Shown: piece by piece, positions 1-64,000 of the stretch | How positions within the stretch are numbered: the stretch's first letter is position 1 | Layout of the letters: every line of letters begins with the position of its first letter | NCBI RefSeq assembly: GCF_037940415.1 | Contig: NZ_CP149798.1 | Span: 3,651,001 to 3,715,000 of the forward strand | Source: Streptomyces sp. f51 | Lineage (GTDB): Bacteria; Actinomycetota; Actinomycetes; Streptomycetales; Streptomycetaceae | Length of the DNA stretch: 64,000 nucleotides | Direction of reading: 5' to 3' | Translations under genes and position numbers: made by a program | Notes under the pieces: model-generated | Told to the model about the DNA's origin: nothing | The model's input: only the letters and a program-made list of their open reading frames with translations | Databases searched by the model: none

Positions 1-1363
1 CGTAGATCAGCGAGTAGACGGTCAGCGAGGTGATGACCTCGCCCTGCGAGACGGTGGGGGAGACCGCGAAGCGGGTCTGGAGCACGCCGTAGACGACCCA
101 CGGCTGACGGCCCATCTCGGTGAAGATCCAGCCCCAGGAGTTGGCGATCAGCGGGAAGGCCAGCGTCCAGATGGCGATGCGCCAGCCCCACTTGGTGAGC
201 TTCGGGCCGAGCGCCTTGTTCTTGAACAGGACCAGGTGCGGCGCCTCGTCCTCGCCGACCCTGAGGTGCTGCGGCAGCATGAACTTCTTGCGGGTCAGCC
301 AGAGTCCGACGACGCCGATCGCGAAGGACGCCATGCCGAAGCCGATCATCCAGCGGAACGCCCAGAAGGTGACCGGGATGATGGGGCGGTAGTCGCCGGG
401 ACCGTACTTCTCCTGCTCGGCCTTGTTCGTGTCGTTGATGCCGGGCACATACGAGTTGAAGTCGTCGTCGGCGAGGAAGGACAGTATCCCCGGGATCGAC
501 AGCTCGACGGTGTTGTGGCCCTTGCTGACGTCTCCGTACGCGAAGATCGAGAAGGGCGCGGAGTCCTGGCCGTCCCACAGCGCCTCGGCGGCGGCCATCT
601 TCATCGGCTGCTGCTTGAACATGATCTTGCCCAGGGTGTCGCCGCTGATCGCCGTGAGGAGACCGGCGATGACGACGGTGACCAGGCCGAGCCGCAGCGA
701 GGTCTTCATGACGGCGACATGCCGCTTGCGGGCCAGGTGGATCCCGGCGATGCCCACCATGAACGCGCCGCCGGTCAGGAAGGCGGCCGTGAGGGTGTGG
801 AACGCCTGGGCGAGCGCGGTGTTCTGCGTCAGTACGTGCCAGAAGTCGGTGAGTTCCGCACGCCCACGCGCCTTGTTGATCCGGTAGCCGACCGGGTGCT
901 GCATCCACGAGTTGGCCGCGAGGATGAAGTACGCCGACAGGACGGTGCCGATGGAGACCATCCAGATGCAGGCGAGGTGGAGCTTCTTCGGGAGCTTGTC
1001 CCAGCCGAAGATCCACAGCCCGATGAAGGTGGACTCGAAGAAGAAGGCGATCAGGGCCTCGAAGGCGAGCGGCGCTCCGAAGATGTCACCGACGAAGCGC
1101 GAGTAGGCGGACCAGTTCATGCCGAACTGGAACTCCTGGACGATGCCGGTGACGACGCCCATCGCGATGTTGATCAGGAAGAGCTTGCCCCAGAACTTGG
1201 TCGCCCTGAGGTACTTCTGATTCTCCGTACGCACCCAGGCGGTTTGCAGGCCGGCGACGAGCGCGGCGAGCGAGATCGTCAGGGGAACGAAGAAGAAGTG
1301 GTAGACGGTGATAATGCCGAACTGCCATCGCGCCATGGTTTCCGGCGCCAAAGCCAATTCCAC
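1..1363 (-). CDS. cydA: Cytochrome bd ubiquinol/menaquinol oxidase subunit I, 3' end cut by window
   Basis: Membrane subunit of the high-affinity cytochrome bd terminal oxidase, which oxidises quinol and reduces oxygen at the cytoplasmic membrane. I translated 454 codons; the C-terminus lies beyond the left edge. The N-terminus has the conserved MARWQFGIITVYHFFFVPLT segment carrying the histidine that binds heme b595 (H22). A second histidine in AFHTLTAA fits the heme b558 ligand, and GRQPWVVYGVLQT is the family signature after the Q-loop. The GTG start at 1363 has a good ribosome site (AAGGAG, 1375-1379 region). A perfect Rex operator lies about 85 bp upstream, so expression should rise when NADH/NAD+ is high under low oxygen. 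cydB would be expected next, outside the window. Confidence 0.96.
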   Translation of the reverse strand, partial: MELALAPETMARWQFGIITVYHFFFVPLTISLAALVAGLQTAWVRTENQKYLRATKFWGKLFLINIAMGVVTGIVQEFQFGMNWSAYSRFVGDIFGAPLAFEALIAFFFESTFIGLWIFGWDKLPKKLHLACIWMVSIGTVLSAYFILAANSWMQHPVGYRINKARGRAELTDFWHVLTQNTALAQAFHTLTAAFLTGGAFMVGIAGIHLARKRHVAVMKTSLRLGLVTVVIAGLLTAISGDTLGKIMFKQQPMKMAAAEALWDGQDSAPFSIFAYGDVSKGHNTVELSIPGILSFLADDDFNSYVPGINDTNKAEQEKYGPGDYRPIIPVTFWAFRWMIGFGMASFAIGVVGLWLTRKKFMLPQHLRVGEDEAPHLVLFKNKALGPKLTKWGWRIAIWTLAFPLIANSWGWIFTEMGRQPWVVYGVLQTRFAVSPTVSQGEVITSLTVYSLIY

Positions 1364-1447
1364 GTCGTCAGTCTCCTTACGTCGCCGTGGTCACAGCGGC
1401 AGTGTGCCCGCTTCACAACAGACATCACGGGAGCAACAGGACACGCT

Positions 1448-1463
1448 TGTGAACGCGTTCACA
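1448..1463. promoter_or_regulatory. Rex operator (ROP) upstream of cydA
   Basis: The 16-mer TGTGAACGCGTTCACA matches exactly the Streptomyces Rex consensus TGTGAACNNNTTCACA. Rex is the redox repressor released by NADH, and cydABCD is its classic target in S. coelicolor. A CATAAT hexamer on the minus strand (1474-1479) is a possible -10 element, which would put the operator over the transcription start. Confidence 0.93.
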
Positions 1464-1620
1464 TTCACAAGCAATTATGACGCATACCCGTTCGAGGCAA
1501 GAGGGGTGGGGGGTCCCTAAACGGGGCCGAAGGGACCCGGCCTGGAGGGGCCGGGCGGCCTCGGACCGACACACGGCCCCTGGAGTCGCCCTCACCTCGC
1601 GCGTGTCCGGCCCCGGGCAT

Positions 1621-1663
1621 GCCGAGGGGCCCGTACGCGAACACCACGTACGGGCCCCTCGGC
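1621..1663 (-). terminator. Intrinsic terminator downstream of hisC
   Basis: Perfect 17-bp inverted repeat (1621-1637 and 1647-1663) with a 9-nt loop. It lies 67 bp past the hisC stop codon and is a GC-rich hairpin without a long U-tract, as is usual in Streptomyces. Confidence 0.8.
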
Positions 1664-1729
1664 CACGGCTCACGGGCGGACGCCTTCACGGGGCGACGGA
1701 CAACGCCACCCCGGCTGGCAGTGGGTCCG

Positions 1730-2809
1730 CTACAGCCCCTTGGGGAAGCTCTCGGTCGCCTTCAGGAAGATGTCGTTGGCCTCGGTCTCCCCGATGGTGA
1801 CGCGAACACCCTCGCCGGCGAAGGGGCGCACGACGACACCGGCCTGCTCGCAGTGCGCGGCGAAGTCGAGGGTGCGCTCCCCCAGGCGCAGCCACACGAA
1901 GTTGGCCTGCGTCTCGGGCACCGTCCAGCCCTGACCGCGCAGCGTGTCGACCACCCGGGTGCGCTCCGAGACCAGGGAGCCGACCCTGCCGATCAGTTCG
2001 TCCTCGGCGCGCAGGCTCGCCACCGCGGCGTCCTGGGCCAGCTGGCTCACCCCGAACGGCACCGCCGTCTTGCGCAGCGCGGCCGCCACCGGCTCGTGAG
2101 CGATCGCGAAGCCGACCCGCAGACCGGCCAGACCGTACGCCTTGGAGAAGGTGCGCAGCACACAGACGTTGGGCCGGTCACGGTAGATCTCCACACCGTC
2201 CGGGACCTCGACGTCACGGATGAACTCGCGGTACGCCTCGTCCAGGACGACCAGCACATCGCTCGGCACCCGGTCCAGGAACCGCTCCAGCTCGGCCCTG
2301 CGCACCACGGTGCCGGTCGGGTTGTTCGGGTTGCAGAGGAAAATCAGCCGGGTCCGCTCGGTGATGGCGTCGGCCATCGCGTCCAGGTCGTGCACCTCGC
2401 CCGGGGTCAGCGGCACCTGCACCGAGGTCGCCCCGCTGATCTGGGTGATGATCGGGTACGCCTCGAAGGACCGCCAGGCGTAGATGACCTCGTCGCCGGG
2501 ACCGCTCGTGGCCTGGAGCAGCTGCTGCGCGACGCCGACCGAGCCGGTGCCGGTCGCCAGGTGCGAGACGGGGACGCCGAAACGGTCCGCCAGCTCGTTC
2601 ATCAGCCCGGTGCACGCCATGTCCGGGTAACGGTTGAACGAACCGGTCGCCGCGGTCAGGCTCTCGACCACACCGGGCAGCGGCGGGTACGGGTTCTCGT
2701 TGGAGGACAGCTTGTACGCCACGGCGCCGCCGGCGGCGGCCGGCTTGCCGGGCTTGTAGGTGGGAATCCCCGCCAGCTCGGCACGCAGCTTGGGGTTCGT
2801 GTCGCTCAC
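1730..2809 (-). CDS. hisC: Histidinol-phosphate/aromatic aminotransferase (HisC family)
   Basis: Class I/II PLP-dependent aminotransferase of about 359 residues. Family motifs are clear: [13 protein letters not shown] near residue 36, [19 protein letters not shown], and the PLP lysine in [15 protein letters not shown] near residue 220. The GTG start at 2809 (VSDTNPKL) has a strong GAGGAGGA ribosome site 5-6 nt away; a longer frame to 2860 lacks one. It sits beside cydA, away from a his operon. The actinobacterial second HisC copies are often called phenylalanine (Pat) or general aromatic aminotransferases, so the substrate may be an aromatic keto acid rather than imidazole acetol phosphate. 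Confidence 0.9.
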
Positions 2810-3300
2810 CGCAGTCCTCCTCGTGACCACCAGCGGCTCATGACCACCACCGGCTACCAATACTTCTCACCTTATGAGGATTCCGCGCCGCTGCGAATGG
2901 CCTGTGGACAACCCGACACCGGCAGGTGTCCGCACCGGCACGCACACGGCCAAGCGATCGCCCCCGGATGCCGCGGGCACGGGCCCCGCGCCCGCGCCGC
3001 TCGGGCCGCCGGCCGTCCTCGTACGAAGTCGTACGAAAGGGGGCGCGTCGCCGACTATCACATGCGCCGGTGGCTCACGCCGTGGCGCGCATCCCTCGTA
3101 CAGGTGAGTTGAGACCTCTTCGAGACATGGCCCGCTTGGCAGGCCCGCACGCGCCGACACGTCACGTACTGGGATGAGATCGCTCAACTGCCTTCATTTC
3201 CAAGGAAGTTAGGGACTCTCGACCATGCAGAAACGTGCCTGTCAACGCGTGCATATGCGTCCGCACTACCCCACCGTATGAGCCCTACTATCGGCTCGCC
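2810..3300. other. Divergent intergenic region, hisC / LacI regulator
   Basis: About 490 bp between divergent genes. Frames open here look like chance high-GC frames without ribosome sites. TACTAT at 3286-3291 lies 9 nt before the LacI-family ATG and could be a -10 element giving a leaderless transcript; no convincing -35 was seen. No repeats or hairpins stand out. Confidence 0.4.
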
Positions 3301-4413
3301 ATGACAGCAGCAGGGAAGCACCAGGTGAGCCGGGCGGAGACCTCCCGCCGAGGCGGTCGGCCGGGCCGGGCGGGCATCAGAGACGTGGCCGCGGCAGCAG
3401 GGGTCTCCATCACAACCGTGTCCGACGCCCTCAACGGCAAGGGACGGCTCCCGGACGCCACCCGACGCCATGTCCGCGAGGTCGCCGACCGGCTGGGCTA
3501 TCGCCCCTCGGCCGCGGCCCGGACCCTCCGTACCGGAAAGTCGGGCCTCATCGGCCTGACCGTGACCACGTACGGGGATGAACCTTTCACCTTCACCGAG
3601 TTCGCGTACTTCGCCGAGATGGCCAGAGCCGCCACCTCGGCCGCGCTCGCCCGGGGATACGCCCTGGTCATCCTCCCCGCGACCTCCCGCCACGACGTGT
3701 GGTCGAACGTCGCCCTGGACGGAACCGTGGTCATCGACCCCTCCGACCAGGATCCGGTCGTCAGCGAGCTGGTCCGCCAGGGGCTGCCGGTCGTCTCCGA
3801 CGGCCGGCCCGCGGGATCGCTCCCGGTCACCGCCTGGGTGGACAACGACCACGAGGCCGCCGTCCTCGGCATCCTCGACCACCTGGCGGACGCGGGCGCC
3901 CGCCGCATCGGCCTTCTCACCGGCACCACCACGGACACGTACACCCACCTCTCCACCACCGCCTACCTGCGCTGGTGCGAGCGAGTGGGCCAGGATCCGG
4001 TCTACGAGGCCTATCCGGCGCACGATCCGTGCGCCGGAGCCGTCGCCGCCGACCGGCTCCTCGCCCGGCCCGACCGCCCGGACGCCGTCTACGGCCTCTT
4101 CGACCCGAACGGCACCGACCTGCTGGCCGCCGCCCGCCGCTACGGTCTGCGCGTACCCGACGACCTGCTGCTGGTGTGTTGCAGCGAGTCGAACGTCTAC
4201 GCCAGCACCGAGCCGCCCGTCACGACCCTGTCCCTCAAACCGCGCAGAATCGGCACGGCCGTCGTCCAGCTGCTGATCGACGCGATCGAAGGGGTCGAAT
4301 CGGACCAACCGGTCGAGCAGGTGATACCGACGGAGCTGATCGTGCGGACCTCCTCGCAGCGCCGGCCGCCCCGGACGACGGTCAGCCCGCCCCGATCACC
4401 CGAGCAGGGCTGA
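3301..4413 (+). CDS. LacI/GalR-family transcriptional regulator
   Basis: About 370 residues. The N-terminal LacI headpiece is clear: GIRDVAAAAGVSITTVSDAL is the helix-turn-helix, followed by the hinge RPSAAARTLRTGKSG. A type I periplasmic-binding-like effector domain fills the rest (IGLTVTTYG, then GILDHLADAGARRIGLLTG, VYGLFDPNGTDLLAAARRYG, and a C-terminal TTLSLKP). The ATG at 3301 is preferred over an upstream GTG at 3235 because it begins just ahead of the headpiece; neither has a good ribosome site. The syntenic S. coelicolor gene is, from memory, SCO3943 (rstP). The ligand is unknown; the typical sugar-sensor fold is all that can be said. Confidence 0.9.
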   Translation: MTAAGKHQVSRAETSRRGGRPGRAGIRDVAAAAGVSITTVSDALNGKGRLPDATRRHVREVADRLGYRPSAAARTLRTGKSGLIGLTVTTYGDEPFTFTEFAYFAEMARAATSAALARGYALVILPATSRHDVWSNVALDGTVVIDPSDQDPVVSELVRQGLPVVSDGRPAGSLPVTAWVDNDHEAAVLGILDHLADAGARRIGLLTGTTTDTYTHLSTTAYLRWCERVGQDPVYEAYPAHDPCAGAVAADRLLARPDRPDAVYGLFDPNGTDLLAAARRYGLRVPDDLLLVCCSESNVYASTEPPVTTLSLKPRRIGTAVVQLLIDAIEGVESDQPVEQVIPTELIVRTSSQRRPPRTTVSPPRSPEQG

Positions 4414-4615
4414 CGCCCGATCCGGATCGGGCGGGGCGAGCCCCGCCCAATTCGGGCGAAAACCGCGGTGAACTGGGCTCCTGTTCCGATTCACCACCCC
4501 TGGGTCATCACATGGCGCGATCCGCATTCCTATGATGGGCGGACGACACCGCGGGCCGCTGCGACCAGGCAGTCCGAACCGGTGCAGATGCGGCGCGATC
4601 GTGGTGGAGGGGTCG

Positions 4616-5758
4616 ATGACTCAGGGGGCCGGTCAGGGACCCGAGGTGGTGCGGACGGCGACGTTGCGCGACTTCCGGGTGCCGGGGTACGTCCATGAGA
4701 CCGGTCCGTATGCGCAGAACACGCCTCACGGCGAGGGCGCAGGACCCGTCGGGGAGACCGAGCGGTACGCGTCGGGAGAATCCTCCCCGTACGCGTCCGT
4801 GGACGCTCCCCCGGAGTTCCCCGGAGAGTTCTCCGAGGGATACACGCCCACGCAGCGCGATCTCCCGGTCATCAACCGGGGCGACACCCAGCAGGTCGTC
4901 CTCGACCCCGCCGGGGCGCCCGCCCCGGCGCCCGGCGCCGGACCCGGCCCGCTGTACGTCGTCGGAGACGTCCACGGCTATCTCGACCAGCTCCTCGCCG
5001 CGCTCCGGGCCAAGGGCCTCGTCGACGCCGCGGGCAGCTGGTCGGCCGGCACCGCACGCCTGTGGTTCCTCGGCGACTTCACCGACCGCGGCCCTGACGG
5101 CATCGGCGTCATCGACCTCGTGATGCGGCTGTCCGCCGAGGCGGCCGCGGCCGGCGGGTACTGCAAGGCCCTCATGGGCAACCACGAGCTGCTGCTGCTC
5201 GGCGCCAAGCGCTTCGGCGACACGCCCGTCAGCTCCGGTGCGGGCACCGCCACCTTCCAGGCCGCCTGGCTGCTCAACGGCGGCCAGAAGACGGACATGG
5301 ACCGCCTCCAGGACCACCACCTCCAGTGGATGGCCCGCCTCGACGCCATGGAACTGGTCGACGGACACCTTCTGGTGCACTCCGACACCACCGCCTACCT
5401 CGACTACGGCGACTCCATCGAAGCGGTCAACGACACCGTCCGCGAGACCCTCACGCGCAACGACGCCGAGGACTGCTGGGACCTCTTCCGCAAGTTCACC
5501 CGGCGTTTCGCCTTCCGCGACGACGGCGCCGACGCGGTCCGCGAACTGCTCGGCGCCTACGGCGGCGCCCGCATCGTCCACGGTCACAGCCCCATTCCCT
5601 ACCTCCTGGGCGAGGTGGTCCCGGAGGACGGCGAGTCCGGAGCGGGCCCCGTCATCGAAGGACCGCACGTCTACGCCGACGGCCTGGCCATCGCGATGGA
5701 CGGCGGAGTGACCATGGCCGGAAAGCTGCTGGTCCAGCAACTTCCGCTGGATATCTGA
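4616..5758 (+). CDS. PPP-family metallophosphoesterase (Ser/Thr phosphatase-like)
   Basis: About 380 residues. A Pro/Gly-rich N-terminal region of roughly 110 residues, probably disordered, precedes a calcineurin-like catalytic domain with all PPP signature motifs: GDVHG near residue 117, GDFTDRG near 153, GNHE near 188, VHSDT and IVHGHSP. These bind the two catalytic metals. The absence of a signal peptide suggests a cytoplasmic protein phosphatase or dinucleotide hydrolase. The ATG at 4616 has a GGAGGGG ribosome site; an upstream in-frame ATG at 4532 lacks one. It probably forms its own transcription unit. Confidence 0.88.
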   Translation: MTQGAGQGPEVVRTATLRDFRVPGYVHETGPYAQNTPHGEGAGPVGETERYASGESSPYASVDAPPEFPGEFSEGYTPTQRDLPVINRGDTQQVVLDPAGAPAPAPGAGPGPLYVVGDVHGYLDQLLAALRAKGLVDAAGSWSAGTARLWFLGDFTDRGPDGIGVIDLVMRLSAEAAAAGGYCKALMGNHELLLLGAKRFGDTPVSSGAGTATFQAAWLLNGGQKTDMDRLQDHHLQWMARLDAMELVDGHLLVHSDTTAYLDYGDSIEAVNDTVRETLTRNDAEDCWDLFRKFTRRFAFRDDGADAVRELLGAYGGARIVHGHSPIPYLLGEVVPEDGESGAGPVIEGPHVYADGLAIAMDGGVTMAGKLLVQQLPLDI

Positions 5759-5938
5759 GCGTTCGGCGGCCAGGCGGCCGGCGGGCGGACCATTCCGGGC
5801 GGGGGCCAATTTCTGGAAACCCCCTGTCACGGCGTGCCGTCGCCGCTCTACCATCGGCTTATCCGTAGCAGGCTCCCCTCCGTTTCTGCCCGACGGCTCG
5901 TCAGCGTGCGAGCCACCAGCCCTACGGAGCATCGGGGG

Positions 5939-6802
5939 ATGCAGATGAACAGCGTTCCGCAGCACCTGCTGAGCGAGGACCGCCAGGAATACGAGCGGAT
6001 CCTCGATGAGGCGCTGCGCTCCGCACCACACCGCCCGGAACTCGCCGCTGTCGGCCAGCGGCTCAACCTCGAACAACTGCGCACCATGGCGCTCAACGCC
6101 ACGGCCCTCATCACGACGGCCGCGTCGGACGAGTACGCGCACTATGTGAAGATCCGCAGCGAACTGCGCCGCCCGGCGCGGTCCGCCCCGGCACTGAGCG
6201 AGGAAACCGGCTCCGCCGAGCCGGACACGACCGCCATGGGTCTCGCCGCCACCGTCGGAGAGGTCACCGAGACCGCCGGTGCCGGCGCGGTCGCCGTCGT
6301 CGCGGTGCTCGCCCCGGTCCTGGCCGGGACGGCAGCGGTGATATTCCTGCTCGTGGGCTATGTCCTGAGGATGCTCGACCCCGAGCCGGCCATCGCCAGA
6401 ACCCTTCTGACCACCGGTTGGGTCTTCGGCGCGGTCACGGCGGCCGCCATTCTGGTCGCCGCGGCCGGACTACTGCTGACCGCGCTGCGCAACGGCTCGT
6501 CCTCCCTGCGGGCCGGAGCGGGCGACGAGCTGACCCAGCAGGTCAACCGGGCCAAGGACGCCTGGCGTGACGCCCTGCTGGAGCGCGGCATCCTGCCGTT
6601 CCTCCGGGAAGCCCTCGCGGACCCGGGCTCGGCGGCACTGGGCCGTCCCGCTCCGGCCCCCAGCCGCATACCCCACCTCGGGTACGACCGGCCGGGATTC
6701 AGCAGCCCCGACGGCGGACCCGCGGCGGGCCCGCGCCCGAGCTTCTCCAGCCCTGACTTCACCAGCCCGGACTTCGGGGGACCGGAACACCAGCCCGAGT
6801 GA
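5939..6802 (+). CDS. Two-TM membrane protein with FSSPD-type C-terminal repeats
   Basis: About 287 residues, no recognised family. The N-terminal 90 residues are soluble and helical. Two hydrophobic segments follow (VAVVAVLAPVLAGTAAVIFL and a second ending AAAGLLLTALRN), separated by a short loop. The C-terminal tail is rich in Pro, Gly and Ser, with short near-repeats (FSSPD, FSSPD, FTSPDFGGPE). The start at 5939 (MQMNSVPQHLL) follows CGGGGG. Codon usage looks like a real gene. Function unknown. Confidence 0.75.
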   Translation: MQMNSVPQHLLSEDRQEYERILDEALRSAPHRPELAAVGQRLNLEQLRTMALNATALITTAASDEYAHYVKIRSELRRPARSAPALSEETGSAEPDTTAMGLAATVGEVTETAGAGAVAVVAVLAPVLAGTAAVIFLLVGYVLRMLDPEPAIARTLLTTGWVFGAVTAAAILVAAAGLLLTALRNGSSSLRAGAGDELTQQVNRAKDAWRDALLERGILPFLREALADPGSAALGRPAPAPSRIPHLGYDRPGFSSPDGGPAAGPRPSFSSPDFTSPDFGGPEHQPE

Positions 6803-6861
6803 CCCGGCCGGCCGACGGCCGGGTCCGAGGCAGGAGAGGGCCCGCGCGGGCGCGCGGGCCC
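6801..6861. terminator. Tandem hairpins between convergent genes
   Basis: Two GC-rich inverted repeats: 6801-6809 with 6817-6825, and 6838-6846 with 6853-6861. They lie between the membrane protein (+) and the TerD-vWA gene (-), and could terminate from either side. Confidence 0.65.
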
Positions 6862-6964
6862 ACACACCGCTGCCGGTGCGGCGTTGCCCGCACCACACCG
6901 CCCCGCGGTGGCGCTGCGGTCGCCCCGCGGGAGTCCTCCACCGTCCTTCGGCCAAGGGCTGGTC

Positions 6965-8464
6965 TCAGACAATGCCCAGCCGCCGCGCCTCCTTCATCCA
7001 CGAGGGGAACTCGGACAGCAGCCGGTCGTACAGCTCCGGATCCGGTACGTCGCTGATGTCGTCGACCGCGAAGAAGCCCACGTTGTCCACGCGCCGGCCC
7101 GGCAGGGTGTCGAACCGCTCCAGCACGCCGTAGTTGGAGCGCCCCAGCCCGACGAACTGCCAGAAGACCGGCTCCTCCACCGCCTCCCGCAGTTCCGTCT
7201 CGATCTCCTTGTTGCGGTAGACACCGCCGTCGGAGAAGAAGAGCACCAGCGTGGGATCGGCGGCCGGGTGCTCACGGACATAGGTGCGGACCTCGGCAAT
7301 CACCTTCTGCTCCTCGTTCTGGATGCCGACCGCCCGCATGTCCACCTGCCCCGGCAGCAGGCCCTTCTTCGGCTTCTTCCGCCGGAACAGGGTCAGCTCA
7401 CCGACCCGGACATGAAGCTCCAGCCAGTCCGGCAGGTCCCCCAGGGCGAGGTCCGGAAGCCGGGCCGGATTCGACGCGAAGGTCCACGCCTGCATCTCCC
7501 CGTCGTCGTCCAGCTGGGCCGCCACGGCGGCCATCCGCTCCACCACGTCGGCCACGACACCCTTGGAGTACAGGAACGACATCGACCCGGAAGCGTCCAG
7601 GACCAGGATGACGCGGGCTCTGACGCCCACGGCTCCGTGCTTGCGCAGACTGACCGCCACCTGCTCCTTGCGCAGGGAGAGCCGCTTGCGCATGTCCAGG
7701 GGCAACCGCTCCTCCCCCTTCACGAGCCGAGGAGCCGAGCCGACGCCCGGGGCGGGGGCCGGAGGAGCCGGGGGGAGTGGAGACACCGGGACGGACGGGG
7801 GAGCCGACGGGGGTGCCGGGGGGACGGGCGCGGTCGGGGGCGAAGGCACGTGCGGGGGCGCGGGCGGGGGTGCCGGTGAGGTGGCTCCGGCGGCCGCTCC
7901 CCTCTGCTCCGCGCTCCCGGAGCCGCCCGGCTCCTCGTCGACGCTGATCCCGAAGTCGGTGGCCAGGCCGGCGAGTCCGGAGGCGTACCCCTGGCCCACC
8001 GCGCGGAACTTCCACTGATCTCCGCGCAGATACAGCTCGCCGCCGATGAAGGCCGTCTCCGTCGTCGCCTCCATGTCGAAGAACGCCAGCTCCTCCCCGG
8101 TCCCGGCGTCGAACAGCCTCAGTCGCAGACCCGACAGCTCACCGAAGGTGCCCCCGTCGGCGGAGGCGCCCAGGACCACCCGCTGGATCTCGGGCTCCAG
8201 GCCACGCAGATCCACCTCGACGGTGTCCGTCGTCTCCTCGCCCTCCCGCCGCTTGCCCGAGTGACGCACGGCCCCGGAGACGTGCCGGGGCTGGTTGTAG
8301 AAGACGAAGTCACCGTCGTCGCGCACCCGTCCGTCCGCGCGGAGCAGCAGGGCCGAGGCGTCGGCGTCCGGCGCTCCGGGGCCTCCGGACCAGCCGAGTA
8401 CGACCCGCACCTGCCGTGCGGCAACGGGAAGGTTGGCGCCCTTGCTCATCGATGTCGGTGTCAT
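6965..8464 (-). CDS. TerD-domain protein with proline-rich linker and C-terminal vWA domain
   Basis: About 499 residues in three parts. Residues 1-180 form a TerD/CABP domain ([26 protein letters not shown]), a fold linked to tellurite resistance and calcium binding. A linker of about 60 residues is almost all Pro, Ala, Ser and Val. The C-terminal von Willebrand A domain has a MIDAS motif ([10 protein letters not shown]) and a TFFSDGG-like strand (LFFSDGG). There is no signal peptide. The ATG at 8464 overlaps the stop codon of the upstream LysR gene by 4 bp (ATGA), so the two are probably translationally coupled. Such fused proteins occur widely in actinomycetes; the biochemical role is unknown. 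Confidence 0.88.
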
Positions 8465-9405
8465 GGGCCCAGTCTCCCCGCAGAAGCCGCCGGTGGATCC
8501 GACCGATACGCGGGCGGGTGAGAAGAGGCCGCCGCGTCCGTCGCGGCCCGCACGAACGCGCGCAGGCGCTCGCTTGTGTTGCTCTCCCTCCACACCAGTC
8601 CCCGTTCGATCGGCCGCGCGTCGTGGAGGGGGACGTAGGCGACATCGGGCCGTGGGTAGTACTGCCGGGAGTGTTCCCCGACCGGGAGGACGCCCCGGCC
8701 CATCGCGACCAGCGTCAGCATCTCGGAGAACGACCCGCCGACCGGCCCCTTGGGCACGGGCCGGCCCGAGGGGGTGTGATCCGGCGTTCGGTCGCGTTTG
8801 AACCCCACCGAGGTCACCTCGGGGTACTGCACCACGGGGTGTTCGGCGAGCACCTCGAGGGACAGCCGCTCCTCGCCGGCCAGCGGATGACCTGCCGCGA
8901 CGGCCAGGACCCGGCTCTCCCGCAACAGCGCGGGACCACAGGCCATGCCGTCGAACGGGAACGAGGCGAGCAGCACGTCGATCGAGCCGTCCAGCAGACT
9001 CGCCCGCGAGTTGGACAGCTGGACCTCCCGCACCTCGACCCGGCAGTCGGGATGCCGCTCGCCGAACAGGCCGACCGCTCTGAGGAGTGCGGGCGCGGTC
9101 CATTCACCGAGGAAGGCGGCCCGCAGCTCTCCCGTGATCCCCCGGCCGGCGTCGGCCGCCCTTCGCAGCGCCTCCTCCATCCCGGCGACCAGGGGCGCCA
9201 GATCGTCCGCGAGCTGCCGGCCGACCGGGGTGAGCCGGACGGAACGGCTGGTGCGTTCGAACAGCAGGCCGCCCACTTGGCGCTCCAGTGCCTTGATCAC
9301 CTGGCTGACCCGTCCGGTCGTGATCCGCAGGCGCTCGGCGGTGCGGCCGAAGTGCAGTTCCTCGGCCAGCGTCAGAAAGGTCTCGGTCTCCAGTCGCTCC
9401 AGCAT
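8461..9405 (-). CDS. LysR-family transcriptional regulator
   Basis: 314 residues. The N-terminal winged helix-turn-helix ([20 protein letters not shown], then [20 protein letters not shown]) is typical of LysR, followed by a substrate-binding-like effector domain. The start at 9405 has a GGGGGA ribosome site. The gene is divergent from the glyoxalase-fold gene at 9594, the usual arrangement for a LysR regulator and its target, and overlaps the downstream TerD-vWA gene by 4 bp. The inducer is unknown. Confidence 0.88.
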
Positions 9406-9593
9406 GAATCCCCCGTCGTTAAATCTGGCTCAACAGTCGTGCAGCGATCACGTCTTGATGGCGTCCGCCCCGCGGCGGATCGTAGAAGGCGTCCGCACAG
9501 CCCGCGGGAAGGAACCGGGCGCGGCCGTGCCGACGTGATCGACCCGCCCTGCTCAGCGCGTGGCTCCCGCCACGCCGTCGACCTGGAGACGAC

Positions 9594-9989
9594 ATGACCA
9601 CCGTGCGCGTGAAGGCCTTCGACCACCTGGTCCTCAACGTCCAGGACGTCGAACGGTCCCTGGCCTTCTACATCGGACTGCTCGGCCTGGAACCCGTACG
9701 CGTCGCCGAATGGCGGCGCGGCCAGGCCCCGTTCCCGTCGGTGAGGATCACCGCGGAGACCATCATCGACCTCGTGGCCCATGCCCCCGAGGGGTCCAAC
9801 GTCGACCACATCTGTCTCACCGTGGAACCGCTGGACTGGGACCAGGTCATCGCGTCGGGAACCTTCACCGTGCTCGAAGGGCCCGTGCAGCGGTTCGGCG
9901 CGCGAGGCAGTGCCACCTCGGTCTACGTCCGGGACCCGGACGGCAACACCGTCGAACTGCGCTGGTACCCGCAGGACGTCACGCCGTGA
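9594..9989 (+). CDS. VOC-family (glyoxalase/bleomycin-resistance fold) protein
   Basis: 131 residues with the paired beta-alpha-beta-beta-beta modules of the vicinal oxygen chelate superfamily: FDHLVLNVQDVERSLAFY at the N-terminus, VDHICLTVE in the middle and VRDPDGNTVELR at the end. The metal-ligand pattern (His11 region, His, Glu in NTVELR) is plausible. The GGAG ribosome site supports the ATG at 9594. It may be a dioxygenase, lyase or binding protein; divergence from the LysR gene suggests regulation by it. Confidence 0.85.
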   Translation: MTTVRVKAFDHLVLNVQDVERSLAFYIGLLGLEPVRVAEWRRGQAPFPSVRITAETIIDLVAHAPEGSNVDHICLTVEPLDWDQVIASGTFTVLEGPVQRFGARGSATSVYVRDPDGNTVELRWYPQDVTP

Positions 9990-10077
9990 CCGTGACGAGG
10001 GCGACGGGCCCGCTCCGTGACCGGGTCGAGGGCGGCGGTCCGGGTCCCCGTCCCGGACCGCGCCCCCGTGGGGTGGC

Positions 10078-12040
<1,963 letters not shown>

Positions 12041-12118
12041 TGCAAAGGTGCCTCCACGCTAGCGTCATGTTTGGCGCGGTGAACAGAGGGCCCTTGACGT
12101 TCTTGCGATGATCGGGCG

Positions 12119-13648
12119 GTGACGACCAGCCGCCAGCACCCGTTCTCTCCGTCCGAGCCACCGCGCCGTTCCGGCTCCGACGGCGGCCGTGGGCAGGGCC
12201 GCGGCAACGGACCCGAGCATGAGCACGGGCCGGGGCACGGGCATGAACAGGGGCACGGGCACGGGCCCGAGAGCGACCATCACGGGTCCGGCGACGGCCA
12301 CGGTCCTGGTCCGCGCCGCGGGCGGGACGAGCTCCCGAGCGCCGGGCACGGGCATTCCCACAGCCACGGTCCGGCAGCACCCGTCTCCCAGCGTCTGCGC
12401 AAGGTCATCGCCGCGGTGCTCATCCCCTTCGCGGCCGCGGTCGCGGTGGGACTGGTGGTGCTGTGGCCCGGCGGCGCTCCGGCCCACGAGCGCACCGGTG
12501 TCGGCTTCGACCGGCAGACCCAGCAGGCGACCGTCACCAGGATCGACCGGGTGGACTGCAAGTCCGTGAACGCCTCCTCGGGGGCCCAGGTCGGCGACAC
12601 CTCCGCCGCCGGGGGCTCCGCGGCCCAGCGCCCGGCGGCGGGGGACTGCAAGAAGGCGACGGTCCGGATCGACACCGGAAAGGACACGGGCCGCACGTTC
12701 ACCGAGATCGTCCAGCCGGATCAGTCACGGCAGTTGCACCAGAGCGAGAAGGTCGTCGTCGCGTACGAGCCCTCCGCCCCCAAGGACCTCCAGTACTCGG
12801 TCACGGACGCGAACCGGAAGCTGCCCCTGACGCTGCTCTCCGTGATCTTCGCGCTGGTCGTGGTGGTGATCGGGCGGATGCGCGGCGTCATGGCGCTGGT
12901 CGCCCTGGCCATCAGCTTCATGATCCTGAACTTCTTCATCCTGCCCGCGATCCTCCAGGGCTCGAACCCGCTGCTCGTGGCGGTCGTGGGGTCCAGCGCC
13001 ATCATGCTGATCGCGCTCTACATGTGTCATGGTCTGTCGGCCCGGACGTCCGTGGCCGTGGTCGGCACCCTGCTCTCCCTGGTGCTGATCGGCCTGCTCG
13101 GCTCCGTCTTCATCGACTGGGCCGTGCTGACCGGCAACACCGACGACAGCACCGGCCTGATCCACGGCCTGTACCCGTCCATCGACATGAGCGGCCTGCT
13201 GCTGGCCGGCGTCATCATCGGTTCACTCGGTGTCCTGGACGACGTGACAGTGACGCAGACCTCCGCGGTCTGGGAACTGCACGAGGCGAACCCCACGATG
13301 GGCTGGCGCGGTCTGTACCGCGCGGGCATCCGTATCGGCCGCGACCACATCGCGTCCGTCGTCAACACACTCGTCCTGGCCTACGCCGGCGCCGCGCTGC
13401 CGCTGCTGCTGCTCTTCTCGATCGCGCAGAGCAGCGTGGGCACCGTCGCCAACAGCGAGCTGGTCGCCGAGGAGATCGTGCGCACGCTGGTCGGTTCGAT
13501 CGGTCTGGTGGCCGCCGTACCGGTGACGACGGCGCTCGCCGCCCTGGTGGTCGCCGCGGACCGCGACGGGGGCGCGAGCGTCCCCGCTCAGACCGCGGCG
13601 GCCAGGCCCCCGGCACGCGCCGGCAAGGGACGTCGTCGCAAGCACTGA
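12119..13648 (+). CDS. YibE/F-like multipass membrane protein with His-rich N-terminus
   Basis: 509 residues. The first 90 residues are a hydrophilic His/Gly-rich stretch (HEHGPGHGHEQGHGHGP and GHGHSHSHG), which could bind metal ions. A transmembrane segment (AAVLIPFAAAVAVGLVVLWP) then leads to an extracytoplasmic region with paired cysteines, followed by about seven membrane spans of the YibE/F family (VIGRMRGVMALVALAISF, GSLGVLDDVTVTQTSAVWEL). The GTG at 12119 is the best start in frame though its ribosome site is weak. The family's function is not established. It is divergent from thiC. Confidence 0.82.
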   Translation: MTTSRQHPFSPSEPPRRSGSDGGRGQGRGNGPEHEHGPGHGHEQGHGHGPESDHHGSGDGHGPGPRRGRDELPSAGHGHSHSHGPAAPVSQRLRKVIAAVLIPFAAAVAVGLVVLWPGGAPAHERTGVGFDRQTQQATVTRIDRVDCKSVNASSGAQVGDTSAAGGSAAQRPAAGDCKKATVRIDTGKDTGRTFTEIVQPDQSRQLHQSEKVVVAYEPSAPKDLQYSVTDANRKLPLTLLSVIFALVVVVIGRMRGVMALVALAISFMILNFFILPAILQGSNPLLVAVVGSSAIMLIALYMCHGLSARTSVAVVGTLLSLVLIGLLGSVFIDWAVLTGNTDDSTGLIHGLYPSIDMSGLLLAGVIIGSLGVLDDVTVTQTSAVWELHEANPTMGWRGLYRAGIRIGRDHIASVVNTLVLAYAGAALPLLLLFSIAQSSVGTVANSELVAEEIVRTLVGSIGLVAAVPVTTALAALVVAADRDGGASVPAQTAAARPPARAGKGRRRKH

Positions 13649-13730
13649 CCGCCCGAGGAAAGTGCTGAAACCATCCTGCGTCGGCGGGCCTTGCGAGGAA
13701 GCGTTACGCCGCTCCGGGCCGGCCCCGGTG

Positions 13731-14168
13731 TCAGCCCGCGCTCTGTTCCTCGGTGAGGATGCGGTCGAGCACCGCGTCGAGCGATGAGTCGAATCCTTCG
13801 AGGGAGCGTTCCTGCCCGAGCGGCACGAGGCGGTCCGTGCGGTCGAGGAAGGCTACGAGCGGCGCGGTCCCGGACCGGAACAGCGCGTGATCGCCACCGA
13901 CCTGAAGCCGGATCAGCACCTCCCCGAGCGCCTCGGGGTCGGCCGGAGCGATGTGCACATCGCCGTCACCGCAGGGCCTGCCCACTCCGTCGATCAGCAG
14001 TTCCCGCCCGAACACCCAGGTCACAGGCGCGTCGCCGGGCAAATGGAAGGTCAACCGCACGGCGTACGGATCACAGGTCTCGTATCGCAGTTCGACGGGA
14101 ATGCGGAAGGACAGCTCCTCGGACACGAGGAAGCTCATCATGACCTCTGCCTGCACCGACTCGCGCAT
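13731..14168 (-). CDS. ssgA: Sporulation-specific cell division protein SsgA
   Basis: 145 residues beginning MRESVQAEVMMSFLVSEEL, with the SALP-family core (FRIPVELRYETCDPYAVRLT, FHLPGDAPVTWVFGRELL, DVHIAP, LIRLQVGGDHALFR, FLDRTDRLVPLG). SsgA is a cytoplasmic protein confined to streptomycetes and close relatives. It marks sites of septation and branching and helps SsgB/FtsZ positioning. The next gene upstream is ssgR, its known activator, on the same strand with a 101-bp gap. Sequence and context agree, so the assignment to SsgA rather than another SALP is firm. Confidence 0.96.
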   Translation of the reverse strand: MRESVQAEVMMSFLVSEELSFRIPVELRYETCDPYAVRLTFHLPGDAPVTWVFGRELLIDGVGRPCGDGDVHIAPADPEALGEVLIRLQVGGDHALFRSGTAPLVAFLDRTDRLVPLGQERSLEGFDSSLDAVLDRILTEEQSAG

Positions 14169-14269
14169 CGCCTACCCCGTCGTTTGCCGTCCACCGGCCA
14201 GGATTCATCCCACCCGACACTGCTGGAAATATTGCTCAACGTGCATGCTGGATTACAAGGAGTGAGTTT

Positions 14270-15481
14270 TCAGATACTGATAGAGAAGGCGAGTGTTCCT
14301 AGCAGCCGTCCGACCTCACCGTGCAGCCTCCGTGCCGCGGGCATCAGGCGGTCACCCTGGTGGGACGGAAGGGAGAAGGCCACAGCGGCGGCCGAACCGC
14401 CCGCGGTGACTGGGATCGCCGCGCAGACCGTGCCCAGCGCGTACTCCTGCCGCTCGACCACCGGTTCCATCCGGCCGGTCCGTTCCAGGCGCCGCAGCAG
14501 CCGGTCCTCGTCACGCACCGTGTACGGGGTGAGCGCCCGCACCGGGTAGCGGTCGAGGTGGTCACGCCGTGACTTGTCGTCGAGCTGGGCGAGCAGACAC
14601 TGGCCGACCGCGTGGGCGTGCCCGGTCTCACGGAAGTCGGCCCACTCCTGGACCGCCGGGTTCGCCGGGCTGTCGACGACGCACAGGACCTCGATCTCGC
14701 CCTCGCGGTAGACCGCGTAGTACATGGGGGCGCCGATCATGTCGCGCCAGTGCGCGAGGGTGTCCCGTACCGCGCCGCGACGTTTCTGCCGGGCTCCGCT
14801 GGTGCTCAGCCGCTCGGCGGCCTCGCCGAGGAAGAACAGCCCGCTGTCACGGCGCAGATAGCCTTCGTGGACCAGCGTGCGCAGCAGGTGGTAGGCCGTC
14901 GGCAGGGCCAGTCCCGCCTCGCGCGCGAGCTGTTTGGCGGGGGCGCCCTGCTCACGCGAGGCGACGGCCTCCAGCAGACGCATCGCACGCTGCACCGAGC
15001 CGATCAGCGTGGTGGCGTGCGAGTCCAGGGGAGCGCCTTCGGGCCCCGGGGCGGGGGTGCGGGCGGGCCGCGCGGTCCTCGCGGGCGCGGAGGGGGAACT
15101 CGGGGCCGCCGAGGGCCTGGTGCGCCCGGAGAGCCCTTCCGCCGGCGCGGTGCGCCGGGCGGATTCCTCCACCGTCGCGGTCCGGGGCGGCGCCGGCTCC
15201 CTGGGGGATGCCGACGGGCCGCGGGAGGGCGGTGGCTCCCCCGGCGAGCTACGCGGCTGGACCGGTGGAACGCGTGCCGCCGCGGGCGTGCCCGGTCGCC
15301 GGAAGGGTGGAGCGACGGATGGTACGGGTGCGGTGTCGACCGTGGCCAAGGGGCACTCCGAAGAGCGAGGAGGACCGCCCGTGCGGGGAATCACGGGAGG
15401 GGGCTGTGCGCTGCCCGCGGGGTCGGCCCCGCGTCGGGTTCCGGACTCTAACGGCCCGTCACCGCATATACGCGGCCTCAC
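14270..15481 (-). CDS. ssgR: IclR-family regulator SsgR, activator of ssgA
   Basis: 403 residues from the GTG at 15481, which has a good AGGGGGA ribosome site. The C-terminal 245 residues are a standard IclR protein: winged helix (GSVQRAMRLLEAVASREQ, LAREAGLALPTAYHLLRTL) and effector domain (RETGHAHAVGQCLLAQL, LGTVCAAIPVTAGGSAAAVA). The first 150 residues are almost entirely Pro, Ala, Ser, Arg and Gly with no domain. Known IclR proteins are near 240-260 residues, so either this strain carries a disordered extension or translation starts later. In S. coelicolor SsgR switches on ssgA; the location just upstream of ssgA supports the name. Confidence 0.88.
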   Translation of the reverse strand: MRPRICGDGPLESGTRRGADPAGSAQPPPVIPRTGGPPRSSECPLATVDTAPVPSVAPPFRRPGTPAAARVPPVQPRSSPGEPPPSRGPSASPREPAPPRTATVEESARRTAPAEGLSGRTRPSAAPSSPSAPARTARPARTPAPGPEGAPLDSHATTLIGSVQRAMRLLEAVASREQGAPAKQLAREAGLALPTAYHLLRTLVHEGYLRRDSGLFFLGEAAERLSTSGARQKRRGAVRDTLAHWRDMIGAPMYYAVYREGEIEVLCVVDSPANPAVQEWADFRETGHAHAVGQCLLAQLDDKSRRDHLDRYPVRALTPYTVRDEDRLLRRLERTGRMEPVVERQEYALGTVCAAIPVTAGGSAAAVAFSLPSHQGDRLMPAARRLHGEVGRLLGTLAFSISI

Positions 15482-15560
15482 CGGAAAACTTCCCCCTGCC
15501 GAGGGAACCTTGGGTTCCCTTTCCCCCTTCGCCGTTACCTGCCGCTCACCCTCTCGCGCC

Positions 15561-15773
15561 TCACCAGTCGCTGCGCGAGGAGGAACCCGACATGAACTTC
15601 CGCACGACGAAGATGAGCCCGCCGACCAGCGCGACGAAGACGAGCAGCTTGAAGAGCAGGCCGATGACGAACCCGACGACGGTCGCTATCAGACCTCCGA
15701 ACACCACCAGGGCGATGACCGGCACCGCGACCCACTTCACCCACCACGGCATACCGCTGAAGATCTCCTGCAT
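15561..15773 (-). CDS. Small two-TM membrane protein (DUF5326-like)
   Basis: 70 residues starting MQEIFSGMPWWVKWVAVPVI. Two hydrophobic helices (WVAVPVIALVVFGGLIATVV and a longer one ending GGLIFVVRKFM) are followed by a short polar tail. The ATG at 15773 has an AAGGACAGGG ribosome site, so the longer frame upstream is not used. It resembles the Streptomyces family DUF5326 as I remember it; function unknown. Confidence 0.75.
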   Translation of the reverse strand: MQEIFSGMPWWVKWVAVPVIALVVFGGLIATVVGFVIGLLFKLLVFVALVGGLIFVVRKFMSGSSSRSDW

Positions 15774-15938
15774 CGCCCTGTCCTTACCTCTCCTCGCCCG
15801 CGGTCCCGACGCCGGGACTCTGATTCCGGGCTCTCTGGTGTCTCGCATCCGATGCTAGGCGGCGCAGGGGGCCGCGCGGTGGCCTCGCACCCCTTGTCCT
15901 CCCCTGACCGTCCCCCTAGGGAACCCTGAGACGCGCGG

Positions 15939-16256
15939 TCAGCTCTCGGGCGGAGAGAACATCACCAGGACCCGCAGATCCTCCGTGATGTGGTGGAACT
16001 TGTGGGCCACCCCGGCCGGTACGTAGACGACGCTGCCCCGGGCCACCTGAGTGGTCTCCAGGCCGACCGTGATCGACGCCCGCCCGCTGGCCACGAAGTA
16101 CACCTCGTCCTGGCCGTGCGGTTTCTGCGGGTCGAACGAACCCGCGTCGAGCGCGTAGAGCCCGACCGACATGTTCCGTTCACGCAGAAACTGGAGGTAC
16201 GCACCGTCGTTGGCGGCGCGTTCCGCCTCCAGTTCATCCAGCCGGAATGCCTTCAT
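15939..16256 (-). CDS. Small cupin-domain protein
   Basis: 105 residues of single-domain cupin. Motif 1 is recognisable as PHGQDEVYFVASGRASITVG, and motif 2 as VARGSVVYVPAGVAHKFHHI, which together supply His/Glu metal ligands. The ATG at 16256 has a GAGGGCG ribosome site; the larger frame extending to 16625 is a shadow of the divergent membrane gene. Possible roles range from small-molecule binding to an isomerase; nothing in the context decides. Confidence 0.87.
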   Translation of the reverse strand: MKAFRLDELEAERAANDGAYLQFLRERNMSVGLYALDAGSFDPQKPHGQDEVYFVASGRASITVGLETTQVARGSVVYVPAGVAHKFHHITEDLRVLVMFSPPES

Positions 16257-16337
16257 CGCCCTCGTCCGCTCTCGTGCACCACAGGCTGTTTCCACAGCCT
16301 CTTCTTGCCAGTCGATCTCTCTGCCACGATCAGACAC

Positions 16338-16715
16338 ATGAAGAATTTCGTAGTCAAGACGCTCGCCAACGCGGGGGCCCTGGCCGTCGCCGTCTGGCTG
16401 CTCGACAAGATCACCCTGACGGGCGACAGCACGGGCAAGAAGATAGGCACGCTCATCCTCGTGGCACTGGTCTTCGGACTGGTGAACTTCCTGGTCAAGC
16501 CGGTCGTGAAGGTACTGACCTTCCCGCTCTTCATCCTCACCCTCGGCCTGATCACCCTTGTGGTGAACGCCTTGATGCTGATGCTCACCTCGTGGCTCGC
16601 CGACAAACTCGACCTGAGCTTCCACGTGGAGGGCTTCTGGACCGCCGTCCTGGGCGGCCTGATCATCTCCATCGTCTCCTGGGCGCTCAACGTCGTCCTG
16701 CCCGACGGCGACTGA
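16338..16715 (+). CDS. Phage-holin-like four-TM membrane protein (PF04020 type)
   Basis: 125 residues with four hydrophobic helices (TLANAGALAVAVWLLDKITL, GTLILVALVFGLVNFLVKPV, VLTFPLFILTLGLITLVVNA, AVLGGLIISIVSWALNVVLP). The motif GLVNFLVKPVVKVLTFPLFILT is the signature of the mycobacterial-type family 4 holin superfamily (Phage_holin_4_2). Despite the name these chromosomal proteins are not lytic genes; their role is unclear. It ends 17 bp before ptpA, so the two are likely cotranscribed. Confidence 0.88.
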   Translation: MKNFVVKTLANAGALAVAVWLLDKITLTGDSTGKKIGTLILVALVFGLVNFLVKPVVKVLTFPLFILTLGLITLVVNALMLMLTSWLADKLDLSFHVEGFWTAVLGGLIISIVSWALNVVLPDGD

Positions 16716-16732
16716 ACGGCTGAGAGAGTTCC

Positions 16733-17224
16733 ATGACCTACCGCGTCTGCTTCGTCTGCACCGGCAACATCTGCCGCTCGCCGATGGCCGAGTCCGTCTT
16801 CCGCGCGCATGTGGAGCGGGCCGGACTCGACGAACTCGTCGAGGTCGACAGCGCGGGCACGGGCGGCTGGCACGAGGGCGACGGAGCGGACGAACGCACC
16901 GTCGCCGTGCTGGAGGCGGGCGGCTACGAGAGCGGCCACGCAGCCCGGCAGTTCCAGGCCTCGTGGTTCTCCCGTCTCGATCTCGTCATCGCCCTCGACA
17001 CAGGACACCTCAAGGCCCTGCGCCGTCTCGCGAGCAGCGCCGAGGACGCCGGGAAGGTCCGGCTGCTGCGCTCGTACGACCCCACCGCCGGCGACGACCT
17101 GGACGTCCCCGATCCGTACTACGGACACCTGGACGGCTTCGAGGCATGTCTTGAGATGGTGGAGGCGGCGAGCCCTGGGCTGCTCGCCGCGGTACGCGAG
17201 CAAGTGGAAGGACCAACGGCATGA
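16733..17224 (+). CDS. ptpA: Low-molecular-weight protein-tyrosine phosphatase PtpA
   Basis: 163 residues. The active-site loop CX5RS is VCTGNICRS near the N-terminus (nucleophile C9, R15), and the general-acid aspartate is in DVPDPYYG near residue 126. Length and motifs fit the LMW-PTP family; PtpA of S. coelicolor occupies this position and affects secondary metabolism when overexpressed. Its stop overlaps the start of the next gene by 4 bp (ATGA), indicating translational coupling with the cystathionine lyase-type enzyme. Confidence 0.95.
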   Translation: MTYRVCFVCTGNICRSPMAESVFRAHVERAGLDELVEVDSAGTGGWHEGDGADERTVAVLEAGGYESGHAARQFQASWFSRLDLVIALDTGHLKALRRLASSAEDAGKVRLLRSYDPTAGDDLDVPDPYYGHLDGFEACLEMVEAASPGLLAAVREQVEGPTA

Positions 17225-18417
17225 CGCCAGAGGATTTCGGCACGACGGACAAGGGCACCGGCCCCGCGGACGAACACGCGGACACACGGGCGACGGTGCC
17301 GGGTGACGGCACCCGTGCGGTACGGGCCGGACTGCCCGAGCCGGTCAAGTACGAGCCGACCCTTCCCGGCCCGGTCTTCGCCGCGCACTTCCATCTGCCC
17401 GGTGAGCCCACCGGCCCGTACACCTACGGCCGCGACGAGAACCCGACCTGGACGCTCCTGGAGCGTGCCATCGGCGAACTGGAGGCGCCCGGGCGGGAGT
17501 CCGTCGAGACGCTCTCCTTCCCCTCCGGCATGGCCGCCATCTCCGCGGTGCTCTTCTCGCAGCTGCGGGCCGGTGACATCGTCGTCCTTCCGGACGACGG
17601 CTATCAGGTGCTTCCCCTGGTGCGCGAGCAGCTGACCGCGTTCGGCGTCGAGGTGCGCACCGCACCCACCGCCGGCGATGCCCAGCTGGAGGTGCTGGAC
17701 GGCGCGAAGCTGCTGTGGATCGAGACACCGTCCAACCCGGGTCTCGATGTCTGCGACCTGCGGCGCCTCGTGGCCGCCGCCCACGCGCAGGGCACGCTGG
17801 TCGCCGTGGACAACACGCTGGCCACCCCGCTCGGGCAGCGCCCGCTGGAGCTGGGCGCCGACTTCTCCGTGGCCAGCGGAACCAAGATGCTCACCGGGCA
17901 CGGCGACATCCTCCTCGGCTACGTCACCGCCAAGGACGCGGCACTGATGGCTCCGGTACGACGCTGGCGCAAGGTCGTCGGTGCCATCCCCGGCCCCATG
18001 GAGGCATGGCTGGCCCACCGTTCCCTCGCCACGCTCCAGCTGCGGGCGGACCGCCAGAGCGCCACCGCGAAGACGATCGCCGAGGTGCTGCGGGACCGGC
18101 CCGAGGTGACGGGGCTGCGGTACCCGGGACTGCCCGAGGACCCCTCGTACAAGATCGCCTCGCAGCAGATGCGCCGCTTCGGCTGCGTGGTCTCCTTCAC
18201 GCTGCCCTCGCGCGAGCACGCGGAACGCTTCCTCGACTCGCTGCGCCTGGTGGACGACGCCACCAGCTTCGGCGGGGTGCGGTCCACGGCCGAGCGGCGC
18301 GGCCGGTGGGGCGGGGACGCCGTCCCGGCCGGCTTCATCCGCCTCTCCGCCGGCGCCGAGGATCCCGAGGACCTGGTGGCGGACATTCTGCGGGCCCTCG
18401 ACGCATCCGCGGAATAG
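17221..18417 (+). CDS. Cystathionine gamma-lyase/synthase-type PLP enzyme
   Basis: 398 residues of the Cys/Met-metabolism PLP family. Markers are YGRDENPTWTLLERAIGELE, SFPSGMAAISAVLF, WIETPSNPGLDVCDL, VDNTLATP and the PLP lysine K222 in ASGTKMLTGHGDILLGYV, with SFGGVRST near the end. It would cleave or form C-gamma bonds in cystathionine or homocysteine. The N-terminal 40 residues are a polar extension. It is coupled to ptpA and followed by a strong terminator. Lyase versus gamma-synthase cannot be settled from motifs. Confidence 0.88.
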   Translation: MTPEDFGTTDKGTGPADEHADTRATVPGDGTRAVRAGLPEPVKYEPTLPGPVFAAHFHLPGEPTGPYTYGRDENPTWTLLERAIGELEAPGRESVETLSFPSGMAAISAVLFSQLRAGDIVVLPDDGYQVLPLVREQLTAFGVEVRTAPTAGDAQLEVLDGAKLLWIETPSNPGLDVCDLRRLVAAAHAQGTLVAVDNTLATPLGQRPLELGADFSVASGTKMLTGHGDILLGYVTAKDAALMAPVRRWRKVVGAIPGPMEAWLAHRSLATLQLRADRQSATAKTIAEVLRDRPEVTGLRYPGLPEDPSYKIASQQMRRFGCVVSFTLPSREHAERFLDSLRLVDDATSFGGVRSTAERRGRWGGDAVPAGFIRLSAGAEDPEDLVADILRALDASAE

Positions 18418-18457
18418 GCGCCCGCCACGGCGGGATCAGCCCGCCACTCCGCACAAC

Positions 18458-18496
18458 GAACGGTCCGAGCCTCCCCCCTCGTGGCTCGGACCGTTC
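18458..18496 (+). terminator. Intrinsic terminator after the ptpA operon
   Basis: Perfect 14-bp inverted repeat (18458-18471 and 18483-18496) with an 11-nt loop, followed by CGGTTCTTT. It closes the holin-like/ptpA/cystathionine-lyase unit. Confidence 0.85.
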
Positions 18497-18631
18497 CGGT
18501 TCTTTGCGCGAAGAACCGCGCGAACAAGGCTAGTTGACTCTGTGTCAGTGTCCAATCACGGTAGCGACAGCGACCTATCGACTTATTTATAGTTGAGGTT
18601 CGCGCGGGGGTGCTGAAAGGGGAGAGGCACC

Positions 18632-19537
18632 ATGGACCTGGCCTTGCTGCGCACGTTCGTGACCGTGCACCGGGCCGGATCCTTCACTCGTGCCGCCGCA
18701 CTGCTGGGCCTGTCCCAACCGGCCGTCACCTCGCAGATCCGCACACTGGAAAGCCAGTTGGGGCGGCCCCTGTTCCTGCGCCAGGCGCGTGGCGTGACCC
18801 CCACGACCATGGGCGACGAGCTCGCCCACAAGGCGGCGCCGCACCTCGACGCCCTCGTGGAGATCACCGGTACGGGCCTCGACGAGGACTCGTCCCTTCG
18901 CACACTGCATCTCGCGGGACCGCCCGAGTTCACCGCGGAACGCGCGTTACCCGCTCTCATGGGACTGACCGGGGACGACGGCCAGGGCTTCGCCCTGCGC
19001 GCCTCCTTCGGCAACGCGGAGGAGACGATGGAGGGGCTCGCCGCCGGACATCACGATCTGGCCATGACGACGGCCCAGCCGCGGGGTGCGCTGCTCACCG
19101 CGACTCCGCTCTGCGACGAGGAGCACGTCCTGGTCGCCGCTCCACGCTGGGCCGCCGAGATCAGCCCCGGCAAACTCCGCCGCAGGGGCGCCCAGACCCT
19201 GGAGAACCTCCCCGTCGTCGAGGTCCACGAGTCGCTGCCGCTCGTCGCCCGCTACTGGGCCTCCGTCTTCGACTGCCGTCCAGCCGCCTCCGGCACGGTG
19301 ATCGTTCCGGATCTCAGGGCGGTCCTCGCCTGTGCCGCCGCCGGAGCGGGTCTCGCCGTCCTGCCCAGATATCTCTGTTCCGACGCCATCGAACGCGGAG
19401 ACCTCGTGGCGCTCCTCGACCCCGCGGTCCCCCCGCTGCGTACCTATTTCCTGGTCGTGCGGACCGGAACGCTGGCGATGCCGCACATCGCCCGGGCGCA
19501 CGAATGGCTGCTGCGGGCGGCTTCCGACTGGAGCTGA
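18632..19537 (+). CDS. LysR-family transcriptional regulator
   Basis: 301 residues. The N-terminal helix-turn-helix (MDLALLRTFVTVHRAGSFTR, LLGLSQPAVTSQIRTLESQL, RPLFLRQARGVTPT) is classic LysR; the effector domain follows. The ATG at 18632 has an AAAGGGGAGAGG ribosome site. No divergent partner is present, since the ptpA operon precedes it in the same direction behind a terminator; the target is unknown. Confidence 0.9.
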   Translation: MDLALLRTFVTVHRAGSFTRAAALLGLSQPAVTSQIRTLESQLGRPLFLRQARGVTPTTMGDELAHKAAPHLDALVEITGTGLDEDSSLRTLHLAGPPEFTAERALPALMGLTGDDGQGFALRASFGNAEETMEGLAAGHHDLAMTTAQPRGALLTATPLCDEEHVLVAAPRWAAEISPGKLRRRGAQTLENLPVVEVHESLPLVARYWASVFDCRPAASGTVIVPDLRAVLACAAAGAGLAVLPRYLCSDAIERGDLVALLDPAVPPLRTYFLVVRTGTLAMPHIARAHEWLLRAASDWS

Positions 19538-19603
19538 GGCGGGCACGCACACGGGATCAGGGACATTCCTCGGGATTTTCGCGCGGAATCGCGGTCCCAC
19601 GAT

Positions 19604-19617
19604 GTTTCACGTGGAAC
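19604..19617. other. parS-like site (one mismatch)
   Basis: GTTTCACGTGGAAC differs from the parS consensus in one position. It lies in the gap between the LysR gene and the NUDIX gene. Confidence 0.6.
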
Positions 19618-19638
19618 CAGCCGGGCCACATTTCTCCC

Positions 19639-20121
19639 ATGACCGTCCGACCCGTGGTCAAGCGCACCGCACGTGCCGTCCTGCTCGACGGCGACGACCT
19701 GATCCTGATCAAGCGCACCAAGCCCGGTGTCGATCCCTACTGGCTCACACCGGGTGGCGGGGTCGAACCGGAGGACGCGACTGTCGTCGAAGCACTCCAC
19801 CGTGAGGTGCACGAGGAGCTCGGCGCCAAGATCGTCGATGTGGTGCCCTGCTTCGTCGACACCGTCGAGCACATCGGCGACGACGGCGGCGCGACCGGCG
19901 TGAAGGTCCAGCACTTCTTCGTCTGCCGGCTGGAGTCCATGGACCCGTCCCTGCGCCACGGTCCCGAGGTGGACGAGCCCTGCGGCGAATACGAGATCGT
20001 CCGTGTCCCGTTCACCCGGGTCGGTATCGCCTCCGTACACCTCGTACCACTGTCCTTGCGGCACTATCTCGACGGAAACATCGAGGGCGTACGCGCCATG
20101 CACGCGCCCGACCTGGGCTGA
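19639..20121 (+). CDS. NUDIX hydrolase
   Basis: 160 residues. The Nudix box is seen as GGGVEPEDATVVEALHREV followed by HEELGA; the catalytic REVHEELG half is intact, while the first half has one residue more than the usual spacing, a variant seen in many actinobacterial members. It should hydrolyse a nucleoside-diphosphate-linked substrate. The ATG at 19639 begins just before the first beta-strand (KRTARAVLLDGDDLILIKR). parS-type sites flank it on both sides (19604 and 20157). Confidence 0.9.
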   Translation: MTVRPVVKRTARAVLLDGDDLILIKRTKPGVDPYWLTPGGGVEPEDATVVEALHREVHEELGAKIVDVVPCFVDTVEHIGDDGGATGVKVQHFFVCRLESMDPSLRHGPEVDEPCGEYEIVRVPFTRVGIASVHLVPLSLRHYLDGNIEGVRAMHAPDLG

Positions 20122-20156
20122 TCCGGGAGACCACAGGTCACTCACCCAGGTCGGCG

Positions 20157-20170
20157 GTTTCACGTGAAAC
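20157..20170. other. parS site (perfect)
   Basis: GTTTCACGTGAAAC matches the Streptomyces parS consensus. Symmetry extends to 22 bp (20153-20174). Intergenic, after the NUDIX gene. Confidence 0.9.
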
Positions 20171-20272
20171 CGCCGGTCACTGGTGCCGACGGAACGGAGC
20201 ACCGCCAAAAGCCGGGAGCAGTGCCGGGAAAGCGGTGGACGGCAGGGGTTCGTCTCGGACAGCCTGATCCGT

Positions 20273-21139
20273 GTGCCGACTTCTTCCGCCGCCGCTCTGC
20301 CCATTCGCCGTCTGACGCCCCGCGACCTCGTCGCCTGCGCCGACCTGTCAGAGAACCGGGGCTGGCCCCGCGAGGAACACAAGTGGGGTCTGCTGCTCGC
20401 CGCGGGGACCGGATACGGGATCGACGACCCCACAGGCGGTCTGGTCGCCGTGTGCGTGGTGACGGACTATGGACCGCGCGAGCGTCCCGAGCTGGCCGCG
20501 ATCGGAATGGTCCTCGTCGCCGAGCGGCACGCCCGCCGGGGTGTCGGCCGCCGTCTGATGCGGCACCTCGTCGAGGAGATGGGCAGCACGCCGCTGACCC
20601 TGCACGCCACCCCGTACGGGCGCCCGCTCTACGAGGAGTTGGGGTTCAAGGTGATCGGCCACGCGGAGATGGTCCGCGGGGTGTTCACTTCCGAAGGTTC
20701 CGCGTCCGCGGTCTTCACCCGCCCGGCCACGGCGGGCGATCTGGCTCCCCTCCTCGGGCTGGACGAAGAGGTCTTCGGCTCGGACCGCACGCACATGATC
20801 ACGCGGCTGCCCGCCTTCGCGGACCAGCTGCGCGTGGCCGAGGAGGACGGACGGATCATCGGCTACGCGGCCGCCTGGCCCAATATGGACACCCACGTCG
20901 TGGGTCCCCTGATCGCCCGGGACACGGAGACGGCGAAAGCGCTCGTCTCCTCCCTCGCCGCGCACACCGACCGGCCCCTGCGCACCGACATCGACGTCCG
21001 GCACGAGGACCTGCTGAGCTGGCTGAAGGAGCGCGGGCTGGCCCCGGTCGGCCTCAACGCGGTCATGACGCACAACATCCCGGAACTGCCCGGCGACTGG
21101 ACCCGCCGCTTCGCACCGCTGACGGTGGCCGCCGGCTAG
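20273..21139 (+). CDS. Tandem GNAT-fold acetyltransferase
   Basis: About 288 residues if the GTG at 20273 (VPTSSAAALPIRRLTPRDL) is used; a GTG at 20183 would add 30 residues of no clear origin, and neither has a strong ribosome site. The N-terminal half has the acetyl-CoA-binding motif (IGMVLVAERHARRGVGRRLM). The C-terminal half (RPATAGDLAPLLGLDEEVFG onwards) looks like a second, degenerate GNAT domain. Small-molecule or protein N-acetylation is likely; the substrate is unknown. Confidence 0.83.
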   Translation: MPTSSAAALPIRRLTPRDLVACADLSENRGWPREEHKWGLLLAAGTGYGIDDPTGGLVAVCVVTDYGPRERPELAAIGMVLVAERHARRGVGRRLMRHLVEEMGSTPLTLHATPYGRPLYEELGFKVIGHAEMVRGVFTSEGSASAVFTRPATAGDLAPLLGLDEEVFGSDRTHMITRLPAFADQLRVAEEDGRIIGYAAAWPNMDTHVVGPLIARDTETAKALVSSLAAHTDRPLRTDIDVRHEDLLSWLKERGLAPVGLNAVMTHNIPELPGDWTRRFAPLTVAAG

Positions 21140-21168
21140 CGACTCGGCAACGGCCCCGGACGCACGAG

Positions 21169-21203
21169 GCGCCGGTCCCCCGGGAAGCCTGAGGGACCGG
21201 CGC
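21169..21203. terminator. Bidirectional terminator hairpin
   Basis: 11-bp perfect inverted repeat (21169-21179 and 21193-21203) in the gap between the convergent GNAT (+) and HbpS-like (-) genes. Confidence 0.7.
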
Positions 21204-21244
21204 ATCCGGACCGTCGTACGTCGTACGGGCCCGTCCTGAGAACG

Positions 21245-21667
21245 TCAGACGAGCGATTCGACGGCGGCGACGGCGAAGCCGTGATCCTGGTCGGGCATAC
21301 CGCCGCCGACCCCGATCGCCCCGATCAGACGGCCGCCGCGGTGGACCGGAACACCGCCCGCGATGAACAGCAGGGGGCGGTCGAGCGCGGTGGGCAGCGT
21401 GTGGAAGAGGCCGCCGGGCTGCACCGCGTCGACGAGATCGGCCGTGGCCGAGTCGAGCTGGAGCGCGGTGTAGGCCTTGCGCGTGCTGGTCTCTCCCGAG
21501 ATCAGCACGGCCAGGTCATCACGCCGGAAGGCGAGCAGATGGCCGCCCGCGTCGAGGACGGTGACGCTGACCCGGACACCGGCGGCCTCGGCGGCGCGCC
21601 GGGCCTCCGTGACCAGGACCTCGGCGTCCTCGATGCTCAGCGGGGCGACAGCGGTGGTGGTGCTCAT
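21245..21667 (-). CDS. GlcG/HbpS-family heme-binding-type protein
   Basis: 140 residues of the GlcG family (PF03928): SIEDAEVLVTEARRAAEAAG, VSVTVLDAGGHLLAFRRDD, STRKAYTAL, GGVPVHRGGRLIGAIGVGG. Streptomyces HbpS, a heme-binding redox sensor, belongs here, but that protein is secreted whereas this one has no signal peptide. The ATG at 21667 has an ideal AAGGAG ribosome site. It follows the MFS gene on the same strand by 101 bp, so cotranscription is possible. Confidence 0.85.
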   Translation of the reverse strand: MSTTTAVAPLSIEDAEVLVTEARRAAEAAGVRVSVTVLDAGGHLLAFRRDDLAVLISGETSTRKAYTALQLDSATADLVDAVQPGGLFHTLPTALDRPLLFIAGGVPVHRGGRLIGAIGVGGGMPDQDHGFAVAAVESLV

Positions 21668-21768
21668 CAGGGACTTCTCCTTGTGGGGGTGTTCTGTGTC
21701 GGGTCGGGAACGTGCCGGATCGGGCCCGCCGCGGAACGGCCCTGGTCCCGAGGCGGATCGATCCCGGG

Positions 21769-22977
21769 TCAGTGGTGGACGGCGGTCCGAGGCTCGGCGG
21801 GGACGCCTCCGGCGACCACGAGGCCGGCCCGGGACGTGCGGCGCTCCAGGGCGGCCGAGACGACGGCCAGGACGAGCGCTCCGGCGGCGAGGGCCGCACC
21901 CACCCAGTTGGGGGCGGTGTATCCGAGGCCCGCGGCGATGACGACGCCGCCGAGCCAGGCGGAAAGGGCGTTGCCGAGGTTGAAGGCGCCGATGTTCACG
22001 GCCGAGGCCAGCGTGGGGGCGCCGTGCGCCTGGTCGAGAACACGCTTCTGAAGGGGAGGCACGGTCGCGAAGCCCAGAGCGCCGATGAGGGCGATGGTGA
22101 CGGCCGCCAGGATCTTGTTGTGCGCGGTGACGGTGAAGAGGGCGAGCACGACGGCGAGGCCGCCCAGGGACACGTACAGCATCGGCATCAGCGCGCGGTC
22201 GGCGAACCTGCCGCCGACCAGGTTCCCGCCGACCATGCCGAGGCCGAACAGGACCAGCAGCCAGGTGACGGAGCCGTCGGCGAAGCCGGCGACGTGCGTC
22301 ATCATCGGCGCGATGTAGGTGACGGCCGCGAAGACACCGCCGAAACCGAGCACGGTCATCGCCATGGCGAGCAGGACCTGGACGTTCTTGAAGGCCGCCA
22401 GTTCGTGGCGCAGACGCACTCCCTCGGGCCTGGGCATCTCGGGGACCAGCCTGGCGATGCCCAGCAGCCCGACGACACCGAGCGCGGCGACTGCCGTGAA
22501 GGTGACACGCCACCCGGCGGACTGCCCGATCAGCGTGCCCAGGGGGACGCCGACGACGTTGGCGACCGTGAGCCCGCTGAACATCATCGCGATGGCGCCG
22601 GCCTTCTTCTCAGGGGCCACCAGTTCGGCGGCCGCCACCGATCCGATGCCGAAGAAGGCACCGTGGGCGAGAGAGGCGACCACCCGGCCCGCGAACATCA
22701 GCCAGAAGGCCGGAGCCACGGCGGAGATCAGATTGCCGAGGACGAACAGCCCCATCAGCACCATCAGCATCCGCTTGCGGGACACCTTCGTGCCGAGCGC
22801 GGTCATGATCGGCGCGCCGATCACCACCCCCAGGGCATAGCCGGTCACCAGCAGTCCAGCCGTGGGAATGGAGACCCCGAAGTCTCCGGCGACCTCGGGC
22901 AGGACGCCCATGATCACGAACTCGGTCGTCCCGATCCCGAAGGCCCCGATCGCGAGGGCCAGAAGCGCGAGAGGCAT
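21769..22977 (-). CDS. MFS drug-efflux transporter (DHA1, AraJ/Cmx type)
   Basis: 402 residues with twelve hydrophobic spans. The start MPLALLALAIGAFGIGTTEF followed by VIMGVLPEVAGDFGVSIPTA is typical of the AraJ/Cmx chloramphenicol-type exporters. The motif A region (GAPIMTALGTKVSRKRML) and motif C-like GLTVANVVGVPLGTLIG are present. It is divergent from a MarR regulator with repeated DNA motifs between them, suggesting drug-induced derepression. Confidence 0.9.
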   Translation of the reverse strand: MPLALLALAIGAFGIGTTEFVIMGVLPEVAGDFGVSIPTAGLLVTGYALGVVIGAPIMTALGTKVSRKRMLMVLMGLFVLGNLISAVAPAFWLMFAGRVVASLAHGAFFGIGSVAAAELVAPEKKAGAIAMMFSGLTVANVVGVPLGTLIGQSAGWRVTFTAVAALGVVGLLGIARLVPEMPRPEGVRLRHELAAFKNVQVLLAMAMTVLGFGGVFAAVTYIAPMMTHVAGFADGSVTWLLVLFGLGMVGGNLVGGRFADRALMPMLYVSLGGLAVVLALFTVTAHNKILAAVTIALIGALGFATVPPLQKRVLDQAHGAPTLASAVNIGAFNLGNALSAWLGGVVIAAGLGYTAPNWVGAALAAGALVLAVVSAALERRTSRAGLVVAGGVPAEPRTAVHH

Positions 22978-23025
22978 GGTGGAGGCACCTTCCAGAAGAT
23001 TGCACGAGCGCTTTGCCTTCGCTCA

Positions 23026-23067
23026 CAATAGTTGCAGACGCGGGCTATATGCAACAGCGGGCTATTG
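23026..23067. promoter_or_regulatory. Candidate MarR operator between MFS and marR
   Basis: Nested repeats: an outer pair CAATAG (23026-23031) and CTATTG (23062-23067), an inner pair GTTGCA and TGCAAC 13 nt apart, and a direct repeat of GCGGGCTAT. They fall in the 139-bp divergent region. That MarR binds here is inferred. Confidence 0.55.
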
Positions 23068-23116
23068 CGGCCGTGCCCTATCCTGGTCTCAGCCGCTCCG
23101 GGACGGAGGAATCGTC

Positions 23117-23605
23117 ATGACAGCCACGGACCCCGCGCTCACCGCCCTCGCTCAGGGATGGTGCGCACTCTCCCTGCTGCACGGGAGGATCGAGGCCCAC
23201 ATCGAGCGGGCCCTGCAAGCCGCGCACGGGCTCAGCGTGCGGGAGTACTCCCTGCTCGACGTGCTCAGCCGGCAGCACGACGGCGAGGGCGGTCATCTCC
23301 AGATGAAGCAGGTCGCGGACGCGGTCGTCCTCAGCCAGAGCGCCACGACGCGACTGGTCACCCGACTCGAGGACCGCGGACTGCTGGCCCGCTATCTGTG
23401 CCCCACCGACCGGCGTGGCATCTACACGAACGTCAGCGAGGCGGGACTCGAGCTCCTCGCCTCGGCGAGGCCCACCAACGACAGGGCCCTGCGCGAGGCA
23501 CTCGACGAAGCGGCCGGGAACCCCGACCTGGCGCCACTGGTCCGGGCCGTCGAGTCGGCGGGCACTCCCTTGCAGCCCGCGCCTTCCGTGGGCGTGTCCT
23601 CGTAG
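23117..23605 (+). CDS. MarR-family transcriptional regulator
   Basis: 162 residues. The winged helix-turn-helix is clear: LSVREYSLLDVLSRQ, MKQVADAVVLSQSATTRLV, and the wing LEDRGLLARYLCPTDRRGIY. The ATG at 23117 has a GGACGGAGGAA ribosome site. It is divergent from the MFS exporter, which it probably represses, and the following GNAT gene begins 9 bp after its stop. Confidence 0.92.
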   Translation: MTATDPALTALAQGWCALSLLHGRIEAHIERALQAAHGLSVREYSLLDVLSRQHDGEGGHLQMKQVADAVVLSQSATTRLVTRLEDRGLLARYLCPTDRRGIYTNVSEAGLELLASARPTNDRALREALDEAAGNPDLAPLVRAVESAGTPLQPAPSVGVSS

Positions 23606-23614
23606 GCTGCCTCC

Positions 23615-24067
23615 ATGGCTGATCTTGAGATACGAGCCGCGTCCGCCGACGACGTGCCCGCGATCGTCGCGATGCTGGCCGACGACCCGCTGGGTGCCCG
23701 GCGGGAGTCGCCCGACGACCTGACCCCGTACCTGGACGCCCTGGACCGGCTGAGCCGCGACCCGAACCAGCACCTGGTCGTCGCCGTCCGCGACGGCCGG
23801 GTCGTGGGCACGCTGCAACTCACCGTGATTCCCGGGCTGTCCCGCAGAGGGGCCACGCGCTCGGTCATCGAGGCCGTGCGCATCCACGCCGACGAGCGCG
23901 GCAGCGGTCTGGGGACGGAGCTCATCGAGTGGGCGGTCGGCGAATCCCGCCGTCAGGACTGCTCGCTCGTCCAGCTGACCTCCGACGCGTCCCGCACCGA
24001 CGCCCACCGCTTCTACGAGCGGCTCGGATTCGAGGCCTCGCACATCGGCTTCAAACTCCCGCTCTGA
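23615..24067 (+). CDS. GNAT-family N-acetyltransferase
   Basis: 150 residues, single GNAT domain: LEIRAASADDVPAIVAMLAD, VVGTLQLTVIPGLS, the acetyl-CoA loop IEAVRIHADERGSGLGTELI and the terminal TDAHRFYERLGFEASHIGFK. It is probably cotranscribed with marR. Substrate unknown. Confidence 0.92.
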   Translation: MADLEIRAASADDVPAIVAMLADDPLGARRESPDDLTPYLDALDRLSRDPNQHLVVAVRDGRVVGTLQLTVIPGLSRRGATRSVIEAVRIHADERGSGLGTELIEWAVGESRRQDCSLVQLTSDASRTDAHRFYERLGFEASHIGFKLPL

Positions 24068-24086
24068 GGAGTTCGCCGGACGCAGG

Positions 24087-24124
24087 ACGAGGGGCCCTGT
24101 TTCACGTGAAACAGGGCCCCTCGT
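24087..24124. terminator. 38-bp perfect palindrome: bidirectional terminator with parS at its centre
   Basis: The sequence from 24087 to 24124 is fully palindromic. Its core, 24099-24112, is a perfect parS (GTTTCACGTGAAAC); its outer arms are ACGAGGGGCCCT and the complement, a typical GC-rich terminator stem. It separates the convergent GNAT (+) and serine hydrolase (-) genes. Confidence 0.9.
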
Positions 24125-24136
24125 GTCCGGTGGCGC

Positions 24137-25522
24137 CTAGCTGATTCCTCGCCAGCCCTCCGGGTCCACTCCACCGGGCACGGGAGCGCCCTCGTCGTAC
24201 GGCTGCCGCGTGAACACGAACGAGCCGAGGTCCAGGTGGCTCAGGGACCCGTCAGGCCGTCGTACGGGCCGCAGGAGCTCGCCCGCGTAGTAGCCGTCGA
24301 GTCCCATCCAGGTCCCGTCGCCGTTCGCCCGGAAGCGGGCGCCCCGGCCGGCACCCTGGAGCGGGCCCAGCACCAGCCCCCCATCGGCCGGCAGCCGAAG
24401 CCCGAACGCCTGAGTCCCCCAGTACCACTGGCCCGCCAACTCCAGTACGGCCTGGTCCACTTCGGCCATCGGATGCCAGGGCTCGGGGATCCGCGGCTCC
24501 GCCTCGGCGACGATCCGCACCAGATCGGCGGCGACACTGAACACGGGCGGTCCCGAGGTGCAGTTGGACAGCACGACCGCCGCGACATCGTCCTCCACAC
24601 TGATCACCAGTCCGGCCAGAAAGCCCGGCAGCGAACCGGAGTGCCCGACGAGGGTATGGCCGTCGCGATGCACGATCTGAAGGGCGAGCCCGTACGAGGA
24701 CCCCGCCGCGAGCTCCGCGGTCTCCGGCGGAGCGGCGGGCGCGCGCATCTCCCTGACGGACTCCGCGCTCAGCACCCGCTCGTCACCATGCGCGAGGAAG
24801 GCGGCGAAGCGGGCCAAGTCTCCTGTGGTGGACCACAATTGCCCTGCTGGAGCCATCCGCCCGAGATCCTCCGCGGGTTCCGGCATCATCGCGTCCGCCC
24901 AGGGATGGACGGCCCATCCTCCCGCGTGCGGTGCCTGCGGGCCGGTGCTCGTACGGTGCAGGCCGAGCGGTTCGAGAATCTCGTGGCGCAGAACCTCTTC
25001 CCAGGGTGCGCCGCGCAGCTCCTCGACCAGCGCTCCGAGCAAGGTGTAGCCGGGGTTCGAGTAGTGGTGCCGCCGTCCGACCGGATGCCGGAAGGGCTGC
25101 TCACCGAGCACGTCGGCCAGTTCGGGACGCAGCGAACCGGAGGTGCGCTCCCACCACGGCGCCGGTGACTCGGCGGCCAATCCTCCCGTGTGCGCGAGCA
25201 GTTGGGAGATGGTGACCTCCCCCGCACCCGTGCCGGGCATATGCTTCTCCAGCGGGTCACCCAGGTCCAGGACGCCCTCGTCGCGCAACCGCAGCACCAG
25301 TACGGCGGTGAAGGTCTTGGTGATGGAGCCGATCCGGTACTGCACGTTCTCGTCCGGACCGTGACCGGACACCGAGGTCCGCGCCCCGTTCCACACCGCC
25401 TTCCCGCCTCGGACCACCGTCGCGACGAGTGAGGGCGCCCGGCCCTCGCTCTGTGCCACGGCGATGCGGTGCAGCAGGGCCCGGCGCGTTTCGGGAAGCA
25501 GCTCATCGTGGGATGTCGTCAT
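24137..25522 (-). CDS. Serine hydrolase of the beta-lactamase class C / esterase family
   Basis: About 461 residues. Catalytic motifs of the class C/DD-peptidase fold are SITK (in YRIGSITKTFTAVLVL), YSN (in HHYSNPGYTLLG) and HSG (in TLVGHSGSLPGFLAG). There is no signal peptide, so it is probably a cytoplasmic esterase or peptidase rather than a secreted beta-lactamase. The C-terminal 120 residues form an extra domain. The ATG at 25522 is chosen because it opens the conserved region; the frame runs on to 25750. Confidence 0.88.
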   Translation of the reverse strand: MTTSHDELLPETRRALLHRIAVAQSEGRAPSLVATVVRGGKAVWNGARTSVSGHGPDENVQYRIGSITKTFTAVLVLRLRDEGVLDLGDPLEKHMPGTGAGEVTISQLLAHTGGLAAESPAPWWERTSGSLRPELADVLGEQPFRHPVGRRHHYSNPGYTLLGALVEELRGAPWEEVLRHEILEPLGLHRTSTGPQAPHAGGWAVHPWADAMMPEPAEDLGRMAPAGQLWSTTGDLARFAAFLAHGDERVLSAESVREMRAPAAPPETAELAAGSSYGLALQIVHRDGHTLVGHSGSLPGFLAGLVISVEDDVAAVVLSNCTSGPPVFSVAADLVRIVAEAEPRIPEPWHPMAEVDQAVLELAGQWYWGTQAFGLRLPADGGLVLGPLQGAGRGARFRANGDGTWMGLDGYYAGELLRPVRRPDGSLSHLDLGSFVFTRQPYDEGAPVPGGVDPEGWRGIS

Positions 25523-25767
25523 GGCACCAGTCCACCCGTCCCGGCGCCGCACGTCGAGCGGATTGAACCGCCACGGACCCGCGGGCCGTGCGGGTCCCGC
25601 CCCTCGTGGTGTGCCGGTCTTGCGTGAGTCGGGTTGCCCGTGCCGGCCGGGTACACCACGCTGAGCCCCGGGCACGAGGACGACCGGCGAGCCCGGATCG
25701 CGCACCGATGAGTTTCCCGCGCCGTGCCGGTCCACACGCCGGACACCCACGGACGGAAGGCTGGGCC

Positions 25768-26331
25768 ATGCGGAAACTGATCTACGGCATGAACCTGACC
25801 CTGGACGGCTACATCGCCGCGCCCGGCGACGACATCGGCTGGAGCGTGCCGAGCGACGAACTGTTCCAGTTCTGGTCCGACCAATTGCGGGCGACGGACC
25901 TGTCGCTGTACGGGCGCAAGCTGTGGCAGACGATGAGCTCCCACTGGCCGACCGCCGACCAGCAGCCCGGCGTCACCTCGGCGGAGATCGAGTTCGCACG
26001 CCGCTGGCGGGACATGGCGAAGGTGGTGTTCTCCTCGACGACCGACACGGTGGACTGGAACACCCGTCTGGTCACCGGCGACGCGGTCGCCGAGATCACC
26101 CGGCTCAAGGCAGAGGATGGCGGCCCCATGGACATCGGTGGCGCGACGCTCGCCGCGGCGGCCATGCGGGCCGGGCTGATCGACGAGTACGTGCTGGCCA
26201 CCGCGCCGGTCCTGGCGGGCGGCGGCACGCCGTTCTTCACCGCGCTGGACAACTGGGTGAACCTGAACCTGGTGGAGACACGGACCTTGCCCGGCGGAGT
26301 GATCCTGACCAGATACGAGACGAGGCGCTGA
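25768..26331 (+). CDS. Dihydrofolate reductase/RibD C-terminal-fold protein
   Basis: 187 residues. The start KLIYGMNLTLDGYIAAPGDD, then LSLYGRKLWQTM, VVFSSTTDTVDWNTRLV, and IGGATLAAAAMRAGLIDEYV are typical of the YwjB/YyaP group in the RibD-C superfamily. It would reduce a pterin or pyrimidine with NADPH, but the physiological substrate is not known for these stand-alone proteins. A GGAAGG ribosome site precedes the ATG. It converges on dnaB with only 20 bp between stops. Confidence 0.9.
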   Translation: MRKLIYGMNLTLDGYIAAPGDDIGWSVPSDELFQFWSDQLRATDLSLYGRKLWQTMSSHWPTADQQPGVTSAEIEFARRWRDMAKVVFSSTTDTVDWNTRLVTGDAVAEITRLKAEDGGPMDIGGATLAAAAMRAGLIDEYVLATAPVLAGGGTPFFTALDNWVNLNLVETRTLPGGVILTRYETRR

Positions 26332-26351
26332 GTGCCCCGTCCCGGAGTCGA

Positions 26352-27821
26352 TCAGGTCTGTGCCATGTCCACGAAGCGTGAGTAGTGGCCCTGGAAGGCC
26401 ACCGTGATCGTCGCCGTCGGGCCGTTACGGTGCTTGCCGACGATGATGTCGGCCTCACCGGCGCGGGGGGACTCCTTCTCGTACGCGTCCTCGCGGTGGA
26501 GCAGGATGACCATGTCCGCGTCCTGCTCGATCGAGCCGGACTCACGCAGGTCGGAGACCATCGGCTTCTTGTCCGTACGCTGCTCGGGGCCACGGTTGAG
26601 CTGCGACAGCGCGATCACCGGCAGTTCCAGCTCCTTGGCCAGCAGCTTCAGGTTTCGCGACATGTCGGAGACCTCCTGCTGGCGGCTCTCGGAACGCTTG
26701 CCGCCGGACTGCATCAGCTGGAGGTAGTCGATGACCACGAGCTTGAGGTCGGCACGCTGCTTGAGACGGCGGCACTTGGCGCGGATCTCCATCATCGACA
26801 GGTTCGGGGAGTCGTCGATGTAGAGGGGGGCGGCCGAGACGTCCGGCATACGACGGGCGAGCCGGGTCCAGTCCTCGTCCGTCATCGTGCCGGACCGCAT
26901 GTGGTGCAGCGCCACGCGGGCCTCGGCGGACAGCAGGCGCATCGCGATCTCGTTGCGGCCCATTTCGAGCGAGAAGATCACACTGGGCATGTTGTGCTTG
27001 ATCGAGCAGGCGCGGGCGAAGTCCAGCGCCAGCGTCGACTTACCCATGGCGGGACGGGCCGCGATAATGATCATCTGGCCGGGGTGCAGACCGTTGGTGA
27101 GCGAGTCGAGGTCGGTGAAGCCGGTCGGAACACCGGTCATCTCCCCCGAACGCGATCCGATCGCCTCGATCTCGTCGAGCGCGCCCTCCATGATGTCGCC
27201 GAGCGGCAGATAGTCCTCGGTGGTGCGCTGCTCGGTGACCGCGTAGATCTCGGCCTGGGCGCTGTTGACGATCTCGTCCACGTCGCCGTCGGCCGCGTAT
27301 CCCATCTGGGTGATCCGCGTGCCGGCCTCGACCAGGCGGCGCAGGACCGCGCGCTCGTGCACGATCTCCGCGTAGTACTCGGCGTTCGCCGCGGTCGGGA
27401 CCGTCTGGACCAGCGTGTGCAGATACGGGGCGCCGCCGACCTTGGTGATCTCGCCGCGCTTGGTGAGCTCGGCCGCGACCGTGATGGGGTCGGCCGGCTC
27501 GCCCTTCGCGTACAGGTCGAGGATCGCGCCGTAGATGGTCTCGTGCGCGGGCCGGTAGAAGTCGTGGCCCTTGAGCACCTCGACGACGTCGGCGATGGCG
27601 TCCTTCGACAGGAGCATGCCACCGAGCACGGACTGCTCGGCGTCGAGGTCCTGCGGCGGCACCCGCTCGAACGACGAACCGCCGCTCTCCCAGGAATCGC
27701 TGTCCCGGTCGTGCTGCTCGTCGCGGCCTCGGCCTCCGTTCCCGCGCCGTCGGGACGAGGGCAGACGATCACTGGGGCCACTCTCCGCCCAGGGGTCGTC
27801 CAAGGGCTCGGAAATAGTCAC
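26352..27821 (-). CDS. dnaB: Replicative DNA helicase DnaB
   Basis: About 489 residues. A polar N-terminal tail of 50 residues precedes the helicase N-domain (FERVPPQDLDAEQSVLGGML) and the RecA-like C-domain with Walker A (AARPAMGKSTLALDFA, near residue 255), Walker B (LKLVVIDYLQLM), and the conserved ALSQLNRG and DLRESGSIEQDADMV. It is the hexameric 5'-3' helicase loaded by DnaA/primase. The GTG at 27821 (VTISEPLDDPW) has a GGGAGGAGG ribosome site; the open frame continues to 29099 but only as a shadow of the MATE gene. No intein is seen. Confidence 0.97.
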   Translation of the reverse strand: MTISEPLDDPWAESGPSDRLPSSRRRGNGGRGRDEQHDRDSDSWESGGSSFERVPPQDLDAEQSVLGGMLLSKDAIADVVEVLKGHDFYRPAHETIYGAILDLYAKGEPADPITVAAELTKRGEITKVGGAPYLHTLVQTVPTAANAEYYAEIVHERAVLRRLVEAGTRITQMGYAADGDVDEIVNSAQAEIYAVTEQRTTEDYLPLGDIMEGALDEIEAIGSRSGEMTGVPTGFTDLDSLTNGLHPGQMIIIAARPAMGKSTLALDFARACSIKHNMPSVIFSLEMGRNEIAMRLLSAEARVALHHMRSGTMTDEDWTRLARRMPDVSAAPLYIDDSPNLSMMEIRAKCRRLKQRADLKLVVIDYLQLMQSGGKRSESRQQEVSDMSRNLKLLAKELELPVIALSQLNRGPEQRTDKKPMVSDLRESGSIEQDADMVILLHREDAYEKESPRAGEADIIVGKHRNGPTATITVAFQGHYSRFVDMAQT

Positions 27822-28274
27822 CGAGCCACCTCCTCCCGTCCGCGGAGCGGACCTAGCAGTGCCCTTAATTTCTACGGCACGGCACTGACAAGTGAGCGGC
27901 CCGACTCCGCATCTCACGCGTCGGTTTTGCGAGCTTTCCGAGGCCGGAGAAGAGAACGGGCGCCGCACCACGTTAGGCCCGCGGGCACCGTCAGCCAATC
28001 TGGTTATCCACAGGCCATGTGGACGACGGCCCCGATGCTGTGGAGAACTCCGCGAAACCTGTGCACGACCCGGTGGACAGCCCTGTGAACAAGCCCTCAG
28101 GCCTTCTGAAGAACAGGCTCTGACCTGGCATTTTCCCATCCACCGGCTGTGCAGAAGAAAAACTTCCCCAGCCGGATCAAGATCGCCTCGAACAGTGCGC
28201 CAGAACACACCCCGCACGCACGGAAGTAAGGGTCCTTCGCCTTTTGCATCTCTTACCTGTGGAAGATTAGATTG
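27822..28274. other. Divergent intergenic region dnaB / MATE, rich in DnaA-box-like sequences
   Basis: About 450 bp. A TTATCCACA 9-mer and five degenerate DnaA-like 9-mers lie between 28004 and 28092, with a weaker one at 28258-28266. Otherwise the region is lower in G+C than its neighbours and shows no small gene. Confidence 0.7.
28004..28092. promoter_or_regulatory. Cluster of DnaA-box-like 9-mers
   Basis: TTATCCACA (28004-28012) is a perfect consensus box. TGTGGACGA (28018), TGTGGAGAA (28039) and TGTGAACAA (28084) each differ by one base from TGTGGACAA; TGTGCACGA (28060) and GGTGGACAG (28072) by two. Six in 89 bp is far above expectation in high-G+C DNA. DnaA-box clusters outside oriC are known in S. 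coelicolor; whether this is the counterpart of one is not known to me. Confidence 0.6.
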
Positions 28275-29618
28275 ATGCCCATGACACAGGCTCCCGTGGC
28301 ACCCAGGGCCACCCGGCACCGGCACGACCGAGAGATCGTGGCACTGGCCGTTCCGGCGTTCGGCGCGCTCGTGGCCGAGCCTCTCTTCGTGCTGGCCGAC
28401 AGTGCCATCGTCGGCCATCTCGGGACCGCGCAGCTGGCCGGTCTCGGCGTCGCCTCGGCCCTCCTCATGACAGCCGTGGGAGTCTTCGTCTTCCTCGCGT
28501 ACGCCACGACGGCAGCGGTCGCCCGCAGGGTCGGCGCCGGAGATCTGCGGGCCGCGATCCGCCAGGGCATGGACGGAATCTGGCTCGCGCTGCTCATCGG
28601 CGTTGCCGTGATCGCCCTCGCCCTGCCCACCGCACCCGCACTCATGGAGGTGTTCGGCGCCTCCGACGCCGCCGCCCCGTACGCGACGACGTATCTGCGG
28701 ATCTCGGTGCTCGGCATCCCCGCCATGCTCGTCGTGCTGGCCGCCACGGGAATCCTCCGGGGACTCCAGGACACGAAGACTCCGCTGTACGTCGCCGTCG
28801 GGGGATTCGTCGCCAACGCGGTGCTCAACGCCACCCTCGTCTACGGCGCGGATCTCGGCATCGCCGGCTCCGCCTGGGGCACGGTCATCGCCCAGTGCGG
28901 CATGGCCGCTGTCTATCTCCACGTCGTCCTGCGCGGAGCGCGGAAGCACGGCGCCCCCCTGCGGCCGGACGCGGCCGGCATCCGAGCCTGCGCCCAGGCC
29001 GGCACCCCCCTGCTCGTCCGAACGCTGTCGCTCAGGGCGATCCTCCTGATCGCCACGGCGGTGGCCGCCCGGCTCGGGGACGCCGACATGGCCGCCCACC
29101 AGATCATCCTGTCGCTGTGGAGTCTGCTCGCCTTCGCGCTCGACGCCATCGCCATCGCGGGGCAGGCCATCATCGGGCGCTACCTCGGCGCGGACGACGC
29201 CCCTGGCGCCCGTGAGGCTTGCCGGCGCATGGTGCAGTGGGGGCTCGCCACCGGACTCGTACTCGGTCTCCTGGTCATCGCCGCTCGCCCCCTCTTCCTT
29301 CCGCTGTTCAGCGGCGACCCGGGTGTGCAGAACGCCGCGCTGCCGGCCCTGGTGATGGTGGCCGTCTCGCAGCCGATCTGCGGGATCGTCTTCGTCCTGG
29401 ACGGCGTGCTGATGGGCGCGGGGGACGGTCCGTACCTGGCCTGGGCCATGCTGCTCACCCTGGCGGTGTTCGCCCCGGCAGCGCTGCTCGTTCCCGTTCT
29501 CGGCGGAGGGCTGACCGCTCTCTGGGGCGCGATGACGCTGATGATGGCGATGCGGATGCTGACCCTGTGGCTACGCTCCCGCTCGGGCCGCTGGATTGTC
29601 ACCGGCGCGACCCGCTGA
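28275..29618 (+). CDS. MATE-family efflux transporter (DinF type)
   Basis: About 447 residues with twelve membrane spans in two repeated halves. The N-terminal ALAVPAFGALVAEPLFVLAD followed by SAIVGHLGTAQLAGLGVAS matches the DinF branch; ILRGLQDTKTPLYVAVGGF is another family mark. These export cationic drugs using Na+ or H+. The ATG at 28275 has GGAAGA at a suitable distance; the TTG just upstream is less likely. It converges on the ribosomal operon, and parS-type sites follow it. Confidence 0.9.
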   Translation: MPMTQAPVAPRATRHRHDREIVALAVPAFGALVAEPLFVLADSAIVGHLGTAQLAGLGVASALLMTAVGVFVFLAYATTAAVARRVGAGDLRAAIRQGMDGIWLALLIGVAVIALALPTAPALMEVFGASDAAAPYATTYLRISVLGIPAMLVVLAATGILRGLQDTKTPLYVAVGGFVANAVLNATLVYGADLGIAGSAWGTVIAQCGMAAVYLHVVLRGARKHGAPLRPDAAGIRACAQAGTPLLVRTLSLRAILLIATAVAARLGDADMAAHQIILSLWSLLAFALDAIAIAGQAIIGRYLGADDAPGAREACRRMVQWGLATGLVLGLLVIAARPLFLPLFSGDPGVQNAALPALVMVAVSQPICGIVFVLDGVLMGAGDGPYLAWAMLLTLAVFAPAALLVPVLGGGLTALWGAMTLMMAMRMLTLWLRSRSGRWIVTGATR

Positions 29619-29686
29619 CGTACCGCGCCCCCGCTGACGTAGGCCGAACGCTTCAGGACCGCGCACCCCACTGACGTACACGGGCC

Positions 29687-29700
29687 GTTTCACGGGAAAC
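29687..29700. other. parS-like site (one central mismatch)
   Basis: GTTTCACGGGAAAC, one mismatch from parS. It is paired with a perfect parS 23 bp downstream (start to start). Confidence 0.55.
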
Positions 29701-29709
29701 AAGGCGCCG

Positions 29710-29723
29710 GTTTCACGTGAAAC
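29710..29723. other. parS site (perfect)
   Basis: GTTTCACGTGAAAC in the gap between the convergent MATE (+) and rplI (-) genes. Confidence 0.9.
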
Positions 29724-29794
29724 GGCCGTCCCGTCTGGGAACACCCACGCCACGCGCCCAGGGAACTCCCGCCCTCACGCGTCCAGGACAAGCA

Positions 29795-29826
29795 GAAGGG
29801 CCGCACCCCGAGGGGTGCGGCCCTTC
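29795..29826 (-). terminator. Terminator of the rpsF-ssb-rpsR-rplI operon
   Basis: Perfect 15-bp inverted repeat (29795-29809 and 29812-29826) with only 2 nt between the arms, 25 bp beyond the rplI stop. Confidence 0.85.
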
Positions 29827-29851
29827 CTCTCAGCTATGCCGAGTGCTGCAC

Positions 29852-30298
29852 TCAGGCAGCGACAACCTCGATGCTGACCTTCGCGGCAACCTCGGGGTGC
29901 AGACGCACGGACGTCTCGTGGGCGCCCAGGGTCTTGATGGGCGAGCCCAGCTCGATGCGGCGCTTGTCGACCTCGGGGCCACCGGAAGCCTTGATCGCCG
30001 AAGCGACGTCGGCCGGGGTGACGGAACCGAAGAGACGACCGGCGTCGCCGGAGCGGACGGCCAGACGGACCTTGACACCTTCGAGGCGGGCCTTGATCTC
30101 GTTGGCCTGCTCGATGGTCGCGATCTCGTGGATCTTGCGAGCACGACGAATCTGCTCGACGTCCTTCTCGCCACCCTTGGTCCAGCGGATCGCGAAGTTC
30201 CGCGGGATCAGGTAGTTGCGAGCGTAGCCGTCCTTGACGTCGACGACTTCGCCGGCGGCACCGAGGCCGGAGACCTCGTGGGTAAGGATGATCTTCAT
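29852..30298 (-). CDS. rplI: 50S ribosomal protein L9
   Basis: 148 residues, full length. The N-terminal [20 protein letters not shown] and [20 protein letters not shown] are the L9 signature, followed by the long connecting helix and the C-terminal domain. Last gene of the rpsF operon, 18 bp after rpsR. Confidence 0.98.
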
Positions 30299-30316
30299 GT
30301 GTCGGTCACCCTTCCT

Positions 30317-30553
30317 TTATCGCGCGGTGGACGTGTAGGGCAGCAGCGCCATCTCACGGCTGTTCTTCACAGCCGTGGCGACGTCACGCTGGTGCTGCGT
30401 GCAGTTGCCGGTCACGCGGCGGGCACGGATCTTGCCGCGGTCGGAAATGAACTTCCGCAGCATGTTCGTGTCCTTGTAGTCCACGTACGTGACCTTGTCC
30501 TTGCAGAATGCGCAGACCTTCTTCTTCGGCTTGCGCACAGGCGGCTTCGCCAT
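30317..30553 (-). CDS. rpsR: 30S ribosomal protein S18
   Basis: 78 residues. It carries a [20 protein letters not shown] segment with CXXC, so it is the zinc-binding (C+) form of S18; the rRNA-binding core ([20 protein letters not shown]) is standard. Streptomycetes often have a second, zinc-free copy elsewhere under Zur control. Confidence 0.97.
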
Positions 30554-30610
30554 GGTGTATCTCCTGTGTGATCAAGAAGTGGGAGTACGGCCCACCCTCG
30601 GCCCTGAGGC

Positions 30611-31204
30611 CTAGAAGGGGGGCTCGTCCGAGTAGCCGCCGCCGGAGCCGCCGGAGCTTCCGCCCCAGCCGCCACCGCCACCGCCGCCGCCCTGGTTGCC
30701 ACCGGCGGGAGCGCCGGTCGCCCAGGGATCGTTGGTCGGAGCGCCGCCGCCCTGCTGGGCACCGCCGGAGCCTTCGCCCCAGCCGCCGCCCTGCTGGCCG
30801 CCGCCACTGCCGCCGCCGTATCCGCCCTGACCGCCGCGGCCCGTGGTCTTGGTGACCTTGGCCGTGGCGTTCTTCAGGCTGGCGCCGACTTCCTCTACGT
30901 CCAGTTCGTAGACCGTGCGCTTGACGCCCTGGTTGTCCTCGTAGGACCGCTGCTTCAGGCGGCCCTGCACGATGACGCGCATGCCGCGCTGGAGCGACTC
31001 GGCGACGTTCTCAGCCGCCTGACGCCAGACCGAGCAGGTCAGGAACAGGCTCTCGCCGTCCTTCCACTCATTGGTCTGACGGTCGAAGGTGCGGGGGGTG
31101 GACGCGACACGGAACTTCGCGACCGCCGCACCGGAAGGGGTGAAGCGCAGCTCGGGGTCGTCGACAAGATTGCCGACGACCGTGATGACGGTCTCGCCTG
31201 CCAT
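30611..31204 (-). CDS. ssb: Single-stranded DNA-binding protein
   Basis: 197 residues. An N-terminal OB-fold ([57 protein letters not shown]) is followed by a Gly/Gln-rich linker of about 70 residues and the acidic protein-interaction tip SDEPPF. It coats single-stranded DNA during replication and repair. Located between rpsF and rpsR, as in most actinobacteria; this is the essential SsbA type. Confidence 0.98.
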
Positions 31205-31278
31205 GGGGGAACCTCTCGGCGGGTTTGCTGCTGGCTGCTGGTACTACTCGATGCCCGAGATCAGCTGAGCTGGGAAGC

Positions 31279-31569
31279 TCAGTGGGTCTCGGGACGGAGG
31301 ACCTTGGTCCGGAGGACCGACTCGTTCAGGTTCATCTGGCGGTCGAGCTCCTTGACGACCGCAGGCTCGGCCTGAAGGTCGATGACCGAGTAGATGCCCT
31401 CGGGCTTCTTCTTGATCTCGTACGAGAGACGACGACGGCCCCAGGTGTCGACCTTCTCCACCTTTCCGGCGCCCTCACGGACGACGGAGAGGAAGTTCTC
31501 GATCAGGGGGGCGACAGCGCGCTCCTCCAGATCGGGGTCGAGGATGACCATCACTTCGTAGTGACGCAT
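31279..31569 (-). CDS. rpsF: 30S ribosomal protein S6
   Basis: 96 residues beginning [20 protein letters not shown], with the central [20 protein letters not shown]. First gene of the operon. The ATG at 31569 has a full AAAGGAGGTG ribosome site; the longer frame upstream is not needed. Confidence 0.98.
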
Positions 31570-31856
31570 GTGGAACCCACCTCCTTTGGACTCAGCGGCC
31601 ACGGTCGTTCCGTGGCAGGAGGGTTGTGATGCGTACGCAACGGTATCGGCCGCCACTGACAACGGGCCCGCCGATCGGTGAATCGAGCGGCAATCCCTGT
31701 CGTGACCTGGCCTTGAGCCTGGGCAGACACCGGTGCAGAGGGTACAGACTACCTGCACACCCGCTTCCGGTTGAAATCCGACCGGGTTGGCCGTCAATCT
31801 GTACACATCGGGTGTGTACGGCGCTACCATGCGCCGCCTTCCGCAGGAGGTGCCTT

Positions 31857-32168
31857 ATGGCACAGACAATGCGTCCCACCACCACCGGCTCACTCTTCGC
31901 CACGGACGGCAAGCCTCATCCGCTCCAGGACACCCTGCTCGTGGTGACCCTGGTGTGCGGAGTCCTGGCCTTCGTCACGTCGATGTTCCACAGCCTGCAT
32001 CTGCTCAGCTCGTGGGCCGGTCTGGTCGGGATCCTCGCCGGTGCCTACGGCCAGTTCATCTCCGAGACGACCCGGGAACGCTTCGGACTGATCGTCGGGC
32101 TCGGTCTCTCGGGCGTCGGTTTCTACCTCGGTCTGGCCCACGGGGGCCTCTTCGGCGGCGTGATCTGA
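31857..32168 (+). CDS. Small three-TM membrane protein, conserved in Streptomyces
   Basis: 103 residues. Three hydrophobic segments (LLVVTLVCGVLAFVTSMFHS, WAGLVGILAGAYGQFIS, FGLIVGLGLSGVGFYLGLAH) follow a short polar N-terminus. The start has a CAGGAGGTG ribosome site. It is divergent from rpsF and upstream of femX. No characterised family is recognised. The upstream GTACAC/GTGTAC inverted pair at about 31801-31819 may be regulatory. Confidence 0.8.
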   Translation: MAQTMRPTTTGSLFATDGKPHPLQDTLLVVTLVCGVLAFVTSMFHSLHLLSSWAGLVGILAGAYGQFISETTRERFGLIVGLGLSGVGFYLGLAHGGLFGGVI

Positions 32169-32354
32169 GCCTCGCGGGCGGTGTGATCTGAGTCGAACGT
32201 CCGTTTTCCCCTGACCTCGGGGCGTCCCGCACCGCGCCCCCGGGTCCCAGGTTCCATACGGCCATTCGGGGCGCTCGCAGGGCGCAGTAGGCTTCGGCGC
32301 GAGAGCCGGAGCCCTTGTACCCATGGGGACACACCAGCCCGAGGAGCGCCCCGA

Positions 32355-33476
32355 ATGAGCCTGACCCTGAGGACCATCAGCCGAGAGCAGCATCTGGCAT
32401 ACATCCAGAGCCTGCCCGCGGCCAGCCACATGCAGGTCCCCGCATGGGCGGACGTGAAGGCGGAGTGGCGCTCCGAGAGCCTCGGATGGTTCGACGAGAA
32501 GACCGGCCAGATCGTCGGCGCGGGTCTGGTGCTCTACCGCCAGCTGCCCAAGATCAAGCGCTACCTCGCCTATCTGCCCGAGGGCCCGGTCATCAACTGG
32601 TTCGCGCCGAACCTCGACGACTGGCTCCAGCCGATGCTCGCGCACCTCAAGCACCAGGGCGCCTTCTCCGTGAAGATGGGCCCGCCCGTGATCATCCGGC
32701 GCTGGGAGGCCACGTCCATCAAGGGCGGCATCCAGAACCCGGACGTGAAGCGCCTGCGCGACATCGAGGCCGACTTCATCGAGCCGCGCGCCTTCGAGGT
32801 CGCCGACAAGCTGCGCCGCATGGGCTGGCAGCAGGGCGAGGACGGCGGTGCCGGCTTCGGCGACGTCCAGCCCCGCTACGTCTTCCAGGTGCCGCTGGCC
32901 AATCGTTCCCTCGAAGAGGTCCACAGGAACTTCAACCAGCTGTGGCGCCGCAACATCAAGAAGGCCGAGAAGGCCGGCGTCGAGGTCGTCCAGGGCGGTT
33001 ACCAGGACCTGGAGGAGTGGCAGCGGCTCTACGAGATCACCGCGGTCCGTGACCACTTCCGGCCGCGCCCGCTCTCGTACTTCCAGCGCATGTGGACGGC
33101 TCTCAACACCGAGGACCCCAACCGCATGCGGCTCTACTTCGCGCGGCACGAGGGCGTGAACCTCTCGGCGGCGACGATGCTCGTCGTCGGCGGGCACGTC
33201 TGGTACTCCTACGGCGCCTCGGACAACATCGGGCGCGAGGTGCGGCCCTCGAACGCGATGCAGTGGCGCATGCTGCGCGACGCGTACGCGCTCGGAGCCA
33301 CCGTCTACGACCTGCGCGGCATCTCGGACTCGCTGGACGAGACCGACCACCTCTTCGGTCTGATCCAGTTCAAGGTGGGCACGGGCGGAGAGGCCGCCGA
33401 GTACCTCGGCGAGTGGGACTTCCCGCTGAACAAGCTGCTCCACAAGGCTCTCGACATGTACATGTCCCGCCGCTGA
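32355..33476 (+). CDS. femX: FemX-like peptidoglycan interpeptide-bridge aminoacyltransferase
   Basis: 373 residues of the FemABX family (GNAT-like double fold). Family marks are PAASHMQVPAWADVKAEWRS, AGLVLYRQLPKIKRYLAYLP, FNQLWRRNIKKAEKAGVEVV and YDLRGISDSLDETDHLFGLI. It transfers glycine from Gly-tRNA to the LL-diaminopimelate residue of lipid II in streptomycetes; the syntenic S. coelicolor FemX (SCO3904, from memory) was reported to be essential in vancomycin-related work. The adjacent alanine-racemase-like gene suggests a cell-wall precursor locus. Confidence 0.93.
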   Translation: MSLTLRTISREQHLAYIQSLPAASHMQVPAWADVKAEWRSESLGWFDEKTGQIVGAGLVLYRQLPKIKRYLAYLPEGPVINWFAPNLDDWLQPMLAHLKHQGAFSVKMGPPVIIRRWEATSIKGGIQNPDVKRLRDIEADFIEPRAFEVADKLRRMGWQQGEDGGAGFGDVQPRYVFQVPLANRSLEEVHRNFNQLWRRNIKKAEKAGVEVVQGGYQDLEEWQRLYEITAVRDHFRPRPLSYFQRMWTALNTEDPNRMRLYFARHEGVNLSAATMLVVGGHVWYSYGASDNIGREVRPSNAMQWRMLRDAYALGATVYDLRGISDSLDETDHLFGLIQFKVGTGGEAAEYLGEWDFPLNKLLHKALDMYMSRR

Positions 33477-33634
33477 GCCGTCCGGAACCGCTTCCCGGGC
33501 CGCCGCTCCGCCCCGAATCGCATCCCGGGCCGCCGAACCGGCCCGGGACAGCCCCATCGGCCCCGCGAATCAGCGACAATTCCTTTTCATACCCCTGATA
33601 CACCGCAGCCACGAGAAAGGTTCCGGGACCGGCC

Positions 33635-34666
33635 ATGGCGCTCACGCTCTACGTCGACACCGCGCGCTGGCGGGCACACCACAAGCAGGTGTCCGAGCAG
33701 TTTCCGGGGCTCGTCCCCGTCTGCAAGGGCAACGGCTACGGCTTCGGCCACGAACGGCTCGCGGACGAGGCCACCCGCCTGGGTTCGGACATCCTCGCCG
33801 TCGGCACCACGTACGAGGCCGCCCGGATCAAGGACTGGTTCGGCGGCGATCTGCTGGTCCTGACGCCGTTCAGGCGCGGCGAGGAGCCCGTACCGCTGCC
33901 CGACCGCGTCATCCGCTCCGTGTCGTCCATCGACGGCGTGTACGGCCTCGTGGGCGCCCGTGTCGTCATCGAGGTGATGTCCTCGATGAAGCGGCACGGC
34001 GTCAGCGAGGACGACCTGCCGCATCTGCACTCCGCCATCGAGAACGTCCGCCTGGAGGGCTTCGCGATCCACCTGCCGCTGGACCGCACCGACGGCTCGG
34101 ACGCCGTCGAGGAGGTCATCGGCTGGATGGACCGCCTGCGCGCCGCCCGGCTGCCGCTGCACACCATGTTCGTCAGCCACCTCAAGGCCGACGAACTCCG
34201 GCGCCTCCAGCAGCAGTTCCCGCAGACCCACTTCCGCGCCCGCATCGGGACGCGCCTGTGGCTGGGGGATCACGAGGCCACCGAGTACCGCGGGGCCGTC
34301 CTGGACGTCACGCGCGTCTCCAAGGGCGACCGCTTCGGTTACCGCCAGCAGAAGGCGGCCTCGGACGGCTGGCTCGTGGTCGTGGCGGGCGGCACGTCGC
34401 ACGGCGTGGGCCTGGAGGCCCCCAAGGCCCTGCACGGCGTCATGCCGCGCGCCAAGGGCGTCGCCCGCGCCGGCCTCGCGACGGTCAACCGGAACCTTTC
34501 TCCGTTCGTCTGGGCGGGCAAGCAGCGCTGGTTCGCCGAGCCCCCGCACATGCAGGTCTCGATCCTCTTCGTGCCCCACGACGCCACCGAGCCCAAGGTC
34601 GGCGACGAGCTGGTGGCCCATCTGCGGCACACCACCACGCAGTTCGACCGGGTCGTCGAGCGCTGA
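33635..34666 (+). CDS. Alanine-racemase-like (fold-type III PLP) protein
   Basis: 343 residues. The N-terminal PLP barrel is clear: LYVDTARWRAHHKQV, then VPVCKGNGYGFGHERLA with the PLP lysine, and FRARIGTRLWLG. In true alanine racemases a later GYADGYPR motif gives the catalytic tyrosine and MDQ another conserved group; here the aligned segments read GGTSHGVG and PPHMQVS. Both seem lost, so ordinary racemase activity is doubtful. It lies downstream of femX on the same strand, with a 158-bp gap. Database annotations call it alanine racemase; an amino-acid-binding or other PLP role is possible. Confidence 0.85.
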   Translation: MALTLYVDTARWRAHHKQVSEQFPGLVPVCKGNGYGFGHERLADEATRLGSDILAVGTTYEAARIKDWFGGDLLVLTPFRRGEEPVPLPDRVIRSVSSIDGVYGLVGARVVIEVMSSMKRHGVSEDDLPHLHSAIENVRLEGFAIHLPLDRTDGSDAVEEVIGWMDRLRAARLPLHTMFVSHLKADELRRLQQQFPQTHFRARIGTRLWLGDHEATEYRGAVLDVTRVSKGDRFGYRQQKAASDGWLVVVAGGTSHGVGLEAPKALHGVMPRAKGVARAGLATVNRNLSPFVWAGKQRWFAEPPHMQVSILFVPHDATEPKVGDELVAHLRHTTTQFDRVVER

Positions 34667-34697
34667 GCCCGGCTCCGGCGCGCTCCGGAGCAGCGAG

Positions 34698-34728
34698 AAG
34701 GCCGTACACGGACACCGTGTACGGCCTT
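34698..34728. terminator. Bidirectional terminator
   Basis: Perfect 14-bp inverted repeat (34698-34711 and 34715-34728) with a 3-nt loop, between the racemase-like gene (+) and the GT87-like gene (-). Confidence 0.85.
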
Positions 34729-34756
34729 TCGTCTGTCACTCGGGCGCCCTGTTCGC

Positions 34757-36262
34757 TCAGAGCGAACGCTCTCCGGGCGCCGGGTGCTCGCTCCAGCCGT
34801 CCCGGGGAATCCCGTCGAAGTGAGCCGCGTGCCGCGGCGGATGCGCGGCGGGGCCGAGGACGAAGACGTCCTCCGCGCCGTCGAGGATCCCTCCCGAGGG
34901 ATCGTCGTCGCCCGCGCGCCGCACCACGTCGTGCTCCGGCAGGAAGATGTCCCGCACGACCACCGCGCACAGGTACAGCGTCCCCAGCAGATGGACGGCG
35001 ATGGCGACCTGGTAGCCGTCGGTCGGCAGACCCTTGTGGGCGTCGCCGCTGGTCGTGTACGCGAGGTACATCCAGATGCCGAGGAAGTACGCGACCTCGC
35101 AGGCCTGCCAGATCAGGAAGTCACGCCAGCGCGGCCGGGCCAGCACCGCGAGCGGCACCAGCCAGAGCACGTACTGCGGCGAGTAGACCTTGTTCGTGAG
35201 GATGAAGGCCGCGACGATCAGGAAGGCGAGCTGGGCGAAGCGGGGCCGGCGGGGGGCGGCGAGCGCGACGGCACTCAGCCCCGCGCAGATGATCACCATC
35301 AGGACCAGCGCCCAGGTGTTGGCCGTGTCGGGCGTGATCGCGATCTTCAGCCACTGCGAGACGAACAGGAAGACCGAACCGAAGTCGACGCCGCGGTCGT
35401 GGCTGAAGCTGTAGAACTTCGCCCAGCCCTCGGGCGCGAGGTACATGACGGGCAGGTTCACGGCCAGCCAGGCCCCGACGGCACCGAGCAGCGCCGTACC
35501 GAACTCCCGCCACCTGCCGGTGCGCCAGCACAGCAGGAAGAGCGGCCCGAGGAGCAGGAACGGGTAGAACTTGGCGGCCGTGGCGAGCCCGATCAGCACA
35601 CCGAAGGCCAGGGCGCGTCCGCGGGACCACATGAGCATCGCGGCGGCCAGCAGGGCCACGGCGAGGAGATCCCAGTTGATCGTGGCCGTGAGCGCGAAGG
35701 CGGGCGCCAGGGCGACCAGGAGGCCGTCCCAGGGGCGACGGCGGTGGGTGCGGGCGGTGCATACGGCGATGACCGCCGCGCACGCCATCAGCATCCCCGC
35801 GTTGACCATCCAGTAGACCTGCTCCTGGTGCTGGATGCTCCCGCCGCCCGGGGTGAGCCAGGCCGCGACCTCCATGAACACACCGGTCAGCACCGGGTAT
35901 TCGAGGTAGTCCATGTCGCCGGGGATCTTGTCGAAGTACGGCACGAGGCCGTCGGCGAAACCTCGTCCCTGGTAGAGGTGCGGGATGTCCGAGTAGCACG
36001 CGTGCGTGTACTGCGAGCTGGCTCCGAAGAACCACCCGCCGTCGTAGCAGGGCAGCTTCTGGACCATCCCGAGGGCGAACATGCCGATCATCACCAGGGC
36101 GACGACCCGTACGGGAGTCCACCAGGACGTCCCGAGGAGGGCCCGCCTCCCGATGGGCCCGCCGATCAGCTCACTGCCGCCGGCGGCGACCTCGTCATCC
36201 CTGGTCGGCCGCACCAGCTCCGGCTCGTGAACGCTCGCTCGCGTCGTCTCTGCACTGGGCAT
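34757..36262 (-). CDS. GT87-like polytopic membrane glycosyltransferase
   Basis: About 501 residues with about ten membrane spans. Traits of the GT-C fold are the early extracellular loop with an acidic residue pair (PGDMDYLEYPVLTGVFMEVA), the GLATAAKFYPFLLLGPLFLL segment and SPQYVLWLVPLAVLARPRW. These use polyprenyl-phosphate sugars to build surface glycans. The start MPSAETTRASVHEPELVRPT at 36262 has an AGGA ribosome site. It precedes the penicillin-binding protein's end in tandem orientation (109-bp gap). Acceptor and donor are unknown. Confidence 0.82.
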   Translation of the reverse strand: MPSAETTRASVHEPELVRPTRDDEVAAGGSELIGGPIGRRALLGTSWWTPVRVVALVMIGMFALGMVQKLPCYDGGWFFGASSQYTHACYSDIPHLYQGRGFADGLVPYFDKIPGDMDYLEYPVLTGVFMEVAAWLTPGGGSIQHQEQVYWMVNAGMLMACAAVIAVCTARTHRRRPWDGLLVALAPAFALTATINWDLLAVALLAAAMLMWSRGRALAFGVLIGLATAAKFYPFLLLGPLFLLCWRTGRWREFGTALLGAVGAWLAVNLPVMYLAPEGWAKFYSFSHDRGVDFGSVFLFVSQWLKIAITPDTANTWALVLMVIICAGLSAVALAAPRRPRFAQLAFLIVAAFILTNKVYSPQYVLWLVPLAVLARPRWRDFLIWQACEVAYFLGIWMYLAYTTSGDAHKGLPTDGYQVAIAVHLLGTLYLCAVVVRDIFLPEHDVVRRAGDDDPSGGILDGAEDVFVLGPAAHPPRHAAHFDGIPRDGWSEHPAPGERSL

Positions 36263-36370
36263 GCCGCACATCCTGCCGTACGTGTCTGAGAACCGAGGCA
36301 GGTATGACCCCGGAAACGGCTTCGCGCGTGCTCCCCGGAGGGCGCACGCGCGAAGGGTGGTCTCGGACCG

Positions 36371-39103
36371 TCAGCCGCCGCCTCCGAAGAGGCCGCCGTT
36401 GCCGTTGCCGTTGCCTCTGGTGGTACCGGTGCTGGACGTCGCCGACGGCGTGCTGTCCGTCGCCGTCGGCGACGAGGTCACACCACCGTCCGTGCCGCCG
36501 TTGTCGGTACCGCCGTTGTTGTTGTTGCAGTTCCAGTCGAACTTCCTGCACGTCGAACTCGGCGAGGGCGAGGGGGACGTCAGCGTCGCGCTGGGGGTCG
36601 GGCTCGGGCTCTCGGTCACGCTCTCGGAGGCCGACGGCGTCGGCGACGGGCTCGGCGCGTCGTTGAGGACCGTGCCGATGTCCGTGGGCACCGGGAAGGA
36701 CTCCGGCTTCTCGCCCTGGAGCGCGACCATCATGTAGTCCCGCCAGATCTGGGACGGGAACGAGGCACCGTGGATGGTCTTCTCGCCACCCGTGCCGTAC
36801 ATCTGGAGGAACTCGCGGTTCTTGTTGCTCTCGTTGTCGTCCAGGCGGTACATGCCGATCGCCGTGGACAGCTGCGGGGTGTAGCCGACGAACCAGGCCG
36901 ACTTGTTGCCGTCGGTGGTACCGGTCTTGCCCGCCACCTCACGGCCCGGAAGCTGGGCGTTGGTGCCGGTGCCCTTCTCGACCACGGTCTTGAGGACGTC
37001 GGTGACGTTGTCGGCGACGGCCGGGGTGAAGGCCTCCACGGTCTTCGCGATCCGGTCGTGCTGGAAGACGTTGCCGTCCTTGTTGGTGACCTTCTCGACC
37101 GAGTACGGGTCCCGCTGCTTGCCGCTGGCCGCGAAGGTGGCGTACGCCCCGGCCATACGGATCGCGCTCGGGGAGGAGGTGCCCAGGGAGAACGACGGGA
37201 ACCTGGAGCTCGCGAGGCTCGACTCCTTGATGCCGGCGCGCAGGACGGAGTCCTTCACCTTGTCCAGGCCCACGTCCATGCCCAGCTGGACATAGGCGGA
37301 GTTGACGGACTCGCGCATGGCCTCACGCAGGTCGATCTGGTACGTGGGCGGGTTGAGGGACTGGCCGCCGTCGTTCGTCTGGAGCCACTCCTTGCCCTTG
37401 TCGTCCGTCCAGTCGGTCCCGTTGTAGTCCTTGATCTTGAGCTTGTTCTTGCCGCTGTACAGGCTCTTGGGCGACGCGATGGTGCGTTCGTCCTGCGCCT
37501 GCTCCGGACCTCCCTTGGGGTCCCTGACACCCCAGGTCATGGCCGCCGCCAGGACGAAGGGCTTGAAGGTCGAACCCACCTGGGCGCCGGTCTGGTCGGC
37601 GTTGTCGGTGAAGTGCTTGGTCGCGTCCAGACCGCCGTAGATGGCCTCGATGGCACCGGTGCTCGGGTCGACGGAGGCACCGCCGAACTGGACGTACTTG
37701 TCGTTGTTCGGGCGCAGCTTGGGCTTGATGTTGGCCTTCTGCACCTTCTTCACCGCGGCCTCGAGCGCCGCGACCTTCGTCTTGTCGAAGGTCGTGTGAA
37801 TCTGGTAGCCGCCCTGACGGAGCTTGGTCTCGGTGATCCCGGTCTTGTCGCTGTTCTTGATCAGGTACGTGTTGGCCAGGTCGACCAGGTAGCCGACCTG
37901 CCCGCTCAGCGCCGCGTTGGAGCGCGGTGACTGGGTCTTGGGGAACGTCGTGTACTTGGCCCGGACCGCGGCGCTCAGCCGGCCGTCCTTGACCTCCTCG
38001 TTGAGGATCCAGTGCCAGCGGGACTCGGCACGCGCGCGGTTCTTCTCCGCCGTGGCGTTGACCGGGTCGATCCCGGGGGCGCCGGCGGGGTCGTAGTACG
38101 TGGCGCCCTTGAGGACGGAGGCCAGGAGCGCGCACTGGCTGGGGTCCAGCTTCGTGGCGTCCTTGTTGAAGTAGGCGTGGGCGGCGGCCTGGATACCGTA
38201 GGCGTTACGCCCGTAGTACGCGGAGTTCAGGTAGCCGGCCATGATGTCTTCCTTGGGCACCTTGGCCCCGACCTTGATCGAGACGAAGAGCTCCTTGAGC
38301 TTGCGGGAGATCGTCTGCGACTGGTCCTCGAGCATCGCGTTCTTCACGTACTGCTGGGTGATGGTGGAGCCACCCTGCGTCTGGCCGCCCTTGGCCATGT
38401 TCACGAAGGCGCGGGCGATACCCATCGGGTCGACGCCGCTGTCGGTCTCGAACGTCTTGTTCTCGGCCGACATCACCGCCCACCGCATCTCCTTGGGGAT
38501 CTGCGCGTAGCCGATGATCTGACGGTTGGCCTCGCCGCCCGTGGCGACCATCTCGGTGCCGTCGGCGTAGTAGTAGACGTTGTTCTGGGCCTTGGCGGTC
38601 TTGCCGATGTCCGGGATGCCCACCAGGGCGTACCCGACACCGGCGGCCACGACCAGGCTGCCGGTGAAGCCGATGAACAGGCCGGTCACGAGCTTCCAGG
38701 ACGGCACCCAGCGCGCGGCGCCGAAGCGGCCCGCGCGCGGGTAGTCGATGATGCGCTTTCTGGCGGGCTCGGGGGCGCGGCCTCGGCCACGCCCCGGACC
38801 ACCCGGTCCCTGGGGACCACCGCGCCGGCCGCCCCCTCCTCCTCCGGGACCGCCGTGGCCCGCGCCGTCGGCGGCTCTGCGCCGGCCGCCGCCGTTCCCG
38901 CGCTGCGTGGCGCGCCGGGCCTCGGCACGACTGCCGAACGGGGTCTCTTCACCCCCCGGGCCATACGGATCGGAAGGAGACCCGGTGGCGTCTCGCGGTG
39001 CATCGCGGTGGCCTGCGGACGGGCCGGGCTGCGGCTGGCCGCGCCGGGCCGCGGCACGTCCGCCGCCCTGCGGCTGCGGCGGTTTGCGACGGTGCTCGCT
39101 CAT
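36371..39103 (-). CDS. Class A penicillin-binding protein (bifunctional transglycosylase/transpeptidase)
   Basis: About 910 residues. A cytoplasmic tail of 130 residues, extremely rich in Gly, Arg and Pro, precedes one membrane anchor (near residues 138-160). The GT51 domain follows with SAENKTF near 212 and QGGSTITQQY, and then the transpeptidase with STFK near 510, SVNSAY and AGKTGTTDG near 724. A long C-terminal Ser/Thr/Pro and Asn/Gly tail ends the protein. It polymerises and cross-links peptidoglycan outside the membrane. The GT51 acidic motif is EN rather than ED, leaving the catalytic Glu. The ATG at 39103 has a GAGGAG ribosome site. Confidence 0.95.
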   Translation of the reverse strand: MSEHRRKPPQPQGGGRAAARRGQPQPGPSAGHRDAPRDATGSPSDPYGPGGEETPFGSRAEARRATQRGNGGGRRRAADGAGHGGPGGGGGGRRGGPQGPGGPGRGRGRAPEPARKRIIDYPRAGRFGAARWVPSWKLVTGLFIGFTGSLVVAAGVGYALVGIPDIGKTAKAQNNVYYYADGTEMVATGGEANRQIIGYAQIPKEMRWAVMSAENKTFETDSGVDPMGIARAFVNMAKGGQTQGGSTITQQYVKNAMLEDQSQTISRKLKELFVSIKVGAKVPKEDIMAGYLNSAYYGRNAYGIQAAAHAYFNKDATKLDPSQCALLASVLKGATYYDPAGAPGIDPVNATAEKNRARAESRWHWILNEEVKDGRLSAAVRAKYTTFPKTQSPRSNAALSGQVGYLVDLANTYLIKNSDKTGITETKLRQGGYQIHTTFDKTKVAALEAAVKKVQKANIKPKLRPNNDKYVQFGGASVDPSTGAIEAIYGGLDATKHFTDNADQTGAQVGSTFKPFVLAAAMTWGVRDPKGGPEQAQDERTIASPKSLYSGKNKLKIKDYNGTDWTDDKGKEWLQTNDGGQSLNPPTYQIDLREAMRESVNSAYVQLGMDVGLDKVKDSVLRAGIKESSLASSRFPSFSLGTSSPSAIRMAGAYATFAASGKQRDPYSVEKVTNKDGNVFQHDRIAKTVEAFTPAVADNVTDVLKTVVEKGTGTNAQLPGREVAGKTGTTDGNKSAWFVGYTPQLSTAIGMYRLDDNESNKNREFLQMYGTGGEKTIHGASFPSQIWRDYMMVALQGEKPESFPVPTDIGTVLNDAPSPSPTPSASESVTESPSPTPSATLTSPSPSPSSTCRKFDWNCNNNNGGTDNGGTDGGVTSSPTATDSTPSATSSTGTTRGNGNGNGGLFGGGG

Positions 39104-39374
39104 CGAACGATTACTCCTCGGGCAGGCGCACCTTTGCGCGCCTGGAAACGGCGGCTGGTTTCCGGTCCCCCCGAAGTACGGATGCGGTCGATCGCGCATT
39201 CACCCGTACTGCACCAAAGACGTTGACGTACTCAGACGTCACTCGGTTCCCGGTGGTTGTCCATCCCGCACAGAGTACGCACCGTCAAAACACACCTAGG
39301 GCCGAAGTTCACCCCAAATCAGGCAACTTGCTTCGTATGAATCGGTGATGTGACGCCGTTCACTCTGCTCCCTC

Positions 39375-39403
39375 TTGTCGCATCCGCAGCGCCGTTCTAT
39401 CGT
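39375..39403 (+). promoter_or_regulatory. Candidate sigma-70-type promoter of padR-ino1
   Basis: TTGTCG (39375-39380) and TATCGT (39398-39403) are spaced by 17 bp, fitting a vegetative promoter. The operator palindrome begins inside the -10 element. Confidence 0.6.
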
Positions 39404-39433
39404 GCTGATGTATCGAGTCGATACATCAGCACG
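39401..39433. promoter_or_regulatory. 33-nt perfect inverted repeat, PadR operator candidate
   Basis: Two 16-nt arms around one central base, including ATGTATCGA and TCGATACAT. The ATGT...ACAT ends match the PadR-type operator pattern. It overlaps the -10 element and start of the promoter, so bound repressor would block transcription of padR and probably ino1. Confidence 0.85.
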
Positions 39434-39478
39434 GCATAAAGGCCGCGCCGACGAGGCAGCGACAGGGAGGAGGCGACG

Positions 39479-40162
39479 ATGAGCCGGCGTGCCGGGATCC
39501 TCGAGTTCGCCGTACTCGGCCTGCTCCGCGAGTCCCCGATGCACGGCTATGAGCTGCGCAAACGACTCAATACGTCACTGGGTGTGTTCCGTGCCTTCAG
39601 CTACGGAACGCTCTACCCGTGCCTCAAGACGCTGGTCACCAACGGCTGGTTGATCGAGGAAGCAGGATCCACACCCGAAGACGCCCTGACGGCAACGCTG
39701 GCGGGACGTCGAGCCAAGATCGTCTACCGATTGACGGCGGAAGGTAAGGATCACTTCGAGGAGCTTCTCGCGCAGACGGGGCCCGACGCGTACGAGGACG
39801 AGCACTTCGCTGCTCGCTTCGCGTTCTTCGGGCAGACGTCACGCGATGTACGCATGCGCGTACTGGAAGGTCGCCGCAGCCGTCTGGAGGAGCGCCTCGA
39901 GAAGATGCGCGCCTCGCTGGCGCGCACCCGAGAGCGCCTCGACGACTACACGCTTGAGCTCCAGCGCCACGGAATGGAGTCCGTGGAGCGCGAAGTGCGC
40001 TGGCTGAACGAGCTCATCGAGAGCGAGCGGGCCGGCCGGGACGTCCAACGTCCCGGGTTCGAAGGCTCCGCTCAGCAGGACAATTCATCTGGAGAGACGG
40101 GCGGCCTGCCCCGGCACCGGGACAGCCCCCGGCCGGATCCGTCCGACGACACCGCCACGTGA
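39479..40162 (+). CDS. PadR-family transcriptional regulator
   Basis: 227 residues. The winged helix (FAVLGLLRESPMHGYELRKR, SYGTLYPCLKTLVTNGWLIE, IVYRLTAEGKDHFEELL) is PadR type 1; a long charged helix (residues 110-190) for dimerisation follows, then a polar tail. A GGGAGGAGG ribosome site precedes the ATG. The perfect palindrome in its own promoter suggests autorepression. ino1 starts 44 bp after its stop. Confidence 0.93.
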   Translation: MSRRAGILEFAVLGLLRESPMHGYELRKRLNTSLGVFRAFSYGTLYPCLKTLVTNGWLIEEAGSTPEDALTATLAGRRAKIVYRLTAEGKDHFEELLAQTGPDAYEDEHFAARFAFFGQTSRDVRMRVLEGRRSRLEERLEKMRASLARTRERLDDYTLELQRHGMESVEREVRWLNELIESERAGRDVQRPGFEGSAQQDNSSGETGGLPRHRDSPRPDPSDDTAT

Positions 40163-40206
40163 GACCCCGCTCGGGGTTTCACCGATAGACACAGGGAGCA
40201 ACCGGA

Positions 40207-41289
40207 ATGGGTTCGGTTCGCGTAGCCATCGTCGGCGTGGGCAACTGCGCCGCCTCGCTGGTTCAGGGCGTCGAGTACTACAAGGACGCCGACCCGGCGA
40301 CCAAGGTGCCCGGCCTGATGCACGTCCAGTTCGGCGACTACCACGTCGGTGACGTCGAGTTCGTCGCCGCGTTCGACGTCGACGCGAAGAAGGTCGGCCT
40401 CGACCTCTCCGACGCCATCGGTGCCAGCGAGAACAACACCATCAAGATCTGCGACGTCCCGAACAAGGGCGTCACGGTCCAGCGCGGTCACACCCTGGAC
40501 GGTCTCGGTAAGTACTACCGCATGACCATCGAGGAGTCCGCCGAGGCGCCGGTCGACGTCGTCCAGATCCTCAAGGACAAGCAGGTCGACGTCCTCGTCT
40601 GCTACCTGCCCGTCGGTTCCGAGGCCGCGGCGAAGTTCTACGCCCAGTGCGCCATCGACGCCAAGGTCGCCTTCGTCAACGCCCTCCCGGTCTTCATCGC
40701 CGGCACCAAGGAGTGGGCGGACAAGTTCACCGAGGCCGGCGTCCCGATCGTCGGCGACGACATCAAGTCGCAGGTCGGCGCGACCATCACGCACCGCGTG
40801 ATGGCCAAGCTGTTCGAGGACCGCGGTGTCCGTCTCGAGCGCACCATGCAGCTCAACGTCGGCGGCAACATGGACTTCAAGAACATGCTCGAGCGCGACC
40901 GCCTCGAGTCCAAGAAGATCTCGAAGACGCAGGCCGTCACCTCGCAGATCCCCGACCGTGAGCTGGGCGAGAAGAACGTCCACATCGGTCCCTCGGACTA
41001 CGTGGCCTGGCTCGACGACCGCAAGTGGGCGTACGTCCGCCTCGAGGGCCGTGCCTTCGGCGACGTCCCGCTGAACCTGGAGTACAAGCTCGAGGTCTGG
41101 GACTCCCCGAACTCGGCCGGTGTCATCATCGACGCCGTGCGCGCCGCGAAGATCGCCAAGGACCGCGGTATCGGCGGCCCGATCCTCTCCGCGTCGAGCT
41201 ACTTCATGAAGTCCCCGCCGGTCCAGTACTTCGACGACGAGGCCTTCGCCAACGTCGAGAAGTTCATCAAGGGCGAGGTCGAGCGCTAA
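40207..41289 (+). CDS. ino1: Inositol-3-phosphate synthase
   Basis: 360 residues, the short actinobacterial/archaeal form of MIPS. The N-terminal Rossmann motif is [20 protein letters not shown]; the conserved [20 protein letters not shown] and [12 protein letters not shown] follow. It converts glucose-6-phosphate to inositol-3-phosphate with NAD+, feeding mycothiol and phosphatidylinositol. It is downstream of padR in the same apparent operon; a PadR-ino1 pair also occurs in mycobacteria, supporting a regulatory link. Confidence 0.96.
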
Positions 41290-41311
41290 GCACGATTCCG
41301 TGCTCGCTGCT

Positions 41312-41350
41312 GAGGAGGGTCCCCGGGCTTACTGCCCGGGGACCCTCCTC
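41312..41350 (+). terminator. Terminator after ino1
   Basis: Perfect 17-bp inverted repeat (41312-41328 and 41334-41350) with a 5-nt loop. Confidence 0.87.
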
Positions 41351-41369
41351 GTATGTGAGGGTGTGACCC

Positions 41370-42632
41370 ATGGCCGTCGTGCGTGACCTGCGCGTCCTCC
41401 TGCGCTTCCAGGGATTCAGACGCCTGCTCGGTGTGCGGCTGCTGTCCCAGGGCGCCGACGGCGTCTATCAGATCGCGCTGGCCACCTACGTGGTCTTCTC
41501 TCCGGAGAAGCAGACCTCGGCGGCCTCGATCGCCTCCGCGATGGCGGTGCTGCTCCTCCCGTACTCCCTGATCGGCCCCTTCGCGGGCGTCCTGCTGGAC
41601 CGATGGCGGCGCCGGCAGGTTTTCCTGTACGGCAATCTGCTGCGCTCGGCGCTGGCGTGCGGGACGGCCGTCCTGATCCTGAGCCGGACGCCCGACTGGC
41701 TCTTCTACACCTCCGCGCTCTGTGTCACCGCCGTCAACCGCTTCGTCCTGGCCGGCCTGTCCGCCGCGCTGCCCCGCGTCGTCGACACGGACCGGCTGGT
41801 GCTGGCCAACTCCCTCTCCCCGACCGCCGGAACCCTCGCGGCCACCGCGGGCGCGGCACTCGCGTTCGTCGTACGGCTGGCGGTCGCGGACTCCGACGCG
41901 GCGGTGGTCCTCGTGGGAGCGGGGCTGTATCTGTGCGCGGCACTCGCCTCGCTGCGTATCGCCCCGGAGACCCTCGGGCCCGACCGGGATCTCGTCCGCC
42001 CGTACGTGGGCACGGCCCTCGCGGGGACCGCGCGCGGGCTCGCCGCGGGCGTACGCCATCTGGCGGAGCCCCCGCGGCGGGAGGCGGCCTGGGCTCTGAT
42101 GGCGATGACCCTGATGCGCTTCTGCTACGGCGCCCTGACGGTCATGGTGCTGATGCTCTGCCGCTACGCGTGGGCGTCCGGCTCGGACGGCGGGCTCGCG
42201 CTCCTGGGGCTGGCCGTGGGTGTCTCCGGGGCCGGATTCTTCGTCGCGGCCGTGGTGACACCCTGGGCGGTCGGACGACTGAGCCCCGGCCGGTGGATCG
42301 CGGTCTGTGCCGGCGCCGCGGCGGCCCTGGTCCCCGCGCTCTGCCTTCCGTTCGCCCCCGCCCCCACACTGGGCGCCGCGTTCCTGCTGGGTGTGACCAC
42401 ACAGGGCGCGAAGATCGCCACGGACACCATCGTGCAGTCCGCCGTCGACGACGGCTTCCGCGGCCGGATCTTCTCCGTCTACGACGTCCTGTTCAACGTC
42501 GCCTTCGTCGGAGCGGCCGCAGTGGCCGCGCTGATGCTGCCTCCTGACGGACGGTCTGTTGCGCTCGTCCTCACGGTGGCGGCTGTGTACGCCTCAATTG
42601 CGGCCGCTATGGCCCGCTTTGAGCTCCAGTAA
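41370..42632 (+). CDS. MFS transporter
   Basis: 420 residues with about twelve hydrophobic spans. Like many actinobacterial MFS_3/enterobactin-exporter-type proteins it has a short N-terminal cytoplasmic helix (RDLRVLLRFQGFRRLLGVRL) and motif A-like VLLDRWRRRQVFLYGNLLR. The substrate is unknown. A GAGGGTG ribosome site precedes the ATG. Confidence 0.87.
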   Translation: MAVVRDLRVLLRFQGFRRLLGVRLLSQGADGVYQIALATYVVFSPEKQTSAASIASAMAVLLLPYSLIGPFAGVLLDRWRRRQVFLYGNLLRSALACGTAVLILSRTPDWLFYTSALCVTAVNRFVLAGLSAALPRVVDTDRLVLANSLSPTAGTLAATAGAALAFVVRLAVADSDAAVVLVGAGLYLCAALASLRIAPETLGPDRDLVRPYVGTALAGTARGLAAGVRHLAEPPRREAAWALMAMTLMRFCYGALTVMVLMLCRYAWASGSDGGLALLGLAVGVSGAGFFVAAVVTPWAVGRLSPGRWIAVCAGAAAALVPALCLPFAPAPTLGAAFLLGVTTQGAKIATDTIVQSAVDDGFRGRIFSVYDVLFNVAFVGAAAVAALMLPPDGRSVALVLTVAAVYASIAAAMARFELQ

Positions 42633-42745
42633 GTGTCACATCAGTGCCACAGAGCCACTTCTGACACCTGCGTTGTCACAGGGTCCCGATAACTTACGTG
42701 CGTCTTACTTTCGACGTACGCATCTATGTTCCAGGGGGAACCCAC

Positions 42746-43231
42746 GTGACAACTCCGCCGCCTCAGGGTCAGAACCCGTTCGCGCAGGGCCAGCCGCCTC
42801 AGGGTCAGGCGCCGTTCGGTCAGCAGCCCCCGCAGCCCTACCCGCCCCACCCGGGCCAGCCCGGATTCCCCCAGCAGCCGACCGCCGGCTTCGCCCCGGT
42901 CCCGCCGCAGCGCCCGAAGCGCCCGATCAAGCAGTACGTGCGCGGCGGCATCGCGGTCGTCGCCCTCATAGTCGCCGGCGTCACCTGGTTCGCGGGCCGG
43001 CACGACGCGGACACCGCCAAGGTCGGCGACTGCATGAGCATCAGCAACCCGGAGAGCTCCACGAAGCCGGGCCTGAAGGTCGTGGACTGCGGCGACTCGA
43101 AGGCCAGGTTCAAGGTCGCGCAGAAGAAGTCCGACAGCTCCGGCTGCGACCGCACCAAGTACGCCGAGTACACCCAGACGGGCGGCAGCAGCGACTTCAC
43201 GCTCTGCCTGGAGGAGCTCGCCGCCAAGTAG
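42746..43231 (+). CDS. Single-TM protein with Pro/Gln-rich N-terminus and extracytoplasmic Cys domain
   Basis: 161 residues. The first 55 are rich in Pro, Gln and Gly (PPPQGQNPFAQGQPPQGQAP), then comes one membrane span (VRGGIAVVALIVAGVTWFAG) and an outward domain with four cysteines (VGDCMSI, VVDCGDSKA, SSGCDRTK, FTLCLEEL) that could form two disulfides. The GTG at 42746 has a CAGGGGGA ribosome site. It resembles the mycobacterial LppU-type domain as I recall; function unknown. Confidence 0.82.
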   Translation: MTTPPPQGQNPFAQGQPPQGQAPFGQQPPQPYPPHPGQPGFPQQPTAGFAPVPPQRPKRPIKQYVRGGIAVVALIVAGVTWFAGRHDADTAKVGDCMSISNPESSTKPGLKVVDCGDSKARFKVAQKKSDSSGCDRTKYAEYTQTGGSSDFTLCLEELAAK

Positions 43232-43247
43232 GACCGCGCAGACCCGA

Positions 43248-43279
43248 AGGGGCGGTGTTTCACGTGAAACACCGCCCCT
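43248..43279. terminator. 32-bp perfect palindrome: bidirectional terminator with parS core
   Basis: Fully palindromic from 43248 to 43279. The core 43257-43270 is a perfect parS; the outer arms AGGGGCGGT and the complement make a GC-rich stem. It lies between convergent genes (single-TM protein and cca). Confidence 0.9.
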
Positions 43280-43298
43280 CGCGTTGTCCGGCGTCAAT

Positions 43299-43312
43299 GT
43301 TTCACGTGAAAC
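43299..43312. other. parS site (perfect)
   Basis: GTTTCACGTGAAAC, 42 bp from the previous parS core. Symmetry extends to 43297-43314. Confidence 0.9.
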
Positions 43313-43330
43313 ATGACGACCGGCCACGTC

Positions 43331-44797
43331 TCAGCCCTGCTCGGACCACCACTCCTTGAGTGCCGCCACCGCGGCGTCGCGCTCCATCGGGCCGTTCTCC
43401 AGCCGCAGCTCCAGCAGGAACTTGTAGGCCTGGCCGATCGCGGGGCCGGGGCCGATGCCCAGGATCTCCATGATCTCGTTGCCGTCGAGGTCGGGGCGGA
43501 TCGCGTCGAGCTCTTCCTGCTCCTTGAGCTGGGCGATGCGGTCCTCCAGCCCGTCATAGGCACGGGAGAGCGCGGTCGCCCTGCGCTTGTTGCGGGTGGT
43601 GCAGTCGGAGCGGGTCAGCTTGTGGAGACGGTCGAGCAGCGGGCCCGCGTCTCGCACATAGCGGCGGACGGCGGAGTCCGTCCATTCGCCGGTTCCGTAC
43701 CCGTGGAAGCGCAGATGCAGTTCGACCAGACGTGAGACGTCCTTGACGAGGTCGTTCGAGTATTTGAGCGCCGTCATGCGCTTCTTGGTCATCTTGGCGC
43801 CCACCATCTCGTGGTGGTGGAAGGAGACCCGCCCGTCCGTCTCGAAGCGGCGCGTCCGCGGCTTGCCGATGTCGTGGAGCAGCGCGGCAAGCCTGAGGGT
43901 CAGGTCGGGCCCGTTCTCCTCCAGCGCCATCGCCTGTTCCAGCACGATCAGCGTGTGCTCGTAGACGTCCTTGTGCCGGTGGTGCTCGTCGCGCTCCAGT
44001 CGCAGCGCGGGAAGCTCGGGAAGGACGTGCTCGGCGAGCCCTGTGTCCACCAGGAGCGTCAGGCCCTTGCGCGGATGCGCGGACCGGATCAGCTTGTTCA
44101 GTTCGTCCCGCACCCGCTCGGCGGAGACGATCTCGATACGCCCCGCCATGTCCGTCATGGCGGCGACGACCTCGGGGGCCACCTCGAAGTCGAGCTGCGC
44201 GGCGAACCGTGCGGCCCGCATCATCCGCAGCGGATCGTCGGAGAAGGACGCCTCCGGGGTGCCAGGGGTCCGCAGAACCCGCGCGGCGAGGTCCTCCAGA
44301 CCGCCGTACGGGTCGATGAACTCCTTCTGCGGCAGCGCGACGGCCATCGCGTTCACCGTGAAGTCCCGGCGCACGAGATCTTCCTCGATGGAGTCGCCGT
44401 AGGAGACCTCCGGCTTGCGCGAGGTCCGGTCGTACGCCTCGGAGCGGTACGTCGTGATCTCGATCTGGAACGACTGCTCCACGTCGCCCACGCGGGCGTC
44501 CTTCTGGGCCCCGACGGTGCCGAAGGCGATCCCGACCTCCCACAGGGCGTCCGCCCAGGGCCGGACGATCTTGAGTACGTCCTCGGGACGGGCGTCCGTC
44601 GTGAAGTCCAGGTCGTTGCCGAGCCGACCGAGGAGCGCGTCCCGGACCGAGCCGCCGACCAGGGCGAGTGAGAACCCGGCCTCCTGGAAACGGCGGGCGA
44701 GCTCGTCGGCGACAGGAGACACCCGCAGCAGTTCACTCACCGCTCGGCGCTGCACCTGGCTCAGGGCACTGGAATTGTCTTCGTTGGCGTTCGGCAC
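43331..44797 (-). CDS. cca: CCA tRNA nucleotidyltransferase with HD domain
   Basis: 488 residues. The class II nucleotidyltransferase head has LALVGGSVRDALLGRLGNDL and DFTTDARPEDVL, the metal-binding DLD, and the RRDFTVNAMAV and DDPLRMMRAARFAAQLDF motifs. An HD phosphohydrolase domain follows (LRLAALLHDIGKPRTR). It adds or repairs the 3' CCA of tRNAs; in streptomycetes the nearby poly(A) activity is provided by PNPase. The GTG at 44797 lacks a clear ribosome site. Confidence 0.95.
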   Translation of the reverse strand: MPNANEDNSSALSQVQRRAVSELLRVSPVADELARRFQEAGFSLALVGGSVRDALLGRLGNDLDFTTDARPEDVLKIVRPWADALWEVGIAFGTVGAQKDARVGDVEQSFQIEITTYRSEAYDRTSRKPEVSYGDSIEEDLVRRDFTVNAMAVALPQKEFIDPYGGLEDLAARVLRTPGTPEASFSDDPLRMMRAARFAAQLDFEVAPEVVAAMTDMAGRIEIVSAERVRDELNKLIRSAHPRKGLTLLVDTGLAEHVLPELPALRLERDEHHRHKDVYEHTLIVLEQAMALEENGPDLTLRLAALLHDIGKPRTRRFETDGRVSFHHHEMVGAKMTKKRMTALKYSNDLVKDVSRLVELHLRFHGYGTGEWTDSAVRRYVRDAGPLLDRLHKLTRSDCTTRNKRRATALSRAYDGLEDRIAQLKEQEELDAIRPDLDGNEIMEILGIGPGPAIGQAYKFLLELRLENGPMERDAAVAALKEWWSEQG

Positions 44798-45019
44798 AAC
44801 AGAAAAGGGTACGTGGCCGCGGCCACGGGGGGCGCATGGATAAATCCCACACTCGTGCCCTCAACTTTTCCCCGGCAGAATAGGCGTACATACAGGACAG
44901 TCGGCTCTGATCCCTGATCTTGTGGACCACTCCGCGGCACTTACTCTCAGCGCACCTCGTTACCATGCGTGGACGCACATTCCGACGACCACTGACGACG
45001 ACGAGGGACGGGCGAGCGC

Positions 45020-47437
45020 GTGGCCGAGGCGGCAGACTTCCAAGGGACGAGTCCCTCACCTGCCCGCCGGTGGCTCCGGCGCAGCGGTGCACTGCTGGCC
45101 GGGGCGCCGCTGCTGGCCGGGCTGCTCCAGCTGCCCCTGAGCACGCCCTCCCAGGCCGCGGAGAAGGCCTCCGTGGCCGCCGCGGGGTCGTCCGGCCCGG
45201 TGGACGTCCATCTCGACTCACTGAGCCCCAGCGCCCCCACGGACGGCGACACGGTCACGGTCTCGGGCTCGGTCACCAACACGGGCAAGCAGACGGTCAC
45301 GGACGCCCACGTGGGCATCCGCGTGGGCCCGTCCCTGAACACCCGCTCCGCCATCGACACGGCGGCGCGGCGCGGCAGCTTCCAGCCGGGCCTCGACCCG
45401 CTGGAGGTGGGGGGCAAGTACGTCGCGCAGGTCGCCAGGCTCGCCGCCGGCAGCTCGCAGAACTTCAGCATCTCGGTCCCCGTCAAGGAACTCGACCTCG
45501 GCGCCGACGGGGTCTACCAGCTCGGCGTGTCGCTGACCGGCCGGACCACCGCGCAGTCGTGGGACCAGGTCCTGGGCATCAAGCGCACGTTCCTGCCCTG
45601 GCAGCCCGACGCGGCGGACACGAAGACGAAGACGACCTACCTCTGGCCGCTCATCTCCACCGCCCACCTCACGGCGGAGACCGGTTCCGACGCGCAGCAG
45701 ACGCCCGTCTTCAAGAACGACGACCTGGCCAAGGAGATCTCCCCGGGCGGACGCCTGGACCAGATGTTGTCGCTGGGCAGCCAGCTCGACGTCACCTGGG
45801 TCCTCGACCCGGACCTGCTGGCCTCCGTCGACTTCATGCGGGGCGGCTACCGGGTCCAGCAGGAAAACGGCACGACCGTCGCCGGCAGGAACCAGGCGGT
45901 GGCCAATGCCTGGCTCGACAAGCTGGAGAAGACGGTCCACGGCCAGAGCGTCGTCGCCCTCCCCTTCGCCGATCCCGACCTCGCGTCGCTCGCCCACCAC
46001 GGCAAGGACGTCACCGGTTCCCTGAGTCACCTCAAGGACGCGACCGATGTGGCGGCCGGCACGGTGGAGACGATCGTCCATGTGAAGCCGAACACGGAGT
46101 TCGCCTGGCCCGCGGACGGCGCGGTGGACCCGTCGATCGTCAAGGTGGCCACGTCGGCCGGCGCCGACAAGGTGATCGCCCGCAGCGACAGCCTGCGCGA
46201 GACGGGCGGACTGTCCTACACGCCGAGTGCCGCCCGCCCCATCGGCGGCGGAACCACCGCGGTGGTCGCGGACGAGCGGCTGTCGACCGCGTTCCAGGGC
46301 GACATGATGAAGGCGGACGACTCCACGCTCGCCGTCCAGAAGTTCCTCGCGCAGAGCCTGATGATCAATCTTCAGGAGTCGAAGAACGAGCGCAGCATCG
46401 TCGTCGCTCCGCAGCGGATGCCCACGGCGAGCCAGGCGCAGTCCATGGCCGAGGGCCTGCGCGCGCTCCAGCAGGGGAACTGGTCGCAGTCCCAGACACT
46501 GATCGAGGCCGCCAAGGCCAAGCCGGACCCCGGCGCCACCACGAAGGTGCCGCCCGCGTCCGCGTACCCCTCGTCGCTGCGCCACCGGGAACTTCCGCGC
46601 TCGGCGTTCGAGAGGATCCAGGCGACCCAGGCCAAGCTCGACAAGTTCCGGATGATCCTGAGCGACGAGGCCCGGGTGGTCACGCCCTTCGGACGCGCCA
46701 TAGACCGCGGGATGTCGTCGTCCTGGCGCGGCCGGGCCGGTGAGGCGGCGGACTTCCGGCAGGGCGTGGAGACGTACCTCGACGGACTGACGGGCCTGGT
46801 CCATCTCATCCAGAAGTCGGACGCCAAGCTCTCCGGGCGCAGCGCGACGATCCCCGTGACCGTCCAGAACAACCTCGTGCAGGGCGTCGGCCATCTGGTG
46901 CTGCGCCTCACCTCGCAGCAGCCCACCCGACTCAAGATCGGCAACGGCCCGTACGACGAGCGGACGATCCAGGTCGCGGGCGAGCACAGCCAGTCGGTCA
47001 AGTTCACGACGTCCACCCAGGCCAACGGCCCGGTGCAGGTCGTCGCCCAGCTCTACACGGAGGACGGGCAGCCGTACGGCGACCCGGTTCCCTTCGAGGT
47101 GAAGGTCACCGAGATCACCTCCACCGTGATGCTCGTCATCGGCGGCGGCGTCCTTCTTCTCGTCCTCGCCGGTTTCCGGATGTACACGCAGCGTAAGCGC
47201 GCCGCGGCCCGGCAGGCCGAGGAGGACACGGAGAACGGTCCCGAGGCAGGGGGTGGGAGCGCGGACACGGAAGGCACCGTGGACACTGACTCCACCGACG
47301 ACTCCGCGGCCGGATCCGAACGGGCTTCCGACCAGGGGTCCGGGGCAGACGACCCGGAGCAGCCGAGTGACCCGACACCGGACACCGCACCGGAAAGCGC
47401 CGACCCTTCGGACACGGGTGAGAGAGTGGACCGTTGA
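45020..47437 (+). CDS. DUF6049-family secreted/anchored protein
   Basis: 805 residues. A signal peptide (LLAGAPLLAGLLQLPLSTPS, cut near QAA) leads to a CARDB-like beta domain (VDVHLDSLSPSAPTDGDTVT) and a large central region. One C-terminal membrane anchor (STVMLVIGGGVLLLVLAGFR) is followed by an Asp/Ser/Glu-rich cytoplasmic tail of about 80 residues. The protein would face the wall. It lies directly before murJ (46-bp gap) and is conserved there in actinobacteria, suggesting a part in lipid II export or cell wall assembly; no activity is known. Confidence 0.83.
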   Translation: MAEAADFQGTSPSPARRWLRRSGALLAGAPLLAGLLQLPLSTPSQAAEKASVAAAGSSGPVDVHLDSLSPSAPTDGDTVTVSGSVTNTGKQTVTDAHVGIRVGPSLNTRSAIDTAARRGSFQPGLDPLEVGGKYVAQVARLAAGSSQNFSISVPVKELDLGADGVYQLGVSLTGRTTAQSWDQVLGIKRTFLPWQPDAADTKTKTTYLWPLISTAHLTAETGSDAQQTPVFKNDDLAKEISPGGRLDQMLSLGSQLDVTWVLDPDLLASVDFMRGGYRVQQENGTTVAGRNQAVANAWLDKLEKTVHGQSVVALPFADPDLASLAHHGKDVTGSLSHLKDATDVAAGTVETIVHVKPNTEFAWPADGAVDPSIVKVATSAGADKVIARSDSLRETGGLSYTPSAARPIGGGTTAVVADERLSTAFQGDMMKADDSTLAVQKFLAQSLMINLQESKNERSIVVAPQRMPTASQAQSMAEGLRALQQGNWSQSQTLIEAAKAKPDPGATTKVPPASAYPSSLRHRELPRSAFERIQATQAKLDKFRMILSDEARVVTPFGRAIDRGMSSSWRGRAGEAADFRQGVETYLDGLTGLVHLIQKSDAKLSGRSATIPVTVQNNLVQGVGHLVLRLTSQQPTRLKIGNGPYDERTIQVAGEHSQSVKFTTSTQANGPVQVVAQLYTEDGQPYGDPVPFEVKVTEITSTVMLVIGGGVLLLVLAGFRMYTQRKRAAARQAEEDTENGPEAGGGSADTEGTVDTDSTDDSAAGSERASDQGSGADDPEQPSDPTPDTAPESADPSDTGERVDR

Positions 47438-47483
47438 GCGATGTCGTGGCCGGTGGGCCCGGGGACGATGAGGTGGGGTAACC

Positions 47484-49727
47484 ATGAACGCGCCGTACGA
47501 CGGTGACCGCGGCCAGGGCGCGGGATCCTCGGGCTACCCCGAGGACCACCCGGGCCGTGACGCGGGCCGCTCCGGCCACCCCGAGGGCACGCCGGAGGCC
47601 GCTCCGATGCCCCAGGGGTCTCCCGCGGACATGTACCTCCAGGACGCCTACGACCAGGATCCGTACCGCGCTCAGGACCTCTCGGCCCAGGACCCGGTGG
47701 CCGAGGCGTTCTACGACCGTGCCGCGCACCCTCCGCCGGCGCCCGGAACGTACGCCCCCCAGCAGCCGCTGTACGCGCAGCCGCCCGCTTCGCAGTACGC
47801 GCCCGACCCCCGGCTTTGGGCCCAGACCCCGCCTCCGGAGCCGTCGGGACCGACGCGGCACCTGCCGTACGGCGACGACGCCCGGACCACCCAGTACGTG
47901 GGGGTGGACGATCTGGTGACCCAGGCCGGGGAGGAACAGCATGAGCCCGACGCCTTCGCTCATCTCTTCCGCGACCAGCAGCAGGGCGGCGTCCGTCACG
48001 CCTACGCCTCTTCCGGCCCCGCCGCGGTCCCCGCGCCCGCCCCGGAGCCGGCTCCGGCCGCCGTCCAGCCGCCCGCTGCCGCTCAGGCGAAGTCCGGCGG
48101 CCGTGCCTCCGGCTTGCTGAAGTCGAGCGCCGTGATGGCGGCGGGCACGCTGGTGTCCCGTCTCACCGGCTTCGTACGGACCATGATCATCACCGCGGCT
48201 CTGGGTGCCGCGACGCTCGGTGACGCCTGGACCGTCGCGTACACCCTGCCGACGATGATCTACATCCTGACCGTCGGCGGCGGTCTCAACTCGGTCTTCG
48301 TGCCCCAGCTGGTGCGCTCCATGAAGGAGGACGACGACGGGGGCGAGGCCTACGCCAACCGCCTCCTGACGCTCGTCATGGTCGCCCTCGGTGTGATCGT
48401 CACCGCCGCGGTCTTCATCGCGCCGCTGCTGATCCAGCTGATGTCGAACTCCATCGCGAGCGACCCGGCGTCCAACAACGTGGCCGTCACCTTCGCCCGG
48501 TACTGCCTGCCCACGATCTTCTTCATGGGCGTCCACGTGGTGATGGGCCAGATCCTCAACGCCCGCGGCAAGTTCGGCGCGATGATGTGGACCCCGGTCC
48601 TGAACAACATCGTCATGATCTTCACCTTCGGCATGTTCCTGTGGGTCTACGGAACCTCCCGGCACTCCGGCATGACGGTGAACAACATCCCGCCGGACGG
48701 CCTCCGCCTCCTCGGCATCGGCACGCTGCTCGGCCTGGTCGTGCAGGCCACGGCGATGGTGCCGTATCTGCGCGAGGCCGGTTTCCGGTTCCGTCCGCGC
48801 TTCGACTGGCGGGGCCACGGCCTCGGCAAGGCCGTCAAGCTCGCCAAGTGGACCGTGCTCTTCGTCCTCGCCAACCAGGCCGGCGTCCTCGTCGTCACCC
48901 AGCTGGCCACTGCCGCGGGCAAGGCCTCGGGCAAGGACGGGGCGGGCATCCTGGCCTACGCCAACGCCCAGCTGATCTGGGGCATGCCGCAGGCCATCAT
49001 CACGGTCTCCGTCATGGCGGCCATGCTGCCGCGGATCTCGCGAGCGGCCCACGACGGTGACCCGGGCGCCGTCCGGGACGACATCTCGCAGGGTCTGCGG
49101 ACCTCGGCGGTCGCGATCGTCCCGGTGGCCTTCATGTTCGTCGCCCTGGGCATCCCCATGTGCACCCTGCTCTTCGGCTCCAGCGGCATCGCCGCCGCCG
49201 AGTCCCAGGGCTACGTCCTCATGGCCTTCGCCCTCGGCCTGATCCCGTTCTCGGTGCAGTACGTGGTCCTGCGTGGCTTCTACGCCTACGAGGACACCCG
49301 CACCCCCTTCTACAACACGGTCATCGTGGCCGGCGTCAACGCGGCCGCCTCGGCCATCTGTTACGTGATCCTGCCCGCGCAGTGGGCGGTCGTCGGCATG
49401 GCCGGCGCCTACGGACTCGCGTACGCGGTCGGCGTCGGAGTGGCCTGGCAGCGGCTGCGCAAGCGGCTCGGCGGCGATCTGGACGGCGACCGCGTGCTGC
49501 GCACCTACGCGCGCCTGTGCCTGGCCTCCGTCCCTGGCGCCGTGGTGGGCGGCGCCGTAGGCTTCGCGATCACCCGTGTACTCGGGCACGGCGTGATCGG
49601 TTCGATCGCGGCGCTCGTCATCGGATCGATCGCCCTGCTCGGAGTCTTCTACGTCGCCGCGCGCAAGATGCGCATCGAAGAACTCAACTCAATGGTCGGG
49701 ATGGTCCGCGGGCGTCTGGGGCGCTGA
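47484..49727 (+). CDS. murJ: Lipid II flippase MurJ
   Basis: 747 residues. About 210 N-terminal residues are a Pro/Ala/Gln-rich cytoplasmic region, then come fourteen membrane spans of the MviN/MurJ family beginning AAGTLVSRLTGFVRTMIITA. Family marks are GGGLNSVFVPQLV and AVLRGFYAYEDTRTPFYNTV-like VLRGFYAYEDTRTPFYNTV. It moves lipid-linked peptidoglycan precursor across the membrane. The ATG at 47484 has a GAGGTGGGG ribosome site. The next gene encodes a pseudokinase that is fused to MurJ in mycobacteria. Confidence 0.94.
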   Translation: MNAPYDGDRGQGAGSSGYPEDHPGRDAGRSGHPEGTPEAAPMPQGSPADMYLQDAYDQDPYRAQDLSAQDPVAEAFYDRAAHPPPAPGTYAPQQPLYAQPPASQYAPDPRLWAQTPPPEPSGPTRHLPYGDDARTTQYVGVDDLVTQAGEEQHEPDAFAHLFRDQQQGGVRHAYASSGPAAVPAPAPEPAPAAVQPPAAAQAKSGGRASGLLKSSAVMAAGTLVSRLTGFVRTMIITAALGAATLGDAWTVAYTLPTMIYILTVGGGLNSVFVPQLVRSMKEDDDGGEAYANRLLTLVMVALGVIVTAAVFIAPLLIQLMSNSIASDPASNNVAVTFARYCLPTIFFMGVHVVMGQILNARGKFGAMMWTPVLNNIVMIFTFGMFLWVYGTSRHSGMTVNNIPPDGLRLLGIGTLLGLVVQATAMVPYLREAGFRFRPRFDWRGHGLGKAVKLAKWTVLFVLANQAGVLVVTQLATAAGKASGKDGAGILAYANAQLIWGMPQAIITVSVMAAMLPRISRAAHDGDPGAVRDDISQGLRTSAVAIVPVAFMFVALGIPMCTLLFGSSGIAAAESQGYVLMAFALGLIPFSVQYVVLRGFYAYEDTRTPFYNTVIVAGVNAAASAICYVILPAQWAVVGMAGAYGLAYAVGVGVAWQRLRKRLGGDLDGDRVLRTYARLCLASVPGAVVGGAVGFAITRVLGHGVIGSIAALVIGSIALLGVFYVAARKMRIEELNSMVGMVRGRLGR

Positions 49728-49845
49728 GGCGGGGGTACGCGCACAACCATCGTCCGTCGCCGTGTGTCGTGCATAGCGCCGGACTGTGGGCACAATTGGT
49801 TTCTGCGTCGGACAGCGCGCAATGGATGGGGAGGCAGGGACGACG

Positions 49846-51564
49846 GTGGCGGAACGGAGCACGGCTGCCGTCGACGTGGCAGACAACAGCGGTGACGAAC
49901 CGCTGACCGCCAAGGCGGACCAAACCACGTCCGACGGGGTGACCCTCAACGGGGAGCGGGACACGGACAGCGAAGAGGCACAGGGGAGCGGCGGGACCGA
50001 AGGTCCCGGGAAGGCCTCACCGCCCGAACTGCACAGTGGTCACAAACTCGCCAGGCGCTATCGCCTCGAAGAGTGCGTCACCCGACTGGACGGTTTCAGC
50101 AGTTGGCGCGCGATGGACGAGAAACTCCGCCGTGCCGTCGGGGTGCATCTGCTGCCCGCCGATCATCCGCGTGCCCGCTCGGTACTGGCGGCGGCCCGGT
50201 CCTCCGCCCTGCTGGGCGATCCCCGGTTCGTCCAGGTGCTGGACGCGGTCGAGGAGAACGACCTCGTCTACGTGGTGCACGAGTGGCTGCCGGACGCCAC
50301 GGAACTCACCGCCCTCCTCGCCTCGGGTCCTCTTGAGGTGCACGAGGCCTACCAGATGGTCAGCCAGGTGTCGGGGGCCATGGCCGCCGCGCACCGCGAG
50401 GGCCTCGCGCATCTCAAGCTGACCCCGGGCGCCGTGCTGCGCACGTCGACCGGTCAGTGGCGCATCCGCGGGCTCGCCGTGAACGCCGCACTGCGCGGGA
50501 TCAGTTCGGACACCCCGCAGCGCACCGACACGGAAGCCATCGGCGCACTCCTGTACGCCGCCCTGACCCAGCGCTGGCCGTACGAGAACGACGCGTACGG
50601 CCTGTCGGGGCTGCCCAAGGGCGTCGGCCTCATCGCACCCGACCAGGTGCGCGCCGGGGTCCACCGGGGCCTGTCGGAGCTCGCCATGCGCGCGCTCGCC
50701 AACGACGGCGCGACCGCCTCCCGCCACGAGTCCCCGTGCACCACGCCGGAGGAGCTGGTGAAGGCGATCGGCGAGATGCCCCGCATCCGCCCGCCGGAGC
50801 CGGCGTTCACCGCGCCGCCCGAGTACCAGCGCACGACGTACCAGCAGGGCACGTACGGCCGCCAGGCGCCGCGTCCTGGTGTCACCCAGCCCTTGCCGAC
50901 CCCGCCGCCCCCGCTTCAGAGCCGGACCGGCACCGCCCTGAAGTGGGCCGTCTCGGCCCTCCTCATCGCCGCACTGGGCCTGGGCAGCTGGCAGCTCGCG
51001 GACGCGCTGATGGACCACGACAAGCCCGACGACACCAAGAAGACCCAGACGACGGACGGCAACGAAAAGGGCGGCGCCAAGACGACGCCGCTCAAGCCGA
51101 TCACGATCAAAAGGGCGCAGGAGTACGTCGCGAAGGGCGACCCCCAGGCACCCCAGGACGTGGGCAACACCTTCGACAACGACAGCTCCACGTACTGGCG
51201 GAGCCGGAGCTTCCTGGACGGCCCGGAGATGAAGCCGGCCTTCAAGCCCGGCGTCGGCATCGTCTACGACTTCGGTTCGAAGCAGACCGTCTCGGCGGCT
51301 TCGATAGGACTCCGCTACGTCGGTGACCACACCACGATCACCCTGTACGCGACGGACTCCACCAGCTCCACGACTCCGGTGGACTCGATGACGAAGATCG
51401 GGACCATCACGACGACAGGCACGTCGGCGAAGGTCACGATCACCAAGAAGGTGCCGACTCAGTACATGCTGCTCTGGATCACCGCGATGCCCTACGCGTC
51501 CGGCGATCAGTACAGCGGCGCCGGCTACAAGCAGGGCATCACGGATGTGAAGTTCACCGGCTGA
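49846..51564 (+). CDS. Membrane-anchored pseudokinase (MviN-associated kinase-like protein)
   Basis: About 572 residues. After a polar N-terminus, a protein-kinase-like domain spans about residues 63-330: HSGHKLARRYRLEECVTRLD opens it, but the beta3 lysine region reads VGVHLL, HRD is replaced by LAHLKLTPGAV and DFG by IRGLAV. Hence no catalysis is expected. A membrane span near 365-390 leads to an outward discoidin-like domain (VGNTFDNDSSTYWRSRSF, VYDFGSKQTVSAASIGLRYV). In M. tuberculosis the same parts are joined to MviN and, when phosphorylated, bind FhaA. The GTG at 49846 has an AGGGA ribosome site; ATG 49822 and GTG 49786 are alternatives. Confidence 0.87.
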   Translation: MAERSTAAVDVADNSGDEPLTAKADQTTSDGVTLNGERDTDSEEAQGSGGTEGPGKASPPELHSGHKLARRYRLEECVTRLDGFSSWRAMDEKLRRAVGVHLLPADHPRARSVLAAARSSALLGDPRFVQVLDAVEENDLVYVVHEWLPDATELTALLASGPLEVHEAYQMVSQVSGAMAAAHREGLAHLKLTPGAVLRTSTGQWRIRGLAVNAALRGISSDTPQRTDTEAIGALLYAALTQRWPYENDAYGLSGLPKGVGLIAPDQVRAGVHRGLSELAMRALANDGATASRHESPCTTPEELVKAIGEMPRIRPPEPAFTAPPEYQRTTYQQGTYGRQAPRPGVTQPLPTPPPPLQSRTGTALKWAVSALLIAALGLGSWQLADALMDHDKPDDTKKTQTTDGNEKGGAKTTPLKPITIKRAQEYVAKGDPQAPQDVGNTFDNDSSTYWRSRSFLDGPEMKPAFKPGVGIVYDFGSKQTVSAASIGLRYVGDHTTITLYATDSTSSTTPVDSMTKIGTITTTGTSAKVTITKKVPTQYMLLWITAMPYASGDQYSGAGYKQGITDVKFTG

Positions 51565-51592
51565 CGCCCGTCGACGGAGGGGAGGGGGTTCG

Positions 51593-52324
51593 ATGGCCGA
51601 TGAGACCGCATGCGGCGAAACAAGCGATCAGGACCTCCTCGCCCGCCATGTCGAGGGCGATCCGGAAGCCTTCGGTGAGCTTGTACGGCGCCATCGCGAC
51701 CGTCTGTGGGCGGTGGCCCTCCGGACGCTGGGAGACCGCGAGGAGGCCGCTGACGCGGTCCAGGACGCCCTTGTCTCCGCCTACCGGGCCGCCCACACCT
51801 TCCGGGGCCAGTCGGCCGTCACGACCTGGCTGCACCGCATCACGGTGAACGCCTGCCTGGACCGAGCCCGCAAGGCGGCCTCCAGGAAGACGTCTCCCGT
51901 CGACGACACCAAGCGCCTGGAGCAGCTCCTCGAACCCCACGAGTCCGCCGCCGCGCCGGCCGAGCGCAAGGACCTCCACCGTGAGCTCATCGGCGCGCTC
52001 GGCACCCTCCCCGCGGACCAGCGCGCCGCCCTCGTCCTGGTGGACATGCAGGGCTACCCCGTGGCCGAGGCCGCCCGGATCCTCGATGTCCCGACCGGCA
52101 CGGTGAAGAGCCGCTGCGCGCGCGGCAGAGCCAGACTGCTTCCCCTGCTCGCCCATCTCCGACCGGAGAAGCCGGGTGACAAGAAGACGAAGAAGGCGGG
52201 CGACGGACGGAACCGGACGCAGGGGACATCCGTCCCACCCGCAGCGGGACCCCACGCGTCGGGTCCCCGCGACCCAGGGCCAAGCGATTCAGCTGCTGTG
52301 AAGGGCGGAGGTGGGCGGGCGTGA
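51593..52324 (+). CDS. sigM: ECF RNA polymerase sigma factor SigM
   Basis: 243 residues. Region 2 (LLARHVEGDPEAFGELVRRH, ADAVQDALVSAYRAAHTFRG) and region 4 (LPADQRAALVLVDMQGYPVA, VPTGTVKSRCARGRARL) are clear; a polar tail of 50 residues follows. Its position between murJ/pseudokinase and trxB matches SigM of M. tuberculosis, hence the symbol; a different S. coelicolor sigma factor has also been called sigma-M. It overlaps the anti-sigma gene by 4 bp (GTGA). Confidence 0.92.
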   Translation: MADETACGETSDQDLLARHVEGDPEAFGELVRRHRDRLWAVALRTLGDREEAADAVQDALVSAYRAAHTFRGQSAVTTWLHRITVNACLDRARKAASRKTSPVDDTKRLEQLLEPHESAAAPAERKDLHRELIGALGTLPADQRAALVLVDMQGYPVAEAARILDVPTGTVKSRCARGRARLLPLLAHLRPEKPGDKKTKKAGDGRNRTQGTSVPPAAGPHASGPRDPGPSDSAAVKGGGGRA

Positions 52325-53232
52325 CATCCACGACGGACAAGGCCGGACACCCGGACGTCGCGGAGATCTCCGACCTCACCGAGGGCCTGCTCTCGCCTTC
52401 CCGCACCGAGGACGTTCGACAGCACCTCGAGGGGTGCACCCTCTGCTCCGACGTGTACGACTCCCTGGAAGAGATCCGCGGTCTTCTCGGCACTCTGCCA
52501 GGGCCCGCCCCCATGCCGGACGATGTCGCCGAACGCATCGATGCCGCTCTTGCCGCGGAAGCCCTGTTGGGTGCCACAGCTCCCGACGAGACGACCGACT
52601 CCGGCGCCGACCGTGCTGCTCATGTTTCACGTGAAACGTCGACCGCCGACGGTCCGTCCGGACATCCTCGTGGAGCCACCGGCCCCGGCCGTTCGCATCG
52701 CGCACGCCGCGGGCGCCGCAGGACGGTCATCCTCACCACCGCCTTGGCGGCCGTGGCTCTGGGGCTGGGCGCGATCCTCGTTCAGTCCCTGGGGGGCGAC
52801 GGCTTCGGCAACAGCGCTCGGACGGCAACCCGGAACGAGTCGGCGGCACAGAGCACCTTCTCCGAGAGGACACTGCACGGTGAGGTCTCCGCCCTCCTCC
52901 CGAAGACCAAGGAGTCCGGTCACGGCTCGGCCAGCGCCAAGCCCTGGGGTGTCCAGTCGCAGGATGCCGGAACCGACTCGGGCGATGTGAAGACCTTGAT
53001 CACCCCCACACCCGCCGTTCCCCAGTGTGTCGAGCAGGGAACCGGGGACCCCGGTGTGCTCCTCGCCGCCAAGGGCGGTTCGTTCCAGGGGAAGCGTGTC
53101 TATCTCCTCGTGGTGTCCGACTCCTCCGACAGGACGAAGGTCACCGCCTACATCGTTGACGCCGCCTGCGAGAAACAGGCGTCGCCGTCACCCGGCAAGC
53201 TGCTCCTGACGCGGTCGTACGCGCGTTCCTGA
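52321..53232 (+). CDS. Anti-sigma factor with zinc-finger motif, partner of SigM
   Basis: 303 residues. The N-terminal ZAS-type motif HX3CX2C is seen in VRQHLEGCTLCSDVYDSL. A membrane span (VILTTALAAVALGLGAILVQ) and an outward C-terminal domain with few cysteines follow. It would hold SigM at the membrane until a signal arrives. The GTG start overlaps sigM. A parS site lies in frame within the linker and encodes HVSRETS. Confidence 0.9.
   Translation: MTSTTDKAGHPDVAEISDLTEGLLSPSRTEDVRQHLEGCTLCSDVYDSLEEIRGLLGTLPGPAPMPDDVAERIDAALAAEALLGATAPDETTDSGADRAAHVSRETSTADGPSGHPRGATGPGRSHRARRGRRRTVILTTALAAVALGLGAILVQSLGGDGFGNSARTATRNESAAQSTFSERTLHGEVSALLPKTKESGHGSASAKPWGVQSQDAGTDSGDVKTLITPTPAVPQCVEQGTGDPGVLLAAKGGSFQGKRVYLLVVSDSSDRTKVTAYIVDAACEKQASPSPGKLLLTRSYARS
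52624..52637. other. parS site (perfect) inside the anti-sigma gene
   Basis: GTTTCACGTGAAAC in the coding frame, read as VSRET. Confidence 0.9.
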
Positions 53233-53384
53233 CGGCACCGGCCGCGGGCTTCCGGCACCTCGGACGGCGAACGTCCCGAACGCCTCAGCCGCACTCCCAG
53301 ACACCTCGCGGCACAGAGCCGTGCCGCCCCGGCATCCCTTGGCATCTCCTTCCGGTATCCAGCACCGTGTGCCCTGCCACAGCG

Positions 53385-53410
53385 GGAATTGAAGCCCCTT
53401 AGGATCCGTT
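53385..53410 (+). promoter_or_regulatory. Sigma-R promoter of trxB-trxA
   Basis: GGAAT (53385-53389), exactly 18 bp, GTT (53408-53410): an exact match to the sigma-R consensus GGAAT-N18-GTT. trxBA of S. coelicolor is a known sigma-R target under disulfide stress. Confidence 0.92.
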
Positions 53411-53480
53411 GGGTGGGGTGAGAGTACTGAGAGATGCTCCCACCGGTACGCAGCAGTCTCCAGAGACGAGGAATCAAGCC

Positions 53481-54440
53481 GTGAGCGACGTCCGTAACGT
53501 GATCATCATCGGGTCTGGGCCCGCCGGCTACACGGCGGCGCTCTACACCGCGCGCGCGTCGCTGAAGCCGCTGGTCTTCGAAGGCGCCGTCACCGCGGGC
53601 GGTGCGCTGATGAACACCACCGAGGTCGAGAACTTCCCCGGCTTCCAGGACGGCATCATGGGCCCGGAGCTCATGGACAACATGCGCGCCCAGGCCGAGC
53701 GCTTCGGCGCCGAGCTGGTCCCGGACGATGTCGTCGCCGTCGACCTGACGGGCGAGATCAAGACCGTCACGGACACGGCCGGCACGGTCCACCGCGCCAA
53801 GGCCGTGATCGTCACGACCGGTTCGCAGCACCGCAAGCTGGGTCTCCCCAACGAGGACACGCTCTCCGGGCGTGGCGTCTCCTGGTGCGCGACGTGTGAC
53901 GGCTTCTTCTTCAAGGACCACGACATCGCCGTGATCGGCGGTGGCGACACCGCGATGGAGGAGGCCACCTTCCTCTCGCGCTTCGCCAAGTCCGTCACCA
54001 TCGTGCACCGCCGGGACAGCCTCCGCGCCTCCAAGGCGATGCAGGAGCGTGCTTTCGCGGACCCGAAGATCAAGTTCGTCTGGGACAGCGAGGTCGCCGA
54101 GATCAAGGGCGACCCGAAGCTGGCCGGTCTGACCCTGCGCAACCTCAAGACCGGCGAGACCTCGGAGCTGCCGGTGACCGGTCTGTTCATCGCGATCGGT
54201 CACGACCCGCGGACCGAGCTCTTCAAGGGCCAGCTCGACCTGGACGGCGAGGGCTACCTGAAGGTCGCCGCGCCGTCGACCCGCACGAACGTGACGGGTG
54301 TCTTCGGCGCCGGTGACGTCGTCGACCACACGTACCGCCAGGCGATCACCGCAGCCGGTACGGGCTGCTCCGCCGCCCTCGACGCCGAGCGCTACCTCGC
54401 CGCCCTCGCGGACAGCGAGACCGCGGCCGCCACCGTCTGA
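53481..54440 (+). CDS. trxB: Thioredoxin reductase
   Basis: 319 residues. FAD-binding [16 protein letters not shown], the redox pair CATC in [11 protein letters not shown] near residue 136, the NADPH-binding [17 protein letters not shown] and [16 protein letters not shown] are all present. It reduces TrxA with NADPH. The GTG at 53481 ([10 protein letters not shown]) has a GAGGAA ribosome site; the frame open from 53409 begins within the promoter. Confidence 0.97.
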
Positions 54441-54484
54441 TCACCCCCGTCCTCCCACTGCACCAACAGATTAAGGAGCCCGCC

Positions 54485-54817
54485 GTGGCCGGCACCCTCA
54501 AGAACGTGACCGACGCCTCCTTCGACCAGGACGTCCTCAAGAGCGACAAGCCCGTACTGGTCGACTTCTGGGCTGCCTGGTGCGGTCCGTGCCGCCAGAT
54601 CGCCCCGTCGCTCGAGGCGATCGCCGCGGAGCACGGCGACAAGATCGAGATCGTCAAGCTCAACATCGACGAGAACCCGGCGACGGCCGCCAAGTACGGT
54701 GTCATGTCGATCCCGACCCTGAACGTCTACCAGGGCGGCGAGGTCGCCAAGACCATCGTCGGCGCCAAGCCGAAGGCCGCGATCGTGCGCGACCTCGAGG
54801 AATTCATCGCCGAGTAA
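54485..54817 (+). CDS. trxA: Thioredoxin
   Basis: 110 residues with the active site WCGPC near residues 29-33 and the cis-proline segment YGVMSIPTLNVYQGGEV. It is 44 bp downstream of trxB in the same operon and reduces protein disulfides in the cytoplasm. The GTG at 54485 follows AAGGAGCC. Confidence 0.97.
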   Translation: MAGTLKNVTDASFDQDVLKSDKPVLVDFWAAWCGPCRQIAPSLEAIAAEHGDKIEIVKLNIDENPATAAKYGVMSIPTLNVYQGGEVAKTIVGAKPKAAIVRDLEEFIAE

Positions 54818-54845
54818 GTCGTCGGCGGCCGCACACGCGGCGTGT

Positions 54846-54859
54846 GTTTCACGTGAAAC
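54846..54859. other. parS site (perfect)
   Basis: GTTTCACGTGAAAC; symmetry extends to 54843-54862. It lies 28 bp after trxA and 4 bp before the terminator stem. Confidence 0.9.
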
Positions 54860-54863
54860 ACAG

Positions 54864-54891
54864 ATGGGCCAGCCCGAGCGGGCTGGCCCAT
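54864..54891. terminator. Terminator between trxA and GNAT gene
   Basis: Perfect 12-bp inverted repeat (54864-54875 and 54880-54891), 4-nt loop, followed by TTCCTTT. Serves convergent trxA (+) and GNAT (-). Confidence 0.85.
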
Positions 54892-54910
54892 TTCCTTTGG
54901 CCCCGGCCCC

Positions 54911-55528
54911 TCACAAGGGGCGAAGCGCGGGCTCCTTCTGTACCGCTCCGAGGAGCCGGTCCAGCGCCATCTCCATGTCTTCCTTCCAGGAGAGCGTGGT
55001 CCGCAGCTCCAGCCGCAGGCGCGGGTACCGGGCGTGCGGGCGCACGGTCTTGAAGCCCACTGCGACGAGATGGTCTGCGGGGAGTACGCAGGCGGGTTCC
55101 TTCCACCGTGCGTCCCCGAAAGCCTCGATCGCCCTGAACCCCCGGCGCAGCAGATCCTTGGCCACCGTCTGCACCATCACCCGGCCCAGTCCCTGTCCCT
55201 GATACCCCGGCATGATGAACGAAGTCATGAGCTGAACCGCGTCCGGCGCGACGGGGCTTGTGGGGAAGGCCGTGGAGCGGGGGACGTAGGCGGGCGGCGC
55301 GTAGAGCACGTACCCCACCGGCACATCGTCCACGTAGGCGACTCGGCCGCAGGATCCCCAGTCCAGGAGAACCGAGGAGATCCACGCCTCCTTCTCCGGG
55401 GCGCTCGTGCCCGCCTTCAGCGCGGCTTCACCGCGGACAGGATCCAGTTCCCAGAAGACGCACGCACGACAGCGGTTGGGAAGGTCCTGAAGGTTGTCCA
55501 GCGTGAGCGGTACGAGCCGGCGCCCCAT
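54911..55528 (-). CDS. GNAT-family N-acetyltransferase with N-terminal Cys motif
   Basis: 205 residues. The N-terminal LPNRCRACVFWELDP segment with CXXC is followed by a GNAT core (VPVGYVLYAPPAYVPRSTAF, FIMPGYQGQGLGRVMVQTVA). In many actinobacteria a homologue of this type sits beside parB. The substrate is unknown. No ribosome site is striking, but the start MGRRLVPLTLDNL is well placed. In mycobacteria cwlM lies between trx and parB; here it is absent. Confidence 0.9.
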   Translation of the reverse strand: MGRRLVPLTLDNLQDLPNRCRACVFWELDPVRGEAALKAGTSAPEKEAWISSVLLDWGSCGRVAYVDDVPVGYVLYAPPAYVPRSTAFPTSPVAPDAVQLMTSFIMPGYQGQGLGRVMVQTVAKDLLRRGFRAIEAFGDARWKEPACVLPADHLVAVGFKTVRPHARYPRLRLELRTTLSWKEDMEMALDRLLGAVQKEPALRPL

Positions 55529-55674
55529 GAAGGATCTTCCTCGCTTCGTTCGCCCGCGGCGTCACGGGCGGCTGTCAGATGGCTCCGCTCTCTGAGCAGG
55601 CTGCCGACGAACCCGCCGACCGCTCCCAGGCCCAGACCTACGGTCACCAGTCCGGTACGGCTCACGGTCTGCAT
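55417..55674 (-). CDS. Possible small membrane-anchored protein overlapping the GNAT gene
   Basis: 85-residue frame starting MQTVSRTGLVTVGLGLGAVG, with one hydrophobic segment and then a charged stretch. A GAGGCGGGGG ribosome-like sequence precedes the ATG. The last 112 bp overlap the GNAT gene in another frame, which is unusual, so only the first 50 residues might be real or it may be chance. Confidence 0.3.
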   Translation of the reverse strand: MQTVSRTGLVTVGLGLGAVGGFVGSLLRERSHLTAARDAAGERSEEDPSWGAGSYRSRWTTFRTFPTAVVRASSGNWILSAVKPR

Positions 55675-55854
55675 GACCCCCGCCTCCCCGATGAAGGTGC
55701 TGCCAGGTGGATCGCCATACCCATCGCATCGTATCCACGATGCGATTCCATCGATACCGCCGAAAAGCAAAGAGCGGGCCGTTTTCCGGCACACACCGGA
55801 CACGACCCGCTCACCTGGTGGACCGATCGGACATCGGCCCATCAGAACGCCGAC

Positions 55855-56949
55855 TCAGCCTTCCGCGTCGTCTGCGTCGTCGTCCAGGAGGCTCTTCTGA
55901 AGGACAGGTCCCTCGCCCGGGGCGAGCGAGCCGAGGATGCGCTCAAGGTCTTCCATCGAAGCGAACTCGACCGTGATCTTGCCCTTCTTCTGCCCCAGGT
56001 CGACCTTCACCCGGGTCTCGAAGCGGTCCGAGAGCCGTGTCGCCAGATCGCTCAGCGCCGGGGAGACCCGGCTGCCGGCCCGCGGGCCCTTGGAGCGCTG
56101 AGCCGTCTGCGGACGCGACCCCATGAGCGTCACGATCTCCTCCACAGCCCGCACCGAGAGCCCCTCGGCGACGATGCGGTGGGCCAGACGGTCCTGCTCC
56201 TCCGAGTCGTCGACCGCGAGCAGGGCCCGCGCATGTCCCGCGGAGAGAACTCCGGCGGCAACACGACGCTGAACCGACGGGGAGAGCTTCAGCAGACGCA
56301 GGGTGTTGGAGACCTGGGGACGCGACCGTCCGATCCGGTCCGCCAACTGGTCGTGGGTGCAGTTGAAGTCCTTGAGCAGCTGGTCGTAGGCCGCCGCCTC
56401 TTCCAGCGGGTTCAGCTGGGCCCTGTGGAGGTTCTCCAGGAGCGCGTCCAGGAGGAGCTTCTCGTCCTCCGTGGCGCGCACGATCGCGGGAATGGCCTCA
56501 AGTCCCGCCTCACGGCAGGCCCGGAAGCGGCGCTCTCCCATGATGAGCTCGTAGCGCCCGGAGGCCACCTGGCGGACGACGACGGGCTGGAGGAGCCCGA
56601 CCTCCTTGATGGAGGTCACCAGCTCGGCAAGAGCGTCCTCATCGAAGATCTCGCGCGGCTGGCGCGGGTTCGGCGTGATGGCGTCGAGGGGCAGCTCGGC
56701 GAAGTGGGCACCGACGGGAGCCGGAAGCGTCTCCAGCGATCCGCTCGACGCCCCGTCCTCCGTTTCATGTGAAACAGACGGCAGCGTGGTCACCTTCGCC
56801 GCGGCCACCCCGCGCTCCGCCGTGAGAACGGGGCCGGTGGTCGGCGCGGAAGGAGCCCCGCTCCCCGCACCACCCGGACGCTCACCTGTCGGAGCCGCAG
56901 GGATCAGCGCGCCAAGGCCCCGCCCCAGACCCCGTCGTCGGTCGCTCAC
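55855..56949 (-). CDS. parB: Chromosome-partitioning protein ParB
   Basis: 364 residues. After the N-terminal ParA-stimulating GLGRGLGALIP and a disordered stretch, the ParB/CTPase domain has TPNPRQPREIFDEDALAELV, the GERRFRA motif and ENLHRAQLNP; the helix-turn-helix DQLADRIGRSRPQVSNTLRL binds parS. The C-terminal dimer domain ends DDDADDAEG. The GTG start overlaps the parA stop by 4 bp. A near-parS (56762) lies in its own coding sequence and encodes VSHET. Confidence 0.98.
   Translation of the reverse strand: MSDRRRGLGRGLGALIPAAPTGERPGGAGSGAPSAPTTGPVLTAERGVAAAKVTTLPSVSHETEDGASSGSLETLPAPVGAHFAELPLDAITPNPRQPREIFDEDALAELVTSIKEVGLLQPVVVRQVASGRYELIMGERRFRACREAGLEAIPAIVRATEDEKLLLDALLENLHRAQLNPLEEAAAYDQLLKDFNCTHDQLADRIGRSRPQVSNTLRLLKLSPSVQRRVAAGVLSAGHARALLAVDDSEEQDRLAHRIVAEGLSVRAVEEIVTLMGSRPQTAQRSKGPRAGSRVSPALSDLATRLSDRFETRVKVDLGQKKGKITVEFASMEDLERILGSLAPGEGPVLQKSLLDDDADDAEG
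56762..56775. other. parS-like site (one mismatch) inside parB
   Basis: GTTTCATGTGAAAC, in frame within the disordered N-terminal region of ParB (SVSHETE on the coding strand). Confidence 0.6.
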
Positions 56950-58019
56950 TGGATCCCCTCCACCATGTTCTGATCGTTCTGTCCGCCCACGTGGGCATGT
57001 TGCGCGTCGTACGCCACTCCGACTCCTCGCAGGGCGATTTCGCGCGCGGCCTCAAGATACGAGAGAGCACCGCTCGAACCCGGATCGTAAGTCAGAACCG
57101 TCTGCCCGTAGCTCGGGGCCTCCGAAATTCGTACCGAACGCGGGATGCTCGTCCGCAGCACCTCCTTGCCGAAGTGGCTGCGCACCTCCTCCGCGACCTG
57201 GGAAGCGAGTCGGGTCCGGCCGTCGTACATGGTGAGCAGGATCGTCGAGACGTGGAGGTCGGGGTTGAGGTGACCTCGCACCAGGTCCACGTTGCGCAGG
57301 AGCTGACCCAGACCCTCCAGCGCGTAGTACTCGCACTGGATGGGGATGAGCACCTCCGCGCCGGCGACCAGGGCGTTGACCGTCAGCAGACCCAGCGACG
57401 GCGGGCAGTCGATGAGGACGTAGTCCAGCGGCTGCTCGTACGCCAGGATCGCTCGGTCCAGCCGGCTCTCACGCGCAACCAGCGACACGAGTTCGATCTC
57501 CGCACCGGCGAGGTCGATGGTGGCCGGGGCACAGAAGAGACCCTCGACGTCGGGGACCGGCTGAACGACTTCGGAGAGCGGCTTGCTGTCGATCAGCACG
57601 TCATAGATCGACGGAACCTCGGCGTGGTGATCGATGCCCAGAGCCGTGGAGGCATTGCCCTGAGGGTCGAGGTCGATCACCAGGACCCGGCCGCCATGCA
57701 GAGCCAGCGAGGCGGCAAGGTTGACCGTGGTCGTGGTCTTACCCACCCCACCCTTCTGGTTGGCGACCACGATGACTCGGGTCTGTTCGGGCCGTGGCAG
57801 GCCCTCACCGGCGCGACCTAGCGCCTCCACAGCCAGTTGGGCAGCACGACCGATAGGAGTGTCGTCCATCGGGGGCGGTGTTTCACGTGAAACATCCTCC
57901 CCCATCGACTCGGTACGGGGACCGGGGACCGGATCGGTCATCGGTCCCGCGATGTTGGCGTCGGACCGCAAGGATTCACTCTCCTCGACTTCAGGCTCGC
58001 AATGAACAGAGCCTCCCAT
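56946..58019 (-). CDS. parA: Chromosome-partitioning ATPase ParA
   Basis: About 357 residues if the ATG at 58019 is used; the frame is open to 58193 but that part contains parS and DnaA boxes and is probably leader DNA. A later ATG (57941) is also possible. The deviant Walker A motif is ANQKGGVGKTTTTVNLAASL, followed by LDPQGNAS and DCPPSLGLLT. It forms ATP-dependent filaments/gradients that position ParB-oriC complexes in spore compartments. A perfect parS (57880) in the polar N-terminal part encodes VSRET. It is coupled to parB (GTGA overlap). Confidence 0.97.
   Translation of the reverse strand: MGGSVHCEPEVEESESLRSDANIAGPMTDPVPGPRTESMGEDVSRETPPPMDDTPIGRAAQLAVEALGRAGEGLPRPEQTRVIVVANQKGGVGKTTTTVNLAASLALHGGRVLVIDLDPQGNASTALGIDHHAEVPSIYDVLIDSKPLSEVVQPVPDVEGLFCAPATIDLAGAEIELVSLVARESRLDRAILAYEQPLDYVLIDCPPSLGLLTVNALVAGAEVLIPIQCEYYALEGLGQLLRNVDLVRGHLNPDLHVSTILLTMYDGRTRLASQVAEEVRSHFGKEVLRTSIPRSVRISEAPSYGQTVLTYDPGSSGALSYLEAAREIALRGVGVAYDAQHAHVGGQNDQNMVEGIQ
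57880..57893. other. parS site (perfect) inside parA
   Basis: GTTTCACGTGAAAC in frame within the ParA N-terminal region, encoding DVSRETP. Confidence 0.92.
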
Positions 58020-58055
58020 GCCATTGGGGTCGTGAACCAGCGAGGCCCGTTGTTC

Positions 58056-58082
58056 TGTGGAGAAATCCACCTCTGTGGACAA
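58056..58082. promoter_or_regulatory. Two DnaA boxes in the parA leader
   Basis: TGTGGACAA (58074-58082) is a perfect Streptomyces DnaA box on the minus strand (TTGTCCACA); TGTGGAGAA (58056-58064) has one mismatch. Confidence 0.65.
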
Positions 58083-58177
58083 CTCCGGGGCTCTCCCGAG
58101 CGAGCCGAGAGGCTTCCGATCGCGAGGTTCGGCCGCAGCCCGGCCGCGACTGATGATGCCCTGCAACAGTGAGCGAC

Positions 58178-58191
58178 GTTTCACGTGAAAC
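58178..58191. other. parS site (perfect) upstream of parA
   Basis: GTTTCACGTGAAAC, about 160 bp upstream of the preferred parA start. ParB here could also affect parA transcription. Confidence 0.92.
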
Positions 58192-58326
58192 ACGATGCCG
58201 AGCCACGCAGGTCAGGGCGGCGCGACACTCCGATATGCGCAGGTTTGCCAGCTTTTGCGCAATAGGTCACATCATCGGGATCGAAGCGCCCTACGTGAGA
58301 AACAACTCCTGGATCCGGACAAGGAA

Positions 58327-58358
58327 ACTCCCGGCCCCCCTCATGAGGGACCGGGAGT
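58327..58358 (-). terminator. Terminator after rsmG
   Basis: 8-bp outer arms (58327-58334 and 58351-58358) enclosing an inner CCCTCATGAGGG stem, 66 bp beyond the rsmG stop. Confidence 0.7.
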
Positions 58359-58424
58359 AGCGATGCTCACATCGTCCGGGTTCAACGCCGGGGCCGTCCG
58401 GGTTCCGTGGCCGGCCGTCCAGGG

Positions 58425-59141
58425 TCAGCGCCGGCGCCGCGTCCGGGTCGTCCTGGCTGCCTTGGCCCGCTTCGCCGCGAAGCGCACACCTCCGGGGCTC
58501 TCGCCCACCTCCACCCGCACCACGGTGGACAACGGGTCCACGATGCCCTCACCGACCTGGAGAACGGAGGTCTCCACGGCGCCGAGCTTGCTCAGCGCCG
58601 TGGCAGAGGCCTTCAGCTCCTCCTCGGCGGTGTCGCCCTTCAGGGCCAGCATCTCGCCGTACGGGCGCAGCAGCGGGATACCCCACGTCGCCAGGCGGTC
58701 AAGGGGGGCGACCGCCCTGGCGGTCACCACGTGAACCGGCTGGAGCTTCCCCATGACCTCCTCGGCGCGGCCGCGGACGACGGTCACATGGTCGAGGCCG
58801 AGCAGCTCGACGACCTCCGTGAGGAAGTTGGTCCGGCGCAGCAGCGGCTCAAGCAGCGTGATCTTGAGGTCTTCACGGACGAGCGCCAGAGGGATGCCGG
58901 GCAGACCCGCACCGGAACCGACGTCGCACACGGTCACGCCCTCGGGCACGACCTCGGAGAGCACCGCGCAGTTCAGCAGGTGCCGCTCCCAGAGCCGGGG
59001 CACTTCCCGCGGGCCGATCAGCCCACGCTGCACTCCTGCCTCGGCCAGCAGTTCCGCGTACCGGACCGCGTCCGCGAAGCGATCACCGAATACCTCGCGC
59101 GCCTGCTCGGGCGCGGGGGGAAGCTCCGCTGCCTCCGTCAC
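58425..59141 (-). CDS. rsmG: 16S rRNA m7G527 methyltransferase RsmG (GidB)
   Basis: About 238 residues. SAM-binding motif [16 protein letters not shown]; the family segment [20 protein letters not shown] precedes it, and [17 protein letters not shown] follows. It methylates G527 of 16S rRNA; loss gives low-level streptomycin resistance in streptomycetes. A basic tail ([17 protein letters not shown]) ends the protein. The GTG at 59141 has a GGAAGGA ribosome site. Confidence 0.97.
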
Positions 59142-59210
59142 GGGGGACCGTCCTTCCGTACCGCTTGAGCGCACTGAGCGCTGTTCACCAGGACTATCAG
59201 GCTGACAAAA

Positions 59211-59243
59211 TTCGGCCCCGTCTGCGCAACAGACGGGGCCGAA
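59211..59243 (-). terminator. Terminator between khpB and rsmG
   Basis: Perfect 14-bp inverted repeat (59211-59224 and 59230-59243), 5-nt loop; on the minus strand it is followed by TTTTGTC. It implies that rsmG has its own promoter or relies on readthrough. Confidence 0.88.
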
Positions 59244-59259
59244 GGAACGCATGTAGCGA

Positions 59260-59769
59260 TCAGGCGGGAAGCACGACGACGAAGCGCTGCGGCTCCTCGC
59301 CCTCGGACTCGCTGCGCAGACCGGCGGCCTTGACCGCGTCGTGCACGACCTTGCGCTCGAAGGGCGTCATCGGGTCCATCTTGACCGGCTCACCGGAGCT
59401 CTTGACCTCGGCGGCGGCCTTGGCACCGAGCTCGGAGAGCTCTTCGCGCTTCTTGGCCCGGAATCCCGCGATGTCCAGCATCAGCCGGCTGCGGTCCCCG
59501 GTCTCCCGGTGCACGGCCAGACGGGTGAGCTCCTGGAGTGCCTCCAGCACCTCGCCGTCGCGGCCGACCAGCTTCTGAAGGTCGCGGCCTCCCGAGTCGC
59601 TGATGATCGAGACAGCGGCGCGGTCGGCCTCGACGTCCATGTCGATGTCGCCGTCGAGATCGGCGATGTCGAGCAGACCCTCGAGGTAGTCCGCCGCGAT
59701 CTCGCCTTCCTGCTCCAGGCGGGTCAGGGTGTCGCCCTCAGCGGCGGCGGAGGTGGTGCCTTCCGTCAC
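59260..59769 (-). CDS. khpB: KH/R3H-domain RNA-binding protein KhpB (Jag)
   Basis: 169 residues. The KH domain is centred on [20 protein letters not shown], the R3H domain on [20 protein letters not shown]. The acidic N-terminal part is typical of actinobacterial Jag. RNA-binding protein next to yidC, 15 bp downstream of it. The GTG at 59769 has an AAGGAG ribosome site. Confidence 0.95.
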
Positions 59770-59784
59770 GGGATGGACTCCTTC

Positions 59785-61083
59785 TTACTTCTTGGACGGG
59801 GACTTGGGCCGCTGCGGGCCCTTGCGCTGTCCGGACTGGGCCTTGCTGCGGGTACCGGTGCCGGGCTTGTTGCCGGTGCCGGCGGCCGGCTTCGGCGCGG
59901 AGGGCTCGGCGTCCTGCTGCTCGTCGGACTTGGTCAGCGAGGTCTTGGGCTCGGACTCGTCCGTCGGCGCACCGCTGGACGCCCCGCCCGACTGCCGCTG
60001 CGCCTTGGACTGGCGCTTGGGCTGCTGACGCTTGGGAGCGGCGGGCGCGGTGGTCGTCGTGGTGCCGTCCTCGGACTCGACGACGACCGCGTTCTCGCCG
60101 GTCACCACCAGGCCGTCGGGCTGGGCCACGAGGCCCGCCTTGGTCAGGCTGTTGATGAACTTGCGCTCGAACTCGTTGCGGTCGCGGCCCTTGGCGACGA
60201 TGGCCTTGACGATGGCCTTCTCACCGCGTCCACGCGTCTTGCCGTGCTGCGTGACGTGCTTCTGAAGACGCTCGAGGTAAGCGGCCTGAGCCTTCGAACC
60301 CGGAGTCGGGTTGTTGCGGATGACGTACATCTGCTGGCCCATGGTCCACACGTTGGTGGTCAGCCAGTAGACGAGGACACCGACCGGGAAGTTGATGCCG
60401 AAGACGGCGAACATGACCGGGAAGACGTACATCAGCATCTTCTGCTGCTGCATGAAGGGCGTCTTCACCGTGGTGTCGACGTTCTTCGTCATCAGCTGAC
60501 GCTGGGTGTAGAACTGCGAGGCCGACATCATCACGATCATGATCGCGGTGACGACGCGGACGTCCATGAGCGTGGCGCCGAGCTTGGCGACCGTCTCGGC
60601 GCTGTCGGTGAACTTCGCCGCGAGCGGGGCCCCGAAGATGTGGGCCTTACGGGCGCTGGCGAGCAGCTGGTCGTCGATGACACCGATCGTCGTGCCCGTC
60701 GCGATGCCGTTGAGCACGTGGTACAGGGCGAAGAAGAACGGCGACTGGGCCAGGATGGGAAGGCACGAGGAGAGCGGGTTGGTACCCGTCTCCTTGTACA
60801 GCTTCATCATCTCTTCGGACTGGCGCTGCTTGTCGTTCTTGTAGCGCTCCTGGATCTTCTTCATCTCGGGCTGAAGCGTCTGCATCGCCCGAGTGGCCTT
60901 GATCTGCTTCACGAAGAGCGGGATCAGGCAGATTCGGATCAGGACCACCAAGGACACGATGGACAAGCCCCAGGCCCAGCCGGTGTCGGGGCCGAAGATC
61001 TGCCCGTACACGGCGTGGAACTGGACGATGACCCAGGAAACAGGTGTCGTGATGAAGCTGAAAAGACTGGCAATCGTGTCCAC
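59785..61083 (-). CDS. yidC: Membrane protein insertase YidC
   Basis: 432 residues. Five-TM Oxa1/YidC core without the large periplasmic domain: [20 protein letters not shown] carries the hydrophilic-groove arginine, [20 protein letters not shown] follows. A Lys/Arg/Ser-rich C-terminal tail of about 110 residues may bind ribosomes. The GTG start at 61083 has an AAGGAG site within the yidD end. Confidence 0.97.
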
Positions 61084-61086
61084 TAA

Positions 61087-61440
61087 TCAAGCTCCTTGAG
61101 CATGGGACGGGGTCTCGGCGGCCGGGCCCGGGGCAGTGGTGTCCCCGGTGGCCGGTTCGGCGGCGGAGGTCCCGCCCTTGCGTGCACGCCAGGCGTTACG
61201 CAGCAATTCGTGCCACCGCGGACGCTTGCGCTCCGGAACATGGTCCACACCGCCCAGCGACCACGGATTGCACCGGAGGATGCGCCAGGCGGTAAGTGCC
61301 GTTCCCTTGATCGCACCGTGCCGGTCGATGGCTGTGTAGCCGTAACGGGAGCACGACGGGTAGTACTTGCAGACCGGCCCGAGCAACGGGCTGATCGTCC
61401 ACTGGTACAGCTTGATGAGAGCAAGCAGTGGGTACTTCAT
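61087..61440 (-). CDS. yidD: Membrane protein insertion efficiency factor YidD
   Basis: 117 residues. [39 protein letters not shown] and [17 protein letters not shown] are the YidD signature. The C-terminal 40 residues are an unstructured extension. It overlaps rnpA by 4 bp (ATGA) and abuts yidC. Confidence 0.96.
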
Positions 61441-61808
61441 CGCGCGCCCCCTCCCAGTAGCCGCTGGAGAGCGGCGTCCAGGTCTCGGGCCAGCTGTTCA
61501 TGGTCGGCGTCACCCGCACCGGGCAGCGCTCGTACGACTACCAGGCTACCGGGGGGCAACAGGGCGACTCGGTCGCGCATCAGATGGCGAAGTCTGCGCT
61601 TCACCTTGTTGCGCACGACCGCTCCGCCCACGGCTTTGCTCACGACGAAACCCGCACGCGTCGAGGGAGCGGTCTCCCCAGGCGCGTGCGGGTCCGGTGC
61701 ACCGCTACGTAGATGGACGACGAGAAGCGGGCGTCCGGCCCGGCGTCCTCGGCGTACCGCGGTCGCGAAGTCTTCGCGCCGCCTCAGCCGATGCTCGGTA
61801 GGCAGCAC
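61437..61808 (-). CDS. rnpA: Ribonuclease P protein component
   Basis: 123 residues. The conserved RNR-type motif is [34 protein letters not shown] begins the fold. It binds RNase P RNA and aids pre-tRNA processing. GTG start, 21 bp after rpmH. Confidence 0.96.
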
Positions 61809-61829
61809 GAGATCATGACCTGTGAGTTA

Positions 61830-61967
61830 TCAGGCGGACAGGCTGGCGCGACCCTTGCCACGGCGGTTCGCGAGAATCGCGCGGCCGGCACGGGTGCGCA
61901 TCCGCAGGCGGAAGCCGTGGGTCTTGGCGCGACGACGGTTGTTCGGCTGGAAGGTGCGCTTGCTCAC
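61830..61967 (-). CDS. rpmH: 50S ribosomal protein L34
   Basis: 45 residues, [20 protein letters not shown] at the N-terminus and [12 protein letters not shown] at the C-terminus. GTG start at 61967. It heads the rpmH-rnpA-yidD-yidC operon, divergent from dnaA, as in nearly all bacteria with this origin layout. Confidence 0.98.
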
Positions 61968-62365
61968 TCGGGGGCTCCAGAAAGAATCGGTGGTGGCGGG
62001 GTGCCGTCCTGGCTGTCACCGTGCGCCCACGAGGAAACTCGCATTACGCCCGAGTGCACCGCTTCCCGATCACTCTTCGTGATCTGTGCCCATCGGAGGC
62101 AGGCGGCAGCAGCCATCGACAACTCGACCTGGTTACGGTACGCGCGGCTACGCCATCCGGTCAAACCAACCCCCGGCGGGGGACACTATCCACAGGCTGG
62201 GGACAACAACTTGAACCGCACCCGTCGCCCTGACTACCGTGGCTGAACTCCGATTCGTTCCCTTCCCGCCGCCCCAGCGGCTTTGTTCCCCCCGCCCCAA
62301 GCGACTGACTTCCCAACCTGTTCCCAGAACCACACGTTCGTGGGACCCGTGAGAGAGCGTGCCCC
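61968..62365. other. rpmH-dnaA divergent promoter region
   Basis: About 400 bp with the start regions of both operons and one pair of DnaA-box-like sequences (62186-62206). No small gene is evident. oriC itself lies on the other side of dnaA in Streptomyces. Confidence 0.7.
62186..62206. promoter_or_regulatory. Pair of DnaA-box-like sequences upstream of dnaA
   Basis: CTATCCACA (62186-62194) and TGGGGACAA (62198-62206), inverted to each other, each one base from consensus. Similar boxes in the S. lividans dnaA promoter serve autoregulation. Confidence 0.7.
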
Positions 62366-64000
62366 GTGGCTGACGTACCTGCCGATCTTGCCGCAGTGTG
62401 GCCACGCGTACTGGAACAACTCCTGGGCGAGGGCCGCGGGCAGGGTGTCGAGGTGAAGGACGAGCACTGGATCAAGCGCTGCCAGCCCTTGGCCCTGGTC
62501 GCCGACACCGCTCTGCTCGCCGTCCCCAACGAGTTCGCCAAGAACGTACTGGAAGGCCGGCTCGCTCCGATCGTCAGCGAGACGCTGAGCCGCGAGTGCG
62601 GCCGCCCCATCCGTATCGCCATCACCGTCGACGACTCCGCGGGCGAGCCCTCCATGCCCGCCCCGCCCCGCTACGAGGAGCCCGAGCTCCCCGCGGGCCC
62701 CGGCCAGGGCCGCGACCCGTACGACAACAAGGGCCGCGACGACCGGGGCGGCTACGACGGCGGCTCGTACGACGGCACACAGTCCCGGGACGACCGCGGC
62801 GGCTACGAGAGCCCGGCGCGGGACGACCGCGGCTACGACGGCGGCCAGGGCCGCGACGACCGCGGGACGTACGAGCCGCAGGGCCGCGACGATCGCGCTC
62901 CGTACGACTCCCGCCGCGACGGGTACGAGGGCTACGGCCGCCACCGCGCCGACGACCACCGCGGCGGCCGCGCCGAACCGCTCCCCGGAGCCCCTGGCGA
63001 CCAGCTGCCGACCGCCCGTCCCGCGTACCCGGACTACCAGCGTCCGGAGCCGGGCGCCTGGCCGCGGCACTCCCAGGACGACTACGGCTGGCAGCAGCAG
63101 CGCCTCGGCTTCCCCGAGCGGGACCCCTACGCCTCGCCGCCCCAGGACTACCGGCCCCAGCCGGTGGAGCGCTCGCCCTACGAGCAGCGCCAGGACTACG
63201 AGCGCTCCGACCGCCGCGACCAGAACGACCACTCCGACAGCGGTCAGGGACGCAGGGGCGGCCCCGCCCTGCCGTCCTCGGGCGGCGGACCCGGTGCGAA
63301 GCCGTCGCAGCCCGCGCCGGCGCCGGGTCCGGGCGAGCCCACCGCGCGGCTGAACCCGAAGTACCTCTTCGACACGTTCGTGATCGGTGCCTCGAACCGC
63401 TTCGCGCACGCCGCCGCGGTGGCCGTCGCCGAGGCGCCGGCGAAGGCCTACAACCCGCTCTTCATCTACGGGGAGTCGGGACTCGGCAAGACGCACCTGC
63501 TGCACGCGATCGGGCACTACGCCCGCAGCCTCTACCCGGGGACCCGGGTGCGGTACGTGAGCTCGGAGGAGTTCACCAACGAGTTCATCAACTCCATCCG
63601 CGACGGCAAGGGCGACAGCTTCCGCAAGCGGTACCGCGAGATGGACATCCTGCTCGTCGACGACATCCAGTTCCTCGCGGACAAGGAGTCGACGCAGGAG
63701 GAGTTCTTCCACACCTTCAACACCCTGCACAACGCGAACAAGCAGATCGTGCTGTCCAGCGACCGGCCGCCCAAGCAGCTGGTCACGCTGGAGGACCGGC
63801 TGCGCAACCGCTTCGAGTGGGGCCTGATCACCGACGTCCAGCCGCCCGAGCTGGAGACCCGTATCGCCATCCTGCGCAAGAAGGCCGTCCAGGAGCAGCT
63901 CAACGCCCCGCCGGAGGTGCTGGAGTTCATCGCGTCCCGGATCTCGCGCAACATCCGCGAGCTGGAGGGCGCGCTGATCCGGGTGACGGCGTTCGCGTCG
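62366..64000 (+). CDS. dnaA: Chromosomal replication initiator DnaA, 3' end cut by window
   Basis: 545 codons are present; the DNA-binding domain IV is beyond the edge. GTG start ([20 protein letters not shown]). Domain I covers about residues 1-90. Domain II is unusually long, about 230 residues, acidic and polar with tandem near-repeats of RDDRGGY type. Domain III (AAA+) begins near [13 protein letters not shown], with Walker [10 protein letters not shown] near 369, Walker [10 protein letters not shown] and the arginine-finger region [12 protein letters not shown]. It unwinds oriC and loads DnaB. Confidence 0.97.

Follow-up and report, generated by a model that had tools for sequence, protein, structure and literature searches.

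The window considered here, a stretch of 64,000 nucleotides, corresponds to positions 3651001–3715000 of the 8.15 Mb genome of Streptomyces sp. f51. It carries dnaB, encoding the replicative DNA helicase, and a divergently oriented neighbour that encodes a MATE-family transporter (Table 1). The helicase matches Pfam DnaB_C (E 2.5e-108) and the DnaB N-terminal domain (1.4e-36) and scores above the cut-off of TIGR00665; the transporter matches Pfam MatE (1.2e-49) and scores above the cut-off of TIGR00797. A dnaB gene was found in all of the family and class genomes searched (150/150 and 118/118). The gap between the two start codons, 470 bp from that of dnaB at 27821 to that of the MATE gene at about 28275/28281, carries a group of predicted DnaA boxes. 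dnaA starts at 62366, 34 kb from this group, and the boxes of oriC lie just past the window edge (genome positions 3715771–3716283), about 37 kb from the dnaB cluster. The DnaA protein of this genome retains the usual DNA-binding signature, GGRDHTTVMHA.

Table 1. Genes, predicted promoter elements and predicted DnaA boxes of the dnaB-MATE region (window coordinates).
Feature	Sequence or form	Position	Strand	Conservation or remarks
dnaB, replicative DNA helicase	489 aa, GTG start at 27821	26352..27821	-	
Predicted dnaB -10 hexamer	TAACGT (relatives TANNGT)	27970..27975	-	
Predicted dnaB -35 hexamer	TTGGCT (relatives TTGGNN)	27993..27998	-	17-nt spacer
Predicted DnaA box 1	TTATCCACA, perfect	28004..28012	+	80/80 Streptomyces; 18/20 family loci
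Predicted DnaA box 2	TCGTCCACA, 1 mismatch	28018..28026	-	71/80 Streptomyces
Predicted DnaA box 3	TTCTCCACA, 1 mismatch	28039..28047	-	78/80 identical, TTGTCCACA in 2
Predicted weak DnaA box 4	TCGTGCACA, 2 mismatches	28060..28068	-	72/80 identical
Predicted weak DnaA box 5	CTGTCCACC, 2 mismatches	28072..28080	-	76/80 identical
Predicted DnaA box 6	TTGTTCACA, 1 mismatch	28084..28092	-	80/80 Streptomyces identical
Predicted MATE promoter	-35 TTGCAT, 18-nt spacer, -10 TAGATT	28244..28273	+	-35 at 28244-28249, -10 at 28268-28273
Outlying weak DnaA box	TCTTCCACA, 2 mismatches here	28258..28266	-	beyond 28004-28092
MATE-family transporter gene	divergent neighbour, start 28275 or 28281	28281..29618	+	

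Mismatches were counted against the consensus TTRTCCACA. Read directly, the 89 bp from 28004 to 28092 contain six boxes: one is perfect, three differ from the consensus at one position and two at two positions. An earlier sequence-only reading had described one perfect and five near-boxes within 89 bp, placed in the dnaB-MATE gap about 34 kb from dnaA; the box count, the two flanking genes (by Pfam and NCBIfam) and the position of dnaA all agree with it. Among Streptomyces, box 2 varies to TCATCCACA in 5 of 80 loci, with four further singletons. Across the family, box 3 reads CTGTGGAGA or CTGTGGATA in nearly all loci, box 4 is TTGTGCACA in several relatives, and box 5 is much weaker outside Streptomyces. 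In most other genera of the family box 6 is perfect (TTGTCCACA or TTATCCACA), which means that Streptomyces has a weaker form of it. The outlying box is TCGTCCACA in 51 of the 80 Streptomyces, TCTTCCACA in 23, and TCATCCACA and CCGTCCACA in 3 each, and at this place TTACCTGTGGA is nearly invariant in the family.

Between box 1 and dnaB, the family alignment shows two conserved blocks, CCAA and ACGNTA. Read on the dnaB strand they give TTGGCT, 17 nt and TAACGT, as is usual for housekeeping promoters of Streptomyces, with box 1 sitting 5 bp upstream of the -35 hexamer. This promoter was derived from conservation and is predicted from short hexamers; a scan with the sigma-70 consensus found no promoter, as Streptomyces hexamers are too degenerate for it. 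A match to TTGN3-N16-18-TAN3T at 4–6 bp from box 1 is present in 80/80 Streptomyces and 16/20 family loci, compared with 2% at random positions of the same segments. Transcription of dnaB is expected to start near 27963, which would put the box centres at about -45, -59, -80, -101, -113 and -125. The boxes are thus upstream of the predicted hexamers and in constant register with them, as at DnaA-activated promoters; adjoining the -35 while leaving both hexamers clear, they have what looks like the geometry of an activator. In S. coelicolor, dnaB (SCO3911) lies at the edge of the conserved origin island and belongs to the regulon of the housekeeping sigma factor HrdB. The methylome paper on that species describes methylated cytosines upstream of SCO3911 and a higher dnaB transcript following demethylation, findings that are not linked to the boxes.

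The predicted MATE promoter would give a nearly leaderless start, and TTG..TANNNT directly precedes the MATE start in 76 of the 80 Streptomyces loci. The outlying box falls within the spacer of this promoter and is kept across the family, which might suggest that DnaA represses the MATE gene, or dnaB, from these boxes, as a negative feedback or transcriptional shut-off. DnaA does repress its own promoter in several bacteria, including Streptomyces lividans. However, the main cluster is clear of the predicted dnaB -10 and -35, and a mycobacterial DnaA mutant with weaker binding makes less dnaB, not more. The outlying box also has two mismatches in this genome, so that any repression of MATE may be weak. 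Repression is accordingly regarded as improbable.

Other parts of the gap are conserved too. A block at 27843–27890 in the predicted dnaB leader (TGTCAGTGCCGTGCCGTAGAAA on the dnaB strand) is conserved family-wide; a promoter suspected there earlier was dropped, as the block has no TTG/TA pair at a usable distance. A CATCCACCGGCTGTGCAGAAGAAAAACTT stretch is conserved at 28141–28163, between the box cluster and the MATE promoter, and an inverted repeat GTAA...TTAC at 28225–28256, nearly invariant in the family alignment, flanks the MATE -35 and may be a regulator site. These additional blocks leave room for the view that the 9-mers are sites of another regulator, or that the gap encodes a structured RNA, their likeness to DnaA boxes being accidental. 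This is highly improbable: the boxes occur on both strands and outnumber the reversed motif across the class, the corresponding mycobacterial region is bound by DnaA, and Rfam gave no match for 27700–28400.

Conservation among Streptomyces, which the sequence-only reading had named as one of two points on which its proposal could fail, was examined in 80 loci collected by a search with the MATE protein (no S. coelicolor record is among them). All 80 keep the boxes with the same spacing. TTATCCACA lies at a constant distance from the MATE start in every one save a single locus with an 11-bp shift, where box order and spacing are unchanged. At offsets 0, 14, 35, 56, 68 and 80 from box 1, the commonest 9-mer accounts for 80, 71, 78, 72, 76 and 80 of the 80 loci, respectively, while the median register of the gap has its commonest 9-mer in only 29. 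A scan making no assumption about boxes, anchored on box 1 (which is also recovered with the MATE start as anchor), found 9-mers whose commonest form occurs in at least 76 of 80 loci only at 27991–28007, at boxes 3 to 6 and at 28253–28255. The first of these stretches covers the -35 and box 1, that of box 4 includes its left flank, and the last runs into the outlying box. Departures from the consensus are conserved as well (box 3 is TTCTCCACA and box 6 TTGTTCACA, for example), and this points to set affinities rather than decaying boxes. Since the 80 loci are related, their agreement weighs less than 80 independent cases would.

The same elements line up in the family alignment, which covers 16 genera with 20 regions upstream of dnaB, that of the window among them. 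Box registers are exact or within one base at most loci. One locus lacks 12 bp, equal to one box period, and in two genera box 1 is degenerate with the other boxes present. Beyond the family, 39 dnaB upstream regions of 750 bp each, from about 24 families of the class, contain 119 boxes with at most one mismatch, where 6 would be expected and the reversed motif occurs 14 times. At least one box is present in 38 of the 39. A pair consisting of a + box followed by a - box at 13–15 bp recurs in several of these families. As a contrast set, 26 serS upstream regions outside Streptomyces had three boxes in total. A promoter-like sequence beside a box is rare outside the family: 7/38 class loci have one, and in three loci of a single family it lies at 4 bp from box 1. 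The activating arrangement may therefore not hold in general.

In the 575 kb examined around oriC, at least three boxes (at most one mismatch) per 100 bp occur at six places, all of which fall inside 110 kb: two in oriC, the dnaB cluster, and three others at genome positions 3629388, 3640328 and 3737019. No such cluster arose in 30 order-3 Markov simulations of the 575 kb. With four boxes of at most one mismatch in 89 bp, separate from oriC, the dnaB cluster has the density of a non-origin DnaA-box cluster. Perfect boxes were counted genome-wide: TTRTCCACA occurs 68 times and the reversed motif 21 times. Of the 13 copies of the perfect TTATCCACA, 7 are inside 132 kb spanning oriC. The cluster at 3629388–3629697 occupies the 570-bp pheA-serS gap, with a tRNA-Ser gene 2.3 kb farther. 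It is seen in the sampled Streptomyces and is absent from other families, and being limited to Streptomyces in this sample it is left out of the conserved pair described below. The three-box cluster at 3640328–3640373 is in the gap before an RNA 2'-phosphotransferase-like gene (named by eye). Two more boxes (TTCTCCACA and TTGTCCACA, 58056–58082) occur within the 5' part of parA, and a box pair, CTATCCACA / TTGTCCCCA, at 62186–62206, 160 bp before dnaA, is presumably the autoregulation site of the dnaA promoter.

A concentration around oriC is what might be expected if the dnaB cluster served mainly as a sink or inactivating site for DnaA, like datA or the S. coelicolor clusters, keeping initiator from oriC once duplicated and so curbing over-initiation, with the neighbourhood of dnaB incidental. 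Reviews describe the S. coelicolor clusters near oriC as repressing untimely initiation, in line with the influence on replication attributed to them at the outset, and hold that datA of E. coli and the DnaA-box clusters of B. subtilis restrain it too. In addition, dnaB lies near oriC across the class, so that the linkage of the cluster to oriC is conserved as well, and dnaB and crgA (see below) are 53–151 kb apart in most genomes that have both on one contig. However, a sink would need neither a fixed 5-bp distance to a promoter nor a presence before dnaB in 38 of 39 diverse loci, and the mycobacterial mutant ties binding at the dnaB site to dnaB expression. Further, the highest affinity in S. 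coelicolor reportedly belongs to the cluster D78, not to H24, the likely counterpart of the present one. As the main role of the cluster, a sink is considered rather unlikely.

The most plausible explanation, and one that is probably correct, is that the cluster is a DnaA-responsive activating element of dnaB, with activation as its main role. The perfect box 1 would serve as an anchor for DnaA, which, when ATP-bound and abundant, would spread to the weaker boxes; these, boxes 2 to 6, extend from about -59 to -125 with spacings (14, 21, 21, 12 and 12) near whole helical turns. Bound DnaA would then aid RNA polymerase at the dnaB promoter, and the supply of helicase would track the level of active initiator. 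The cluster most likely also holds DnaA near oriC: its six sites may take up DnaA after each replication round, because they lie about 37 kb from oriC, are duplicated early after initiation and could bind several DnaA molecules. Activation and titration can coexist. The original proposal, that the cluster titrates DnaA or ties dnaB to it, is thus supported, with promoter geometry and the published mycobacterial data favouring control of dnaB, most likely by activation, and titration as a possible second effect. For this organism, we infer DnaA binding, activation and titration alike from the sequence and from what is known in others.

The cluster at 3737019 (genome 3736870–3737069) is just 3' of crgA (Pfam CrgA 1.4e-29). 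A CrgA search across the class showed boxes within 500 bp 3' of the gene in 30/30 loci (80 boxes vs 8 of the reversed motif), with one box upstream of crgA in the class loci. A frequent arrangement is + box, 13 bp, + box, 10 bp, - box. This means that both the dnaB site and the crgA site are kept across the class. Rv0011c of M. tuberculosis is CrgA, which places the mycobacterial Rv0010c-Rv0011c DnaA site in the same position relative to crgA. The authors who mapped that site describe a palindrome of two DnaA-box-like sequences and see no obvious correspondence in other species; the crgA-side site of the mycobacterial map was thus previously unmatched in other bacteria. It is conceivable, as a tentative extension, that actinomycetes have two ancient DnaA-binding stations flanking oriC, one before dnaB and one 3' of crgA, that jointly set the level of free DnaA and couple septation as well as the supply of helicase to initiation. 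If so, the mycobacterial Rv0010c-Rv0011c site would be the crgA station.

Non-origin DnaA-box clusters are of a kind already known; what is new here are the exact box registers, the promoter beside box 1, the class-wide conservation and the crgA counterpart. Together, the promoter hexamers and six boxes provide an exact, testable layout of how DnaA could control the Streptomyces replicative helicase. Like the present cluster, datA and the B. subtilis clusters are DnaA-box clusters away from the origin. datA has no tie to dnaB and acts via ATP hydrolysis that depends on IHF, whereas the cluster described here adjoins that gene. The S. coelicolor clusters H69, H24 and D78, reportedly named after cosmids, are closer in kind, since they too lie outside the origin but in its vicinity on a Streptomyces chromosome. 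From its gene order and context, the dnaB cluster likely corresponds to H24; the crgA and pheA-serS clusters would most likely be H69 and D78, respectively. D78 is said to bind DnaA best, and its deletion to raise the number of origins, an in vivo phenotype reported for that cluster only.

In Caulobacter crescentus, dnaB depends on DnaA as a member of its regulon and has predicted DnaA boxes upstream, as here, although the phylum is distant and the source describes no six-box array (PMC8203912). The nearest comparison is with mycobacteria, where purified M. tuberculosis DnaA enriched five regions (oriC, rpmH-dnaA, Rv0057 upstream of dnaB, Rv0010c-Rv0011c and Rv3843c-RVnc0040), and ChIP-seq in M. 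smegmatis gave the matching five (PMC7738170). The DnaA variant I282T shows reduced binding at the dnaB promoter and the strain under-expresses dnaB, an association (PMC7738170). By analogy, the mycobacterial and Caulobacter data support DnaA binding at the Streptomyces site and would favour activation over repression. Both actinomycete sites have DnaA boxes upstream of dnaB, with binding demonstrated in mycobacteria and predicted here; they differ in the neighbouring gene (Rv0057 vs the divergent MATE gene) and are likened by position, not base by base. The comparison joins the DnaA-box clusters of Streptomyces with the mycobacterial DnaA map, two bodies of work without mutual citation in the text examined.

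Follow-up and report, generated by a model that had tools for sequence, protein, structure and literature searches.

Putative DnaA boxes, a promoter-like block and a conserved internal start within the parA gene of Streptomyces

The parAB locus and its motifs

The window analysed here, a stretch of 64,000 nucleotides from Streptomyces sp. f51 (G000:C1:3651001-3715000), comes from a chromosome of the Streptomyces type, where it lies to the left of oriC; dnaA stands at the right end of the window. Its minus strand carries genes that we take, from their sequences, to be rpmH, rnpA, yidD, yidC, jag, rsmG, parA and parB. The long parA frame (56946-58193, minus strand) encodes 415 amino acids and is accompanied by parB (55855-56949, minus strand). 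Two putative DnaA boxes, both oriented along parA on the minus strand, occur within this frame: box 1, TTGTCCACA, at 58074-58082 (codons 38-40; TGTGGACAA on the plus strand), and box 2, TTCTCCACA, at 58056-58064 (codons 44-46; TGTGGAGAA on the plus strand). A parS site, CGTTTCACGTGAAACA (58177-58192, no strand assigned), which departs from the 16-mer consensus by one mismatch, overlaps the start codon of the long ParA, and a second one (57879-57894, likewise unstranded) lies inside parA, over codons for VSRET. The two boxes and the upstream parS had been named in the original prediction, and a motif scan of the window found all of them at the positions given there.

With one mismatch at most, TTATCCACA occurs at 6 sites in the window as against 2.2 expected. 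The paired pattern TTSTCCACA-N(0-30)-TTSTCCACA has 2 occurrences across all 8.15 Mb of the genome, where the reversed control pattern has none. The 186 bp around the boxes are single copy, no second copy being found in the same genome, and they are present in 295/295 genomes of the genus. The other same-strand pair (L081:1501-1533) stands about 40-75 nt before the likely start of a response regulator gene, presumably of the OmpR type. As in other Streptomyces origin regions, parS-like sites with up to 3 mismatches are abundant, thirteen being found over window positions 11971-58192 where 0.04 would be expected.

DnaA boxes also stand elsewhere in the window. Three of them (TTATCCACA, TCGTCCACA and TTCTCCACA) occupy an intergenic region at 28004-28047, between a minus-strand gene that we take to be dnaB-like (replicative helicase) and a divergent gene presumably of the MATE type. 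The region upstream of the dnaB-like gene has matches in 78/81 genomes of the genus; among the 25 best matching loci, 24 keep all three boxes and the remaining one keeps two, and the dnaB-like gene is a candidate for a second DnaA-controlled replication gene. At 62186-62204, CTATCCACA lies upstream of dnaA with TTGTCCCCA close by on the other strand, which fits the dnaA autoregulation that the available part of a review reports for Streptomyces lividans (PMC8203912).

Two conserved starts in parA

The N-terminal region of parA was aligned for the window and 51 named Streptomyces-type relatives, drawn from 80 loci; a wider set of 224 loci gave 209 distinct sequences after duplicates were merged. 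Family counts leave out L055-L065 and L067-L080, which belong to other families, as well as the own-genome copies L081-L084 and L144, and L210, although its frame is open, falls outside the counts on 209 sequences under their stricter pattern. Box counts refer to the 184 distinct sequences with a Streptomyces-type block and to the pattern YYVTCCACA. Relatives of one genus being non-independent, such counts overstate the evidence, and the argument is carried by the contrast with the much-changed synonymous sites on both sides of the boxes.

The long frame opens with a GTG codon (58191-58193, minus strand). Across the 209 distinct sequences this first codon is GTG in 205, TTG in 3 and ATG in 1, and the frame is unbroken into the Walker motif in the window and in all 51 relatives, with indels of the N-terminal alignment in multiples of three. 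Codons 1-21 (58131-58193, minus strand) encode a basic N-terminal peptide, (V/M)FHVKRRSLLxGIISRGRAAA, which is conserved across genera of the family and evolves with a dN/dS of 0.11. They are followed by a variable linker with in-frame indels (codons 22-37, 58083-58130, minus strand; dN/dS 0.26, dS 1.23). Variability at the three codon positions is 0.036/0.017/0.213 in the peptide and 0.138/0.202/0.404 in the linker. The exact 14-bp core of parS is present at the start in 200/209 distinct sequences; in the nine others it is altered or lost, and the start codon and the V-K-R codons are still kept. L049, L050, L125, L127, L194, L195 and L197 are examples in which the site at the parA start is lost and these codons are retained. 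Furthermore, Kitasatospora-like relatives preserve the start and the N-terminal peptide, with everything from there to the second parS absent. No Shine-Dalgarno was seen at this upstream start, Shine-Dalgarno-like purines occurring in 5/209 sequences.

The first codons show coding-type evolution and the start is kept throughout the family, which places the boxes inside the long parA frame. The original prediction had set them upstream of the preferred parA start and had named translation from 58193 as one observation that would overturn it; the conserved frame begins at this GTG, with the boxes downstream, and the reading as a leader fails for the long form to the extent that a start can be proved from sequence evolution. 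Neither is parS the partner of the boxes in one leader, as it shares bases with the upstream start codon and is some 95 bp away from the nearer box. Two other candidate starts were rejected: ATG 58019 has no Shine-Dalgarno before it and the codons upstream of it evolve as protein, and ATG 57941 is conserved in near relatives but is ACG in several others.

Ahead of the upstream start, a terminator-like hairpin after rsmG (58327-58358, minus strand) leaves about 130 bp for a promoter, so that the long-form mRNA may be nearly leaderless. The conserved GGAGTGTC stands 38 nt before GTG 58193, within the motif CGGAGTGTCG (58223-58232, minus strand), whose reverse complement holds GACAC. The pattern GG[AT]GTGTC occurs at most 60 nt from the start in 200/209 distinct sequences, mostly 38-39 nt away; it is absent before the parA start of L207. 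GACAC is the WhiA motif; WhiA bound the parAB promoter of S. coelicolor in vitro, but ChIP-seq in S. venezuelae did not show it at this promoter (PMC3781837).

A second start lies further downstream, where a Shine-Dalgarno, GAGGAG (57981-57986, minus strand), precedes a TTG codon (57969-57971, minus strand) from which a short ParA of 341 amino acids would be made. Sequences were anchored at this place by the Shine-Dalgarno and the bases around it, never by the codon itself; a count of the Shine-Dalgarno is thus partly circular. The codon reads TTG in 185, GTG in 14 (L119 among them) and ATG in 1 of the 200 sequences so anchored, TTG making up 304/5657 of the Leu codons downstream. In genera lacking the block and the boxes, the corresponding place reads ATG, GTG or TTG. 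Codon-position variability is flat before the TTG (0.038/0.042/0.039 over codons 59-84) and codon-like after it (0.115/0.062/0.263 over +31 to +63). From these comparisons we conclude that a second, internal start is conserved in parA and that the DNA ahead of it, besides coding for the linker, serves as a regulatory region. An overlapping or antisense gene was rejected, given the flat variability of codons 59-84. A hairpin is predicted 23-53 nt after the internal start (57918-57948, minus strand); its pairing is mostly kept in 73 distinct sequences with little covariation. Such a stable hairpin could slow ribosomes at the weak start codon. A structured RNA as the main cause of conservation was likewise rejected, as hairpins are predicted but show little covariation, and an Rfam search returned sub-threshold matches only.

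DnaA boxes and the promoter-like block

Over codons 38-46, which hold both boxes, dS falls to 0.16 (bootstrap 0.07-0.35) with a dN/dS of 1.2, as against a dS of 1.23 immediately before the boxes and 0.78-0.90 over the core of ParA, so that the box block shows at most about one fifth of the synonymous change seen in its surroundings. At least one YYVTCCACA box is present in 180/184 distinct sequences, where about 5 would be expected from codon choice; at least two are found in 116, one only in 64 and none in 4. Ser-Thr dipeptides are spelled TCCACA in 335/349 cases in the block and in 7/377 cases over the initial 600 nt of the core. Box 2 often changes its Phe codon to Ser (TTC to TCA or TCG) and the DnaA box is preserved. 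The DnaA consensus has YYV before TCCACA, in agreement with the oriC words, and the first three box positions vary exactly within YYV, as in the boxes of oriC; TTGTCCACA and TTCTCCACA are words of the same kind as those in the oriC region of the same genome. The former is tabulated as the high-affinity box of S. coelicolor in the available portion of PMC4285127. Neighbouring boxes are spaced by 18 bp in 107 of the 117 successive pairs. The gap is 9 bp in the window, whereas E. coli DnaA prefers pairs of boxes 2-3 bp apart, as stated in the accessible part of PMC11317965. In position, strand and wording alike, the putative boxes are kept far beyond coding need, and their pattern of substitution looks like that of selected DNA sites.

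Downstream of the boxes lies a conserved block that reads CTGGTT ... ATGG[CG]AGGCTCTGTT. Its upstream half, CTGGTT (58035-58040, minus strand), may act as a -35-like element, and its downstream half, ATGGGAGGCTCTGTT (58005-58019, minus strand), contains a presumed -10-like GAGGCT (58010-58015, minus strand). A sigma-70 consensus scan matched no promoter, the block included. The last box is placed 15 bp upstream of the block in 175/181 sequences, and in some sequences with 3 nt more before the internal start the boxes and the block are both shifted along. Among the 200 sequences with the internal start, boxes are found in 181/186 having the block and in 2/14 in which no block was found by pattern. 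Boxes and block are thus conserved at the DNA level and with a fixed spacing, as judged from their evolution.

A reading of the locus and its relation to known systems

The explanation that we favor, with a probability of about 0.6, is that parA has nested starts and that the short ParA is expressed from an internal promoter closely preceded by DnaA boxes, through which DnaA would set parAB output. The long ParA (415 amino acids) would be expressed from an upstream promoter with the WhiA-type motif and a GTG inside parS, and would carry the conserved basic peptide at its N-terminus, followed by a linker free to evolve. The short ParA (341 amino acids) would start at the internal Shine-Dalgarno and TTG, behind a putative promoter, the block, hidden in linker-coding DNA. 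One or two putative DnaA boxes 15 bp upstream of the block on the parA strand would offer a place for an upstream activator or modulator, and bound DnaA, in whichever direction it acts, would adjust the output of the internal promoter and couple the amount of ParA to the initiation of replication. The other, upstream promoter would be acted on by WhiA and by ParB bound to the upstream parS. On the simplest reading, the upstream promoter would be the developmental one, and the internal promoter would produce the short form, regulated by DnaA from upstream. Control of parAB by DnaA is retained as plausible and is relocated to the internal promoter. A more tentative and rather doubtful extension is a switch between two isoforms, in which DnaA would set short ParA in growth, and WhiA together with ParB at the parS-embedded start would yield long ParA for sporulation segregation. 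Because ParA-type proteins can act on DnaA, such a switch would join initiation and segregation in a closed loop.

Several other explanations deserve consideration. The codons of L-S-T and F-S-T might happen to spell DnaA boxes, by chance or coding constraint, and all 297 boxes are indeed in codon phase, as expected anyway from in-frame indels; 200 synonymous redraws of the set, however, gave a mean of 4.6 and a maximum of 11 boxes, and the rare codons TTG and ACA are kept in a block whose dN/dS is 1.2, so that we attach almost no weight to this account. Slightly less remote, yet still very improbable, is the layout first proposed, with parA starting only downstream of the boxes and with parS and boxes in one untranslated leader. 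A conserved internal start does exist downstream of the boxes, but codons 1-37 evolve as protein, in a frame that stays open throughout and whose first codon is always GTG, TTG or ATG, and Kitasatospora-like relatives keep the upstream start without the intervening DNA. What survives of that leader is its boxes, which look selected and stand just upstream of a conserved promoter-like block and a conserved internal start; the region from parS to the boxes is coding, as judged from its dN/dS values (0.11 and 0.26), its preserved frame and the start-codon column.

The boxes may also bind DnaA without acting on transcription, for instance to titrate it locally or as a chromosomal site near the origin at which DnaA is loaded or inactivated; oriC is only about 6 kb away, and its box words resemble those in parA. 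We consider this unlikely, considering that only one or two boxes are present, that their spacing to the block is fixed (175/181) and that they are missing in 12/14 sequences in which no block was found. About equally improbable in our view is that a different regulator, or an mRNA feature (structure or translation from the internal start), accounts for the conserved DNA, the TCCACA words being sites of a protein other than DnaA. The conservation reaching well past the boxes and the hairpin mostly kept after the internal start speak for it; the variation of the first three box positions within YYV, the absence of any match above threshold in Rfam and the little covariation speak against it.

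The favored reading, that DnaA acts at an internal parAB promoter, bears on the coupling of replication initiation and segregation in multigenomic Streptomyces hyphae, for which a selected DnaA site at such a promoter would offer a direct and testable link. The boxes depend on the choice among synonymous codons (TTG, TCC, ACA), so it is possible to eliminate them and leave the ParA protein unaltered. Furthermore, the ParA N-terminus is made uncertain by the two starts, and what is tagged or purified as "ParA" may correspond to either of two forms.

In a literature search that did not take in two papers of 2006 likely to bear on the matter, one on the promoters of parAB and one that reportedly deals with clusters of DnaA boxes in Streptomyces, we found no description of DnaA boxes in or before Streptomyces parA, or of a second ParA start, and the novelty of the arrangement is accordingly uncertain. 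Beyond the Streptomycetaceae, a TTNTCCACA box at most 800 nt from the Walker motif was found in 1/25 parA loci, at -557. The excerpts of three papers on Streptomyces parAB (PMC3781837, PMC4852455 and PMC4255298) mention neither DnaA boxes nor an internal start; they describe two promoters, one of them sporulation-specific and dependent on WhiA/WhiB, and a review among them distinguishes a strong sporulation promoter from a weaker vegetative one. The WhiA-type motif before GTG 58193 fits the sporulation promoter. For mycobacterial parAB, the accessible part of PMC2346475 describes no DnaA boxes and places parS in parA and near the gidB promoters, likewise here at or near the par promoters and inside parA. 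As a transcription factor, DnaA has boxes upstream of promoters of cell-cycle genes, a likeness to the arrangement proposed here; parA and soj have no occurrence in the available text of the review on this role of DnaA, and unlike at the promoters it treats, the boxes here are inside coding sequence and before parA (PMC8203912). Finally, a direct link between ParA and DnaA would be shared with B. subtilis, where Soj (ParA) acts on DnaA according to the portions consulted of PMC3411110 and PMC7022226; there ParA acts on the DnaA protein, whereas here DnaA would act on parA expression.
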